64,000 nt of DNA from Panorpa germanica (lineage: Eukaryota; Arthropoda; Insecta; Mecoptera; Panorpidae): the NCBI GenBank assembly GCA_963678705.1, contig OY783203.1, positions 124,001 to 188,000 of the forward strand. The letters run 5' to 3'. A program made the position numbers and the translations under genes. Below, in pieces: positions 1-64,000 of the stretch. The notes beneath the pieces are model-generated. The model was given only the letters and a program-made list of their open reading frames with translations. It was not told the DNA's origin and did not search any database. Numbering within the stretch: position 1 is the stretch's first letter; each line of letters begins with the position of its first letter.

Positions 1-627
1 ATAGTCGCTGCATAACTGCTGCGTGTTCGAGATCGATTCCTGGATGAACATTATATTTCCTATATTTGGTTGTTATCAAGTTTAATTTATTATGTGTTTA
101 TAGAATCATAAACTTCTTACTCAGCTATGTAGCTTACATATATGAGACCTCGAGTTAATAAAAATTAGCAACATGTAGTACGTCGTCGATGATAGCATCT
201 CAACATCTAAAATATTAATTTACAAATATAAAAGAAAGTAGTATATAATAAATGTAGTGCATATATTTAAATGGAATATAATGCCATGAGAATTCGATAT
301 CTAAGAAATAGTTAAATTTTAGAGCAACCTCGTAACCTTAATTAACCCTCGTAAACGTAATTCTTAATTACCTAATTGATTTATGTCATTAAATGAAAAA
401 CGATTGTGTTGTGAAAAATGTCGATCACCCATAAACATAAGCTATTCTTATTATTACTTGCAGTACTTTTTGAGAACTATTCAAAATTATCTACACATGT
501 AATTTTCAGTTCATACGACTCGGAGATGCATTCATCATTTTTTTTATTATATTTGCAAACGATATTACGATAACGATAAAACCTTAGTTTTGAGGAAATG
601 TTATTTTATTTAAGTTTTCTGTTACAG
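1..627. other. Intron or upstream part of schizo; no exon recognised
   Basis: AT-rich sequence left of the first recognised schizo exon. It ends in a plausible acceptor (TTCTGTTACAG at 617-627). I see no supported coding exon, RNA gene or element in it. The upstream schizo exons are probably outside the window. Confidence 0.5.
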
Positions 628-714
628 GGCATTTAGGCGATATACCTTGATTAAAAAATTTACTTACATTACTACCATGGCTAAACAAGATAAAAAATAT
701 AACGAACAGAAAAG
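628..714 (+). CDS. siz: schizo exon with IQ-like motif
   Basis: The exon lies between TTCTGTTACAG and GTAAGT. Read from base 629 it is open throughout and gives [11 protein letters not shown] followed by a Met-Ala-Lys stretch, matching the second half of the IQSEC IQ motif. The ATG at 677 has a fair context (ACCATGG) and could start a short isoform. The open frame continuing upstream, and the IQ similarity, make an internal exon more likely. Confidence 0.75.
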
Positions 715-3700
715 GTAAGTTATTTTTCTAATGACTTTAAACAATAATCATTCATTTTTGTAATAATACTAAATTTTTTTGTTTTTAATCCATAATATGT
801 TATTTAATATTTTAAATTCCTATTGTTTCAAAACGGCACCGACCACTATTATCTCTTTTACAAGGTGTAATTATTTAGTAATCTGTTTACAAATTTTATT
901 CAAAGTGAAATCTTCTCAATCTATCAATTTAGTAACTTAAATTGCTAAATTAAATTAAATACCAAAGTAAATTTTGAGAATGTAAATACATTTCTTTTTA
1001 AAAGGCACTATGAATTTGACTGAATGAAATCTTCCACTACAAATTATTTTATTTTGATACTATTAATTAAAATATGTTTAAAAGGAGAATTTATTATTTT
1101 AGTGTTCAAAGATTACCATCTCGCTCAATGTCACTGCGGGAAACAAATAGAACATATGTTTTGAATAATTCTCAAAATGAATCTACAACCGATAGCAATA
1201 CAAGTATGGATCCCTCTAATACGAGTCATCCTCATGTCAACGTTCTTCATTATGAACATGAGCTATATGTAAGTTGTTAATTAGTGAACCGTATCAAAAT
1301 AGTTTTTTTTCTAAACTTAATAAATATTATTAAATTTTAAGTAACATAAATTAATCTTTATAATTAAACTATTCATTTCATTTGCGTGTGCTGTTAATAA
1401 AACGACGCAGAATTTCAAACTGAACCAAAGAACATTTTATTATTTCTTAACTAGTCAACTAGTCAACATATGAATTTAAATGAAGTTACATAAGATCTAA
1501 ACCTCTTTCTATGAAGTCAATTTCTCAATTATACATAAAACTGATTTTAGTGAGTTGTTCTTCCAATTATATTAGTAGTAAGAATATCATAGCGAGTAGC
1601 TACAGTAATTGTTCATATAAAAGTATCATTAATATATTTATACATTATTTGCTTAACATACTCGTCCATTTAATAACGTCCACATATATTCAACAGCAAG
1701 TTATCAGGATTCACAGGAAAACAGCTCGTAACTGTTATTTGTTTTATTATACGTGTATAATAAATTTTTCTCTTTAATTAAAATATTTTATCTTTATAAT
1801 AAATCCTAAATGATTCGGTGTTGTTTTGATTATTAACTATTCTTATCAGTATCGGCGATAAGATATACAGTTGCGAATCTTTAAAGGAATTCAATCATTA
1901 GTTGCAACAGATAAAGCAAAAATCAGTGAATTATGATTCGTTCTAAGAACTATTTATATAATCAAACTTAAAAATCTATGTAATAAAAAATGTTAGTGTA
2001 CGTAGTGAGCCAATTAATAACTCAACTAGAGGTAAACAAAGAAATCATTTATAAATATTATTTAGGTTTATAACTATTTTGTACTATTAGTAATTACTTT
2101 AAATAAGAGTTTATAGTATATAGTAAGAGATTACATTTTTATCTTCACAAATGTTCTGTGGAATTTTTAAGAAATTTTATAATACAATAACTTATTTTTC
2201 CTATTTATCTAAAGAATATGTATTTCAGATGAAAAATGAGCTCAGTGGTTCAAGAAAAAAGATCCCTCCAGAAGTTCCGAAAAGAACCTCTTCTATTTCG
2301 AATAGATCTTGTAAACCAAATTTGATAGAATGTCGTCTACCCTATGATCAGTCTAGACAGGCTTATGACCAAAGTAGTCCGAATTCTACACTAAGTCGGG
2401 GAACTTACGTAGATAACGTATTAATTCGACCAACATTGAGTGAGAATTCTTTGACTAGACCAACTGATAAAGGATTAACTTATATAGACAACCGTCAAAC
2501 ATATGGTCAGTGTTCCCAAGTACGACCGAATTTATGTGATTACACACATTGTAAACCAAATTTTTTAGAGAACGGATCAGTGTGCAGTGTTCAGTCTTCT
2601 GGAAGCGACAGTTCTATTCATTATGATACTTATGAACGGTAAATAAACAAGTTTACAATATTTTTCTTACCTTGAAAGTCATTTTGAATGTGCTTATAAT
2701 TACTAATTACTTTTTAAATTTGTAGAGGATCTGCATCCCCAGTGTGGAAGAAAATTGATCAAGGGTCAAATAGCGATTACAGTATACAACCAGGTAACCA
2801 ACATGTTACAATATCTTATAATTATAATATTCTTATTAATTAGTTCCCTAATTATATAATTTAAAATTCGATGTATGTTAATAACAGTCATTATATTATT
2901 CCTGTTAATTTATAGAAATTGAAATAATAAAAAAAAATAACCATATTCTAACCAATTTTAGGAAACTCACCGAACGTGACATCTACGCAACAAACTAATT
3001 ACAAAACCAATGAGACAATTCGAAAAAGACAATATCGAGTTGGATTAAATTTATTCAACAAAAAACCGGACAAAGGAATTCAATATCTTATCCAAAAGCA
3101 ATTTCTTGAAAATTCTTCCCATGCCATAGCTAAATTCCTCATTACAAGAAAGGGACTTAGCAAGAAAATTATTGGTGAATTTCTTGGTGACTTGCAAAAT
3201 CCGTTAAGTCAAAAAGTACTAGAGGAATTTTCAAATCACTTAGATTTCGTTAACATGGAACTCGACATCGCTCTAAGAAAATTCATGAGCTTTTTTAGGA
3301 TTCCCGGTGAAGCTCAGAAAATTGAAAAAATTATAGAAATATTTAGTAAGCGGTATATGGCTTGTAATTTTGAGATAGTAGACAAATTTCAAAATGCTGA
3401 CACTATTTTTATATTAAGTTTTGCTATTATAATGCTAAACACTGATTTACATACACCAAATTTAAAATCAGAAAAACGGATGAAACTTGAAGATTTTATA
3501 AAAAATTTGCGCAATATTGACAATGGTAGAAATATTGATCGCAGTTTGCTTGTGGGAATATATGAGCGTGTTAAAGCAAATGAATTCAAGTGCAGCTCAG
3601 ATCACGTAACTCAAGTTATGAAAGTACAGCAAACAATTGTTGGAAAGAAACCTAATTTAGCATTAACGCATCGAAGACTGGTTTGTTACTGTCGTCTATA

Positions 3701-5838
3701 TGAAATACCTGATCTAAATAAAAAGGAACGAATTGGCGTAAGTAATTTAAATTATTGAAAATAATGTATCCCTAGTTTACATTCAAGTATTTAATATTGA
3801 CTTGTTATTATTATTGACAGGTCCATCAAAGGGAAGTATTTCTCTTCAACGACTTACTTGTAATTACAAAAATATTATCCAAAAAAAAGAATTGCGTTTC
3901 TTATACATTTAGGCAAAGCTTACCATTAAATGGAATTAATGTTGGACTTTTTGAAACTTCACGTAAGTGTTTAATTATTTTTTTATTTAATTCGTTCAGT
4001 TGATCCGGAATAGGTAGCCACTGGTGACCTTATTATAGTTTTACAAATAGATAGTATTTACTTAATATTTATAGAGGAGAAATGTTTGAAGGTAAATATT
4101 ACAAAATACGGCTGCTTCACCGGAGCTCTCACGGTTGGGGTCGAAGTAAATTGTAATTAAATATAAATGAATTTAAAAGGTTTTGAGAGATTTCAAAATA
4201 TTTATTCTCCTCAGCCTATTTATTTCTCCAAGAGGTCTGCATGATAAATATAGCTAATTTTGTATATACTTCTCACCATCTTCTCATTCACTCACCTTCT
4301 CATCATAAACGATATGTAAATATATGATCAAAATATTAAAATATGCTTACAGATTATTCTTTTGGAATTCGATTATCACAAAGAGTGGATGGGAAAGTAC
4401 TGATTACTTTTAATGCACGCAACGAACATGACAGAATTAAATTTGCTGATGATCTAAAGGAATCCATATTGGAAATGAATGAAATGGAGAACATTCGAAT
4501 TGAAAACGAGTTAGACCGACAAAAACGGAACAACAGAAATGGTGAGGATAAAAGTTATATGGACAGGCCCTCCAGATAATTTAATTTCAATAAAAAATTA
4601 CTCTAAGTCTGTCCATCGTTTAATTTTAATAATAATTTTTAGAAATAACATCGAAATTATAATATTAGTTTATTTGTAATTTATATGCGATAATTTTAAT
4701 TCAGGTTCCGAACCAAATCGGGATAGCGGTGTTGCTGATTTATGTAATTGTCAAGCAAATGTCAATCAATATGCTAGTCATCATAACATGTCACCACCAA
4801 TTTGTCAGTGCCAGCCATCAGTGTCAGCAAGTGTTAATAATGTCAATCAATTTGGGTCAAATGTAGTTCATAACGATCAACAATTGAAAAGATCTGCTTT
4901 AAGCAATTCTCTGTTAGATATGCATGAACAACGTAAGTCAATATTTTATCAAAATATAATTCAAACATAAGTTAAAGAACTCATATTTAAGACAATATTC
5001 TTATGTTCATTAGATACTCATAGTTAATTTGTAGTAGTAAAGAAATTATATATTAACTATAGAAATTGCATAATCACTGACAAATGACACAATTTTTGTG
5101 TAATAATTAAAAAATAACTAATTTCAAATAATTCTTTTTTTTAATATCTTATACTTATTTGCTTAAGAATTAATATTTCATAGAATTGTTTAATTCTTTG
5201 ATATTGAACATAAAAAAAACTTATTATATTTAAAATAAAAATATGAATAAAATTAAAACTTATGAATTGTAAATATTTGATATACATTCTTATTTTTAAG
5301 TTGAGTTTTCATTCAATTATTCAAGAAGTATTTCCATATAGCATAGTAAATAGCAATTTTTTTTATTATTTTAAGTTTTAAATAATTAATAGAGAATGCA
5401 GAATAATAACATATCAATATTTCATTTACAGTTTGTGATTCTCACAAACAACGACGAGGTTCAGTTGGATCATTGGATAGTGGAATGTCTTTATCGTTTA
5501 CATCTAGTTCACATCGGCACCATCAACAACAACACCAAAATCAACAGCATTACCACATGCAACAAGGTCCTGGTGTTTATCAACAGCAATCAACCAGCAT
5601 GTTGCAGCAACAAATGTTTTCTACAATGCAATCACTACCATTTGTGAATATATCGTCTATGCAACAGTTTCCGCAGTATAAGCAATCTCTCCCTCAGTTC
5701 ACTGTGCAACAACAATTTCCAAACCAACCGCCTAATATAGAGTACAGACAACAGCAACAACAACAAGTTGGAAATATTGTGTATCAACAAAATCAACAAA
5801 AGCGTGAAAGGAAGTTATCTAGATCTACTGAAGTTTAA
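628..5838 (+). CDS. siz: schizo/IQSEC Arf guanine-nucleotide exchange factor, 5'-partial
   Basis: Seen: nine exons with GT-AG borders that join in frame: 628-714, 1103-1268, 2229-2638, 2726-2793, 2962-3737, 3821-3962, 4353-4541, 4705-4932, 5432-5838 (TAA 5836-5838). They encode about 823 residues. In order: an IQ-like motif, a Ser/Pro-rich linker containing [12 protein letters not shown], a Sec7 domain with the catalytic glutamate in RIPGEAQK, a PH domain, and a His/Gln-rich tail. Known: IQSEC/schizo proteins use Sec7 to swap GDP for GTP on Arf GTPases (mainly Arf6), PH to bind membranes, and IQ to bind calmodulin. Drosophila schizo (loner) acts in myoblast fusion and axon guidance. The first exon starts on the third base of a codon, so at least one coding exon lies left of the window. 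The exon joins come from splice signals and family similarity, not transcript data. Confidence 0.95.
1103..2793 (+). CDS. siz: schizo exons 1103-1268, 2229-2638, 2726-2793: linker before Sec7
   Basis: Three exons encode a low-complexity linker rich in Ser, Asn, Thr and Pro. The best conserved piece is [16 protein letters not shown] at the start of the second exon, which is a hallmark of IQSEC proteins between IQ and Sec7. Repeated Tyr-Asp-Gln and Arg-Pro-Asn/Thr patterns follow. Phases run 2/0, 0/2 and 2/1, so all joins stay in frame. Confidence 0.88.
2962..3737 (+). CDS. siz: schizo exon encoding the Sec7 domain and start of PH
   Basis: This 776-bp exon carries the whole Sec7 catalytic domain. 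It begins at [20 protein letters not shown]. The glutamic-finger motif FRIPGEAQK has its catalytic Glu codon at 3309-3311, and the second conserved motif, LNTDLHTPN, begins at about 3435. Both are intact, so the exchange activity should be functional. The exon ends in [19 protein letters not shown], the first strand of the PH domain. Acceptor is ATTTTAG at 2961 and donor is GTAAGT at 3738. Confidence 0.96.
3821..4541 (+). CDS. siz: schizo exons 3821-3962 and 4353-4541: PH domain
   Basis: These exons encode [16 protein letters not shown] and then [20 protein letters not shown], matching the body of the IQSEC PH domain. An acidic and basic helical tail rich in Glu/Arg/Lys follows. The 390-bp intron between them holds a stop-rich AT sequence with no conserved exon. 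Confidence 0.93.
4705..5838 (+). CDS. siz: schizo exons 4705-4932 and 5432-5838: C-terminal tail
   Basis: The first exon ends in [16 protein letters not shown], the conserved post-PH motif of IQSEC proteins. The last exon opens with [16 protein letters not shown], also family-typical, then turns into a His/Gln-rich region with many CAA/CAG codons and ends at TAA 5836-5838. The Gln-rich part is probably disordered. Confidence 0.92.
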
Positions 5839-6845
5839 TAGATTAGAATTTCAATAGTTTATACATTGATGATTCCTATAATTTTATAAAAATTCACTCA
5901 TTTCGAAGCTCTTCATTTAAACTGGTAAATATTAACTATTTAGGTATGGAATTCAGTAATCAATATGAAGTTCAGAATGTTAAAAGTTGTATGAAAAAAA
6001 TATATTTCATATCACATATACATTTACCGCTTTTGTGATAAGAAAAGTTTTCATAAATTATTTTTAGGGGTTTGGAGAAGCTATGTAATAAGCTTAAGAG
6101 TCTCAAAAACTACAATTATATTGGAAATATAATCAAAAACATCCAAGCACTGTGAAACTGTTTAGCAGCAGGAAAGCATAAAATGAATAATTTAGTCATT
6201 GTCTTTGGTATAATTTAAATATTCGTTTCATCCAACAATTTACCAATGTTACCAATAAGGAATTATCACAATTTTAAAAACTAAAAATCTAATAAAGTGT
6301 GCTAATTATTTTGATTTATAACATTTTCATTATTCAGTTATCTTGTCAGTTTAGTTTACGAATTCATCTTGTCGTAATTCATATTATATGTTTTATTTTA
6401 ATATGAAACAATTCCACAATATATATTATATTTCAAATATATTTTTTCATACAAAACAAAACATAACATAGATGCAAATCGCGCTATTGTAAAAAGCAAT
6501 AATATAATTATTTCTCATTTAAAAAACAATGAATTATATGAAAATAAGATCATAGCAAACATTATTTAATAAAAATAATAACATAATATGTATATTTGAA
6601 ACCTTGGCAAATTAATAACTCCAGAGCAAGTATTTATTAGATAAATGATTATCTTCTTAACTATTATATTAAATTAATTCAAATTCTGAACCCATATTTT
6701 TTGTCTAAATATTATAATTAATACACAATATAATATACCAAATAATTTTATGTAAATAATTTATGCGTGTAATTTAGAACGTTATTTATATTAATTTAAA
6801 TGTAATAATTCAATGTAATAAAATATTATTGATTTTTAATAAAAC
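5839..6845 (+). terminator. siz: schizo 3' UTR with polyadenylation signals
   Basis: About 1 kb of AT-rich non-coding sequence follows the schizo stop. Two AATAAA signals lie close together at 6817-6822 and 6838-6843, suggesting transcript ends just after 6850. Earlier weaker AT-rich candidates exist, so the exact end is not certain. Confidence 0.5.
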
Positions 6846-6914
6846 GAAAGCTATAACAACAGTGATCTTTGGTACTACATTGTTTTATATACTATAGATC
6901 TATATATGTATATA

Positions 6915-6947
6915 TACTAGCTGTTCGGCCCGTTGCAAGACAACGAG
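6915..6947 (+). repeat. Fragment of the CTAGCGCTTCGCCCCGTTGC family
   Basis: The sequence around CTAGCTGTTCGGCCCGTTGC resembles the ends at 57700-57736 (reverse) and 58790-58822. It looks like the terminus of a dispersed retro- or MITE-type element. The rest of this copy is not recognisable. Confidence 0.45.
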
Positions 6948-6959
6948 TGTGAGTTATGT

Positions 6960-8700
6960 GCTTTCTTTTTAAATAATAATTATTATTATTTTTAAATAAT
7001 AATAATAATGTGTTTAATTTTTTAATTGAGCTATGTCCGCTACATTTTTAATTGATAAACTGCTTCATTAAATTTCCAATATCCACGCTTTTCTGGCTTT
7101 TTTGCAATCTTTTCTCAATTCATAAGATTTTTTTAAAAAGCAAAATATTTTTTTCTATAATATATATTATAAATTTTATGTTTATATATTGCAGAATAGA
7201 AGACGGTATAGAACTCATAAAGGGACAACTGGTACTATGATAACTTCACACAGACCCTGATGTGTTCGTTATTTTATAAGAAATGTTATGCGTTGGACTG
7301 TACATATTTCAAACAGACGCCATTTAATCCAGGTACTAATTTAGGGAGAGCTATTTAAGTGCCCTAGAATATATTGAATAAAAAAAATTAAATTATCTTG
7401 TTTAAAAGGAAAATAAAATGATCACATATAAAAATCAAAGAAAGAAATATTTATACTTGCCTTTTAAATTGATTTCAGTTAGAATTAAAAAATACTTCAG
7501 GTTACCCATTAGAAGATTTAGATCTCTTATATTAACTAGAGAAATAATTAAATATATATTTTTAAAGATAAAATCAGGAAAATATGTAATGTACAAAAAA
7601 ATGATAGAGTTTTGAGTCTTTGCTTTAGATTACGTTGAGTATTTCAACAAAATAACTTAGCTTTTAAAAAACGCCTTCAATGAAACTTCTGAATAAGGCT
7701 CTTACTAATATACATATTTATCTTAGTTCTCTGACGTCTATATCTGAATTTAATGCAAATGGCTGCCGTACTGTCATATTTCTAAATGGTTATTATCAGT
7801 TATTATATATATTATCTTTGAGATGCTTTGATACACTTTGATAGAAGATTACGAGTGATTACGAGGAATTGTAGATCGGAATAAACTTATTAAAATAGGC
7901 AATATGAAAGATAAACATTAAGTGTAACAACACACGTGAAGAAAAGTATAAAGGTAAACATATAAGTTATAATAACATATAATATTGGTCTTTGTTGTAT
8001 ATACTTGATGCAAATTTGATAAATCGTTTAGAAAAATGTAAAGATCTGACACTGGATGTCATTCTCCATACATAGAATTTATTAAAATAGTTTAACAACA
8101 TCTGATTCTTTTAACAACATATTCTTAAAACAGAAAGAGTATTTAAGATTAGAATTAAGATGTGAATTATCGCTGTTGTGTTTGTCTTGTAAATTACAAG
8201 TTAAATGTATAATAAAAAGTATATTAAACAAATATTTAATATCCAAAAAAAATATAAACTTAAAACTAGTAGTGTTAATTTCTGTGGTCGCCATCTTTGT
8301 TAATAAAAAGAATGGCCGAATTCTTTAGCTCGTGATATTTTTAAGCAAATGCTTTGAGTAAATGTAAGGAAGTGCTTCACTATTTATGAATAATTGCTAT
8401 AATTAAGTAATATTATTATTGTATTGATAAATCAAATTCGTGAAACGTGCAAGTGTTCAAATATATTTTCTGTGAAGTTCAATTAGGGTTATGTCTAATA
8501 ATAATGTTTTCTTTCTACTTGTAATGTTATATAGATTTGTTATTGTACATTACTAGCTATGTATAATCCTTGGTTCATTAATCATTATTATTTCTCCTTA
8601 GTAAAAAAATCTTTGTTTATTTAACAATGTTACATAATTATACAAATAATTTCCTATTTTCTATTGGATTTCTTATTTAAATTCTCTGTGTTAAATGTTA
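6960..8700. other. Intergenic, nothing supported
   Basis: AT-rich sequence with short random open frames only. No conserved protein, RNA gene or clear terminal repeat was seen. Confidence 0.5.
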
Positions 8701-8724
8701 ACATTTATTTTCTTCTTGTTGTAG

Positions 8725-10133
8725 TTGCAAGAACTCCAGCAGCTATTGGAACACTATAATGCACTGTGAGGTAGATGTTGTGGAGGACCTTATTTTAAAG
8801 TTTCGCTGTTAATTTCGCTATTATGGATGGATTATTGCCTTTTAAGTAAGTTTATAGTTTGAATAATATTTTATCTATAATACATTTAGAGTTTACAACC
8901 ATCGTAACAAAGTAATACATTCTAATTTAGAAATTTATATAAAGGTTTAATAAGATGCTCCAATGGTAATTCTCTCCCAAAAGTAAACACCCTTATTGCA
9001 AAATTCATTTTCTAAATTTTTTTATTCATATTCTTGTTCTATAATTATCTAAAAATAACTGGAAGTAGTTAGATCAAATATTGGGGAAACTTTTGGTTTG
9101 GACATTATTACATCAATTGCCTGACGACTAACGTTAGACTTATAAATTGTCTTTATTAAGGAGGTACAGGACGTACCGTCAATGCAAAAAGTTTATCTCC
9201 CGGTAATACGAAATGCAAAATACGAAGTACATGAAGGACGAGCAAATATTGGGACTGTACTTTTGAAAATGAATTTTTCAATTCCCTATTAAACTGCTTT
9301 TTGCTTGTTAAAATGATTTTTTTTTATGCAAATAATAGTTAAATAAATGATAAATTACCTATGATTAATATCAAATTTATATTAATTCAATTTAAATTCA
9401 AATTAAATATTTTGAAAGGGAATAATAAATTTTGCAACGCTGCAAATTTACGTGTGTTGAAGATGCATGCTTCAACACACGTAAATTTTGGTTCTTTCAC
9501 CAATAAATTGTTATATTTTATATAATATTTATTCCGATTTTGAATTTTCCGCTCAAATTGGCATTTGCAACGTTGCCGGCTTATAACCTACATTTACTGT
9601 TTCTTAAAGGTTTTATTTAAATATTTTCGTATATAGGTATCCTTTTGACAATTTTCTTTTTGCAATAGTTACAGAAAAGATTATTTTATATACACCTAGT
9701 TTTTGAAAGCCGTGTTACCATTTTTTTTATAGTTAAATTATATTATGTGGTGAAATTGAGCTAAACATTATGATTTGTATGGAAAATGACTATTTTTAAT
9801 CATGTATAAAAAGAAAACTATGAACCCTAGGTCTCTAAAATTTTGAGACAGCATGTATTTTAATTATTTGTATCGACCCTCCAAATTTCACAACGTTTTC
9901 ATCATTTATGTTAAATCCTGTACCTCCTTAATTAATACAGTTTAATTAAGACGTGATTTATGGAAATTACAATAGCTCTTTTGTCTAGTAGTGGAAAAAG
10001 TATTTAATTTTCCGAAAGAATTTGTGTTATAATTTTTTCTGTATAATATAATTTTTTCTTTGTTCTAAGGTTTTGTCGCTGGAATGTTGGGTGTAGTACG
10101 AAGTGGCGCTCTACAATTTATGGAAATAGATGA
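8725..10133 (+). other. Candidate two-exon transcript with a 28-codon small ORF
   Basis: A strong acceptor (TTCTTCTTGTTGTAG ending at 8724) and a strong donor (GTAAGTTT from 8846) bound a candidate exon, 8725-8845. It holds an ATG at 8823. A second strong acceptor (TTTTTTCTTTGTTCTAAG) ends at 10069. Splicing 8845 to 10070 gives a frame starting MDGLLPFKFCRWNVG and stopping at TGA 10131-10133. The TTAA transposon at 9156-9931 lies inside the proposed intron. No homology was recognised. It could be a lncRNA or chance. Confidence 0.22.
9156..9931. mobile_element. Non-autonomous transposon with TTAA target duplication
   Basis: Inverted ends GGAGGTACAGGA (after TTAA at 9156-9159) and TCCTGTACCTCC (before TTAA at 9928-9931) bound about 770 bp with no transposase frame. 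A 19-bp inner inverted repeat with a 7-base loop lies at 9444-9488. A TTAA duplication is the habit of piggyBac-type elements, although the end sequence is not the usual CCC start. Confidence 0.7.
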
Positions 10134-10139
10134 AGAAAT

Positions 10140-11170
10140 GAAAAATAGATAAAGTTAATCGCTGCTTCATCAACAGCATATTGTTATCAAGTAATTCGGG
10201 CACGATTACAAGAACTCCAACAATAGCCTGGCGTGTTTTACATTGTATTAATGAGACTTGGAGACAAGAAGACGTCAGAGATTTTTGAGTAGATTTAGAG
10301 TAATTAATTTATGTCTAAATGGAATGATTAGAAAGAATTTTTATGACCAAAGGTGGATAGTAAACGAAAAAGCTTGAAAAGTATTAGTAACTGGATTCTT
10401 TCAAGATAAAATATGACACAGTTTTTAATGTTTGTAATGTCAAAAGGTTTTCTTATTTTTTTTTTTAAGTATTTTGATTATACAATAGTTTAATTGTTTT
10501 CCATGTTTATTAAAATATTTGCTACTTAAACAACATTTTACTTGGTAAACATAATTAAATGAGTTTTGTCATTTCACACAGTAATTTATATTATTCTTAA
10601 TATCAATATTAGTGCTGGTTGTTAATTTATAATATTGTATAATTTATATACTTATGGAAAATGGATTAACTTGATGAGAAACTATTAATTACTGCGTTTG
10701 TTTGGAACAAAGAGATGAAAATAATAGTTCAACAATAAATAAATACATTTAGAATATTATCGAAGAAGTATTAAATAAAAAGTGCATACTTATTATTGTC
10801 TAAAGTATTTATTATTGAAATATCAAAAATTTGAACTGTAATTTATTATAAATCTTTCTGCTATTGAGAAAGTCCTTTACTAATAATTCAATGAAACAAA
10901 TTTTATACTATTAAATTTGAGATTATAAAGTAATTGTTGCAATATATAATTGCAGTAATATTTGTTATAAATAAGAAGTTGAATAATCATTTGAGATGCA
11001 AATTGGAAACTTTCAAACATCATCTTAACGATGTAATAGTTTAAAGAGCAGAAAATAATTTTAAAATTTAATCCATGACTGATAATTTATTTAAAATACA
11101 AAAGTAAAATTTGTTTCAATTTATAATTGAATTATTAATGTGGTATTAATATAATACTTGACTGTGTTAA
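10140..11170. other. Intergenic, nothing supported
   Basis: AT-rich sequence. An AATAAATAAAT stretch near 10735 could be a poly(A) signal for the weak transcript upstream. No other feature was seen. Confidence 0.4.
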
Positions 11171-11173
11171 GTT

Positions 11174-11218
11174 AAAAACGTTTTAATAATTTTAATATTT
11201 AATTATTAAAACGTTTTT
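11174..11218. repeat. Perfect 18-bp hairpin
   Basis: The arms at 11174-11191 and 11201-11218 (AAAAACGTTTTAATAATT and its complement) are separated by 9 bases. It may be the end of a small element. Confidence 0.7.
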
Positions 11219-11269
11219 AGTATGCAAAGAAAGTCGTTAAAAAGAGACCTGTGAAAAGTAGTTAAACTT

Positions 11270-11890
11270 GGATTTATAGTCCTCATTTTTTAGTGGTCGA
11301 TTTTTCAATTGCTGATTGAAATTGATGTTAATAAATGTGTATTGGCGTGTCTATTTTATTAAATATCTAAATATTGACGGAAATATAGCAATTGAAAGTT
11401 TGAATTGTAGTTTTAGCGCTAGAAATGGTCGGCCATATTTGTATGACGTGAAATGCATTTTAAAGTCAGTTATTTGTTGAGTAGATCAGTGCTGTGGTAA
11501 TGTTTTGCAGCTGTTGGTAGTCAAATAATCAAGTCAAATCAAAGAATAATAAGTTTTTATTTTATTTAACCCTGTTAAGGCAGACATAATATTGAAATTT
11601 GATTGTTCCTTGAAATAGCTGTGAATAATATTTGATATTTTGATATATAAATACATATAGCAGAGATTTATGAGCTGTAAGGTTAGTAACCTTACACAAG
11701 GATTGTGATGTCACATGCACTTGGTACATGTGTACAACGTTGAATCCCTTTAATAATTAAAGAGACAAAATAACTTTTTTAATTGTTAATATCTTCTAAC
11801 ATATAAGGAGTTATTAAAAAATAATTGAACATTTGAGGTTCTAGTAACCCACTTTATCAATATATAGTACACTTTTATAGAAATTAAGAC
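11270..11890 (+). repeat. Dispersed repeat, long copy (related to 18425-18570)
   Basis: Two separated blocks match 18425-18570 on the same strand: one around GATTGAAATTGATGTTA (about 11314) and one running from TTTAATAATTAAAG (about 11749) through CTAACATATAAGGAGTTA to TTTATCAATATA. In the other copy the two blocks are fused, so that copy looks like a deletion derivative. Confidence 0.6.
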
Positions 11891-12246
11891 ATAAGACACA
11901 AGCCCATTAGAACATTATTTTTAATATAGGAGAGCCACAGCGAAAATAAAAATATAAATCCAAGTTTGATTTCCTAGCAAATTTCCATTGACATACAGAG
12001 ATAATATTATCTACAAAATGACACCATTGACAAAATCATTCAATCATTCGTCATGTTTCAATAAAGTACAGATCTAGTGCATTTGTTGTTCTTGTTGTTG
12101 TTGTTAAAAGATGAAAAATGAAGTTATTGAAGAATTTATAGTTATTGTAAAATAAAATGGAAAAGCGAAATTATATTATAGGATAGTTGTTAAAGAATTG
12201 TAAAATATGTAATGCAAAATGTTGGTAAAACGTACATATTGTTTAA

Positions 12247-12925
12247 AGTGAAAATAACTATTGAAATTGATGCACTTAAATAAAATATATATTATATTAA
12301 TATGTCCGTATGCCAATACATACATTGTAAAAATAATGGACATCAATTGTGACATTTTTTGAGGTATGTAAGGAAAACAAACAGACAAATTTTAGAGTAA
12401 AATTTGCAGAAATCATTTTCTTTATGATGTTTTTAATTTGTAAGTTTACAAAATGTTTTCATTACTTGATAGGTGGTATAATTTTCACCTTTACATTCCG
12501 AGAAGCCGATATTTTTTGGCAGTCATCTAAAACTAAATTTAAAATGGTGGCCATTCCAACAGGAGAGGTAATGGACCCTCCCCACATGTGGGTATTTTTA
12601 TCCTGTTGGAATGGCCACCATTTTTAATTTAGTTTTAGATGACTGCCAAAAAATATCGGCTTCTCGGAATGTAAAGGTGAAAATTATACCACCTATCAAG
12701 TAATGAAAACATTTTGTAAACTTACAAATTAAAAAGATCATAAAGAAAATGTTTTTTGCAAATTTTACTCCGAAATTTGTCTGTTTGTTTTTTTCGTTTT
12801 CCTTACATACCTCAAAAAATGTCACAATTGATGTCCATTATTTTTACAATGTATGTATTAGCATACGGACATATTAATATAATATATATTTTAATTGAGT
12901 GCATCAACTTTCAATAGTTATTAGC
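12247..12925. repeat. Giant near-perfect palindrome (foldback element)
   Basis: The left arm (about 12247-12563) reappears reversed at about 12597-12925. Both strands therefore encode almost the same open frame of about 70 residues beginning MTFFEVCKEN. The centre is a spacer of about 33 bp with its own CCCCACATGTGGG dyad. The arms differ by only a few substitutions and short indels, which suggests recent origin or conversion. There is no transposase and the frame resembles no known protein. Confidence 0.9.
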
Positions 12926-12954
12926 AGTTTATTATATATTATTTTATTTTATGT

Positions 12955-13236
12955 CTCGTATAGATATGTATATATATATTTACATATAGATATGGATATA
13001 TATATATACATAGAGATATGTATTTATATACATATAGATATATATATGTATTTATATACATATAGATATATATATATATACATATAGATATATATACATA
13101 TATATATATATATATATCTATCTATATGTATATAAATACATATATATATCTATATGTTGGTTTCCCCTCCCCTACAACAAAAAAAAAAAAAAAAAAAAAA
13201 AATATATCTATATGTATATAAATACATATATATATC

Positions 13237-13268
<32 letters not shown>

Positions 13269-13345
13269 GATATATGTATATATATACATAAGTATATATA
13301 TATATATCTATATGTATATATATACTTATGTATATATGTAAGGTA
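12955..13345. repeat. TATATACATATAGATA microsatellite with poly(A) core
   Basis: Irregular TA/CATA/GATA repeats run on both sides of a unique CCCCTCCCCTACAAC stretch and a 30-base poly(A) (13171-13200). The two flanks are roughly inverted relative to each other (…ATCTATATGTATAT… and …ATATACATATAGAT…). Confidence 0.9.
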
Positions 13346-13464
13346 TGTATGTTTCGTCGGTTTGAGCTTTAAAATAAACATAATACTAATATTATAACTG
13401 TATGTGAAACAAATTAAAATGTTTTATTTGTTAGCGAAAAGAGCAACCAATCAGAGTGGTTACA

Positions 13465-13890
13465 CTCTTATAACACAGGTGGTAGAAGTTTTTATCCTAG
13501 ATTACAACCACTTACTTTCGTTTCACTTTTATAACATAGATGACGCCAGGTATTTATCTAATAATTAAACCTTATATTTTCCTCCGCTTTATAAGAGATG
13601 GCAGAGTTGCTTAGCAAAGATTTCAACCAGTTTCATTTTGGTTCAGCTTTTATAATTTAGATGGAGATAGTTATCTATCCTAGATCATAACCCTTTACTC
13701 AATAGTTTATGTTTTATAATATAGATGGCGATAGTTATCTATCCTAGATCATAACCCTTTAATCATTAGTTTATGTTTTATAATATAGATGACAATATCT
13801 TAGTCATAACTCTTTTGCAATTTGGTTCCGATTTCGCAAAATAGATGGCGGTAGTTGTGGTTCAAATGCATTTAAAAATATGGCGACATT
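13465..13890. repeat. Diverged tandem array of about 64-bp units
   Basis: About seven units each begin TTTATAAYATAGATGGCG and many contain TATCCTAGATCATAACC. The best pair starts at 13648 and 13712, exactly 64 bp apart, and the next unit starts at 13776. The outer units are much more diverged. Confidence 0.8.
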
Positions 13891-14030
13891 ATAATTAAAA
13901 ATTAGCGAAATTAAAGTATATATACTATGTTGCAATGGATATATCCTCAGTGTAGCGTTAGAGCTACTCGAGTAAAGGTCAGGGTAGGCGTCGCATTTTT
14001 TTTTTTTTGCGTATTAATTAAGTATGTCAG

Positions 14031-14280
14031 TTAAAATTGTAAAGCCTAACGGCTTTACAATTTTAATGTAGTCGCCGAAGGCGACTACATTGCAGCCTCC
14101 GGCTGCAAGGCAATCGCGAAGCGATTGCCAAAACGTTATTACATAGCATCCGAAGGATGCTATGGCAAACGCGGAGCGTTTGCCTAATGCCCGCAAAGCG
14201 GGCAGATGCCGAAGGCATCCATAATATATAGTATATGTATAGGCCTACCTTCGGTAGGCCTATACATATACTATATATTA
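14031..14280. repeat. Array of nine different perfect hairpins
   Basis: Nine perfect stems stand almost end to end: 14031-14066 (16-bp stem, TAAC loop), 14065-14091 (12, GAA), 14091-14107 (7, TCC), 14109-14129 (9, GAA), 14142-14164 (10, GAA), 14164-14184 (9, GGA), 14188-14204 (7, AAA), 14205-14219 (6, GAA) and 14222-14280 (28, TTC). Eight have three-base loops. Each stem sequence is different, and the array is far more GC-rich than its surroundings. One strand is open for about 60 codons, but this is a by-product of the pattern. Confidence 0.95.
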
Positions 14281-14400
14281 ATATCGTCTAACAACATATA
14301 TATATACCTCGTCTGACAATATTATATATATATTTCTATAATGTATATATAAATACTTATGTAAAGGAAACTATATTCAAATATAAGTTTTTTTCTTTTC

Positions 14401-14645
14401 TAGCAACCGAGCCCCGTGGCTCAAAGCTAGCGTCGTTGCCTCGTAACCTTGCGGCCCTGGGATCGTATCCCGGCCGGACCATATAAACTAAAAAAAAAAA
14501 TGCTGCGACCCCCCACGACCGTCCCCGCCGCATCGAACGCCAGCGTACACACCGACCCACCACCCCCCACCGTACATACCCCACCATGCCACTGGCACTG
14601 CGCCCATACAAACCGTGCAAAAATATACCCGGCGAAAATAATATA
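14401..14645 (+). mobile_element. tRNA-derived SINE-like element
   Basis: TGGCTCAAAGCTAG (14416-14429) resembles a pol III A box. GGATCGTATCC (near 14460) resembles a B box inside a pairing GGGATCGTATCCC arm, followed by GGCCGGACC. Spacing fits a tRNA-related head. It continues into an unusual C-rich body (CGACCCCCCACGACC and similar) and ends in T/A-rich sequence. It cannot be a working tRNA because no clean acceptor stem is visible. Confidence 0.6.
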
Positions 14646-14649
14646 AAAA

Positions 14650-15200
14650 TCTATGACAACCTTTTGCAATTTTTTTTAATAAAAATTTTTTTTTTTTAAA
14701 TTTTTTTTATTACATTTAAATTTTTTATGTACAATGTACAATATACATTATATATAATATACTTTTTATAAACTTACAATTTTTTTATATTCATTTTTTT
14801 TTTATATATATTATATACATAGGCAAAACATTTATAAATTAAACTTTATTTATTTAGAAACTTGTATATTTCAATGTTCCGAAGAAGCAACGAAGATTCC
14901 GATGTCAGTCCACTGAAATTAAAAAAAAAATTCTAATCAACATGTTGCTATTTGCTATTCGAAGTTTTTGTCAGTAGCTAGTCTGAATATTTTTCATTGA
15001 AAAAATATTGACTGACACAAACATATTGATTAAATATTTCATTACTTTTTGACATGCTAATAGTATCTACTATTGAGTGTGGGGTGAATCAAATATATTA
15101 TATTATAAAATGAACATAGTTACTGTATGAATCATATATTATAAATGGTTCATTATTCTAAAATATCTGTTTCATCTGGCATAAAAGCAATAGAAATAGC
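14650..15200. other. Intergenic, AT-rich, nothing supported
   Basis: Poly(T)/poly(A)-rich sequence after the SINE, possibly in part its tail. No gene was seen. Confidence 0.4.
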
Positions 15201-15217
15201 TCGTCAGAACAAGGAGG

Positions 15218-15636
15218 CTCTCACACTGGAACCGTGTAGTTGAAACCTCCAACATTTCAGTAGGGTGATCGCATAAGTACATTAATTACGAGAGGAGTTT
15301 CTACTTTAATGTTTATCAATAAACCACTGAAGTATGAAGTACCGTAGAAATATGTATTTCATTCGTACGTATATCAAAGTACCGCATTACGTTCTACTCG
15401 CCGTCGAATATATCCGAGCATTCTTGCAAACATACAACTTCGTACATAACGTGAGCGGACAACAGACAGTGGATTTGGATTGGACACATTTTTATTAGCT
15501 ACAGTACAGTGATGTATTGATAAACATTTAAGTAAAAGATTCATCTCATGGTAAAGTGTACTAATGCGTAACAACTGAAATACACCTTACTGAAAGAAGA
15601 GTCGGCATTGCAAATAGTCGGTTGCAGTGTGAGAAC
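15218..15636. mobile_element. MITE with TCTCACACTG ends
   Basis: The ends CTCTCACACTG (15218) and CAGTGTGAGAAC (to 15636) are inverted. Subterminal TTTAATGTTTATCAATA near 15309 is mirrored by GTATTGATAAACATTTAAG near 15514. There is no coding capacity. Similar pieces recur at 16149-16395 and about 16690. Confidence 0.65.
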
Positions 15637-15647
15637 AGCTTAAGGTC

Positions 15648-16395
15648 GGTCTCACACTGTAGTCTACTACATGCAACGATGGCTATATTTTGGAGCAGGG
15701 CTTATTCGAGTTGTTTCCCATTAGTAAACTGTTTCACTAGATGACCTTTAATATTTACGAACACATAACTGTATATTTGTACTCTAATGTCAGCCCTGTA
15801 TTGCTTTTACCTCTCACCGTTTCGCTCATATCAAATAATAAACGCAATGATGTCATTGACACTGCTCACGTCATTTACGTAGATGCATGATCCAACATTG
15901 TTGTGATCTATGCAACATGAAGTACATCTCCTCACGGCACTTTGATATCCAGACGTAAGAAATACATACAGTAGTATATTAACAGACATGTTAGGCACAG
16001 AGGTTTATTATAATATTCATTTCACCCCACTTAAGAACACAGCAAACTGTTAGACAGAATAAATCACTCAAATATACATTTTACATCTGGCTAAATTATA
16101 AGACAGTCTATTGGAAATACACAGACGTAAGCTAGACAAATTATATATGGTCTCCCTCACATTTGCTACTATATCAGTAGAGTGTAGATGCATTAGTACT
16201 TTAATGTTTATCAATATACCACTGTTGCGAAATAATCATCAGTTCTTACGTCTGTGATTATATCACAACAGGAATGTATTGATAAACATTAAAAAATCTT
16301 CATCTTATGATAAAGTATGCTAATGCGAACATCCCAAATACCGTACTGAAAAAGACGGAGTCAAAAGTAATCCATACCAGTGTGAGAGAGCCTTA
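15648..16395. mobile_element. Second MITE unit(s) of the TCTCACACTG family
   Basis: GGTCTCACACTG near 15649 and CCAGTGTGAGAGAG near 16380 could bound one 750-bp copy. A shorter copy may instead run from about 16149 (CTCCCTCACATTTG). The inner pair TTTATCAATATACCACTG and GGAATGTATTGATAAACATT near 16207-16290 is shared with the copy at 15218. Confidence 0.5.
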
Positions 16396-16689
16396 GACTA
16401 TTCATTCAATATTATTTTCACAAATCCAAATACATGCAATACATAACAGACTTAAAATACAGCGGCCTGAGAAACGAATAAGCATAGAACAGAAATATAT
16501 AATAATAAATTTTGCCTGAAGTTATTTTCTTCTAAAATGCTACAGATGCTTTAAAATGGACTATAAATAGAAGAGACATATTAAGAAATAGGGGAGGAGG
16601 CATCTCACATTCATCCCTCTATTCACACAAGATTTTAACTATTAAAATGATGTAGGGCGTAGTAAAGTTAGTACACTTCATCAGAAGAA

Positions 16690-16770
16690 GTTATTCTATT
16701 TTAATGTTTATCAATACACCACTGCGTCAAAAGAAGTATCTATTTCATTCGTTCATGATTATAAATTGGT
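16690..16770. repeat. Fragment of the same MITE family
   Basis: TTTTAATGTTTATCAATACA followed by CCACTG and TATTTCATTCG matches the inner part of 15218-15636. The outer end was not found. Confidence 0.5.
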
Positions 16771-16939
16771 TCATTTGTACGTAGATCAGAATACTGCCTT
16801 CTTTTTATACGGGTCAGCTGCACGTACAACATAAAACATACAATATACTGCATAAAGGGAAGGCGGCACTTTGTACTACATACGTATGAGCCATAAAATA
16901 AACGGCCGTATAAAACACACACTTCTAATGGCACTGACT

Positions 16940-18420
16940 ATTGAACTACAGAACACTACAAAAAGAAATAAATATCAAAGAAATTTTCACTAAGTGGGCA
17001 AAGAGGCTATTATCCAGAGGCGGATTCACTAAATCAATCTTTAACAAAAATGCGCTGCATAGAATTTACATTTACTAGTTTAATAATGAAAGGGTTCAAA
17101 ATACTTTGAAGAATAATAACTGGTAAAAATGCATAACCAAAATATATCTGTGTACTAAAGTTAATTGTTAATTATAAAAACTACGGGATCTGAAAATTTA
17201 AAAGTGCCACGGGCCTATGCTGTGGAAGTGAAGGCGGACCTGTTGTTTTATAAATATACATGGGACAACATCTATAAGTGCCATTATTAACCTGTCGTGG
17301 CCACACAAAACAAACAAACAAGTTATAGAATATATGACACCAACCTTTTTGAAGATGTTTTGTATTTCGAAGTACACCAGGAGGTCGATGACAACTCCAG
17401 ACTGCATACTCCAATGACCGAACTGCAACAACGAAGGAATGTCACATTAACACATACTCGTATATAGACATTGCACTGACACAGATATGAGCAATAAAAA
17501 GTTATTTTAATTTCCAATTAATTTATAATGCAAAACTTTTATAAGCTTTTACTTTAATCACTAATTATCTATAAGCGTATTCCGCCATTTTACTTTTTAC
17601 AGAAAAAACGAAACTAAACACCAAAAAAAAATGCATTTTATTTGTTGAAATGCAAACTAATTTAAAAAGCAAATCTTTTATAAGTTAACGATTGTCTTAA
17701 ATAATAGAAAATTAATAATTTCACTAAATTTAAATGTATAGAAATATTTTCTAACACGGTCGTTTATTCAATCACAAACCACTTGATATAGAGTGTCACA
17801 GACTGTCAACTGCTGTCAACTATGAGCAAATCAATGGATCTTTTAAGACGGGAAAAACGAAATAGATATACTAATAGATATACTATCTCTTTCCACCCAA
17901 CAACCATTTTGACGTCCGTATTTTACATGCTTTGACATGAGGTGAGGTTTGTGAATTCAATTGAATTCAATACTGCATGCTTGGGTACACGATTTCATAC
18001 TTGTTCTGATTGAGATAGTTTGTTTAAGAAAAGATGAATATTACTTGAATAGGTGTTCCTTTCACAAATGAAATGTATGACTGTAAAACGGAACAAGGTA
18101 ATATTCAATTTCTGTTGAACAAGCTATGTCGAAAGTGAAATGAAAGAAAGGGATGATAAAGAATGATACAGGAGGGAAAGAGATAGTTAGCCAACAACAG
18201 TGGTTTCTAACCTTTTTAGAAACTAATTTTAATTTAAAATAAATTTGTGGACCATGTATAATTTAATTATCTATATTAATATTATGGTATATCGAAATTC
18301 CTAGTTTTATTATCTCACGGCATAAAGGTTACAAGCCGCTGGAATATTTTCTTCACATTAAATTAAAAGTTGTGACATATACGTCCATTGCATTGGCATT
18401 GTCAAATGTTAAAAATCAAA
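16940..18420. other. Intergenic, nothing supported
   Basis: Mixed-composition sequence with no open frame above about 80 codons that resembles a protein, and no clear repeat boundary. Confidence 0.4.
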
Positions 18421-18424
18421 ATAC

Positions 18425-18570
18425 ATAGGTTTCTCATTTTTTGGGAGTCGATTGAAATTGATGTTATGAAATGCTTTTAATAATTAAAGGCAAAAAATTG
18501 TTTTTTTAATTGTTAATATCTCCTAACATATAAGGAGTTACAACTTTATCAATATATTGCACAGTTTTAC
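18425..18570 (+). repeat. Dispersed repeat, deleted copy (related to 11270-11890)
   Basis: Contains GATTGAAATTGATGTTA directly followed by TTTAATAATTAAAGGC and CTAACATATAAGGAGTTA. These blocks are about 430 bp apart in the copy at 11270-11890. Confidence 0.6.
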
Positions 18571-18599
18571 AAAAATTAGCAGAATGCAAATTATTACCT

Positions 18600-19870
18600 C
18601 TATAATATAATAATATTTATATTATTAATAAAAGAATTTTGTATTTCATATGTCCGTATTTGTGGCTACTACAAATTCCAGCAAGACTACCTAAGGCAGA
18701 CTAGACTATCGATAGATAGACTAGTAAGCTCGTTAACAGTAAAAACTTAGTATACAAAGTAAGTTTTAGTTCAAATTGAGTCCTTACCTGTCACAGATTT
18801 TGTGTAAGTTGTCAGAATTATTTTCAAAATAATATCCAGTGGTGATACAATGCCAGATGCCTTCTGCTAGAAGTTCTTAAAAAATTAGACAAAACTATGT
18901 CATAGTAGCAAGCCTAAATTATATATATGTTGCTTAGGGTACTATTTTAAGATCTTCTGTAAGTTGCCAGAATAATCCGATGGACCATATCCCGCCTGAC
19001 GCGATAAGCAATAATCAATTAAAGACTTGCGCCCTATTATTAATACCGAAGTAATATAGAACGACAAGTATTTTTCGGACAGCTCGGGAGGAAGCAGATG
19101 AGGATGTTTTCTTGGAAAAATTTCCTACTACTTCCATAGAGCATCCGACGGAACTCGAAAACTATTCAACGATGGTTTCTTCAGCACAAAATACAGAAAG
19201 CAGCGTGAGAAACAATTTTGTGAAGTCAGCAACCACATCGATTTTAAATAATAATTTTAATATTCGATAGTTTGGTTTTATTCTCTGTATCGAAATATAT
19301 CTATACCATAATATTGTTAAAAAAAAAGAAGTCAGGTCTCTCGTCTGATCGAGTAATGTCGATGTCGATGTCGAATACTTAATATTGGACAAATGTGTAT
19401 TGGAGTTCATAATTTACCTAAGGTGTTTTTATTATAATTCATTGTCAATATACCTTACTTTACTTTTAAGTAGATAGATTTGTAAAAATTAGAAACTTGT
19501 TAAGTTATATTAAAAGAAATAGTAATAAAGAAGTAAATTTATTAAGCTATATTAAAATAAATCTATCTTAAAGTGAATTAATAATTATGAATAAAACAAA
19601 TGACAATGACAATTTAGATCTAGGGATCTGTTTATCACCAATAAACGCGAAATTAAAATATACGCATATCACGTACATACGTGGAAAGTAACATTTATTT
19701 ATCAATGACGTATATTTATTGGGTAAAATGAAACTAATCAAAGTTATTTTTACAGTGCATAAAGATGTATTTATTTCTTCATGTACAGGCGCGACTTAAA
19801 GTTACATCATAATAATATAATAAATTTGAAAATAATAACGTTTTATGATATAACCAGACATAGCACAATT
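18600..19870. other. Intergenic, nothing supported
   Basis: No gene or element boundary was recognised. A run of GATAGATAGACT near 18710 is a minor simple repeat. Confidence 0.4.
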
Positions 19871-19886
19871 TGATTAAAATTTGAAC

Positions 19887-19893
19887 GTATATA

Positions 19894-19974
<81 letters not shown>

Positions 19975-19998
19975 CCTATATATACATACATATATATA
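19887..19998. repeat. (TA)n microsatellite
   Basis: About 80 bp of almost uninterrupted TA dinucleotides followed by TACATACC-type variants. Confidence 0.95.
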
Positions 19999-20009
19999 TT
20001 TAAATAAAT

Positions 20010-21660
20010 CGGAAATTATAGCTCGGAATTTAAAATTATTTAAATACAAATACGTTTGGAAGTTTAATCAAATGCAATACATCTGAATGCTACGCTTGTA
20101 GCCTCTTAACCGCAAGGATATATTTTAAGTTATTTTGTATCTGTGTAGTTTTATGATAAATGCGACCCCCCTATCGAAACAAGCCCCTATCGAATTACGT
20201 ATGACCAATCTATTATTTCGAAGTTGTTTGAAACAAAGGTTCACAAATTATCACTATCATACATGTATTAATTGTGCAATGAGGTCTATTAACGCACAAG
20301 AGGACATCAGTAGCATCCGTCTTGACGTCAGAGTAGATGCTAGTTAAGTATAAAGTCAATCGAAGGCCACTATTTTGGCAGTTCACTTTGTTGGCAGACA
20401 CGTCTTGGCCTAAAACAACAGCCGTTTTTTTTTGCATGAGACTTGATACAACACAAAAACAAACGCAAGTTACGAATTTCAATTATTGCCTATTTGAATG
20501 TATTCACCATTTTGCAGCTGCAACTGGTTAAGAAAAAAAACATTAAAAAAACAAACATTATATTTTACAAATACGTGTTTGTTTCTCCTTAACTGTTGTT
20601 TTCAGAATGGCGAAAGAAATACCTTGATGGTAGAAAAGGAACATGCTGTTTATCACGGTTATATCTGCTCCAGCAGTTTTGTGAATCAAACAATAACAAA
20701 TTGCGAGATATTTATTAATATATTATATATATTACAAACGACTTGGATTTTGTTAGTCGCGAGCACTAACCACCAGCATTTCGAAAATTTTTTTTGTTTC
20801 AACGTGATTTCACGAACTGCCTTCGTATTAAAATTGACTCATACGCTTTCAAATTTTTATCATGTTTTCGTGCTTTTGAAATTTTAACATAAATCTTTGA
20901 CAAACAATTGTTATAATAATAGACATATTAGTTACATATTCTAGTTTCGATTTATAGCGAAACGTATACTGCATTCAGAAACGTCGGTATTTTAAAATTT
21001 AGAACGTTTTTCACTTTAAATCTAATTATGTTTTGATATAGCTTGGATTGAGTTTTATTATTTTATATATACATTAGAATATATATATGATAATTTTTAT
21101 ACATGATTATAAATGCAGTATACTTTTAAATGAATTAACAAATTCCCAAAAACCGGTCAACGACTAACGTTTTCACTAAATGTATGTTTCAAGTATGTAT
21201 GTAGTGGTAGTAGTTTATAATGGAAACTTATTCCATTCAGCATTTAACGTCTAAATATCTACAACGTTTCAAGCTAAAATACAATTAACTTTGACCAAAG
21301 GTTACCATTCCAAATGCTTAAATTTCGAGAAATTTTGATCATTTGGAATTTATACCAATGGCATATGTATTGCATGCACACCAATAATTTAATTTCATAT
21401 AAAAACTATAAAGGCAATTTAAATAAAAAAAAATCATATAAATATTTTTAGTTTTAAAAGAATAATATTAATTAATTTATAACTTGAAATTATGTTATCC
21501 ATATCTAACAAACACTCTCCCTGACTGCAGAGAAATAACAATAATTTGAATGTTTAATAGAATTTACATTATTAGGAATATAAAAAATATCTGCATTGTA
21601 ACAAAATAACAATAAGGTAAATACAATGTTTAACATTGCCTTCGAGGTGTATCGAGATTG
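20010..21660. other. Interval between the two genes; possible mask 3' UTR in the right part
   Basis: No conserved coding sequence. On the minus strand AATAAA signals occur about 50 bp past the mask stop (TTTATT at 21667) and near 21053, so the mask 3' UTR could end at either or further left. Frames of up to 129 codons near 20500 have no recognisable homology. Confidence 0.35.
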
Positions 21661-21720
21661 TTATAATTTATTATATTTATAGATTTTACTTCTTTTTGGC
21701 AGCATTCATTTGGATTGTGT

Positions 21721-21993
21721 TTAATGACTCCATTTCCACCCCTGAAATTAAATAAAAGTAATATTAGTAACAAATTTAATACACACCAACAACAATATTA
21801 TGTCCATAATATCCATAAATACATTTTGCATATTTACGTGTTTCTCCTGATCCCAGTGTTCAGTATTTTCAGGAGTCGCTTCCGCAGCAGGAGCAACAAA
21901 ATTTTGTTGCATTAATGGTAACGTATGTGGCATAATATTTATATATTGTTGATCAGGTTGCATATGTGCTGCCGCAATAAGTTGTTGCTGTTG
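21721..21993 (-). CDS. mask: mask last two coding exons (21838-21993 and 21721-21741)
   Basis: The penultimate exon starts with Gln repeats and ends ENTEHWDQEKH at a GTAAAT donor. If not spliced, it would read on for about 30 codons of unlikely hydrophobic sequence. An acceptor TTTAATTTCAG ends at 21742, and the final exon adds GWKWSH and TAA (21721-21723). A Trp-rich end fits the Trp-containing ends of vertebrate homologues. The use of this tiny exon is inferred from the splice signals. Confidence 0.7.
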
Positions 21994-24900
21994 CTAAAAG
22001 AACTATGTATTAAAATTAAAACTTACAAAAGACATGTTAATCTAAGTTTAAAATTGATTTTAGCAGTCGATGAAAAATTACAATTCTATAAAATGAATAA
22101 ACAAAAGAAAGCTATTTTTGCTAACATTTTAAAGAATATATAAAACATCAATTACTATAACTTAAGTTAACACGAAATAAAATATTATCAAAAATAATAA
22201 CATTAATTTCCCTTTAGTATATCATTAATTAGTTATTCCTCGTGTACAGCTAAAGAAACAATTATACGATGGCATAGATACAGTCGTAGTCGTACACGAG
22301 GTAATAGTTTCTATAGCCTTACTTTTCGGCATAATTAAAGAAAGGAAATAAAAACTAAAACCCAAAAATTGCTACAGGCATAGGGACATATGATAGGCAG
22401 AGGAATTATATGATATAAGCCCGCCTTGAAATATTTATAAATAATTTTGTTATGGCTGTTAAAAATCAATATATGAAATTAATATTCAAGTCGCATGTAT
22501 AAAATATAAATGAAAACAAACAGTAAATTAAACAATTACTATTTGAGTAAATATGTTTGTACCTGATATCTTTCCATACTCATGTCATCAAACTTCCTAA
22601 CATAATTCGGATGATTAGGAACAGGCCATGGAGCTTGCTTCGCTTCATGGTGGCTCATATGCCAAGGTTGAACATCCACTTCAGCTGTGGCAACAGTTGT
22701 CCCTATATTTCCATAGTTCTTCCACGCTCTTTCAGTTCCTATAGGTCGAGGAATTTTTCTATCTTCTAATTGATTTCCTAAAACATTAATTATTTAACAT
22801 ATAAAATAATATTCGTTATGTGAAATACAAGTTATATGTTATAAGTATATGTCTATATTTCGTCTGTATTATAGTTATAAATATATATCTATATTTTAAT
22901 TTATTACTGGTTTTCTTCTCCCTTTAACTATCTTTCACATATGTTGACTAATGATGTCGGCGTATCTGATATATGAGAAAATATGCCACTGTAAATTTGC
23001 GGTTTTCTATATTTAGTCTTTAATGACCGCCAATAGAAAGCCCACGTCCCAATTTCAACGTTTTAGTTCTATTCTAACATTGCCCCCACATTCACGGCGT
23101 TATTGAGGGCAAACTATGGAATTCCAATTATTGGCAAATATGCACAATTATTGTTTCAGTTCACACCTCAAATTTCAGTAATCTATCTTTTCCAGCTAGT
23201 CAGATATTTGCAAAAATATTTTTTGGCATTTTCCAGGATGACTTTTTCCAAGGAAATTCAGTGAAAATTTCAAGGACTCAGGAAGCCTTCGAAATTTGTT
23301 AAGCAACATACTGTCTATCATTCCCGTTCCACATTTGGACAACTATGAACATTATAATAGGAAGAAGATGATAAAATTAAGTTGATATTAATTTAATCAT
23401 TGAAAAAATTAAAATATTAAAATAGCAATAATATACATAAAATAATATTAAGATTAGAGATAAAATATACGACATTTTCGGGGAATCTAAATCAAGAAAA
23501 CTTGTACTTCCAAAATCACATTAAATTAATTATTTTGAAACATATTACCCAAAGAAGCTATATGTCCCAGTCCAGGGCCAGGTTGAACACCCAATCCTCC
23601 CAAATCTCCAGGATATGGTCCTCCTATAAACGACCAACGTGCAGGATTTGTTGCTCCGTTAGGATTTAGATTTGCAGGACGTGGTGGTGGTTGCTAGAAC
23701 AAATAAGTATTTAAATATAAATTGAACCATTTAGCTACATTTAAGGTAGTACCAATCGAAAAACCAATTTTCTAACATGCTATTATTATTTTATTAAATA
23801 ATATAAGTGTCCTTAAGTTGATTAACTTTGTTTTAAATATTTCGAACTTCTCTTTGATATTAATATGTAATTAAGGTGGACATATTTAACATATAAATGG
23901 TTCACCAAGTATAAAAAAGGCATCGTTTCACGTATAACTCAAGAACGGTTCTTAAGATTTAATTACTTAAATAAGCTAACTTGTTTGTCCTGTTAGTAAA
24001 ATATAAGTTAGTAAAAATATCGTAAAAGGAAACATTTAATTATAATCCTATTAATTCTGTGATTGTTTTATGGATTTATACAACGAAAACCTAGCTGAAC
24101 TTAATAGTTCTATTTCATGAATAATGTTCAGATTTTCTTATTTTTTTACATAAAGCAATCGCTTAATGTGTGCCAGTCTATAATTAAAAAAATATATATG
24201 GTACCTAAGGGAAAAGAAAAATACTTTAAATTAAATATGAATAGAAGGGAAACGTAAAAACAAAATCTGTTATTCAATCATTATACAAAATCAATGAATT
24301 AAAAACATAATTATAGTATAAAATTAATTTTGGTGTTACTATGTATATATTACCTGGTGAAATGTTTGCATATTGTTCTTATGTGGGTAATTAATTAGAA
24401 TATTATTAGCTCCTGGAAGTGGTGTCATATGTGGGGCGGAATGTTGTTGGTATGCAACATTATTATACAATACTTGTTGAGCTTGCTGCTGATGTTGAAT
24501 CTGTTGTTGTTGAGCTACCTGCTGTTGTTGAATTTGCTGCTGTTGAGCTTGTTGTTGTTGTAGCTGTTGTTGTTGCTGAACATGTTGTTGTTGAACCTGT
24601 TGTTGCTGAACCTGCTGCTGCTGAACCTGTTGTTGCTGAACCTGTTGTTGCTGAACCTGCTGTTGTTGGAGTTGCTGCTGTTGTGGAACTTGCTGCTGTT
24701 GTGGAACTTGTTGTTGTGGGACTTGTTGTAGTGAGACTTGTTGTTGTTGGACTTGCTGTTGTTGAACTTGCTGTTGTTGAACTTGCTGTTGCTGTTGTTG
24801 GACTTGCTGCTGTGGTTGTGGCTGTTGCTGAGGTGAAGTTGGCTGTTGATTGTGTTGGACTGCAGGCTAAAAAATAAATAAACACCATCAGTATTATAAT

Positions 24901-27900
24901 TCTGAATATTTTAACATTTAAAATTTCTGGAATTTTTGACGACACAAGCGAGATGAAAAATGTAAAACTGTTGTGACTTTAGGTCCGATTCCAGGACCAG
25001 CATTTTTAAAATACATTTATTTCAAATGCAAATACAAAATATAAAATATCTATTTTCCATTTTTTTCATTGTAATTAAAATTTATTTTAGAAGTACATAC
25101 CTGTGTGGTTTGTTTGTTTAACCCATGTCCGGCTGTACTTGAAAATACTGACGCTCTGGGATTTAACCGAGAATTTGTTACAGTGGTACACCCCTGGATT
25201 TGACTATTATTACTAATATGATGATGATATGTTGGCAACAGATGACTATTTTCTGCACTGTATCCTATAGGTTGACTCGTTGATACCTTAAAAATATAAT
25301 TAAAATATAACACTACATTCTGTGTATCATAAAATTAGGTTTAGCTCATTAAAAATAAAAAAAATATCTTAACTAGTAACCTAAAATAACTTAAATATTA
25401 CATAAAAATTATATATTTTGTAAAATAAACTCTAGAATTTGTCATCAAATAAATACTAACGTACATACCATGTTAGAATGATGGGGAATATTTGCTGAAC
25501 TGGATAAAGGTCTTTGTTCCTGATATATTTGAGGAGGACGCGTCGAGAGATTCATTGGTTCAATGTGAGAACTAGTAGATGGTCCCGGTCCCGGTCCCAT
25601 TCCACTTGATACTTGATTTATCGAACCAACATTAGATGCAGCACCAGGTGGTGAACCTAATAAAATAAGTTAAATACATTTGCGTATTGTATTGCTCATT
25701 TAATTTTTATATTCCTTTCCGTGTTTCATTTATATAAGTTCAAGATATAAAAATTTGCCATCAAATTTTTTTTGTCAGTAAATAACTTACAAATTATTTT
25801 CTTTACTCAAACTCGGGAAACCCTCGAAAAATTAAAGCAAGCGAACCACATTACTACTTCAACTCTGATATTTAAATTTATCCAATAATAATTCAATTAT
25901 TAAATCATTTTAATTCAATTATATTTTATGCTAATGTTGTGTTTTTCTCTTTGACTGAGTTTCATTTTTATTATTAAACACAGTGAAAAGAAAAGTTGCA
26001 CACATTTGAAAGATTCGATTTAAACATCCAGAAATCACATTTGACCCGGGTACCGTTCTTTGGAAATCCCTGCTTTAATTATTGAAATCACAACTAATTC
26101 AATGGAGTCAACAAATTTATTAGCTTACCCATCATAGGTCCGTGCGTTGAAACTTGTGTCGTAGATTGCGGAGGGCAAATAGGAGCGGGTACAACATTTC
26201 CACTTGCCAAAATTGAATTTGATACAGGACGTGTCACAGCCAGTCCACTGGGAGGTTGAACAATAGGCTGGCACTTCATTTCTAGAAGAAAAAAAATTGA
26301 AATATACAATGTAGTAATTTTTTGTAAGATACAGATAAAGGGAAGAAAATGAATTATTAAAAACTTACGAGGTTTGATAGAGTTAGTAAATTGATATCCT
26401 GCGAGTGGAACTTGTACTGGACCTGATGCAGTTGAAGGTAGAGATGGAGGAGTCGTACAGTTACTAGATGTCTTACAACTTACAGGTGAACTTGTTGTGG
26501 CACCTCGATATCCTGGCGCCTTTGAAGCATCAACCTAAATAATGAAATATTAGATTATTCTATAATTTCATTCTTTATTAATATATTCTAATATATGTAT
26601 GTCATATACAAATATACTATTGCTACGCCCTATCGCCCTATGTATATTATACGACAAGGTTTTTATTTCTATTAGTTACGTTCTAAAGTAAACCTACATG
26701 TTACATTTCAACTTTGTATCTAACTTTTAACATTACTTCCCATTCACCTAGTTCACTGGCGCAAAAAAATTAAAGCTTGATTATTGAACATCACTCAATA
26801 AGTTCGTTCGATGATATATAGATTACTATTATTACACATTATTATCCATATGATTTTAAAGTAGTACCAACCTTCAAACGATATGTGTCAAAACAATGTG
26901 TCATTACATTCCGATCATTAGTTTACGAGTTACAGAGTTATTAAGGTAGTTTTAGTGTCGTTATTTTTGTAATTTTCAAAACAATGGAAAAAAACTGAAT
27001 TTCATGTGTTTATAAAGCATTTCTTTAGCCCCCGGCGACTATTACCTCTTTGAATATCTCAAAAAAAAAAGCTCAATGAGCTCATATCTCTATATGGCTC
27101 TAATGAGATGGTGAAGAGATTCTACAAGAAAGGCATAGAAATGTTAGAGAAGCATTAAAATGAATGTATCATTCTTGAAGGAACTAAAAGTTGTTGTATT
27201 TTTAATCATCCTACGTACGCATTGAGTGATGAAGTAAGAGCCACCCTAGTATATACACTAAATTCTCTTTGTTCCTTTTCTTTTATAAATTTTATATATA
27301 TGCCCTTATTAAATTTGAAATATTTCGTGGCACCATATAAGATTTTGATATCAGATAATATATTCCTGAGTTTCTGTACTCATATTGAATGTAGAACTGA
27401 CATACCATAAATTCTACGAACATTATAAATAGCGAAAATAGATATACTACTTTTAATTATCTACCTGTGGTGGCGATACTTTTTCAACAAATTTACTAGA
27501 CTGATTAGATAGACTGATTCCCGTTGTTGCACCACCAGTCACAGCCGCAAAATTCACCTTATTGGGAGTTTCTGAACTCCACATAGATTGTTGTTGAGGT
27601 TCTTTAAATAAAGAATACTGCATCGTATTTGCATTTGCATTTGGTTGTGAACCAAGTGGAGTAACGGATGAGGATGGCCTAGATTGACTGACAGTAGTCG
27701 GTGTAGGTGTTCGCATTTCTCTAGTTGCCCCTGCTGTCTATATTTACAAAAAAGATTCTCAGTGATTGTTTTTAGGATGTGTTCTATGCCTATTTGATAA
27801 ACAATATATAAGATAATACAGGGTGCGGCGCGGGAACTTGCTTATTTGAAACGCGCGCTACGCAGCGGACATAAATCCTTGGAGAGCCTGACGTTTTCTG

Positions 27901-30900
27901 TACGGTTACTGTAGTAACAACCATACAGTGGACGCACCATGAGAATGCGACGCGCGTTCGCCAAGGTTACTTACTTTTCCAACCTGTTTCAGCGGATTCA
28001 TGATCGAAATTAGATTGTTCAGTGGGTGGACACGTTTATGGATACTGGTAGTGTGTGGAAAAGAAGCCAACACCTTCATGTAACCATCTGCACGCAAACA
28101 TGCAGTAGCTCTCATAATTTCTGATCGTACAGTGAGACGAATTCTTCCTGAACACCTGAACGCTATTCATCCATACAAACTGGCAGTGGTGCAAAAACTT
28201 AATCCACGCGATTTTGTTTCACGAAAAAAGGTATGTGAACCCTTTATTGAAAACCTCTCTGATGACGTTCGACGGATTTAGCACCCTACGATTTTTTTTA
28301 TAGGAATATCTTAAATCCTTGAGCTGAAGAACAATATTCAGGCTGCCATTGCGAACATAGACACAGGCATGCTGAACCAGAACGGAAGTCATCTTGAAGG
28401 CGGATCATTTTCAAGTAATTAAAAAAAACTTTGAATGTACCTCTATGTAAAGGAAAAAAATTAAATGATGAATACTTTTTGTTTTATATTTTAAAATAAG
28501 AAAGTTCCCACGCAGCACCCTGAATTAAAAAAAAATTACACAATAATATTTACTTGAGAAAATTGTGAGACTGGCGTTACACTCCTATTTGATACGGAAT
28601 CATTTTGTAAAGAATGTGGTGGAGCTTGTATAACTGTGGCTTTTCCTGGTGGATTTTGATAATTACCCGTTATATTCATTGTAGATATACTCATACCAGG
28701 TACTCTTGGTGAAGATGTAGGTGAAATTGACGCACTTGGAACATGTGGTGGAAGTAAATTTGCTTGCCTTTTCAAACTACTTGGTATTGTTACATTGCTT
28801 ATAATAGTTGAGGCAGAGACTTCAGTTAGTTTAGCTGCAAATGAATTTCCTACGGCTCCTGTTTTAGTAGGTTTACCTGATGTCATTATAGCTGATGTAT
28901 ATGACATAGTTGTTTTTGTATTTACAACTAGTGCTGCAGCAGCTGCTGCTCTCTTTTCTGCGGCTGCAACAAGTCTTGGAGCTGTTCCTCTACTAATGGT
29001 AGGAGCAAAATTAATTACTTTTGGAGAAGTTCTTAGAGCAGGTGTTGTAGATGTAAGCGACGCAGTTAGAGGTTTAACGATTGAAGTAGTTACTAACATT
29101 TTTCCTGGAATAGTCTTTGTAACTGTCTTAGGCACTGAAGTAGGCGTTGCTATTCCCTTTGTTTCCCAAACTACAGGAGGTGTTACTGTTGTCTTATTAT
29201 TCAATTGAACTTGTGGAAGAAGCTTCATTATATCTACCTCAGGGTCTTTGATCAGTGTTTGAATTAAAGACGATGCCTGTTTAAATGCCTCCCCTGAGCC
29301 CTTTATAGTTATAGCTCTATCATTCTGTGATTTACTTTGCTTTTCTACTTCAATAAATGCACCTGTAGCTGCCCGAATAGCATTAATATTACTGCCACCT
29401 CGTCCAATAACTCTAGATATAGCATTAAATGGTACAATTACTTTTTTGCTACCCGTATCACCTACTGGTACTTGTACAGCAGAAGATTTTCTAGTTACTT
29501 CTTTCCAACCTTCTTCTCGTCGACCTGGTTGTTTAGGACTAGGCGTTTTTCCTATTGGTAATGTACCTTCCAAATCATGATGTCTTTTAATTTTATTATT
29601 TGAGCTTGTTACATAAGTTTCGTTTCCTGTTGCTTCAAAATCTTCTCGTTCTGCAGGATGTCTTGATGATTCAAAAACTAAATTTTTTCTACCCGTATGA
29701 GATTTTACGTCGGATTTCTTATCTAATTTATAGATCTTATGAATTTTAACTTCAATATCACTTTGTTTATCAATATCATTTTCAATTTTATCAGACTTAG
29801 TTATATCCAGAAGTACTTTTTCGATTTTTGAAACACTTTCAAATTTTTTTGGCACAGATTCAATATTTTCAACTACTTTCTCTGAAGTCTTAGCAATTGG
29901 AATTAACATTTTACTAGAAGTTACTGGGGAGTTGGATTTCTTTTTTTTTTTATTTTTTGTTTTGTCACTAGGTTTCACATCATTGCTAGAACAGGATCCT
30001 TGACTATTTGCATCAATACCACTGTCACCACATTCCTCCTTATCTGGTTCATTACGCACTGGTAATTCTGGGACTGGTTCATCTTCAAAAAAAAAAAAAA
30101 AACAAACATTCAATATTTAACGTTTGTATTTATGTTCATCGAAACAAAAAATGCGCTGTCAATATTAAACACTGTAAAGATTTTATATTTAACGTTTTCC
30201 TAAGTCACTATAATGTTAAATGTAAAACAACTGTTAATATCTAATTGTAGTTAACTCGTAGGACGACATAAATGTCTAGTCAGCACATACGTTTTAACAC
30301 ACAAATGTGATATTAGATGGGTCGTAGAAGTTAAGTTTATTCAATCAATGCACTGTGTTATTATAAGAAATGAAATATTAAAATTTGATGATGAAAAACT
30401 GAATGTTTACTCATTACTTTCTCATGTGAAAATGACATTTGGTAATGTATAAAATGAACAACCTTTTTCACTGATGTCGTCTTTATCTTCCTCATCTTTG
30501 TCCTCATTCCTTTGATTTTCCTCATGTAATTTGCGTTTTTCTTCTTTTTTCTCCAATTTCTTCTTTTTTTTACGCTCTCTTCTACGAGCAGCTGCTGCCT
30601 TTTTGCTTTCTTCACGTGTTTTTTCCATATCTATTTCTTCGAGTAAAATTGATGCGTTCTTGTTGGCCTTAGCGGCTTGAGTTTCTTTAGCAGCACGAAT
30701 TGTTTTCACACATTCGTGGCATTTCTCCAAAAGCTCCTAGGTATTATATGTTATTGAATAAAGAATATTCTTAAAATATCTTATTACTTAATTGCTTATT
30801 TACATATATATAATATATTATTACCTTGTCACTAATAGTACAAATATACCTAGTCATTTCCGAATCAGATGGAAATTGGGTCACATGATTTACCATCCAC

Positions 30901-33900
30901 TTCACAACTTTAGCATGACCTTTTCTAAATGCAGCCATTAAACATGACACCTGCAATTAGAAAATTTTAATTAGAAAATTAATCCTTCTTCGATTATGAG
31001 AATCTTTTTAAATGGTTTTTACCTTTCTGTTATCTTGAGAATCAATGTCAGCCGCAGCACTAAAAAGAAGTTCTACTACGTTTAAATGGCCTCCATTAGC
31101 CGCAAGCCATAAAGGAGAATTGCCTTTTTTGTTTTTTACTTCTACAGAAGCATTTCTGTTTAAATAAAACCATAAAAATTAAATTAAAGTTTAGTGCTAA
31201 ATAGTAATTTAATTTCCATATTCACCTAGATAATAAGAGCTCTACAAATCGACAATGGCCTTTATCTGCAGCTATTGTTAACGCTGTATCTCTTGAAGAA
31301 GGTACTGGTGTAGCATTTACATCTGCTCCTTTATCAAGAAGAACGCGACCTACTTCAACATAGCCACCACTCGCTGCTTCCATTAATGGTGTGAGGCCCG
31401 TCTAATAAATAAATAGTATTGTAAAGGTCTTATTATATTTAGTGAAAAATACCAATTATTCAATACATGAATTAAAGACTTGTATGAATATACCTTAGCA
31501 CGGTGCTCAACATTAGCTTTACGATCTAAGAGCAGACTAACTACTTCATGTCGACCTTGAAAACAGGCTAATGTCAATGCCGTATTTCTATTAGTTTCAA
31601 TTTGGGCATTTATATCTGATCCCATATCCAAAAGTAATTTCACAGCCGCTATATAAATACATATGAATGTTATATTTAATTGATTACAATAATGTCATTA
31701 CAATAATAAATGAATTATTTTATTTAAAAATTCGATAATTGTAAACTATATGTAATAGTTGAAAATAAATTTTACCAGTATGTCCATTCATAGCTGCCAA
31801 CATGAGAGGTGATATTCCTAATTTGCTACCCGTACGTGAATTAATTTCCGCACCATGTGAAAGAAGCAATTTAATTATATTTACGTAGCCACCAGAGGCT
31901 GCAAGACTTAAAGGTGTGTAATCTGACACATTTCTATGTTCTTTATTGGCACCCCTTCCCAGCAGTAACTCCACTACCTCGTAACGACCTCCGGAACAGG
32001 CTAATGATAGGGGAGTATCTTTCGTTCGTTCAGATTGTGCTTCTATATCAGCACCATGAGTTAAAAGAATATCTACTGCCTGAATCAATAAATAAAATAT
32101 TATAAACATCAGCAATATCTTTTAAACAATATATAAAATGGAGAAACACTAAAATTTCAATTGAAATATAATCCATTGACCAACATTTTACGATTAGGCG
32201 CAGTTTACCTACAGATTACAGATAATTAGGAACCTCCTATTGTGAAAATAAATTGAAGCTTACAGCAGCGTAAATAAATACACAGTGTGCCTTATATATA
32301 TATGTAAAATAAATTTAAACTATGTCTTAATGATAAGGTGATCAGAAACTTAAATATCCAATTATTTTTTAAGACATTTTTGGCCTACTATAAAAAAAAA
32401 GACGACGTCAAGTGCGTCCACATATTCAATTCACGCTCACGACCGCAGTTTTTCCCGTTCCACTTGCTTACAAGCGTTGAAAAATTAAGGATTGCGATAG
32501 CTGACACACATAAATTTTTCATAAAAGAAATATATTCTAAATGATATTAGGTTAGGTTATGGTATGAGGAAAAATGTACAGGCAGAGTTAAATATGAATT
32601 CAAATTAATTTTATTAAGCTTATCGAATAAAATATTTCTTTCCGAATCATATAAAGTAATTTTTTCTGTCATCGTCATTTTTAAGTTTTGCGTTTAAACA
32701 TTGCGCCGAAATGCTCACAACGACCACTATGCCCCACCTCTTCAGATGGGTCGTTGTGAGCTTGGCGTGAGCGAAATTAATGACGTCATTAGTGAGTGAC
32801 GTTTTCGAATATTTTGGAGGTTGTGAACGCTTAGTGGGACGCACCATGGGTATACGAGTCTAGAGCGATCCGATAAGGGCCAGGGCCCGTATTCCTGAGT
32901 CTTTGCGAGCCAATGGTCGTGATGGAACAAATCCGATTTATATGAGTGAAACATTTTACGAATCGCTTCTAAACAACTATTCCTGAATTTTATTAATAAC
33001 TACAGATCTTTTAAAAGTGATTCGTAAAATGTTTTGCTCATAAAAAAGATCTGTTCGATTACTATTGTTGGCAAGAATCGGGAATAGGGCCCCAGGAGTG
33101 TTTCCGTATGTTTGAACTGTGAGCACGAATATTTTCCTGTGAGCTTGTGTATGTACATTCGCTTTTGTCTAAAAACTTTATTACTTGCCTCGTGACATCA
33201 AAAGATGGTTAACTATTAAATGGCAAAATCGAAATTCAAGATAAATAGCCGTATTTGCTTTATCCTTTATAGTCCTGTATTTTATTTGTACAAATTTTAA
33301 TTTCTAAAATTTCTATTTTCGTTTTGACAAATTATAGCAAGAAACATTAAGGAGAATTTTAATTTTCTATTTAACATAAATAAAAGAACGGCTTCTTTTC
33401 GAGGAGAGATACATATAAATGCATTTAACATGTAACTAGATTAAATTATGGTTAAATTTAAACCAACTAAGTTTTTTACTTTTCTCAAAAAAATCGTATA
33501 CTCCTAAATTGAGAAAACTTACTTTGTCGTGTCCAGCCGTAGCTGCTAATATTAGGGGTGTAAATCCCTTTTTATCCCTATGTTCTATATCTGCACCACG
33601 TGAAAGTAGAAGTTCTACAAGTTCTTCATGACCTCCTGCACATGCTAAGGTTAATGCGGTGTCATGATTACTATCAGTTTCAGAGTCAACATCCATACAA
33701 CTAAACGCCGGTTGTTGAAAGGTTTGATTATTAAAATTTTGTGAAACTGTAAACAAAAAAAAATGTAATCAAAACAGTTGAACATTAAAACAAAACACTT
33801 TCACACTTTGAAGCGTCATAATATCCTTATCGTCCTTATCTATACACACCATTGTGATCCATTTGAAAGTTCTCCGAAATATTTTGAGGATTTCTGGGCT

Positions 33901-36900
33901 GGATAAAGCGTTGCTTCTTTTTATTATTTCCATCACCATTGGTACTTTTATTCTTTATGGCTGGTTTGTTAACAGTTGTATCAGGTGCTATTAAAAAAAA
34001 ACTTATATTAATTTAACATTAAGCCTTATTGCACCATGAAACTTTCTAATTTTCTTCTATTGTATTACCTTGTTGTGTTTGTGTTGCAACCTGCACTTGG
34101 TTATGTTGCTGCGCACATTGATTTTGGGCAGAAAATGATAACATTGGCGAAGCACAATTTCCAACTGATGTTTGTTGATTCGGTATTAGACTTAACTGTT
34201 GCATATGGTCTGCGATATCATTATTAATGGATGGTATTTGACTTGGAATAGAAGATTTGAATGACAGCTGAAAAAATATATCATTTTACTATATTATTTT
34301 TTTTAAGTACGAGTATTTTACTTCATAAAAATTACCGGAATTTCAGATTGATTGACAACTTGCAGGTGATTAGTATTCCCTTCGATGGAATTTTGCTGCA
34401 ATAACATTTTTTGTTGCACTGTCTGATATGGTTCAGATAATGTATCTTAAAATAAAAATACTGTTAATAGAAACTCTTTCAATTTGGTAACATCAGTAAC
34501 ATAATAAATACACTTTAGTTGAACAGATTATTTTCACATTATTGTATTTAGAACACTTTCTTTATTTTGGGGACAAATTAATATGAGAAATTTCTATTAT
34601 ATTTTAATTATATTTAAATAGGCTATATAATAATTATAAATTATATTATCATATATAATGATTTTTCCGAAAAATGATTTATTTAAATATGATAGATAAC
34701 TAGTTAAAATCGATAAATTACTCTTCTCGTAACTGTTATACGGAAACAGTATAGTTAATAATTATCTAAGAATAATATCAAATCATATATTGATTTAAAA
34801 AAAATATTTAGCTATTAGAAGGAGAAAGAGGAATCGTTATATATTAACTCTGTGTGAAAATGTAAATTTATCGTAATACAATTATTTTCATAATAATCTT
34901 ACTTGGACAGCGTTTCTTTGCCATTAATATAGCTGTGTGATACCCCGCTTGATATTTACGAGTCTTTTCTTCTTGTCGATTTTTCTCCTCCTCTAGTTCA
35001 GATACACCCGTAAGAGCGGTTACGCCTGGATGCTGAAAAAATTCAAAATGTTTGTTTATCTTTAAATAAGAAAACTTTAATAAATATTTAACTTACTTGT
35101 AAATATTTTGCAGTAAACGATACTTCATCTCCGCTTTCAAAGTTCATTGGAAATTCTATATTAAGTCGTGCTGCTTCTAAAATAAACAATTTAAGTTAGT
35201 TATTAACTGTGACATGGCTTTTCATTAATATATATTTTAATTTTATTGATAATACACGATATAGTAAGTAATTACCTTCTGCTACATCTTCCAATCTGAC
35301 ATTATCGAAGTTCTTGATAACGTCATCTAAGCTGGTACTGCCGGTTAAATTGGCAGCTCTAGCCATTTCATGATGATCCATTAGTATATTCACAAGTTCA
35401 CTTTCCGAAAACTGATTTTTAAAAAATATGATACATAAATACTTAAAATCGGTAAACTACACTCTTCTCGTGACCGTGATATGTATGCACTTTGTGCTAA
35501 AATATTACTTATGGTATGTGGTCTTGCGACATAACGACCACTGATAGTCTTTTGTGTTCTATTTAATTTAAGGTACATCTTGTTCTAGGCGTTATTAATA
35601 TTCATATTTACCATTCATCGAAAAGTGCCTAACAACTCTCGCAATCTCACATTTATCTCATTTTTTTTTCGTCATGTAAAAAACATTTTTAAAAAAATTG
35701 TCCAGATCATAAAGATAATGCACAAGATCACATTTATATTGTTTATACAATATGATAATAAATATTCATACAAATTAATACCTGATTACTAATTTAGATA
35801 ATAGGCTGGCTAACTTTGTAATATAATTACCTAAAGAATATATTTGATGGCCATTTTAATGCTACTAATTAAATGTATAGTATAACAATTTAACATACTT
35901 GTTTCTTTTGATGAATCGTTAATTGACTCTTCTCCTTAAGAACAGAATGGACATGTTGATATAATTCTTGGGGAGGTAAAACACCTAAAGAGGGTTCCAA
36001 ATTAATCAAATGTGTCATCAGTTGTTCAGGACTAATGTCCATTTGTAACTGCCCAGCTAAAATATATAAAGGTCATATAAAATGGTTCATTGCGATTTAA
36101 TTTATAATAATGGCAGACAACGAAACGAAAAACAAAAAGGAGACTACTATTCAAGTTTCATTAAAAACTAGCAATGGCTATAACTAGTCCTTGTTTGATA
36201 ATACATATACTTGCTAGGTAGTAGTAGCAGACTAACTTTAAGACTACCTTTAAAGTATAGTAAATATATTTGATTGTATTATGTCGTTACGGCGTTACAA
36301 ACTGCTCATATTTAGGTAACTTTAAAGAATCACATCCCGCTTAGCATAATTATGTTGAGGCGTCTAAAGCATTTATTCGAACAAGTTTCTTTTACAGTGT
36401 AGATGAACCTTAAATACACATAACTATGTTAAGTGGGATCTGATTTTGTGATCTATTATTCTCCTTTTTGAAAAATAAGGATGTCAAGAAGGATGTGCTT
36501 AAAACCAAATAATTCTTTTAAATATAAGAAAATTAAAAAGAAACATTCTTACACTCATCAGTATTTTGACACATCGAAGGTAATGCAGCAATCTCTTTAG
36601 GAATGAACTGTTGATGTTGGTTAGATGAATTTTTTAAAGAAGAGGCTATATTTGGCTGTACTTGTTGTATAACTTGTTGTAATTGTTGTACAGATTGTTG
36701 TATCACAGGAACAGATGTTGGGGGTTGTTGCTGAGTTGGATGATTTAGACTACAACAAGACACTTTTCCAGGAACGGATGGTGTTACAGTAACAGATAAT
36801 TGATGTCCAGTAGTTCCAATATCCTTTATATGGTCCAATTGTTGATGTCCCTGCATAATTAATATATTTAATATATTGTATTTTAATAAAAGATATCAAC

Positions 36901-39466
36901 CCATAAATTTGTATCACTATTGTTTTGTTAACTTTTTACTTAGTACATACGAGTAAGTCTTTTACACTTCAGAAAGCAGTTAATTAATTACAGCTTACCT
37001 GATTAATTTGTTGGTTCATCTGTTCCAAATGCATTACCTGTTGATTTAATTCTTGTAAGTGCAGAACTTGTTGGTTGTGTTGAGCTTGTAATGCTGCCTG
37101 CATTGCGGCCGCCTTGCGTTGGCTTTTTCCCTCCTTTTTAGACACTGGTTTTGCTTTTGGTCTATCACTTATAGCAGTATTCTAAGAAATAATAATATAA
37201 TAAATACAAAAACCAAAAATATGTTTTTTTATTCTTTCTGAAATATACGAACCTGACTAACTTCGGAACTCGCTGAAATATGTGTGGGGGGCTGAGGAGG
37301 AGAACTAGGCACCTGTGGCGTCTGATACGTTGCAGGTAATAAACTTGGTGGAGCATTCATAAAGCCATCTCCAGTTAAATTCAAAGATTTTGTAGCTATA
37401 TTGTAAAGTTACATATTAGATAATAATACGAACATATATTTCACAACACTACATTCATGATACTATAAATAAACGAAAAAAACAATACATTCTGCAAATA
37501 AAGGAAAAATAAATATAATATTCTTGTGCTATACAAAACAATGGGGAGCAGATGGTTTGTTCTGTGAAAGGTAATACAAATTTAGAAAGATTCCAATGAT
37601 TTACATTTTCGAGCATTTTTGCCGTGATATTTAAAAAAAAAAATTTAATTAAAAAAGGAGCTACTTTTTCGAGCAGATTCGGGGCTCGCGTTTGCAATCA
37701 GTCGCCTCGTGTGCGGACGGCCTAAGTGAACTGTTTTTATACAGGGGTCGGCACTCGAAGTGTTTCAAATTTCACGCTGCTGTAGCAACCAAATAGTGCA
37801 CTCATTTTTTGACAAGGGTCAGTCTTTTATGTTGTTTACAAGCCTACAGAAGCATATCGTTTTACGAAGGAGTTAAAAAAAAGTTATCAAAATGGAATTC
37901 AAACACAACTAAACAATTACTTTGTATTTGGCTGGAACATCGCAACCACATTGTTAAGGAGCACAAAATGTTTGCATCAGACCATTACGCGTTACAATGA
38001 TACTGGTAGCTTTAAAAAACGCCATTTGGATGGACATTCAAAAACAACAACATCGCCAAAAATGGTTCGAAAGGTGAAGGCCAGAATTCAACTCATATAA
38101 TAAAAAGTCATTTTTTCACAACAATGGCCGCCATATTTCCCGGAATTAAACCCAATGGATTTTTCGATATTCTGGAGGTTTAAGTATCAACTAAAAAATA
38201 TGAGACGGTCGACACCTTAAAGACCATCAGACCACATTTGTGCAGCGTGTGAAGCTTTCTCGGACAGACTCGATGCTATTATCCGTTTTTTAAAAAATAC
38301 TGAATTTTTTAGATAAAGAAAATCAAAATTGACAAAATTACAACATTTTTAATTGTTAACATTTCGAGCACCGACCACTGTAATATATTTATATATTATT
38401 ATTGTTGAGATATTTAGTATGTCAGAGATGATTCAAAGTAAAATAAAAGAATAATCACATTAATTAAAATCACAAAACGTTAAAGGTAAAAATAAAGTCA
38501 GAAAAAAGTATAGATTTCTGCTTGACCTCCCGCTACTGTATTACAATTTATGACTGTCGCCTCAAAATTTTTGTTGTTTTATTGAAAAAAATTATGCACT
38601 GTGCACCCGCTGATTAAAAAAAAAGTGCAAAACAATTATTCTGAATAGAAAACACTGTAAAGTATAGTTCATAGTAACTGTAATTGAACCTAGGCGAATT
38701 TGGCGGTTATTTTTGTTTTTAATGACTTGTGACAATGCATTTATCTAATACAAGTTTGTCCATAACTGATAATTAAGAACCTTTTCTAAAATCAAGACAT
38801 TATCTTCTGTTATATAAACTTTATATCATTTATGTGTTTAAAGTTATTTCGAAACTATTCACAAATAAAGATGCATATTTATATACATCATGTGCTTTAT
38901 TCTTAGGGGTATGATAAATGAGAATATATCCGATCACTACAGCATTCAGTAATTCACCTATTCACTTATTAATATTACCAAAACTCGATAAGAATAATTC
39001 TTATTGTTCTGTGATCAATTTCTTCAATTCATATACATATAAAAAAATGTGTACAAATACAAAACTAATTGGTTAAATTATTAACTATATGAGAAATATT
39101 TTACGAAAAGCTTTATTTGAACAAATATAATAATGATAATAACATAAGCATGCGTTCATTGAACAAACACAAATTTCAAAAGCTGAAGGACTGCTTTCAT
39201 CAAATTATTTATGAAGTTAAAATGGTTAAAAATTTCGAAATTTATATACATATATATGTATACAATAATTATTGAATATATTATATAGTTCAAATTACGA
39301 GAGTTCGGCGGCGACTCTTACTTGTTGTGGGGTATAAACTGTCGATATACCTAAGCACTGACTCACTTATTTTTCTATAATGTATATAGAAACGAATAAG
39401 AATTCATTATCGCATTAGATTTATACCGTTCTTAACTCTTAAGTATAAGTCGCCGCCGAACTATCG

Positions 39467-39516
<50 letters not shown>

Positions 39517-42500
39517 GAAATGATTTGATTATTTTTAACTTTGTAGTTATTGGATTAAATCATCACCATTGCGTGAGCTTCATTTGCAAATTGATCAAAG
39601 TATTGATATTCAAATGTAACTTCATACATAAATTATTTACGACATGAATACCTACTCTAATCACTGAAAAAGCTGTGCATGAAATTACATATGGAATCCA
39701 TTCCAAAATGTGTTAAAAAAATGATTAATACTATGTAACAGACGCAGTAACTAGTTCGTCGGATTCGACTTGGACGACTTGCCTGAGAAGAACGGTGCGG
39801 TGTGCATGACATTCTGGGACGGAGGCTGGAATGCTATTCCTGACCCACAAACCAAGCCTATTTTCAACCGTAATAATATTAAATACGCAAATTTGACTTA
39901 TACGGTATGTATATTTAATTAAAAATTATTATACTTGAATAAAGAAGTGTAGCTGGTATATCACAGTTATTTGCAAATACTATAAATACACAAATAAATG
40001 ATTAAAACAATTACCTGCTGGTTGTGTGGTATTATTCATATCCATGTAAGCACTCATAGTTGACAACAAGGTTGATGGTGATCCTCCGTTATCAGCTAGA
40101 AATTGAAGTGGAGGAGGCTGGTCTTGTAGCTCCCGTTCGACTCTTTGAAGTTCTTCTAATATTTGTTGCTTTTGTAGAATCTGTTCTTCTCGTGATGATT
40201 GCTTACGTATTGATTTCTCGTTAGCGCCAGGTAATTCAGTAGTGCTCCCTTTATCTAAAATACTGCTTTCATCTTTTACAATAGATTCTCCCAAAGTTTG
40301 AGTTCGAATCTATATAAAATATTTATGATTTGAAAACACTGAATCATGTAATCTTAATATAATAATTCATATAAAAGAGCTTACCTGTTCAACAATTGTC
40401 GGTGGCTGCATAGTTGATTCAAACACAGCACTATTTGACGTTGGTCTATTTTTTCGTAATACGGTTTTTGTCTTAGATTGTAAAGGCTGTTGACCCGGTG
40501 AAGAAGTTAATGAAACCAAACTTGCTAAACCCGTGGGATTTGGTATTGAAGTTTGGGTATGGTTATGGTTAGATACAGGAGAACAGGTGTTGGTTTGTAC
40601 CTGAGATGTAACCATCCCTGAGATTGGGGAATTATTTATTGCAGAACTTTGTTGTAAGCTAATATTTTGTATATTAGTTGTTGTTATATTTGTTGCGGAA
40701 CCCAATGGACCTATACTTGAAAAAGGAATAGATGACAGTCCTTGAGCCAGTCCTTGATTTAATCCTAAAAAGAAAAATGAATCGATTGTAACTAGTGTGA
40801 ACTTCGATGTGTTTGAACAACTGTAGCAATTTCTGTATTACCGTGTGCTAACGCCTGAGTAAAATTAGCTTGACTTTGAGCACGTTTAATGTGTGCTAAC
40901 AAAGAACCCGACTGCGTTTGTTGATTCGAAGGTTTAAGATCAACGCAGTCTCCTAAAGGTGATCCTTGACTTTGAACTATATTTAAAGACGTTAGTGTAC
41001 CCAGCATACCTTTAACAGAAGAGATATAATAATTAGTTTGAATATATATGCAAAATATAAATACATAGTATAAATATTAAAAAAAATTTACGTGTTTTGA
41101 CATATAATCACAATTAAAAAACAAATCCGATACATTTTATGAAATATTGCTATTAACTACATATACTACTTATATTAACTGGTAATTACCTAAATCTAGT
41201 TGCTGGCCAATTTGTTCAGATTGTGTTAAAGAACTTTGCGATAAATTCGGCGCTGACATGGATGAAGGAGGTATCAAATTAACTTGTGATAGTGGATTAG
41301 TTGGTTGCTGTACCATAGCTTGTTGATTAATAGATGTTACTGCTAATGGAGATGGTAACTGATGTTTTATAACCTGTTGTGATTGAACTTGATGTTGTTG
41401 CTCATCAGAGTTGCAAACCTTAACAGCATCGGGGACCTCATGAAGACCTACCAAATGTATAAATATATTTAGTCTATTAGAAGCCACTAATATATTTCAA
41501 TATAGTTTTTAAAATTATATATTAAACCTGCTGTTGTTGTAATAATTTGATTTTGATGAGGATGGTTCATCATTATAGAATGCGGATAATCTAATAATAA
41601 TTGCACTACATTCGTATGTCCACCTTTCGCTGCCTCAATTAACATGGTAGAATTATCTTTTAATTTATGAAACGGATCAGCAGATAATTTTAACAAGGTT
41701 TCAACCACGGGTTGATGACCTCCAGCACATGCTAGTGACAGCGGTGTGTGATCATTATTTGTTGTTTGCCGATTTACATCTGCTTGTTTACTAATTAAAA
41801 ATTTTACGGTACAAATATGCCCTGCTCTACATGCCTTCATTAGTGGCGTTCTGCCTCCCTCTGACTCATGTTCCTAAAAATAAAAACCAATAATATTGTC
41901 TTTATGAAGTTAGCTTTTAATATCATATTTAAACTAATGATGAAGGGAACAAACCAAATCAGCCCCATAATGTAAAAGTAACTCTGCAACATCCGTGTGC
42001 CCATTTTCGCATGCGTAAGTAAGTGCAGTATCACCAGTTTGAGTTTGTGCATGTACGTCAGCATTGGCTTCTAGTAAGTATCGTACAAGATCGAGGTGAC
42101 CTTCTTGGGCAGCTTCCATTAGAGGTGTAGATGCTCCAAGTTCTATATCAGCCCCAGCCTTTATTAAGTAGTCAGCTACTTCTAAGAATCCTCCACAGCA
42201 GGCTAACGTTAAAGCTGTTTCTTGAGTCTCTTCAGTTTGGGCATTTATATTTGCTCCTGAAAAAATATGTAATCCATATGTCAAACATTCGATAAAGTTC
42301 ATGACATATTTAGTTTATCATATATACCTTGAGCAAGTAATAACCCAACCATTTCTTCATGGCCTTCTCGCGCTGCTTCCATTAGCGGGGTATATCCTTC
42401 ATCATTTACTTCTTCTATATTAGCCCCCCTCTCAATAAGCAACATTGCAAGGTCTACATGACCACCACAAGCTGCTAATGTTAAAGGAGACTCGAAACTA

Positions 42501-45500
42501 TCTGTTGGCATGTTGACCTAAAATCATATACAACTAAGATTTATGTAACAGTTATAAAGTTTTATAATAATTATAGTGCAAATCTTTAATTGTGGTTCAA
42601 ATGGTAAATTATAAAATTTTACATCATACTATATGATAAGCAATTTTAGCCAGTTCAGACCTGTTAAACGCATTTACATAGAATCAGCGTAACATTTATC
42701 TTAACATATTTTCTACATAAATATATTTACATGCATTTTTATGTAAATGCTACAGTAGAATTTACTCAGTAAATTCAATCAAAAAGAATCAAAAATAAAT
42801 AAGAGTTTACCTGAGCACCCGAATCAAGTAGAAGTCGTGCAACTTCGACATGTCCATCCATAGATGCCTCCATTAATGCAGTATGCATTTCATCAGTTTT
42901 ATGTTCTTGATCGGCTCCAGCTTGTAACAAAAATCTAACCATATCTAAGTGACCTTTATAACATGCTAGAGTTAAAGCACTTTCCTTAAATTCATTAGAA
43001 TGTGTATTGATACCGGCGCCATGATCTAGTAAAATCTAAAAAAAATAATATGGTTACAGTATTATATAATTCAAATAAACTAAGAGTTAATATAAGTATA
43101 TTCACCTTAGCTACACCAACATGACCAGCTGAAGCAGCTTCCATAAGTGGAGTATGACCGTTTTCATTGTGGTCTTCCACATTGGCTCCTTTTTGAAGCA
43201 ATATTTTTACTACTTCATCGTGACCACCAGCACAACCATACATCAATGGAGTGTTGCCTGTGAAGAGAGTACCATAAGTAACAATTCTTAGTGTCGGAAC
43301 CAAGATCGTTTAGCGTTTTTGAGAATTCTGAGAAACTATATAACTACGTCTCGACTCCATAAGTTAGTAACAGTGTGTAACAAAACATAGTAGTAACTTC
43401 GGATATGGCCATGTATAAGAGGAAGCGATAAAGGCAAAGACAGAGATAGCTATCGAGTGTCCTATCTGTCTCTTTCTAGCCGAACTGCTGCTGCTGCTGG
43501 CTTACCTGATTGGCGGTGAGGTAGATGGTAAGCAGACAAGCAGACGCAGTGCTCGACTAGAAAGAGACAGAGGACTTTCGGTAGCTTGCAGTATTCAGCC
43601 TCTTTCGCACTTTATTCTTATACCTCTATGGTCAGGGTACTATCACTTAGAGTAAAATTATTTGACATGGAATAAGCCGCTTTAGACGATCCCAGTTGGG
43701 ATGTTATATCTTGTATGAACTAAAATTCTCGGCGACTCAACATCTGAAGAGAAGCAAGGGTGAAGGGAGTACACTTCAAAATGTTTACAGTTCACTCCCT
43801 TCCTTCTCTTCAGATGTTGAGTCGCAGAGAATGTTAGTTCATAGAATATAGAATATTCCAACAGGGGTCGCCTAAAGCGGTTTATTCAATGTCAAATTAT
43901 TTTACTCTAAGTGATAGTACTGAATAGTACCCTGTCTATGGTTAAGACAGTTTAATACACTTTTGTACGGAACAATCCTATTAATTAATATGAAAGAAAG
44001 AAAAAATGTATACCTGAGGACGATTGCGCATTTACTTCCGCACCGTTACTAATTAATAAAGCAACGACATCCGGATGGCCCGCAGATGCAGCTTCCATCA
44101 AAGGAGTACAATCTCCTTTGATACCACGATCCTCAACGTTGGCATTCATCGCTAATAACACCTAAAACAATTGAAAAAAGCATTTAACATATGTAATAAA
44201 TAAACTTCGCATTAGACATTTCTTTTATATTATTAGATGCCTAAAATATTGTTATATGCATAACCAACAAGTACTAGTGGTGTACTAGTCTTCCGATCAA
44301 AGAAGTTTAACAAAATATTTTTTAATTCTAAGATTCGGATTTTTGTAATGTTTTACGGGCGCCTGTTAACATTAGACGACTTTTAAAAACTTTTATTTTC
44401 TAAAGTATGCCATCAATGCTATTTCTTAAAAATTAGTCATAATTACTCGACACATCCACCAAATGAATATTAAAATTGATTATAATTAATGTGATATTAA
44501 ATATATTATAAAAAAAACTGTTTATTACTTTTTACTTATTAAAAGAAAATAAATTATACAAGAAGAACTTGATTTATATAAATTTGTTTATTTTATATAA
44601 ATGTATAAATTATGCCTATATAAAAAATATATATAGTGTGTGTGGTATATAGAAATGAAACATTCGCAATACTATACGATTTTGAGGTTATGTTCTAATT
44701 AGAAGTTTTACAGCTAGTTTAAAGTTATACTTTTGTACAAATTTAAAAAAAAAATAATATTAATATACTCAATATCTACAATAAATATGACTCATATTAT
44801 GAGTTCGAATTAAATACCAATTAACAAGGTTATGTTTTCACCTTTGCAAGTAATTTAATCATCAATCTAAATAAAAAATATACTAGAAAAATACTTAAAA
44901 GAAAAGCGAGCACATTACCTATTAAACAAAGTTTTATAGTTTTAAAATAAAATAATATTTAATTAATTAATTTAAATTTTCTAATCATCACGATGAAACT
45001 GTTGACAATATAATTTAACAAGTAGTTTTTAGTAGTTTGTTCTTTTGTGACTGTTCAGTTTGGTACACTGTTTCATTACGTACCCTACGTACTATCATCT
45101 CTGCTACGTACCGGTTACCATTGAAGTTAGTAGCATTGCAACAAAGAAGTTTTACGGCACAAATAAAAAATTGTTGGATATATACATTCAATTAAATTTC
45201 TAAAGAAAGACGGTCATATAACATATTCTACCAAACGAAACTGAGTAAATTACTTGCTTTTTTTAGTACCAATATTTTAAATTAAAAAAAATACATTATA
45301 TAAAAAAATTGTATGTTTTGATTAAATTAAAAATTAATCTTATGTAACAAATTAATAATAATCCATATTTTCCGTTAAAAAAAACTTAAAAGTATTAACT
45401 TTTTCTATATTAGTATTTCTGTCGTGAATGTTGTATTTGTCATTATTTTAATGACGGAGCTATTTATTATATAGCGGACGTAGATTTTTTGGATTACTAC

Positions 45501-48500
45501 TCTTTCTGCAATATACTTTTTAGCTGTTTTAACATCTCCTGCAGACTATGTTTGCTTTTATATAGTAAATGTATTCAGAGGGCAAAATTTCTGTAATGAT
45601 AAGGCTAATACAAAAAATGAAACGGTAATCATATGTCTGTTCTGAAATTGCATAAAGACTGTAGAAAACAAGCTGTTGCAATGCTGGGATATTATAAAAA
45701 AGCTAAAATTCTGACAATGATAGTGATAATGATTAAAGAAGACATATTGTTATTTAACACCTTTCTAACAGTGACGACTTCTTAGAATGTTGGCAGTATC
45801 TTAGTGCCGTCACCTCACACATGTCAACTACACCGCTGCTCAATTCAATTTAATTGTTATAACAACCAAATCGAGAACACGTAGCGCTTGTCAGGAGACC
45901 GAACACGAAGACATGGCAGTTTTATTCTAAACATAATTGCTCTGAGCTATTTTGTCATAATTAATAATTGTACATATTACATTATAATCAGTTATATAAA
46001 GAAACATAAATAAAGAATTCATTCTTAACTCAGTTATTTGTTATTTACAAAAATAACATGCATTGCAAATATTTCAATATGTATAAATATTATTTAATAA
46101 ATAAGAAGTGCGTGACAACTAATTCTTTATTAAGTTAATGTGGTAAGAAATAGTTTATTTCAATGTGAATTATTTCTAAACATACTCGTACATATAGTTT
46201 TTAAAACTATTTCACAATAGCGCTCATAGATGACGCTGTTATAAAATATATTTTGCTGTATAATAAGGGAATTACATAGATCAAATCTTAATCCAGGGCA
46301 ATCCAGGTATTCCCTAGCCATACGTCACCGCCGAACTATCGTCATTTCGACTATACTTATATGTTTTTAGTGAAAATATAAATCACAGGTTAAAAATAGA
46401 TATGCTCGTACAGATTTGCTACCCATAAGCAAATGCCAGCATTCAAACTATATGGTAGTCAGTACATCGAAGACAAGAATTTGTTTTTGTGTTAGAAGGA
46501 GATATTCTACGGTTATAGCTCGAATGAAATTAGTACCAATCCTGTTTACAAACATTTCTTTGATGGAGACACATACTCGTACATACAATTTGCAAACCAT
46601 TGTAAATATTTAGTGAAATTGTTTTTTTTATGATTTCGGCGACTCAGTTTAATGTGAACATACGACGATGTATTTAAAAGAATAATTGCTGACGCTTTTT
46701 TTAAATTTACGTACGTACCTGTGCTAGTTCATAATATCCAGCTGAACAAGCCAGTGAAAGTAGAGACTCTCCATCTTCGGTCGTTTCATGAACAGATCTA
46801 CCTTCTGTGAGAAGCCTTCGAACAGTCCCAACATCACCGTCAGAACAGGCCTCTACTAAGGTACGTGCTAGGTTTCTGTTGACGAAATATTTTTCGTCAG
46901 TATACAGCTGCTATTTGATTACAACCATCTTTTCAAAAATAACAATAATTTTGTACCTGATAAAACTTAAACTTGTAGCCATTTATTTTGTTTAAATTTA
47001 TGAACAAATTTTATTTGAGAAAAAGACTTTCTTATGGAATTGATCTTGGATTCGTATGGATACTTCAAACCCAAGTATCGAGTTCAAAGACAATTTAAGA
47101 ATTTCTTAAATATTGTATGTGATACATAAAAATAAATATATCTCCGAATCAACCTTTTGTTAGTGGCATATGAGAAGGTTCTCTGTGATAAGACTCAGCA
47201 TTGGAAATAGACCGACCGGACGACCGACCGACCGATCGACGTTACATACATTTATATTTTATGATTTATAAACATTTAAAAAATTTACTACATTTGTTTT
47301 TTCAACAGAAGAAGTTGAACAAAATTATTTATTTCGTTTCAGCAACATTAACATTAACAAAAAAAAAGTTATTTGGTTATCGTTTGTATGCTATGATACA
47401 TCTACATTGTCGATGTTAGTTGATGTCGAGTGTTAGATTTTTGTCTTCTGTGTTTATGTAGTGGTTGTTAAAGCCCTATTTATACGCCTGCTCGGCGTAT
47501 GACAACACAATCTTCATATTTAAAAAGAATAAGCGGAATTAGATGGCCATCAAGAGTACATCTACGTTTAAATATAATTACCCAAATATTATACTAATTG
47601 ATAATCCAAATTAGTACTTCCGTTTAGTTTAACAATTATGAAACTGCATTAACTGTTTATGTGATAATTATTACAAAGAATAAATAGTTGAAAGACGCCC
47701 AGTACAATTTTTTCCCAAATTTCCTGGAAACCTGCAACTGTGGAAAACTGGCACTTTTTTGTATAACTGTTTAACCGTAAAGGATAAAAAGTTGAAATTT
47801 TGCATGTGTGTTACGTCATTCAATGCGAATGTATTTCAAAATTTATAAATTCAAAATATAATAAAAGAAGCGTTGAGAAAATTAGCACAAATTCGAAAGA
47901 AAGCTCAAATGTTAAATTGTGGTCTAATAAAGAGTAAGACAAACGGAAATAAGATTGAATAAGAATTGTATAGCAGCATCGCAGATTACATGTATGGTAT
48001 ACAAAATTTCTTTATGTTTCTATAACATGAAAAAGTGAAATTTTAAATTGCCGGAAACATAACGCTACCAATATACCAAGTCTTGTCTACGATGTGTTTA
48101 CTTCATTCTGGTTGAAAATGCTTGCACGGACGAACGTCTCGTCAGTGTTGTCAAGTGCTGCCAACAGCTGCCAAGTGCTGCTTTGACTGTTAGGAACAGT
48201 ACACGTTCCGGCGAAAATTCTCGGCGACTCAACATCTGAAGAGAGTGAAGCGTAAACATTTTGAAGTGTACCCTTCCTTCACTTCAGATGTTGAGTCGCC
48301 GAGAATTTTAGTTCATAGAGATATAACATCCCAACAGGGGTCGCCTAAAGCGGCTTATTCCATGTCAAAGAATTTTACTCTAGGTGATAAGAGACAATCT
48401 TTTCAATAATTTTTTGAATATTAAGCCTGCTTGAGTTCTATTTTAAAATTTTCACTGTTGATGATGGAACAGGATGATATTTTTTCCAAAATTTTAAGTT

Positions 48501-51500
48501 GGTGAGTTGATAAGGAAAAATGCTAAAAAAAAATGTATAAACAAATTATTAATATCAAACGCAAATTTCGAATATGCCCCTACATAAAATGACGCAAGAT
48601 CAAAAATTTTTTTTTTTGTTTTCTATTATTTCATGTGTTCTGCAAAATTAAAAAAAAAATGGAATCTTCTATTAAAATTTAGTGTCCGGTTTGACGTGGA
48701 AAGACCGATATGTAATAAAATAAATTGTAGGAGCTACGTTTCTGGCCATAGACCCTGCAAGCAAAAGGGCATCAACGGAGATATGCTCTGTACCTCTAAT
48801 TTTGTAACTAATAACTGCAAAAAGAATTATTTTATGTAGTTCATTAGTAATATAATAAAATACAACGAACAATATTTCGATTTATTTTATTATTTCACTA
48901 AATCAAATTCACACAAGCCCATGGCCTGTTGTGGAGTGGCTTAAACCCTAAATAAGATATGGAAGTGGTTTTTATAAGAAAACATAAATTTGGGTCAAAT
49001 GATTTTGAAAGACTTACCCTCCGCCTTTTTCCACGTGTCGCGGGTTGTCAGTACGCATCCGCGTAAGAGCAGCTGCAGCTTCATCCAACGCACATGATAC
49101 CGACGATGTCAGACGACGCAGCACCTCTGGATCCGCCAGGTGTTTGCCGTCACCAGCAGAGAGTTTTCCAATACCTACAACAAATTCAGCAGTCAGTTTA
49201 TTTCTTCTTTTTTTTGCAGAAATATGGAAATATTCATAGGTGGTACTTTAAATAAAGAAGCGACGTCTTCTTAGCGTGTATGATTTCATTCAATAAAATA
49301 ATTCGTAATTTCATTTCAAATTGAAATATTTATCTCGTTCAATGTTAAAGTATTTTTCATATAAAGTGACTATAAAAAAATAATCTTTTAACAAAATATA
49401 TAATTTTTTTAATATTTAAAATTTATGCGTTATTTGACCAATTTTTTCTCAAAATTTAAACATTTTCTTTTCGATTTGTAAATTAGGTACCAAAGTTAGC
49501 CTATATACAAAATTACAACTTTACATTTTTGGCATTTTTTTTTAATAATAATATACTCAATTATTATACAACCCAAAATATGAATTTTCCATACCGGGTC
49601 CACCAATTTTCTCAACACCCCTTTCTATCTTTTACAGATTAACAGTTATACAGTAAAAAGTGCCCATTGTTTTTCACAGTTTTTCCAAAATTTCAGGGGA
49701 ATATTCGAGGACGCCAAAAGTCTTTGAATTCTTTTGTCCAAAAAATGAAATTTTCGAACCACCATACGATTCGTATACGTAAACATATAAACTTTCACTT
49801 GGAACATTATGAAATAGGACTAACGCTTATTAAATACATATTTTCTAAACAATAAACCGCAACCATCTGCTACGTCACACACTTCGCAGCCCTTTCCACA
49901 GGGTGCGACAGGGTGACTCATCCGTAGCGCTTTGCTACCAAACACACCGGCTATCAATCCAATATTCTACTACCGGATGTAATTCGAATTTCTAACAAAT
50001 ACAGAATTGTTTTGCTCCTATCTGCAACATTCTACATGCAAAATATTATCGTTGTACGTATGTTGTATTATGTTGTTCTTATATTCGGTTTATCACCCCT
50101 TGCCTAAGTCAATGAAAGTAATATTTAGTGTTTATGATTTCGATTAAAAAAATTATTTGTTATTAAAAATTCCAATATTCTGTAAAATAATTGAAATATT
50201 TTGGTTGTTATTAAGCCCCGCCCCATTCCCACTCACTGAACTGCAATGAATAGCGTCAGTTTCTCAGGGTGGCAAAATAAATTCTGTATATTAATATTGT
50301 CTTAATATAATTTAATCTTCTGTATCGAAATAGTGGTCCGTATAATTTAATAAATGTTTCAATAATTGGAATGTTATAGCAGCACGGGCCATGGATTTTC
50401 AAAAGATTAGCTTAGGACCCCGTCACTGATCCAAAATAGTTTCTGCTGAAGAGTAGCGGGGTAGGCAGAGGTAATGACGTCAGCACATAAAATGAGTTTT
50501 GAACCTTCACGTAAATAGCGTAAGATGGCCAACAGAATGAGTCTTTGCTTTATGAATAGTAAGAGAAAAGAAAGATATTGGCAGGTATACAAATGTTATA
50601 TTAGGGCCCAGTCCGCACGATATACTCGTAGATATAAGCGAATTTATGATATAACATATTATAGGACTGGTATAGGACACACTCGTACACATAAAAAGTA
50701 TTGTACGAGTGTATAGCAATATTCAATTTTAGCAAAGTATTCGACTATATCCATTCCGTTAATTTACTTGAGAATCCACTACAGAACTATTTACGAAGTT
50801 AAATAAATTATATATATATATATATATATTTATGTATATATTTTTTGTTTTTGTTTTATTAGAGTGATTAATTCCTTTTTTTTTAAGAATCATTATTAAT
50901 GTGAACACAAATTATTCAACATTATATTGGTTTATATCCAGCAAGTTGTCAAATCTACCCTCAACTTTGAAACTTTTCTGTCAGGGTATACTTATATTTT
51001 AATTCATTGACACAGTACCGGCAGATGTGTTTGTGAAGCAAATGTACCTGTAAAATGATTGTTTTTACAGTTAGTAACATCTTCTGCATTGCTACGTTCT
51101 TAGGAAATCTAAAGACTAAAATTTTTGGACCACTAGAATAATTTCATTCGGATAATGGAAGCATTTGATTGGAAGTTTGTTTTATTAGTTTTAATAACAC
51201 TATATAAATCACAATCATTTTACAAAGGAACAAAGCACATTAACATACTGGTTTTTGTTTTAAAATTTAGACTACAACAGAACTACAGGGTAGGTTAGAG
51301 TACGACTACAATGCGTGACGTCTAGCCCTTGCATCTAGGTTTAGAGGGCACATTAGAAATTAAAAGAAAATTCATAATGTACCACTGTTTCTATATGGCA
51401 TTATTGGTTTTTTTTTATAGCATACGGTCCTACAGTATACGGTAAGTATTAATTTCAAATTTATGCGACACTAAATTCATCTATTGAAAACTCTGCAAAC

Positions 51501-54500
51501 TTTTTGCTTTACCTAATATATTTTTAAAATAAACCATTATTTAAATAATTATTTTATATTATATGTAGATAAAGTATGTATTTAAATCTTGGTTGTATTA
51601 CTTTTTCAGATCAAACTGATCAACCTCGGGACTATAGATGTTATGGTATAATGTAATAAAACATATCTTATCCTTTTTTTAGCTCTCATGGAAATTTATA
51701 CTTTCTTCAGAAAATGACCTTCATTAATTTTTTTTCTTTTTAAACCTACACCATTTTTCAGGGTTTCTATATTTTATATGTTATGTTACATCACAACGCT
51801 TCTAACCCCTCCCCTATTATCACAATGTGTGGACACTTACCTCCCTCCTCCCTTTGCGTGTGACGTAATTTATGGATAGCCTTAGTGTGTCACAATAAGT
51901 TCCGATCTAACAGGCAAAACACATTTATCTGTTGGATCTGTTTATAGTTTTATAGGGTTATTATTATTAATATGGTTTTATACGCACTATACCTTTCCTA
52001 AGATCTTGAACTTTCTGTGGTAAAAAATTTATAAAATATAGAATGATCGGTCAAAAATAAGTATCCAATCATAAAAGAACATTACACTATATTCTACTTG
52101 GTGGACTAGCAAATTACAATAATCTAGCCTCAACACGCCACGTCATAATGCTCGTCAATTCTGTTCAAAATAACATTCATTTTAGGTAACCTTTTACATT
52201 AGATTTATATTTTAGGCAGTATATTTTCACAACGAGTTCTGAAATTGTAAAACTATACAAATCTTCATTCGACGTTATAACATTATTACATATTACATAA
52301 AAAAAATTATCCTTTGGCTTCAATATATATTTTCTGACTTAATAAAACTTTTTAAGCAAGATTATATAATGTTACATATTAAACTAATATATCAGTAAAA
52401 AAAATTATTGTATTTTGCATTTATTTAAATAATATAACAATTGTTTTGAAAATTCAGTAAACAATGAAAAGTAACGTTAGGTAAAAAAAAATTGACATTA
52501 AATAAATTATGTAATGTTAGCATGTCTCGCTTACATAAAATTTTACTTTTATTTAAGGGATCATTCTTTTTTAGATACTCAAAAAAAGATCTGTTTATGT
52601 AATTTTTTTTAAGAATTTATTTATTATTATAAATATTCATATAAAATTTGTTGAGCTCTCGAAACACATAAAACAATTTTTTAAAATTTATTTTAAACAT
52701 TTTTTATACACAAAAATAACAGAGAAACGTAACCCCCCGAAAAGTAGATATGTCACTGGCGGCGGTGATATCTCGATAACGGCGCATCTGAAACGAAAAA
52801 ATCAAAAATATTTAGATTCAATATGACTGTGGCCTTCACGCATTCTATAGATATTACTATTTATTGACACATAATAAAATGGCGGAGATTTAAAAAAACG
52901 AGTTTCTTTTTCAATAATATTGGCCAAAAATAATGGTAAAACTTAAATTTTGAATACGATTATACAATGCGCGAGAGCCACAGTTATACAGAATCTAAAT
53001 ATTTTTGATTTTTTTGTCAACGCCGCAAGCGACATATCTACTTTTCAAGGAGGTACGTTTGCTTCAAATCCCAACAAATACAAAAATCACAAAATCACGA
53101 AAAAAATCCATTTTTTAAATTTATTTTACAAAATATGTATTATGTACAGAAAAGTGTTATACAAAAGTTGTAATTTATTAATAATGCATGTATTATCCTC
53201 TATCACTGTTTTTGTGCGGCGAACAGTTTTCGAGAAAAGGGTGAAAATCACTTCTTTTTTATACAAATCTTGATGCTGAGATGAGGTAGATCTTGTATAC
53301 CCTGCAAACTTTCAGCGATAATCATTTACAACCTGAAGCACATACTGTTAGTGTTGTTCGTTTTTCGTAAATAATTTATTATAATCTTATTATGAAGCCT
53401 TTTAATTATGAATTATGATAATATAGAATTAAAAGTAAGTAACCGTAATTATGGTATTGTTTTGTTCTAGTAATCTGGAACAACCATCACTTTGGACTAT
53501 GGAGTAGTCCACAGCAGCTAGTAGCTACCAGCTAGCACGGCCACATAGAACTCAAAACATACCAACAAGGAAAACAAGGTGCATTGACCGGACAACAACA
53601 GTATAGGCAAAACATTTTAATATTAAAATCTTAATAAACTTTAGTAAACACAGTAGATAAATGCGAGTGTGCGTATTGTGCGTAGTGTGCGTAGAATGTA
53701 GGCCAATTAATAAATATTATTATGTCATTACGTCAAATTATACTGTTGTTTTGCTGTTAAAAGAATACATCAAAAACGATGAGAGTATATACTGTATAAA
53801 CAAATATTACAACAAAAATGATATGTTAATAAAATGAAGTAAATATTAGTTTGGAATTGCCACTCGCCACTCGCTGCAGCCCAATTCATTGTCTAATCAT
53901 ATAATACTCTATCAAAATCAAAATAATCAAAACCTTTTTGACTTACAAGAATTCAATATGTCTATTTTACTTTTAATTAAATGGAGCGATGGGTTGACTT
54001 TTAGATACACTGTTCTTCATTTTCGCAATCTTCATTTACCAGTAATAAGATATTAACGTAAATTCTGTGTAAACATTGTTAGCTATTATAGCTTCTTAGA
54101 TACGCGTAAATATTAGTTAACAGTGCCATCTAGTAATCTTAAAAAAGTGAACTGAAACATTTTATTTGAGAACACGGGGGGCGGATTTTGCAAAAATTTG
54201 ATGGCAAAAATCGTGTTCGAAAGTTGAAATTATGTATATAGGCTAACTTTGATACTAATTTGTACAGTATTGTATTTTATTGTATACTCGTATGTCTTTT
54301 TGACCTTACAAACTGTTTACAATTACTTCTCATTACATCCTCTATATATAGAGGTTAATATATTAACAAGGTTAAAAATCTAATTCCATTTCTTTCTTTC
54401 TATTAACAAAACTATCTCTCGTTTAACTTCCTTCTCTCTACTATTCCTTACCTTTTTCCTTGCAATATCTCCTTCAGTCCTAATCGACTTTCCACTACCC

Positions 54501-56759
54501 TGACTCCTGACTTCAATTCCTAATGCTTTCTAACTTGTCCTCCTCTAACAGCAAAATAGCAAAAATAGCATTTTTATTTTATTTTATGTTTCATTATTAA
54601 TTTCAAAAAATAAAGAAAACTTCTAAAGTTCTAAAAATTGTATAAATCAAAAATAAAGCATCTTAGCTTAGATATAAATTATGTAAAATTTCTTTAGTCT
54701 TATTAAAATATAAAATACATCTTCATGAGATAAGTATAAGAGTTACAATCATTTCATCACGTTGGGACACGCCGTCTAATAACCTAACTATATATGAAAT
54801 AAATAAAATAAGTAATTTGATTTTCAAATATATATTTCTTTAGATAAGTTTAGATATTTGAATTTTAACGTTTCAATATTACAAATTTATTTTAAAATAA
54901 AAGTAATTATTATAAAACAATTTGATAAATTAAAAACTATTTTTAAGTAATACATTTTATATAAAAAAAGTAATAAATAATCATCTTCATCACATTCATG
55001 GTCAGATTTTATGAAGTAGTTTGACTGTATTGCACCTTTAAAGGAAACCTCGCGAGGGTTTTTCCACAACCCTTTCCAACGTGTCTTGCAATAGATGGAC
55101 GTGATTTCTAATAGTCCCCCGTAGAAAATATCAAAAAAAAATCAGCCTTTATACTATGACGAAATTGACCTTTGCAACGTGTTACATGACAAATCCAGTT
55201 CTTACCTACTGTAGTATATTTGCGCTGAAAAATGTTCAGCCTTTATGAATATGGCTTAAAACTAAGGTAACTCATAACAGATCATAAAATTCATTTTATG
55301 ATCTGACTCGAAACTCCTTACATCATTTAAATCAATATTTTGTAAATACACAAGTTTTTCTAATTGTACCATAATTAAAAACAGGAATAAAATTAATTGC
55401 ATTTTATTGCAACATTTTTATGAATAAAACAAATAATTTAAAAAAATTATATTGATTTAATTAAAGGTAGCTTTGTGGTGTCGTATTATGGGCATGACCA
55501 TACCGACGTCATCATGCGATCCTGGCAGAATTGTGAAATGTCGCACACCCTCTGGAGCCGAGTTAACCAAATAGTTTGACCTTGGTAAAATCCAATTATA
55601 GAATGCATAAAGAGAACAATAATCGTTATTTAAATAACACCAAGAATTTCAATGTTCAATGTTAATGCTGAGCAAGTTACTATAATGTTGAAAGTAAAAA
55701 TTTATTTGTTTATAAATTTCGCGACTCATAGGGTGGCTCGAAAACGGCTCCGCACATTTTCTTGAAAATTGCCTATTTTGTTGAGAAAAAAATTCTAAGA
55801 CTTTTGGCGTTCTAAGATTTTCCCTTAAAATTCCTGGAAACCCGTAATTTTGGAAAAACTAAAAAAAATATTATTTTTTGGTATATCTTTTAAATCGTAA
55901 AAGATAGAATGTTGAAATGCTAACATATTTCGATCTTTAAAAATTAAAAAATTGATAAAAGAGCCGTTAAAAAAAATTGGGAGGCCTACTAATTTTAAGA
56001 AAACTTTTGTCCATCACCTTATATAAAAAGGAGAGGAAAACCAGGCAGCTTTAAATTAATATAAAAAAATTGTTGACAGGTCCCTCTGCCATGCAAATTT
56101 TGAGAGAGTACATTGGCCTTACTTTGAAAATTTTCAAACAAAAATAAACGGGAATGATGAAGGTGTACACTTTTTTATTATTTTGAAATAAAATTCATTT
56201 CAACACAAATGTGTAGTTCATTACTGATACAATTGCTTATTGCTTTCTATATGTCGTATTTAAGGATTATGGTAAAGGCTTTTAGCAACAAGAAAATAAT
56301 AAAATAAGACCTTTTTAGATTGTAGTTTACTAAGTTTCACTTAAATAAAATATTACATGAATGTATGACAACATACCATTCCACTATATAAATATAGTTT
56401 TTAGTAATATTACAAGTAGTCGTAGAAAAACAAAAACATTAAAAAATCAATCAATAAAGCTACTCAATTTAATTGATTTTATTTTGCTAAACTCAAATGA
56501 ATGAAAGAAAAGGGGTTTAACTATAGAAATTGAAAATATACATGACATGCGACATGCGACACATGTACTAATACCTAAAGTAAATAAGTAAAAGGTCCGT
56601 ACACTCACCCGCTGCTTCCAGCAGTGCCTCCAGTCGCGCATGTGTCTCTGGATCAACAGATCTTTCATTTTCCTCCGAGTCGAGAAGAAATTTAGCTCCT
56701 GTGGTATCCGAATCGCCTTCATCTTCCAGCTCCGCCTGGTCAATCATAAACGACTCCAC
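21721..56759 (-). CDS. mask: mask: ankyrin-repeat and single-KH scaffold protein (ANKHD1/ANKRD17 family), N-terminus missing
   Basis: Seen: 41 exons with GT-AG borders joining in one frame of 9441 nt (3146 residues and stop). From the 5' side: 56609-56759, 49018-49174, 46719-46875, 44014-44161, 43106-43257, 42811-43035, 42328-42517, 41955-42256, 41528-41873, 41190-41447, 40842-41009, 40385-40764, 40015-40309, 37253-37395, 36999-37181, 36553-36850, 35899-36056, 35276-35411, 35097-35176, 34903-35032, 34336-34445, 34069-34267, 33850-33987, 33523-33746, 31776-32079, 31494-31648, 31226-31401, 31023-31155, 30825-30950, 30463-30736, 28554-30082, 27465-27737, 26369-26534, 26129-26281, 25469-25656, 25101-25286, 24354-24866, 23549-23693, 22563-22777, 21838-21993, 21721-21741. 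Known: Mask binds Yorkie/YAP complexes as a Hippo-pathway cofactor, modulates receptor tyrosine kinase signalling and autophagy, and carries one RNA-binding KH domain. The full protein is probably longer, since the start codon was not found. Confidence 0.96.
22235..22305. repeat. Small inverted repeat in a mask intron
   Basis: ATTCCTCGTGTAC (22235-22247) and GTACACGAGGTAAT (22292-22305) are inverted around a 44-bp spacer. It could be a minimal MITE. Confidence 0.55.
22563..27737 (-). CDS. mask: mask C-terminal low-complexity exons (27465-27737 to 22563-22777)
   Basis: Eight exons encode a Pro/Ser/Thr/Gln-rich tail, probably disordered. Conserved islands are GGPYPGDLGGLGVQPGPG (exon 23549-23693) and DRKIPRPIGTERAWKNYGN (exon 22563-22777). 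The latter matches the DRKIP-PIGTER signature near the end of ANKHD1/ANKRD17. All joins are in frame. The introns here hold two mariner remnants (27105-27190 and 27819-28522, the latter just upstream). Confidence 0.92.
22778..23548. other. mask intron, nothing else seen
   Basis: AT-rich intron with no recognised element. Confidence 0.5.
24354..24866 (-). CDS. mask: mask polyglutamine exon
   Basis: This 171-codon exon is dominated by glutamine, mixed CAA and CAG, with Val, Pro or Leu breaking the runs every three to five residues (QQQVQQQ, QQQVPQQ). The codon mix and regular interruptions suggest a tract kept by selection rather than recent CAG expansion. Both flanking exons join in phase 0, so the tract could be skipped without a frameshift. 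Confidence 0.93.
27105..27190 (+). pseudogene. C-terminal fragment of a mariner-type transposase
   Basis: One frame reads EMVKRFYKKGIEMLEKH, a stop, then NECIILEG. This is the RFY-KGI-L-KR-KCI-LEG pattern that ends many insect mariner transposases. It is broken by an in-frame stop and stands in a mask intron, opposite in strand to mask. Confidence 0.6.
27819..28522 (+). mobile_element. Internally deleted IS630/Tc1/mariner-type element
   Basis: The ends CAGGGTGCGGCGCGGGAACT and (reversed) CAGGGTGCTGCGTGGGAACT are inverted. The left end abuts TA; at the right the target is mutated to AA. Decayed coding pieces on the plus strand include TVRRILPEHL and HPYKLAVVQKLNPRDF (28129-28230), then LKNNIQAAIANIDTGMLNQ (from about 28324), which are the start and end of a transposase. 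The catalytic middle is missing. It lies in the mask intron between 27737 and 28554. Confidence 0.85.
28554..30082 (-). CDS. mask: mask large exon with KH domain
   Basis: This 1529-bp exon is the largest. It begins with an acidic stretch and a Lys-rich possible nuclear signal (NKKKKKSNSP). The conserved GRREEGWKEV motif precedes the KH domain (about 29450 down to 29245): KKVIVPFNAISRVIGRGG, NINAIRAATGAFIEVEKQ and then AITIKGSGEAFKQASSLIQ. The GXXG loop is GRGG and is intact, so RNA binding should be possible. The rest is Ala/Thr/Pro-rich. The acceptor is preceded by a T run of about 16. Confidence 0.96.
30463..30736 (-). CDS. mask: mask basic coiled-coil exon
   Basis: Encodes ELLEKCHECVKTIRAAKETQ, then ANKNASILLEEIDMEKTREE, then a dense run of Lys/Arg/Glu (RRRERKKKKKLEKKEEKRK). 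This is the charged helix that follows the second ankyrin block in all ANKHD1/ANKRD17 proteins. Confidence 0.94.
30825..33746 (-). CDS. mask: mask second ankyrin block (six exons)
   Basis: Exons 33523-33746, 31776-32079, 31494-31648, 31226-31401, 31023-31155 and 30825-30950 encode about ten ankyrin repeats. Key landmarks are ESNHDTALTLACAGGHEELV-like sequence (here DSNHDTALTLACAGGHEELV), DIEAQSERTKDTPLSLACSGG, NVSDYTPLSLAASGGYVNII and MAAFRKGHAKVVKWMV. Similarity to vertebrate homologues is very high. The 1.4-kb intron 32080-33522 carries a foldback MITE. Confidence 0.96.
32080..33522. other. mask intron with a foldback MITE and a hairpin
   Basis: Apart from the MITE at 32883-33092, it holds a 12-bp inverted pair, CTCACAACGACC at 32713 and GGTCGTTGTGAG ending at 32760. 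The rest shows nothing. Confidence 0.5.
32883..33092. mobile_element. 210-bp foldback MITE with GGGCCC ends
   Basis: The arms are about 90 bp each. The left begins GGGCCCGTATTCCTGAGTCT and includes AACATTTTACGAATCGCTT. The right, reversed, begins GGGCCCTATTCCCGATTCT and includes AACATTTTACGAATCACTT. It is non-coding. Confidence 0.8.
33850..41447 (-). CDS. mask: mask linker between the ankyrin blocks (14 exons)
   Basis: These exons, from 41190-41447 to 33850-33987, encode a Gln/Ser/Thr/Pro-rich linker. Structured islands are a coiled coil around SSREEQILQKQQILEELQRV (exon 40015-40309), a second around KKEGKSQRKAAAMQAALQAQ (exon 36999-37181), and ELEEEKNRQEEKTRKYQAGY (exon 34903-35032). The 2.6-kb intron 37396-40014 hosts a mariner-type element and a MITE. 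Confidence 0.9.
37742..38380 (+). mobile_element. Internally deleted Tc1/mariner-type element
   Basis: Terminal repeats CAGGGGTCGGCACTCGAAGT and (reversed) CAGTGGTCGGTGCTCGAAAT are flanked on both sides by TA (37740-37741, 38381-38382), a perfect target duplication. Coding remnants: TITRYNDTGSFKKRHLDGHS (from 37981), a helix-turn-helix end, and WPPYFPELNPMDFSI (38125-38169), the third catalytic-aspartate region. The middle is deleted and frames are broken. It sits in a mask intron on the opposite strand. Confidence 0.9.
38400..39290. other. mask intron, nothing else seen
   Basis: AT-rich intron sequence between two elements. Confidence 0.5.
39302..39462. mobile_element. 161-bp MITE with AGTTCGGCGGCGACT ends
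   Basis: AGTTCGGCGGCGACT (39302-39316) and its exact complement (39448-39462) bound 161 bp of non-coding DNA. A related end, GTCACCGCCGAACTATCG, stands near 46325 in another mask intron. Confidence 0.8.
39466..39513. repeat. (TA)n microsatellite
   Basis: About 44 bp of TA repeats directly after the MITE. Confidence 0.95.
41528..46875 (-). CDS. mask: mask first ankyrin block (seven exons)
   Basis: Exons 46719-46875, 44014-44161, 43106-43257, 42811-43035, 42328-42517, 41955-42256 and 41528-41873 encode about fifteen ankyrin repeats. They start at TLVEACSDGDVGTVRRLL and end at KGGHTNVVQLLLDYP. Highly conserved segments include NENGHTPLMEAASAGHVGVA, MPTDSFESPLTLAACGGHVD and EETQETALTLACCGGFLEVA. 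No repeat seems missing or broken. Confidence 0.96.
43398..43645. repeat. Older foldback element, split by a hAT-like MITE
   Basis: CTATCTGTCTCTTTCTAGCC (left arm) is mirrored by CTAGAAAGAGACAGAGGAC (right arm), and GGCTTACCTGATTGG by a reversed GGTAAGC segment near the centre. The arms extend about 100 bp with 65-85 percent identity. Its right end near CCTCTATGGT received the MITE that starts at 43633. Confidence 0.6.
43633..43934. mobile_element. hAT-like foldback MITE with 8-bp target duplication
   Basis: The ends CAGGGTACTATC (43633) and GTACCCTG (to 43934) are inverted and flanked by an exact direct repeat, TCTATGGT, on both sides. An 8-bp duplication with CAGGG ends is the hAT pattern. 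The arms share CACTTAGAGTAAAAT, TTGACAT, CCGCTTTAG and a central TCTCGGCGACTCAACATCTG hairpin. It is in a mask intron and non-coding. Confidence 0.88.
44162..46718. other. mask intron, little recognised
   Basis: A 2.5-kb AT-rich intron. The only recognisable piece is the MITE end near 46325. Confidence 0.5.
47206..47240. repeat. (GACC)n short tandem repeat
   Basis: ACCGACCGGACGACCGACCG and onward, about 35 bp, in a mask intron. Confidence 0.85.
47690..47815 (+). repeat. Dispersed repeat with CCCAAATTTCCTGGAAACC core, copy 1
   Basis: Contains GACGCC, TTTTCCCAAATTTCCTGGAA, TGTGGAAAACTGGCAC and TATAACTGTTTAACCGTAAA in order. The same order occurs at 55780-55920, 57800-57870 and (reversed) 49625-49755. 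Confidence 0.65.
48214..48393. mobile_element. Truncated second copy of the 43633 hAT-like MITE
   Basis: A perfect 28-bp hairpin (48214-48241 with 48282-48309, around TCTCGGCGACTCAACATCTG) is followed by CCCAACAGGGGTCGCCTAAA, GCGGCTTATTCC and TTTTACTCTAGGTGATA, which match the right arm of the copy at 43633. The left outer arm is gone. Confidence 0.8.
49018..49174 (-). CDS. mask: mask exon before the ankyrin block
   Basis: Encodes IGKLSAGDGKHLADPEVLRR followed by LTSSVSCALDEAAAALTRMR, almost identical to vertebrate ANKHD1/ANKRD17 at this place. Acceptor is TTTGTTGTAG and donor is GTAAGT. Confidence 0.96.
49625..49755 (-). repeat. Dispersed CCTGGAAACC-type repeat, copy 2 (reversed)
   Basis: Reversed, it reads GACTTTTGGCGTCCTCGAA, CCCCTGAAATTTTGGAAAAAC and GGGCACTTTTTACTGTATAA, in the family order. 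Confidence 0.65.
49760..52720. other. mask intron, mostly unrecognised
   Basis: AT-rich intron sequence. An 11-bp inverted pair, ACACTCGTACA at 50679-50689 and TGTACGAGTGT at 50702-50712, forms a hairpin just after GGGCCCAGTCCG at about 50604. A short (TA)n lies near 50810. No gene was seen. Confidence 0.45.
52725..53060. mobile_element. Foldback element with GAAAAGTAGATATGTC arms
   Basis: The left arm, from ACGTAACCCCCC and GAAAAGTAGATATGTC to AAATCAAAAATATTTAGATTC, returns reversed at about 52965-53058. The left arm carries an extra stretch of about 24 bp near 52770. It is non-coding. Confidence 0.75.
53065..55270. other. mask intron, little recognised
   Basis: Contains a strongly pyrimidine-rich stretch at about 54375-54550 and a piece near 54220 (TATATAGGCTAACTTTG) that is matched in reverse near 49495. 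No gene was seen. Confidence 0.45.
55278..55305. repeat. Perfect 13-bp hairpin
   Basis: CAGATCATAAAAT and its complement around a 2-base TC spacer. Confidence 0.75.
55780..55930 (+). repeat. Dispersed CCTGGAAACC-type repeat, copy 3
   Basis: GACTTTTGGCGTTC, AAAATTCCTGGAAACCCGTA and ATTTTGGAAAAACT are followed by TAAATCGTAAAAGATAGAA, the family order. Confidence 0.65.
56609..56759 (-). CDS. mask: mask N-terminal exon VESFMIDQAE
   Basis: Encodes VESFMIDQAELEDEGDSDTT and later SVDPETHARLEALLEAAG, matching VESF-LDQ and VDPET-ARLEALLEAAG of vertebrate homologues. The acceptor AATTTAG precedes a GTG codon, so this is an internal exon and the protein start is upstream (to the right). The donor is GTGAGT. 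Confidence 0.94.
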
Positions 56760-57214
56760 CTAAATTATCATTGTACATAACCTATCTAAAGCTACAATGG
56801 CATCTTATTTTATTACACACGAAAATGAACAAACACATACAAAACACAAACAGCCAGACACAAATCTTATTATTCTCTAAAAATGGTTCAAAAATTGTAG
56901 CAGAAATATATAAAGACAAAGAGGAAAGAATTAGTTTGTATTGAAGCTGACATATTATTGATTCGTCTTTTAACATAATAAAATGGAAAAGGCAATATAC
57001 TCGCACATCTAGCCAACAAGAATAGTTTTATATTGGATTCCATTCCATTATGTATATGTTCTTCAAATATTAGGTGACAGTATAAACATATTTTTTTTAT
57101 ATATTCGTACACACATAATTGTATTTCTAATAACGTTACGGTATAACGCAAAAATATAGGGTTTTCCAATAGGTGTGAACTATTAAATGTGAACATCTTT
57201 CGACGGCGGCGCTC

Positions 57215-57750
57215 GGATTCTGGAGGACAGAGGCTCTGTGAGGTAGAGGCGCTGCATCGAAGTGCTGGAAGTAGGGACGGAGGTACAGTGAAATTAATTT
57301 GACAGTGCCAGAACAAGAACGATAATAGCTATAACAGGGCGAGGCACTGGCCATTGTTCAATACAAAAATTAATTGGTAGGTTCCAAGTGAAATGAATGA
57401 AAATAAATTTAAACAAACATTTATATTAGCAAACAATGGTGATGCTGTAAGTGAACGCTGTGTTGCGGTGATGCAGAGAAATTAAATTGAAAGTGCGGGA
57501 ACGATACAGAACTATGGAGCCAAGAGGCGACGATATGGGTTTATGGGCATTGTTCAATACAGTGCTTAATATTGGTAAATGGTAAGTTTAAGAGTAAAAT
57601 GGATGACTATAAATTTTGATAAACTTATATTTTAAAATAATATTTTGCTTTAAGTTCAATTTAACAAATAACTATAAATTTTATCATAAATATTCTATAC
57701 ATGTCGATTTGCAACGGGGCGAAGCGCTGGTACTATATTATAATGTTGCA
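57215..57750 (-). mobile_element. CGCTTCGCCCCGTTGC / CTTCCAGCAC repeat family, reversed copy
   Basis: Reversed, it begins TACCAGCGCTTCGCCCCGTT and later holds two tandem units sharing GAACAATGCC and CACTTTCAATTTAATT-type blocks. It ends in CTCCGTCCCTACTTCCAGCA. The same blocks in the same order occur on the plus strand at 58790-59080. Confidence 0.65.
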
Positions 57751-57799
57751 TGTGTATATTTTCCTATTATATATATATAAAATTTTCTATTTCATAGAT

Positions 57800-57870
57800 A
57801 AGAAACTCTAAACTTTTAGCGTCCTCTGAATTTTCCCTAAATTTCCTGCAAACTGTAATTTTGAGCAGCC
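57800..57870 (+). repeat. Dispersed CCTGGAAACC-type repeat, copy 4 (short)
   Basis: AACTTTTAGCGTCCTCTGAA is followed by CCCTAAATTTCCTGCAAACT and GTAATTTTGAG. Confidence 0.6.
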
Positions 57871-58494
57871 TTTCAAGATAAAGAGAATGCTCAACATATC
57901 TAAGATTTATTGTTATCGCGTTTTATTTTAATATTAGAAAGCGCAATAGTTTTAAATTAACTCAATGACACTCAAGAACAATCAGCTAGACCTAAATGAT
58001 TCCGCATGACAGTCAAGGAGAAACAATGAAGTGAAGGAGAAAGTGTCGGACGCATAAGCGTCATTACATAAGAATTAACAGTTTAGTGAAATCCAAAAAA
58101 AAAATGTTCTTAGAAAAGTCTTTATATAATTAATTTAAAAAATATCTGACTTCATTTAAATGTTTGTCTTTAAAAAATGTTAAATTAAATTGATTAATTC
58201 TAATTTGTTTAATGATAATTAATTGACTGTTTTATTTCAAAAACTGAATACGCGCATATATAGTTGAGGTATCAATCTAAATAAGTATTATGTAATGCGT
58301 AATGGTAACCCGAAGAAATTATTGGTAAATAAATCAATAACTAGGTAATTATTGATAAATTTATTGGCTTCTTTTTGCCACTTTAAAACGTACACCTTAT
58401 ATGTATTAAAGAAATATTTCGTTAGAATGTTTTTATTTCTAAAGGGTTAAGCAATTAATTTAATTATGTGTAACTGACAATCACTGCATGTTTC

Positions 58495-59080
58495 TTATCT
58501 GAGCTGCCTGGCCGACACAGCAGCGGTAAGGCATCGAAACCTTACCGACCGATCCGTGTGCTAGCAGCCTTACGAGCCTTACTGTAACTCCTCTAAAAAC
58601 AGTTCTAACACTGTCTCACACCCAGACCCTTCACGCTGAAAAGGTCTTGACTAGACGCTACGTCATTACACCGCTCCCTGCCGCTCCCCTTCAGCGCAGC
58701 CAAGGCCATTGAAACTGTCAAGGTTCTTCAGACTTTTCAGACACAGATGATAACGTTTTGTTTGAATAAACCTAAAGTAGGCTTCTTCGACTAGCGCATC
58801 GCCCCGTCGCAAGGCGACGTATATTTAGAATTTGTTAAAGTTATCTTATTGAAAAACATTATATTTAAGTAATTTTCGCTAAAATATATGTTTTTTTAAA
58901 TTAATCTTCACCCATTTCGATCTAAATCAATCACTTACTCTCATTAAGCTCTGTTTTGGATAATATCCAGTGCCCCATGTGGTCGCCACCAATAACAGCA
59001 ATTTTGTTTTAATTTATCTGCACCGCCGCTACAGATCGCCCACTTCCAGCACCACGGCGCACGTTCAGCAATCCGCTATT
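58495..59080 (+). mobile_element. GC-rich block and plus-strand copy of the CGCTTCGCCCC family
   Basis: From 58790 CTAGCGCATCGCCCCGTCGC, then about 59010 CACCGCCGCTACAGATCGCC and CACTTCCAGCACCACGG, the family blocks appear in order. The GC-rich 58495-58790 part is not matched elsewhere in the window and remains unexplained. Confidence 0.55.
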
Positions 59081-59782
59081 TCTACCATCATCCGCGCGAA
59101 TTAATTAGCGGTTTTCATAATGTTGAGACCTTAATTTCGATTTGGCACAATCAATTAAATTAAACAACATCTAAATTCAAATAATATATTCAAGAATCGA
59201 GTTCAAAAACATGACAGTTCGGCAAGTGGCATCGAAATAATTATTATATGAATGTATATGTACGAACCCAGTTGAAAATGAAAAAAATAGTTTTATTTTT
59301 GAAAAAGTTATATCTCATTCATTTAATAATACAAAACGTGCTCCACCGAGTTCCCTTAATCATGAATATCCTATTCAGATTTCCCCTCAGTTCTATTTCG
59401 CTAGAGCGTCAATTACCGAAGCCGAAAACCGGTAAAAGTACAGTCAATTCTCGACGTACGACAAAATCATCAAATCGTCTTTTTTTAGTTTTCGTCAAAT
59501 ACTGTTATTTCTGTGTGCAGTGACTTGTGTGTATCGAACAATTTTAAATAAGAAACAAGCAATTCATTTTGTTCCTAGATTGAGAAACTTAATATTATTT
59601 TATGATACATTGGATGCTCTTATTTATACTACAATAGTATGACTAAGAATACAGCTATCCAGTATACTATTGTGTATTGCAGATTGTTACAATGAATAAC
59701 TCTGCATGTTGCTCGACATTTTCACGGTTTGGTCCTGACTCCTGTGTTCGCCCAGTCACTTAAGCTTAAATTAGGTAAGAAT

Positions 59783-59957
59783 CTCGGAATTCGAGATACC
59801 CAGCTGTAAGTCTGTAAATACTTGTATATTGACACCTAAAAGTTGTCTCAAAACCTACATATGGTAGACATCCTACCATATGTAGGTTTTGAGACAACCT
59901 TAGGGTGTCAATATACAAGTATTTACAGACTTACAGCTGGGTATCTCGAATTCCGAG
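59783..59957. repeat. 175-bp near-perfect palindrome
   Basis: Two arms of about 85 bp start CTCGGAATTCGAGATACCCA and meet at a 5-base centre, ACATC (59868-59872), flanked by CATATGGTAG. Only about two positions differ between the arms, one of them near GACACCTAAAAG. It is non-coding. Confidence 0.92.
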
Positions 59958-60224
59958 GTGAACTTACTATAATGACTGGGCCATGTACGCCCTAAACTTC
60001 GCAGCATGTACGCAGAATTGCAGCAGGATAATATTTTTAATGGTTTCGAAGATCAAATCAAATAATTTTAATTTCTTCCCAGAAGTGACAATTTTGAGGT
60101 TAGTATTTCATAATAACTTATATCAAATAAATTATTATATTGAAAAAAAATATATTTTGTTGAAAAAAATATTTTTTTATAGTTTTACATTATTCATTAA
60201 TTATTTATACATTATAGTTATACA

Positions 60225-60425
60225 TTATTTCAATTTAATTATTTTGCACCTCCGCCACAGAGCGACCACTTCCAGCACCACGACACAGGCCTATCGTTAC
60301 CGTTACTGCACTTTCAATTTAATTCCATTACACCTCCACCCCCTACTTCCAGCACCACGGTACTTGCTTTACAGCGTCTCTATCTCACAATGCCCCTGCC
60401 CCCATTTGTTGCTTCAAATGCCAAC
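60225..60425 (+). repeat. Tandem pieces of the CTTCCAGCACCACG family
   Basis: CACCTCCGCCACAGAGCGAC with CACTTCCAGCACCACGAC, and then CACTTTCAATTTAATTCC with CTACTTCCAGCACCACGG, are two partial units of the repeat seen at 57215-57750 and 58790-59080. Confidence 0.6.
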
Positions 60426-61336
60426 GCTAAATTACGCTAGCGTAATGACCTCAAGCTTTTTATATTCGCGCAGATACTGAATTTAAATTATTAATATCAA
60501 ATATGCACAATTAATGTCTCAATACATAGTTAATTCCTATTATTCAATATTTGGGGCTATTGAGTCCATTACAATAATCATATGCATGCCTAAAATAAAA
60601 TTTGTAGAGAATTTTATGCTTTACAACTTTACTAAAAACTATCTGCAACAGATTTTTGTGACCTTTGACCTTTGAAGAACACGACTTGCGTACAGCTACA
60701 CTATTGAGATATTTTAGAGAACCTATAAAATATCAAAACAAAGATTTATTCAAGATTTTAGCTTATTGCCTCTCATTCTGAGTTAAAGTCCTTATTTAAC
60801 TAGTCCATATGTAAATCACATTTCTGCTTACATTTGTCTTTCGTATAAAAGTAAGTATGCTAAGTAAAGGAATTTTGAACACATTTTCTGTTAATCAATA
60901 TCACACAAAACACAATACATTCTTACTAATAAAATTCATTTGAACAAAGTGACATACGTCATAACCGACAAACATCACGTAATTAGGGCATCGTTAATAA
61001 AAATTATTCAAACATCTTATACCTTTCAGCTTCTAATAATGTAATTATATCACTGACTCAGTATAATTTAAATAAAATGTAAATGAAATGTAATTTTATA
61101 CATCAATGAATCATTTCCAAAGATACAATAAAAATTATTGCTAAATATAACTTATTTCAATAAGCATTTAACTCAAAGTATTTAAGAACATAATTATATT
61201 TTAATAAATTATTCTTCCTTTTTGTAGCACATTTATCTAAATTATATTAATAATTAAAATATTGTAGTAATAAAATAAATAAAATTATTTTAATTAATTC
61301 ATTAATAAAAAAAACCAATTATAAACGTAAACTTAC

Positions 61337-61387
61337 TGGGTCACTTACCAATAAATCTGGCCTAAGGCACAAACAAGCCAGCAAAAT
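61337..61387 (-). CDS. mask: Candidate 51-bp upstream exon of mask
   Basis: On the minus strand, a strong acceptor (TTTTTGGATTTTGTAG) and a strong donor (GTAAGTTT) bound 17 open codons reading ILLACLCLRPDLLVSDP. Both borders are phase 0, so it joins the VESF exon at 56759 in frame as LLVSDPVESFMIDQ. Vertebrate homologues have a hydrophobic then acidic stretch before VESF. Inference from splice signals and phase only; it may be part of a longer, unseen 5' region. Confidence 0.5.
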
Positions 61388-61394
61388 CTACAAA

Positions 61395-64000
61395 ATCCAA
61401 AAACAAAAAGAAGTATTACTGACAATACAAATGTCAGCTTTGTTTAAAATGTTAAAAAAAAAACTATAAAGAATTGACTTTTATTAAATGACATAAATTA
61501 AGGGTTCCCAAAATGTGGAAATAACACATTTTTGTTTCAATATTGGTAAAATAATTCTTTCAGATTCGATTTTTGTGGCATTTGTGGAGTTCCCAGATAT
61601 TCTTGGTTTGTACTACAGATATACAATAAAACCAATATAAATAACAATAAATAATTACATTCAAGAATATTTTCAATCACTGCAACTATATCTACTTCAA
61701 AGACAAAGCTATTAAAAACTTAAATTGATGACAAAATTATTACAATCCGACAGTAAATGTATTCAACAGCTGTATGAATTATTTCAATGATTGATAATAG
61801 TAACTAGAGTACAAAATATTTTGAAAAAGAAGTAATTTTTAATCCAAAGATTAATAAGATTAATAGCCTATGCTAAATCCTCCGAGTCCTAAGTCCTCCG
61901 TACTTATAGAGCTGGTGCAAATTGCAATCATGATTATACTTCCTCTTCATTACATAAACCGTTGCAGTGATATACATTCCCACAAACAGTTTATGGGCCA
62001 AAGAGCTTAAGCAATGAAGAGCACTAGACAGGTCACACGAAGTCAGAAATTCAATTCTATTCAACGTAAATTATCACAACTAATATTATATCTAATAGCA
62101 ATCAAGCATTCAATTGTTCAGATCAAATATAAATTATCCGTTTCTCTCCTTCTTGTAATCCATGGCGAAAAACCGTTTCCAGTTTTGTGTACCACAATGG
62201 ATTATATTTATTTTCAATAAAATTGAATTTATGTGCTGATGTTTTTTTGATAATGATTTCTTCTAAAACTTCATTATATCCAATCTAACAACTAGAATTA
62301 CACTTAGAAATCATTTTCACACCCTACATGACTATTGCTTTATATCAAAGATGAACAACCTTTCTTACAACTGGCAACTACAAATTTAAAATTTATGTGC
62401 GGATCGCACATAGAAATGAAGATAACTTCAACAAAATGAACAACCCTTAAAAATTCAAAACAAATAATAGAAATACTATTTAAAAACAACTAAAAGCAAT
62501 TTAATGGTTTCTTTTCTAATTTAACATATTTATACTTTATTAAAATTTATGTATATTAAAATGTATATATATATATATATGTTTATCCTTAATTTAAATA
62601 ATACATCTCGTTCTTTACGGATCCGCGGGGCGGATGAAACTGTATTTTAGGGACTCCTGCTCCAAATAATAATATATATTCTCCTGGTTGTTACCAAGTA
62701 GGGGATAAATCGAAACACAAACAGCTGATGTAAAGAAACAATTAAAAGAAAACCAGTGATATACTTTTGTTTGTAGATCTTATTACGTAAAGGCAATGTA
62801 ATAAAAATCTATGTGTAATTTAATATATAATGCATTAATATCTATATCTATTATTTATGTGCGTATATAAATTGTATACAAATATTTATAAAACTTGCAC
62901 ATGTTCTGGGAACCCTTTATAAATGTACTTTATCTAACCGTGGTAAATGTGGTTTATCTAAATAATAGAAATCTTTATAATAATAACATAAAAACAATAA
63001 AAAAAATCGAACAAAAAGAAAATTAAAAGTTTTCATTTCACAAAAATTGAAAAGACATTTTGGATGTTTTCTGTAGTCGGTAATTATTTGTTTTTGGTTT
63101 GTACATGTGCTGTCGTTGCCTCTATTTACACTGAAGTGAATATAATTATACATATTTGTTATAAGCATTGGACAATATGCCATAAAAGAAAAAAAAACTA
63201 AGCTAAATAAAAATTGTGCTGATTTGTGTTGAAACTGTTTTGTCATGTAAAACAATATTTCTTTTATACAAATGACTAACAAAGTTTTAAATATTACAAT
63301 GAACGTAACCTAACTAATTAAAACATTATTGTCTTTCCAATTTTGGTGATGTGTAGTGTTCTTTGTTTACATCGAAATCGCAAGTATAGTTAAAGAATAA
63401 CAGATATTGAAGTGAACAAGTGTCATAATGACGGATGTGATAATGACTATGGAATAGATATCATTATATAAGTGATTTATGCAAAGATTTAGAATACAGT
63501 AAAATTACATATACAATGTCTGACAGTAATTCGTAATGTGATTTTGCTCTTACAAAATTTGACAGAAATATAAAATTAAATTTAATGAAAACAAATTTAG
63601 TAACAATTATAATAGGCAATGTTTTAAAGTAGCAACACCGAGAGAGGACTGCTTATATATAATGGCCAATATAGAAGTTCGCTTCTATTTTAGTCTATCG
63701 ACTAATTAAAAGTCAGTCTGAAGAATATTACAAAAAAAACACTGTTTATTCACATACCACAGGAGGCCATCGATATAATTCTGACAGTCTTACTGCCACT
63801 CAAATGATCCTTGAATCTTATATAACATGTATAACAGAGAAATTATTGCATAGATTTTACTACTAATATTATTAATATGTAACATTATGAGAATGACAAA
63901 ATTACTACATGCGAATAGTATCAGGCATTGTGTAAATCTACTCTGTCCTGCTGATCCGAAAAGGTTTTTTTTAGCACCTTCAGCGTTCCCGAATTTTACA
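61395..64000. other. Upstream mask intron or flank, nothing supported
   Basis: AT-rich sequence with a short (TA)n at 62562. I found no exon matching the mask N-terminus and no clear promoter. The mask start may lie here unrecognised or right of the window. Confidence 0.4.

Follow-up and report, generated by a model that had tools for sequence, protein, structure and literature searches.

The 64,000-nucleotide stretch analysed here (the window) carries a chain of nine perfect hairpins at 14031-14280, and this array is one copy of a dispersed repeat family within this insect genome, often near chromosome ends. The hairpin arms stayed matched while the surrounding sequences drifted apart. The family is a dispersed repeat element of a known sort with an unusual structured core, the hairpin chain. 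We consider it about evenly balanced whether the array forms the structured core of a dispersed non-coding element of ~1.5 kb, enriched near chromosome ends, in which the hairpin chain acts as DNA.

A chain of nine perfect hairpins

The stems measure, in order, 16, 12, 8, 9, 10, 9, 7, 6 and 28 bp, and all nine loops are closed by a C-G pair. Eight of the nine loops have three bases, the first hairpin carrying TAAC. None of the hairpins is assigned to a strand. The chain opens with hairpin 1 (14031-14066; 16 bp, loop TAAC), for which copies have TAAC or TGAC, equivalent to GTNA on the other strand, followed by hairpin 2 (14065-14091; 12 bp, loop GAA), hairpin 3 (14090-14108; 8 bp, loop TCC) and hairpin 4 (14109-14129; 9 bp, loop GAA). 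The sole long unpaired stretch in the chain is the linker AAAACGTTATTA (14130-14141, plus strand), and a similar AAAA(C/T)GTT is found in many of the copies inspected. Beyond it lie hairpin 5 (14142-14164; 10 bp, loop GAA), hairpin 6 (14164-14184; 9 bp, loop GGA), hairpin 7 (14188-14204; 7 bp, loop AAA), hairpin 8 (14205-14219; 6 bp, loop GAA) and hairpin 9 (14222-14280; 28 bp, loop TTC). The loop of hairpin 7 is GAA in L134-L136, GCA in L137 and AAA in L138, while that of hairpin 8 is GAA in L134-L136 and inverted, as TCC, in L137 and L138. Hairpin 9 is the final hairpin of A-type copies that retain the right part, and its TTC loop corresponds to GAA read from the opposite strand.

A preliminary description had reported nine perfect inverted repeats in this interval, eight of them with three-base loops including four GAA; all were found, and the loops were counted as claimed. 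The stem lengths given there agree with ours except at 14090-14108, where the stem is 8 bp and not 7. The accompanying statement that no two stems share a sequence needs one amendment: the stems are mostly distinct, but hairpins 4 (GGCAATCGC) and 6 (GGCAAACGC) have 8 of 9 pairs in common and are one matched change apart. With its nine different stems the window array is, as stated at the time, not a tandem repeat, nor does it qualify as a tandem satellite, although B-type copies do repeat a 116-bp five-hairpin module.

Chains expected by chance were scored with stems of at least 6 bp, loops of 3-4 bases and gaps of up to 15. The longest such chain comprised three hairpins in 60 second-order Markov copies of the window and two in 2000 Markov copies of the array, and the window outside the array contains chains of at most four hairpins, which are AT-rich. 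When folded as DNA the array reaches -102.4 kcal/mol (z -20.4), with none of 200 shuffles equally low. The array is far beyond chance and is not contamination, a chance origin being ruled out by the Markov copies and shuffles. A single perfect 26-bp stem with a 5-base loop is located elsewhere in the window, at 59842-59898.

A dispersed family often near contig ends

The window corresponds to C21:124001-188000 of a 464-Mb assembly in 249 contigs. Its genes are animal: an exon encoding Sec7 and IQ_SEC7_PH (2952-3758) is presumably part of schizo/IQSEC, and the minus strand carries KH and ankyrin exons of a gene we take to be mask/ANKHD1. The search of the whole assembly for similar chains proposed in the preliminary description recovered the dispersed family. 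A 300-base query gave 97 matches (40 of 50 candidates scored), with five further copies 96-99% identical across nearly the whole query and a sixth 96% identical over 210 bases. Similarity to L134-L139 and L146 extends in pieces across much of window 8353-18661. Older copies share a common unit from ~-700 to ~+820 around the TCAGTG anchor (13947), at ~61-69% identity to the window. Searching the genome with a 22-base leader pattern recovered 56 sites, compared to 0 for the reversed-pattern control. An LTR pair was rejected, as no two of the 56 leaders lie less than 10 kb apart.

Distances to contig ends were determined for the 53 leader copies on contigs of known length (3 copies on C15 and C18 were excluded). 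It was found that 16 of the 53 lie within 250 kb of a contig end (1.2 expected) and 25 within 1 Mb (4.6 expected), counts that are not independent given related copies such as L160/L161 and L157/L159, which are nearly alike. Under uniform placement, 16 copies within 250 kb were reached in 0 of 20,000 trials. The nearest leader copy is located 4.7 kb from a contig end, and 28 of the 53 are more than 1 Mb away. Eleven copies are located no more than 120 kb from an end, and 9 of them point away from it. Many copies are block duplicates, and hence do not represent independent insertions.

B-type copies contain the five-hairpin module in tandem, replacing the A-type right part, and have 7 to 25 hairpins per fetched stretch at 14 loci, mostly near contig ends. 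Chains of 8-15 hairpins were present in 16 of 20 ten-kb loci, the others being L140 (4), L148 (3), L147 (2) and L150 (1). Joins inside the array are seen at five of these 20 loci (L139, L147, L148, L149, L150): A-type hairpins give way to B-type within the array in L139 and L149, L148 diverges within the array from its 99.9% identical partner L149, and L147 and L150 are truncated within the array. Several loci, including L143, L146, L149 and L153, contain repeated sets of hairpins. Across the window and L134-L153, 158 such hairpins occur in 6.8 kb of arrays, compared to 2 in 255 kb of surrounding DNA.

Anatomy of the repeat unit

In window sense, the unit consists of upstream tandem repeats, TATATATA, ~30 bases, TCAGTG, the leader stem, a T-run and the hairpin chain. 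The upstream tandem repeats (13440-13860, plus strand) have a GATGGCGATAG core, show a period of 64 at 13648-13791 and differ in number among copies. A ten-copy alignment reveals that TATATATA (13917-13924, plus strand) is conserved, and its sequence suggests it may act as a TATA box. The conserved leader (13947-13995, plus strand) begins with TCAGTG, presumably resembling an arthropod initiator, and includes a stem formed by GTAGC (13952-13956) and GCTAC (13963-13967). One pyrimidine/purine pair of this stem is C-G in 44 and T-A in 12 of the 56 copies, with neither C-A nor T-G observed; the leader pattern admits just those four combinations. A T-run (13996-14008, plus strand) leads from the leader to the array and varies in length in the ten-copy alignment, being interrupted in some copies.

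A-type copies that keep the right part continue from the 28-bp hairpin into an AT spacer, a tRNA-like stretch and a C-rich part downstream. The tRNA-like stretch (14409-14478, plus strand in the window) has A-box-like and B-box-like parts by eye; ARAGORN, run on the window and on ten copies, reported no tRNA gene. AATAAA is found downstream in several A-type copies. Comparisons of 14 copies with the window place the approximate right limit of the common unit in AT-rich sequence at 14724-14789 (unstranded), the exact base being unfixed. Nine of the 14 comparisons stop at +777 to +842 from the TCAGTG anchor, those with L139, L148 and L149 stop inside the array, and those with L136 and L146 run further. 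On the left, a truncated remnant of an inverted terminus, TCGTCGGTTTGAGCTTTAAAATAAACATAAT, is located at 13353-13385 (plus strand); by eye this sequence forms the left end of the older copies L142, L151 and L153 and, inverted, the right end of L174-L179. Inverted terminal sequences are found on opposite sides of different copies.

The unit is adjoined in the window by a foldback repeat (12244-12931) with arms of ~420 bp that are 89.5% alike and separated by almost no spacer. Pieces of this repeat are also present in L134-L139 and L174.

Matched arms

A mismatch-tolerant scan of 34 arrays (L150 excluded), which can miss short mismatched stems, found 402 of 411 hairpins to be perfect. The 4170 stem cells comprise 4161 Watson-Crick, 9 mismatched and 0 G.T pairs. 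Because the scan can miss short stems with a mismatch, we added a reading in which one arm is fixed and the other read. Of the 404 sites obtained, 360 are perfect, 25 have one mismatch, 3 have two and 16 have at least three; we attribute these 16 to truncated ends or wrong anchors. Within the group of 28 carrying one or two mismatches, A.C occurs at 17 sites and G.T at 3. Seven of the A.C cases arise only because hairpin 8, with its 6-bp stem, was read with a core exceeding it by one pair. The 31 mismatched pairs (2830 cells) are outermost in 13 cases, inner in 15 and closing in 3.

Individual palindromes were also searched across the whole genome. Allowing up to 2 mismatches, TGGCAATCGC has 18 sites (control 0), of which 10 are perfect, 6 differ at the outermost pair only and 2 carry an exactly matched double change. 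For CATAGTCGCC, 78 of 111 sites within 2 mismatches are perfect, the 33 imperfect sites being unlisted.

The preliminary description had also proposed looking for compensatory changes in the stems of related species; between copies within the genome, the arms do change in pairs. For hairpin 9, 13 copies provided 7 distinct sequences. Among these, nine pairs differ on both arms and 0 on one arm only, a result not equalled in any of 500 shuffles, and 99% of cells are paired (two cells unpaired) versus 90% in shuffles. Six of the nine changed pairs include a pair reversal, for which no passage through a wobble pair is possible. An alignment of the B-type module (143 nhmmer hits) mixes registers and was hence not used as a pairing test; it comprises 3570 Watson-Crick, 73 mismatched and 19 G.T cells, and the ATAGTCGCC stem within it is perfect in 72 of 72 cases.

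Loops

The 391 triloops consist of 210 GNA, 84 TNC, 48 ANA, 27 TNT and 22 others, such that 294 are GNA or its complement TNC. Of the remaining 97, 75 (ANA, TNT) are one CpG transition from GNA or TNC. All four bases are found at the middle position. The loop-side base of the loop/stem CpG is changed in 75 of 369 classed loops, and the closing left base is not C in 4 of 391 triloop hairpins. With one arm fixed, the loop base is changed in 79 of 368 cases versus 3 closing mismatches in 388 sites. Loop changes are frequent and closing mismatches few, indicating that stems are protected where loops are not. GNA loops form unusually stable DNA mini-hairpins. In the available text of two studies, sheared G-A loops are described as resisting single-strand nucleases (PMC4513846, PMC7205883).

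To orient the 14 B-type arrays, we used the sense of their TGGCACCC loops. All classed loops share one sense in GTCGCC (70/70), in AAACGC (20/22, 2 unclassed) and in GCACCC (49/54, 5 unclassed), the last being the same hairpin type used for the orientation. The sense is mixed mainly in AATCGC (30 vs 37) and GATGCC (46 vs 12). Free loop flipping, considered as a candidate, proved to be partly a product of aligning both strands, since oriented arrays display a mostly fixed sense per type.

Discussion

If the hairpin chain acts as DNA, palindromes that become single-stranded or extrude as cruciforms would fold into short stems, mostly with sheared G.A (GNA) triloop caps, and one arm could then template copying of the other by short-range template switching. 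Such arm-to-arm switching predicts perfect arms, simultaneous double changes without an intermediate wobble, and loop inversion. In yeast, one paper describes homogenised arms and inverted spacers, among them a change of ttc to gaa (PMC8604942), and another presents template switching as both source and keeper of RNA hairpins (PMC8794818). Because template switching leaves the confinement of the hairpins to the element unexplained (158 in 6.8 kb versus 2 in 255 kb), we add a favoured structure: GNA-capped hairpins may be favoured by selection or by ease of folding. The joins within the array at 5 of 20 loci and the repeated hairpin sets suggest in addition that the arrays could be points of breakage and exchange, with modules duplicated, lost or swapped between chromosome ends. 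The hairpin chain may be used in some molecular step. The original proposal of repeated self-copying of DNA, or of selection for structure, is supported by the perfect arms and paired changes. Against the templating model, loop inversion is limited and the sense is fixed in most hairpin types.

It is alternatively conceivable, although unlikely, that the array is a multi-copy structured non-coding RNA gene, with perfect stems reflecting selection on the transcript's rod of hairpins. The TATA-like box, leader and tRNA-like part suggest a transcript, and this leaves room for an RNA role. The T-run, the covariation of the leader stem and the downstream AATAAA of several A-type copies are in keeping with such a gene, as is the folding of the plus strand as RNA (z -19.2). 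In its favour, too, many of the 33 Rfam matches below threshold at E up to 10 in the window are miRNA models on hairpin 9 (best E 4.2e-5, 35.6 bits compared to a gathering score of 79); against it, Rfam has 0 matches in the window at the gathering threshold. DNA is nevertheless favoured over RNA because G.T is rare, being absent from the 4170 scanned stem cells and outnumbered 17 to 3 by A.C at the anchored mismatch sites, because hairpin 9 changed on both sides only and several of its pairs are reversed, and because in 111 of 369 classed loops it is the minus strand alone that has the GNA type, a feature that RNA made from one strand would not require.

The chain could also be a cis part of mobile element transposition or replication, bound or copied each cycle through a foldback or single-stranded intermediate; we regard this as improbable. 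The unit limits recur at unrelated sites, copies are present on many contigs, and the inverted terminal sequences suggest a mobile unit. However, the 30 sites of the terminal pattern (up to 1 mismatch allowed) include no unit with both termini, no target-site duplication could be fixed and no transposase was found, the longest ORF of L176-L179 being at most 126 aa. A truncated array does have an open 561-aa ORF beside it (L150:4844-6526), whose DUF4218 match falls below cut-off, but just three C2 copies of this ORF adjoin any of the hairpin matches listed. A CACTA-like owner of the array was rejected on these grounds, and since the 99% identical ORF copy at C7:11065495 has no neighbour among the hairpin matches listed. 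Helitron pieces (Helitron_like_N, PIF1) flank the 561-aa ORF beside the truncated array in L150:4400-9901.

The position of many copies raises the question of chromosome ends. A five-fold pattern of TTAGG, TCAGG, TTGGG or TCGGG gave 3 single 25-base matches in the whole genome and 5 for the reversed control. No telomeric arrays are assembled, unless the search passes over them, and the assembly may lack ends. Long arrays of the sequence that forms the final 400 bases of C1 are present at the C20 end and at 15.29-15.30 Mb of C15 (11 of 417 candidates scored). By eye, this repeat also makes up the final 400 bases of C17 and is absent from both ends of C21, the C3 start and the C12 end. Some insects, such as Chironomus, end their chromosomes in long satellites. 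A speculative and quite doubtful reading is that, after loss of TTAGG arrays in this insect, subtelomeric GNA-capped hairpin chains would help to keep or copy the ends, by routes such as fold-back priming or break-induced exchange. This would be a eukaryotic convergence with the linear chromosomes of Streptomyces, whose ends carry hairpin chains.

A purely mutational origin, with functionless chance palindromes perfecting themselves by template switching, appears very unlikely. Perfection and inversion of short palindromes by template switching are indeed described in the available text of PMC8604942 and PMC8794818, but the hairpins are concentrated in the arrays rather than in neighbouring DNA, and the G..A and C-G closure is retained around a variable middle base.

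Insertion of organelle or symbiont DNA, the second option of the preliminary description, is highly improbable. Short palindromes are reported from organelle genomes of Volvox, placozoans and sponges in the accessible portions of the literature, and the resemblance to organelle GC clusters noted at the outset holds in shape, but goes no further. The 56 leader copies are instead spread across many contigs of the same genome, chromosome-sized ones among them, with identities graded from 99% down to ~61-69%. A 21-base junction pattern has 0 matches in genome_contigs and one 21-base hairpin has 0 in viral_contigs, while phages (1 record) and plasmids (16 records) gave short matches only, covering 7-13% of the query. 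The best match of a single hairpin to plasmids is 24 bases (E 0.07); given that just 12 of the bases in a 21-base hairpin are free, we judge such matches to be due to chance. Palindromes are difficult to sequence and the analysis used the assembly only, but an assembly or library artefact has negligible probability, as a single artefact cannot yield copies 61-99% identical at distinct loci with matched changes, and the adapter or contaminant named as possible refutations does not fit a dispersed family of graded divergence either.

Returning to the reading of a DNA hairpin chain maintained by templating, the Streptomyces telomere is the nearest architecture. As described in the available text, it too has several short palindromes nearly end to end, many with GNA-type sheared G:A loops, and compensatory changes in some palindromes (PMC4513846, PMC7205883). 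A bacterial pattern scan, used for shape only, returned at least 118 stretches (125 loci scored, best 25 of 125 inspected). Among the matches listed, 6 of 7 Streptomyces loci (L012, L057, L077, L079, L097, L109) have 3-6 triloop hairpins with GAA/GCA or TTC within ~210 bases of a contig end, as expected of telomeres. The insect array has in common with these a palindrome chain with predominantly GNA-type loops (294 of 391 GNA or TNC). In contrast to the bacterial telomere, which sits at the very end of a protein-capped linear molecule, the insect copies are internal and merely end-enriched: the nearest of 53 lies 4.7 kb from a contig end, and no hairpin chain was seen by eye in the 400 bases at each of six contig ends. 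The two may thus at most work alike; by its position, the array is not a member.

Organelle palindromes (Volvox, sponge RHE, placozoan SIR) are described in the accessible text as having, like the array, short stems and small loops in mostly non-coding DNA, and two types of sponge repeat differ by complementary substitutions. According to the same partial sources, Volvox loops have 3-5 bases, mostly TAAA/TTTA, placozoan loops 3, and the sponge palindromes described, which include double and multiple hairpins, 7. These repeats comprise few hairpin families scattered singly or in small groups, whereas here different hairpins follow a set order in a nuclear unit, on chromosome-sized contigs and not in organelle DNA. 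Quasipalindromes homogenised by template switching share the perfect arms, paired changes and spacer inversion, but the cases in the available text are single palindromes (PMC8604942, PMC8794818), in contrast to the chains observed here, which count 8-15 hairpins at 16 of the 20 long loci and 7-25 at the 14 short ones. Among the results listed by an open-access full-text literature search, there was no account of such chains in an animal nuclear genome.

With dozens of loci and hundreds of hairpins, and with loops and flanks as built-in controls, the family offers a natural laboratory for palindrome perfection. It helps to separate DNA-level templated correction from RNA selection, and makes template-switch rates measurable between copies. 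In addition, it brings a chain of hairpins close to chromosome ends in an animal with no canonical telomere arrays in its assembly.

Hairpin chains were also observed in two gut Clostridia contigs, with 8 short perfect hairpins at L089:5140-5322 and 7 at L055:5330-5498. The hairpins in these chains lie ~20-28 bases apart and have varied loops.
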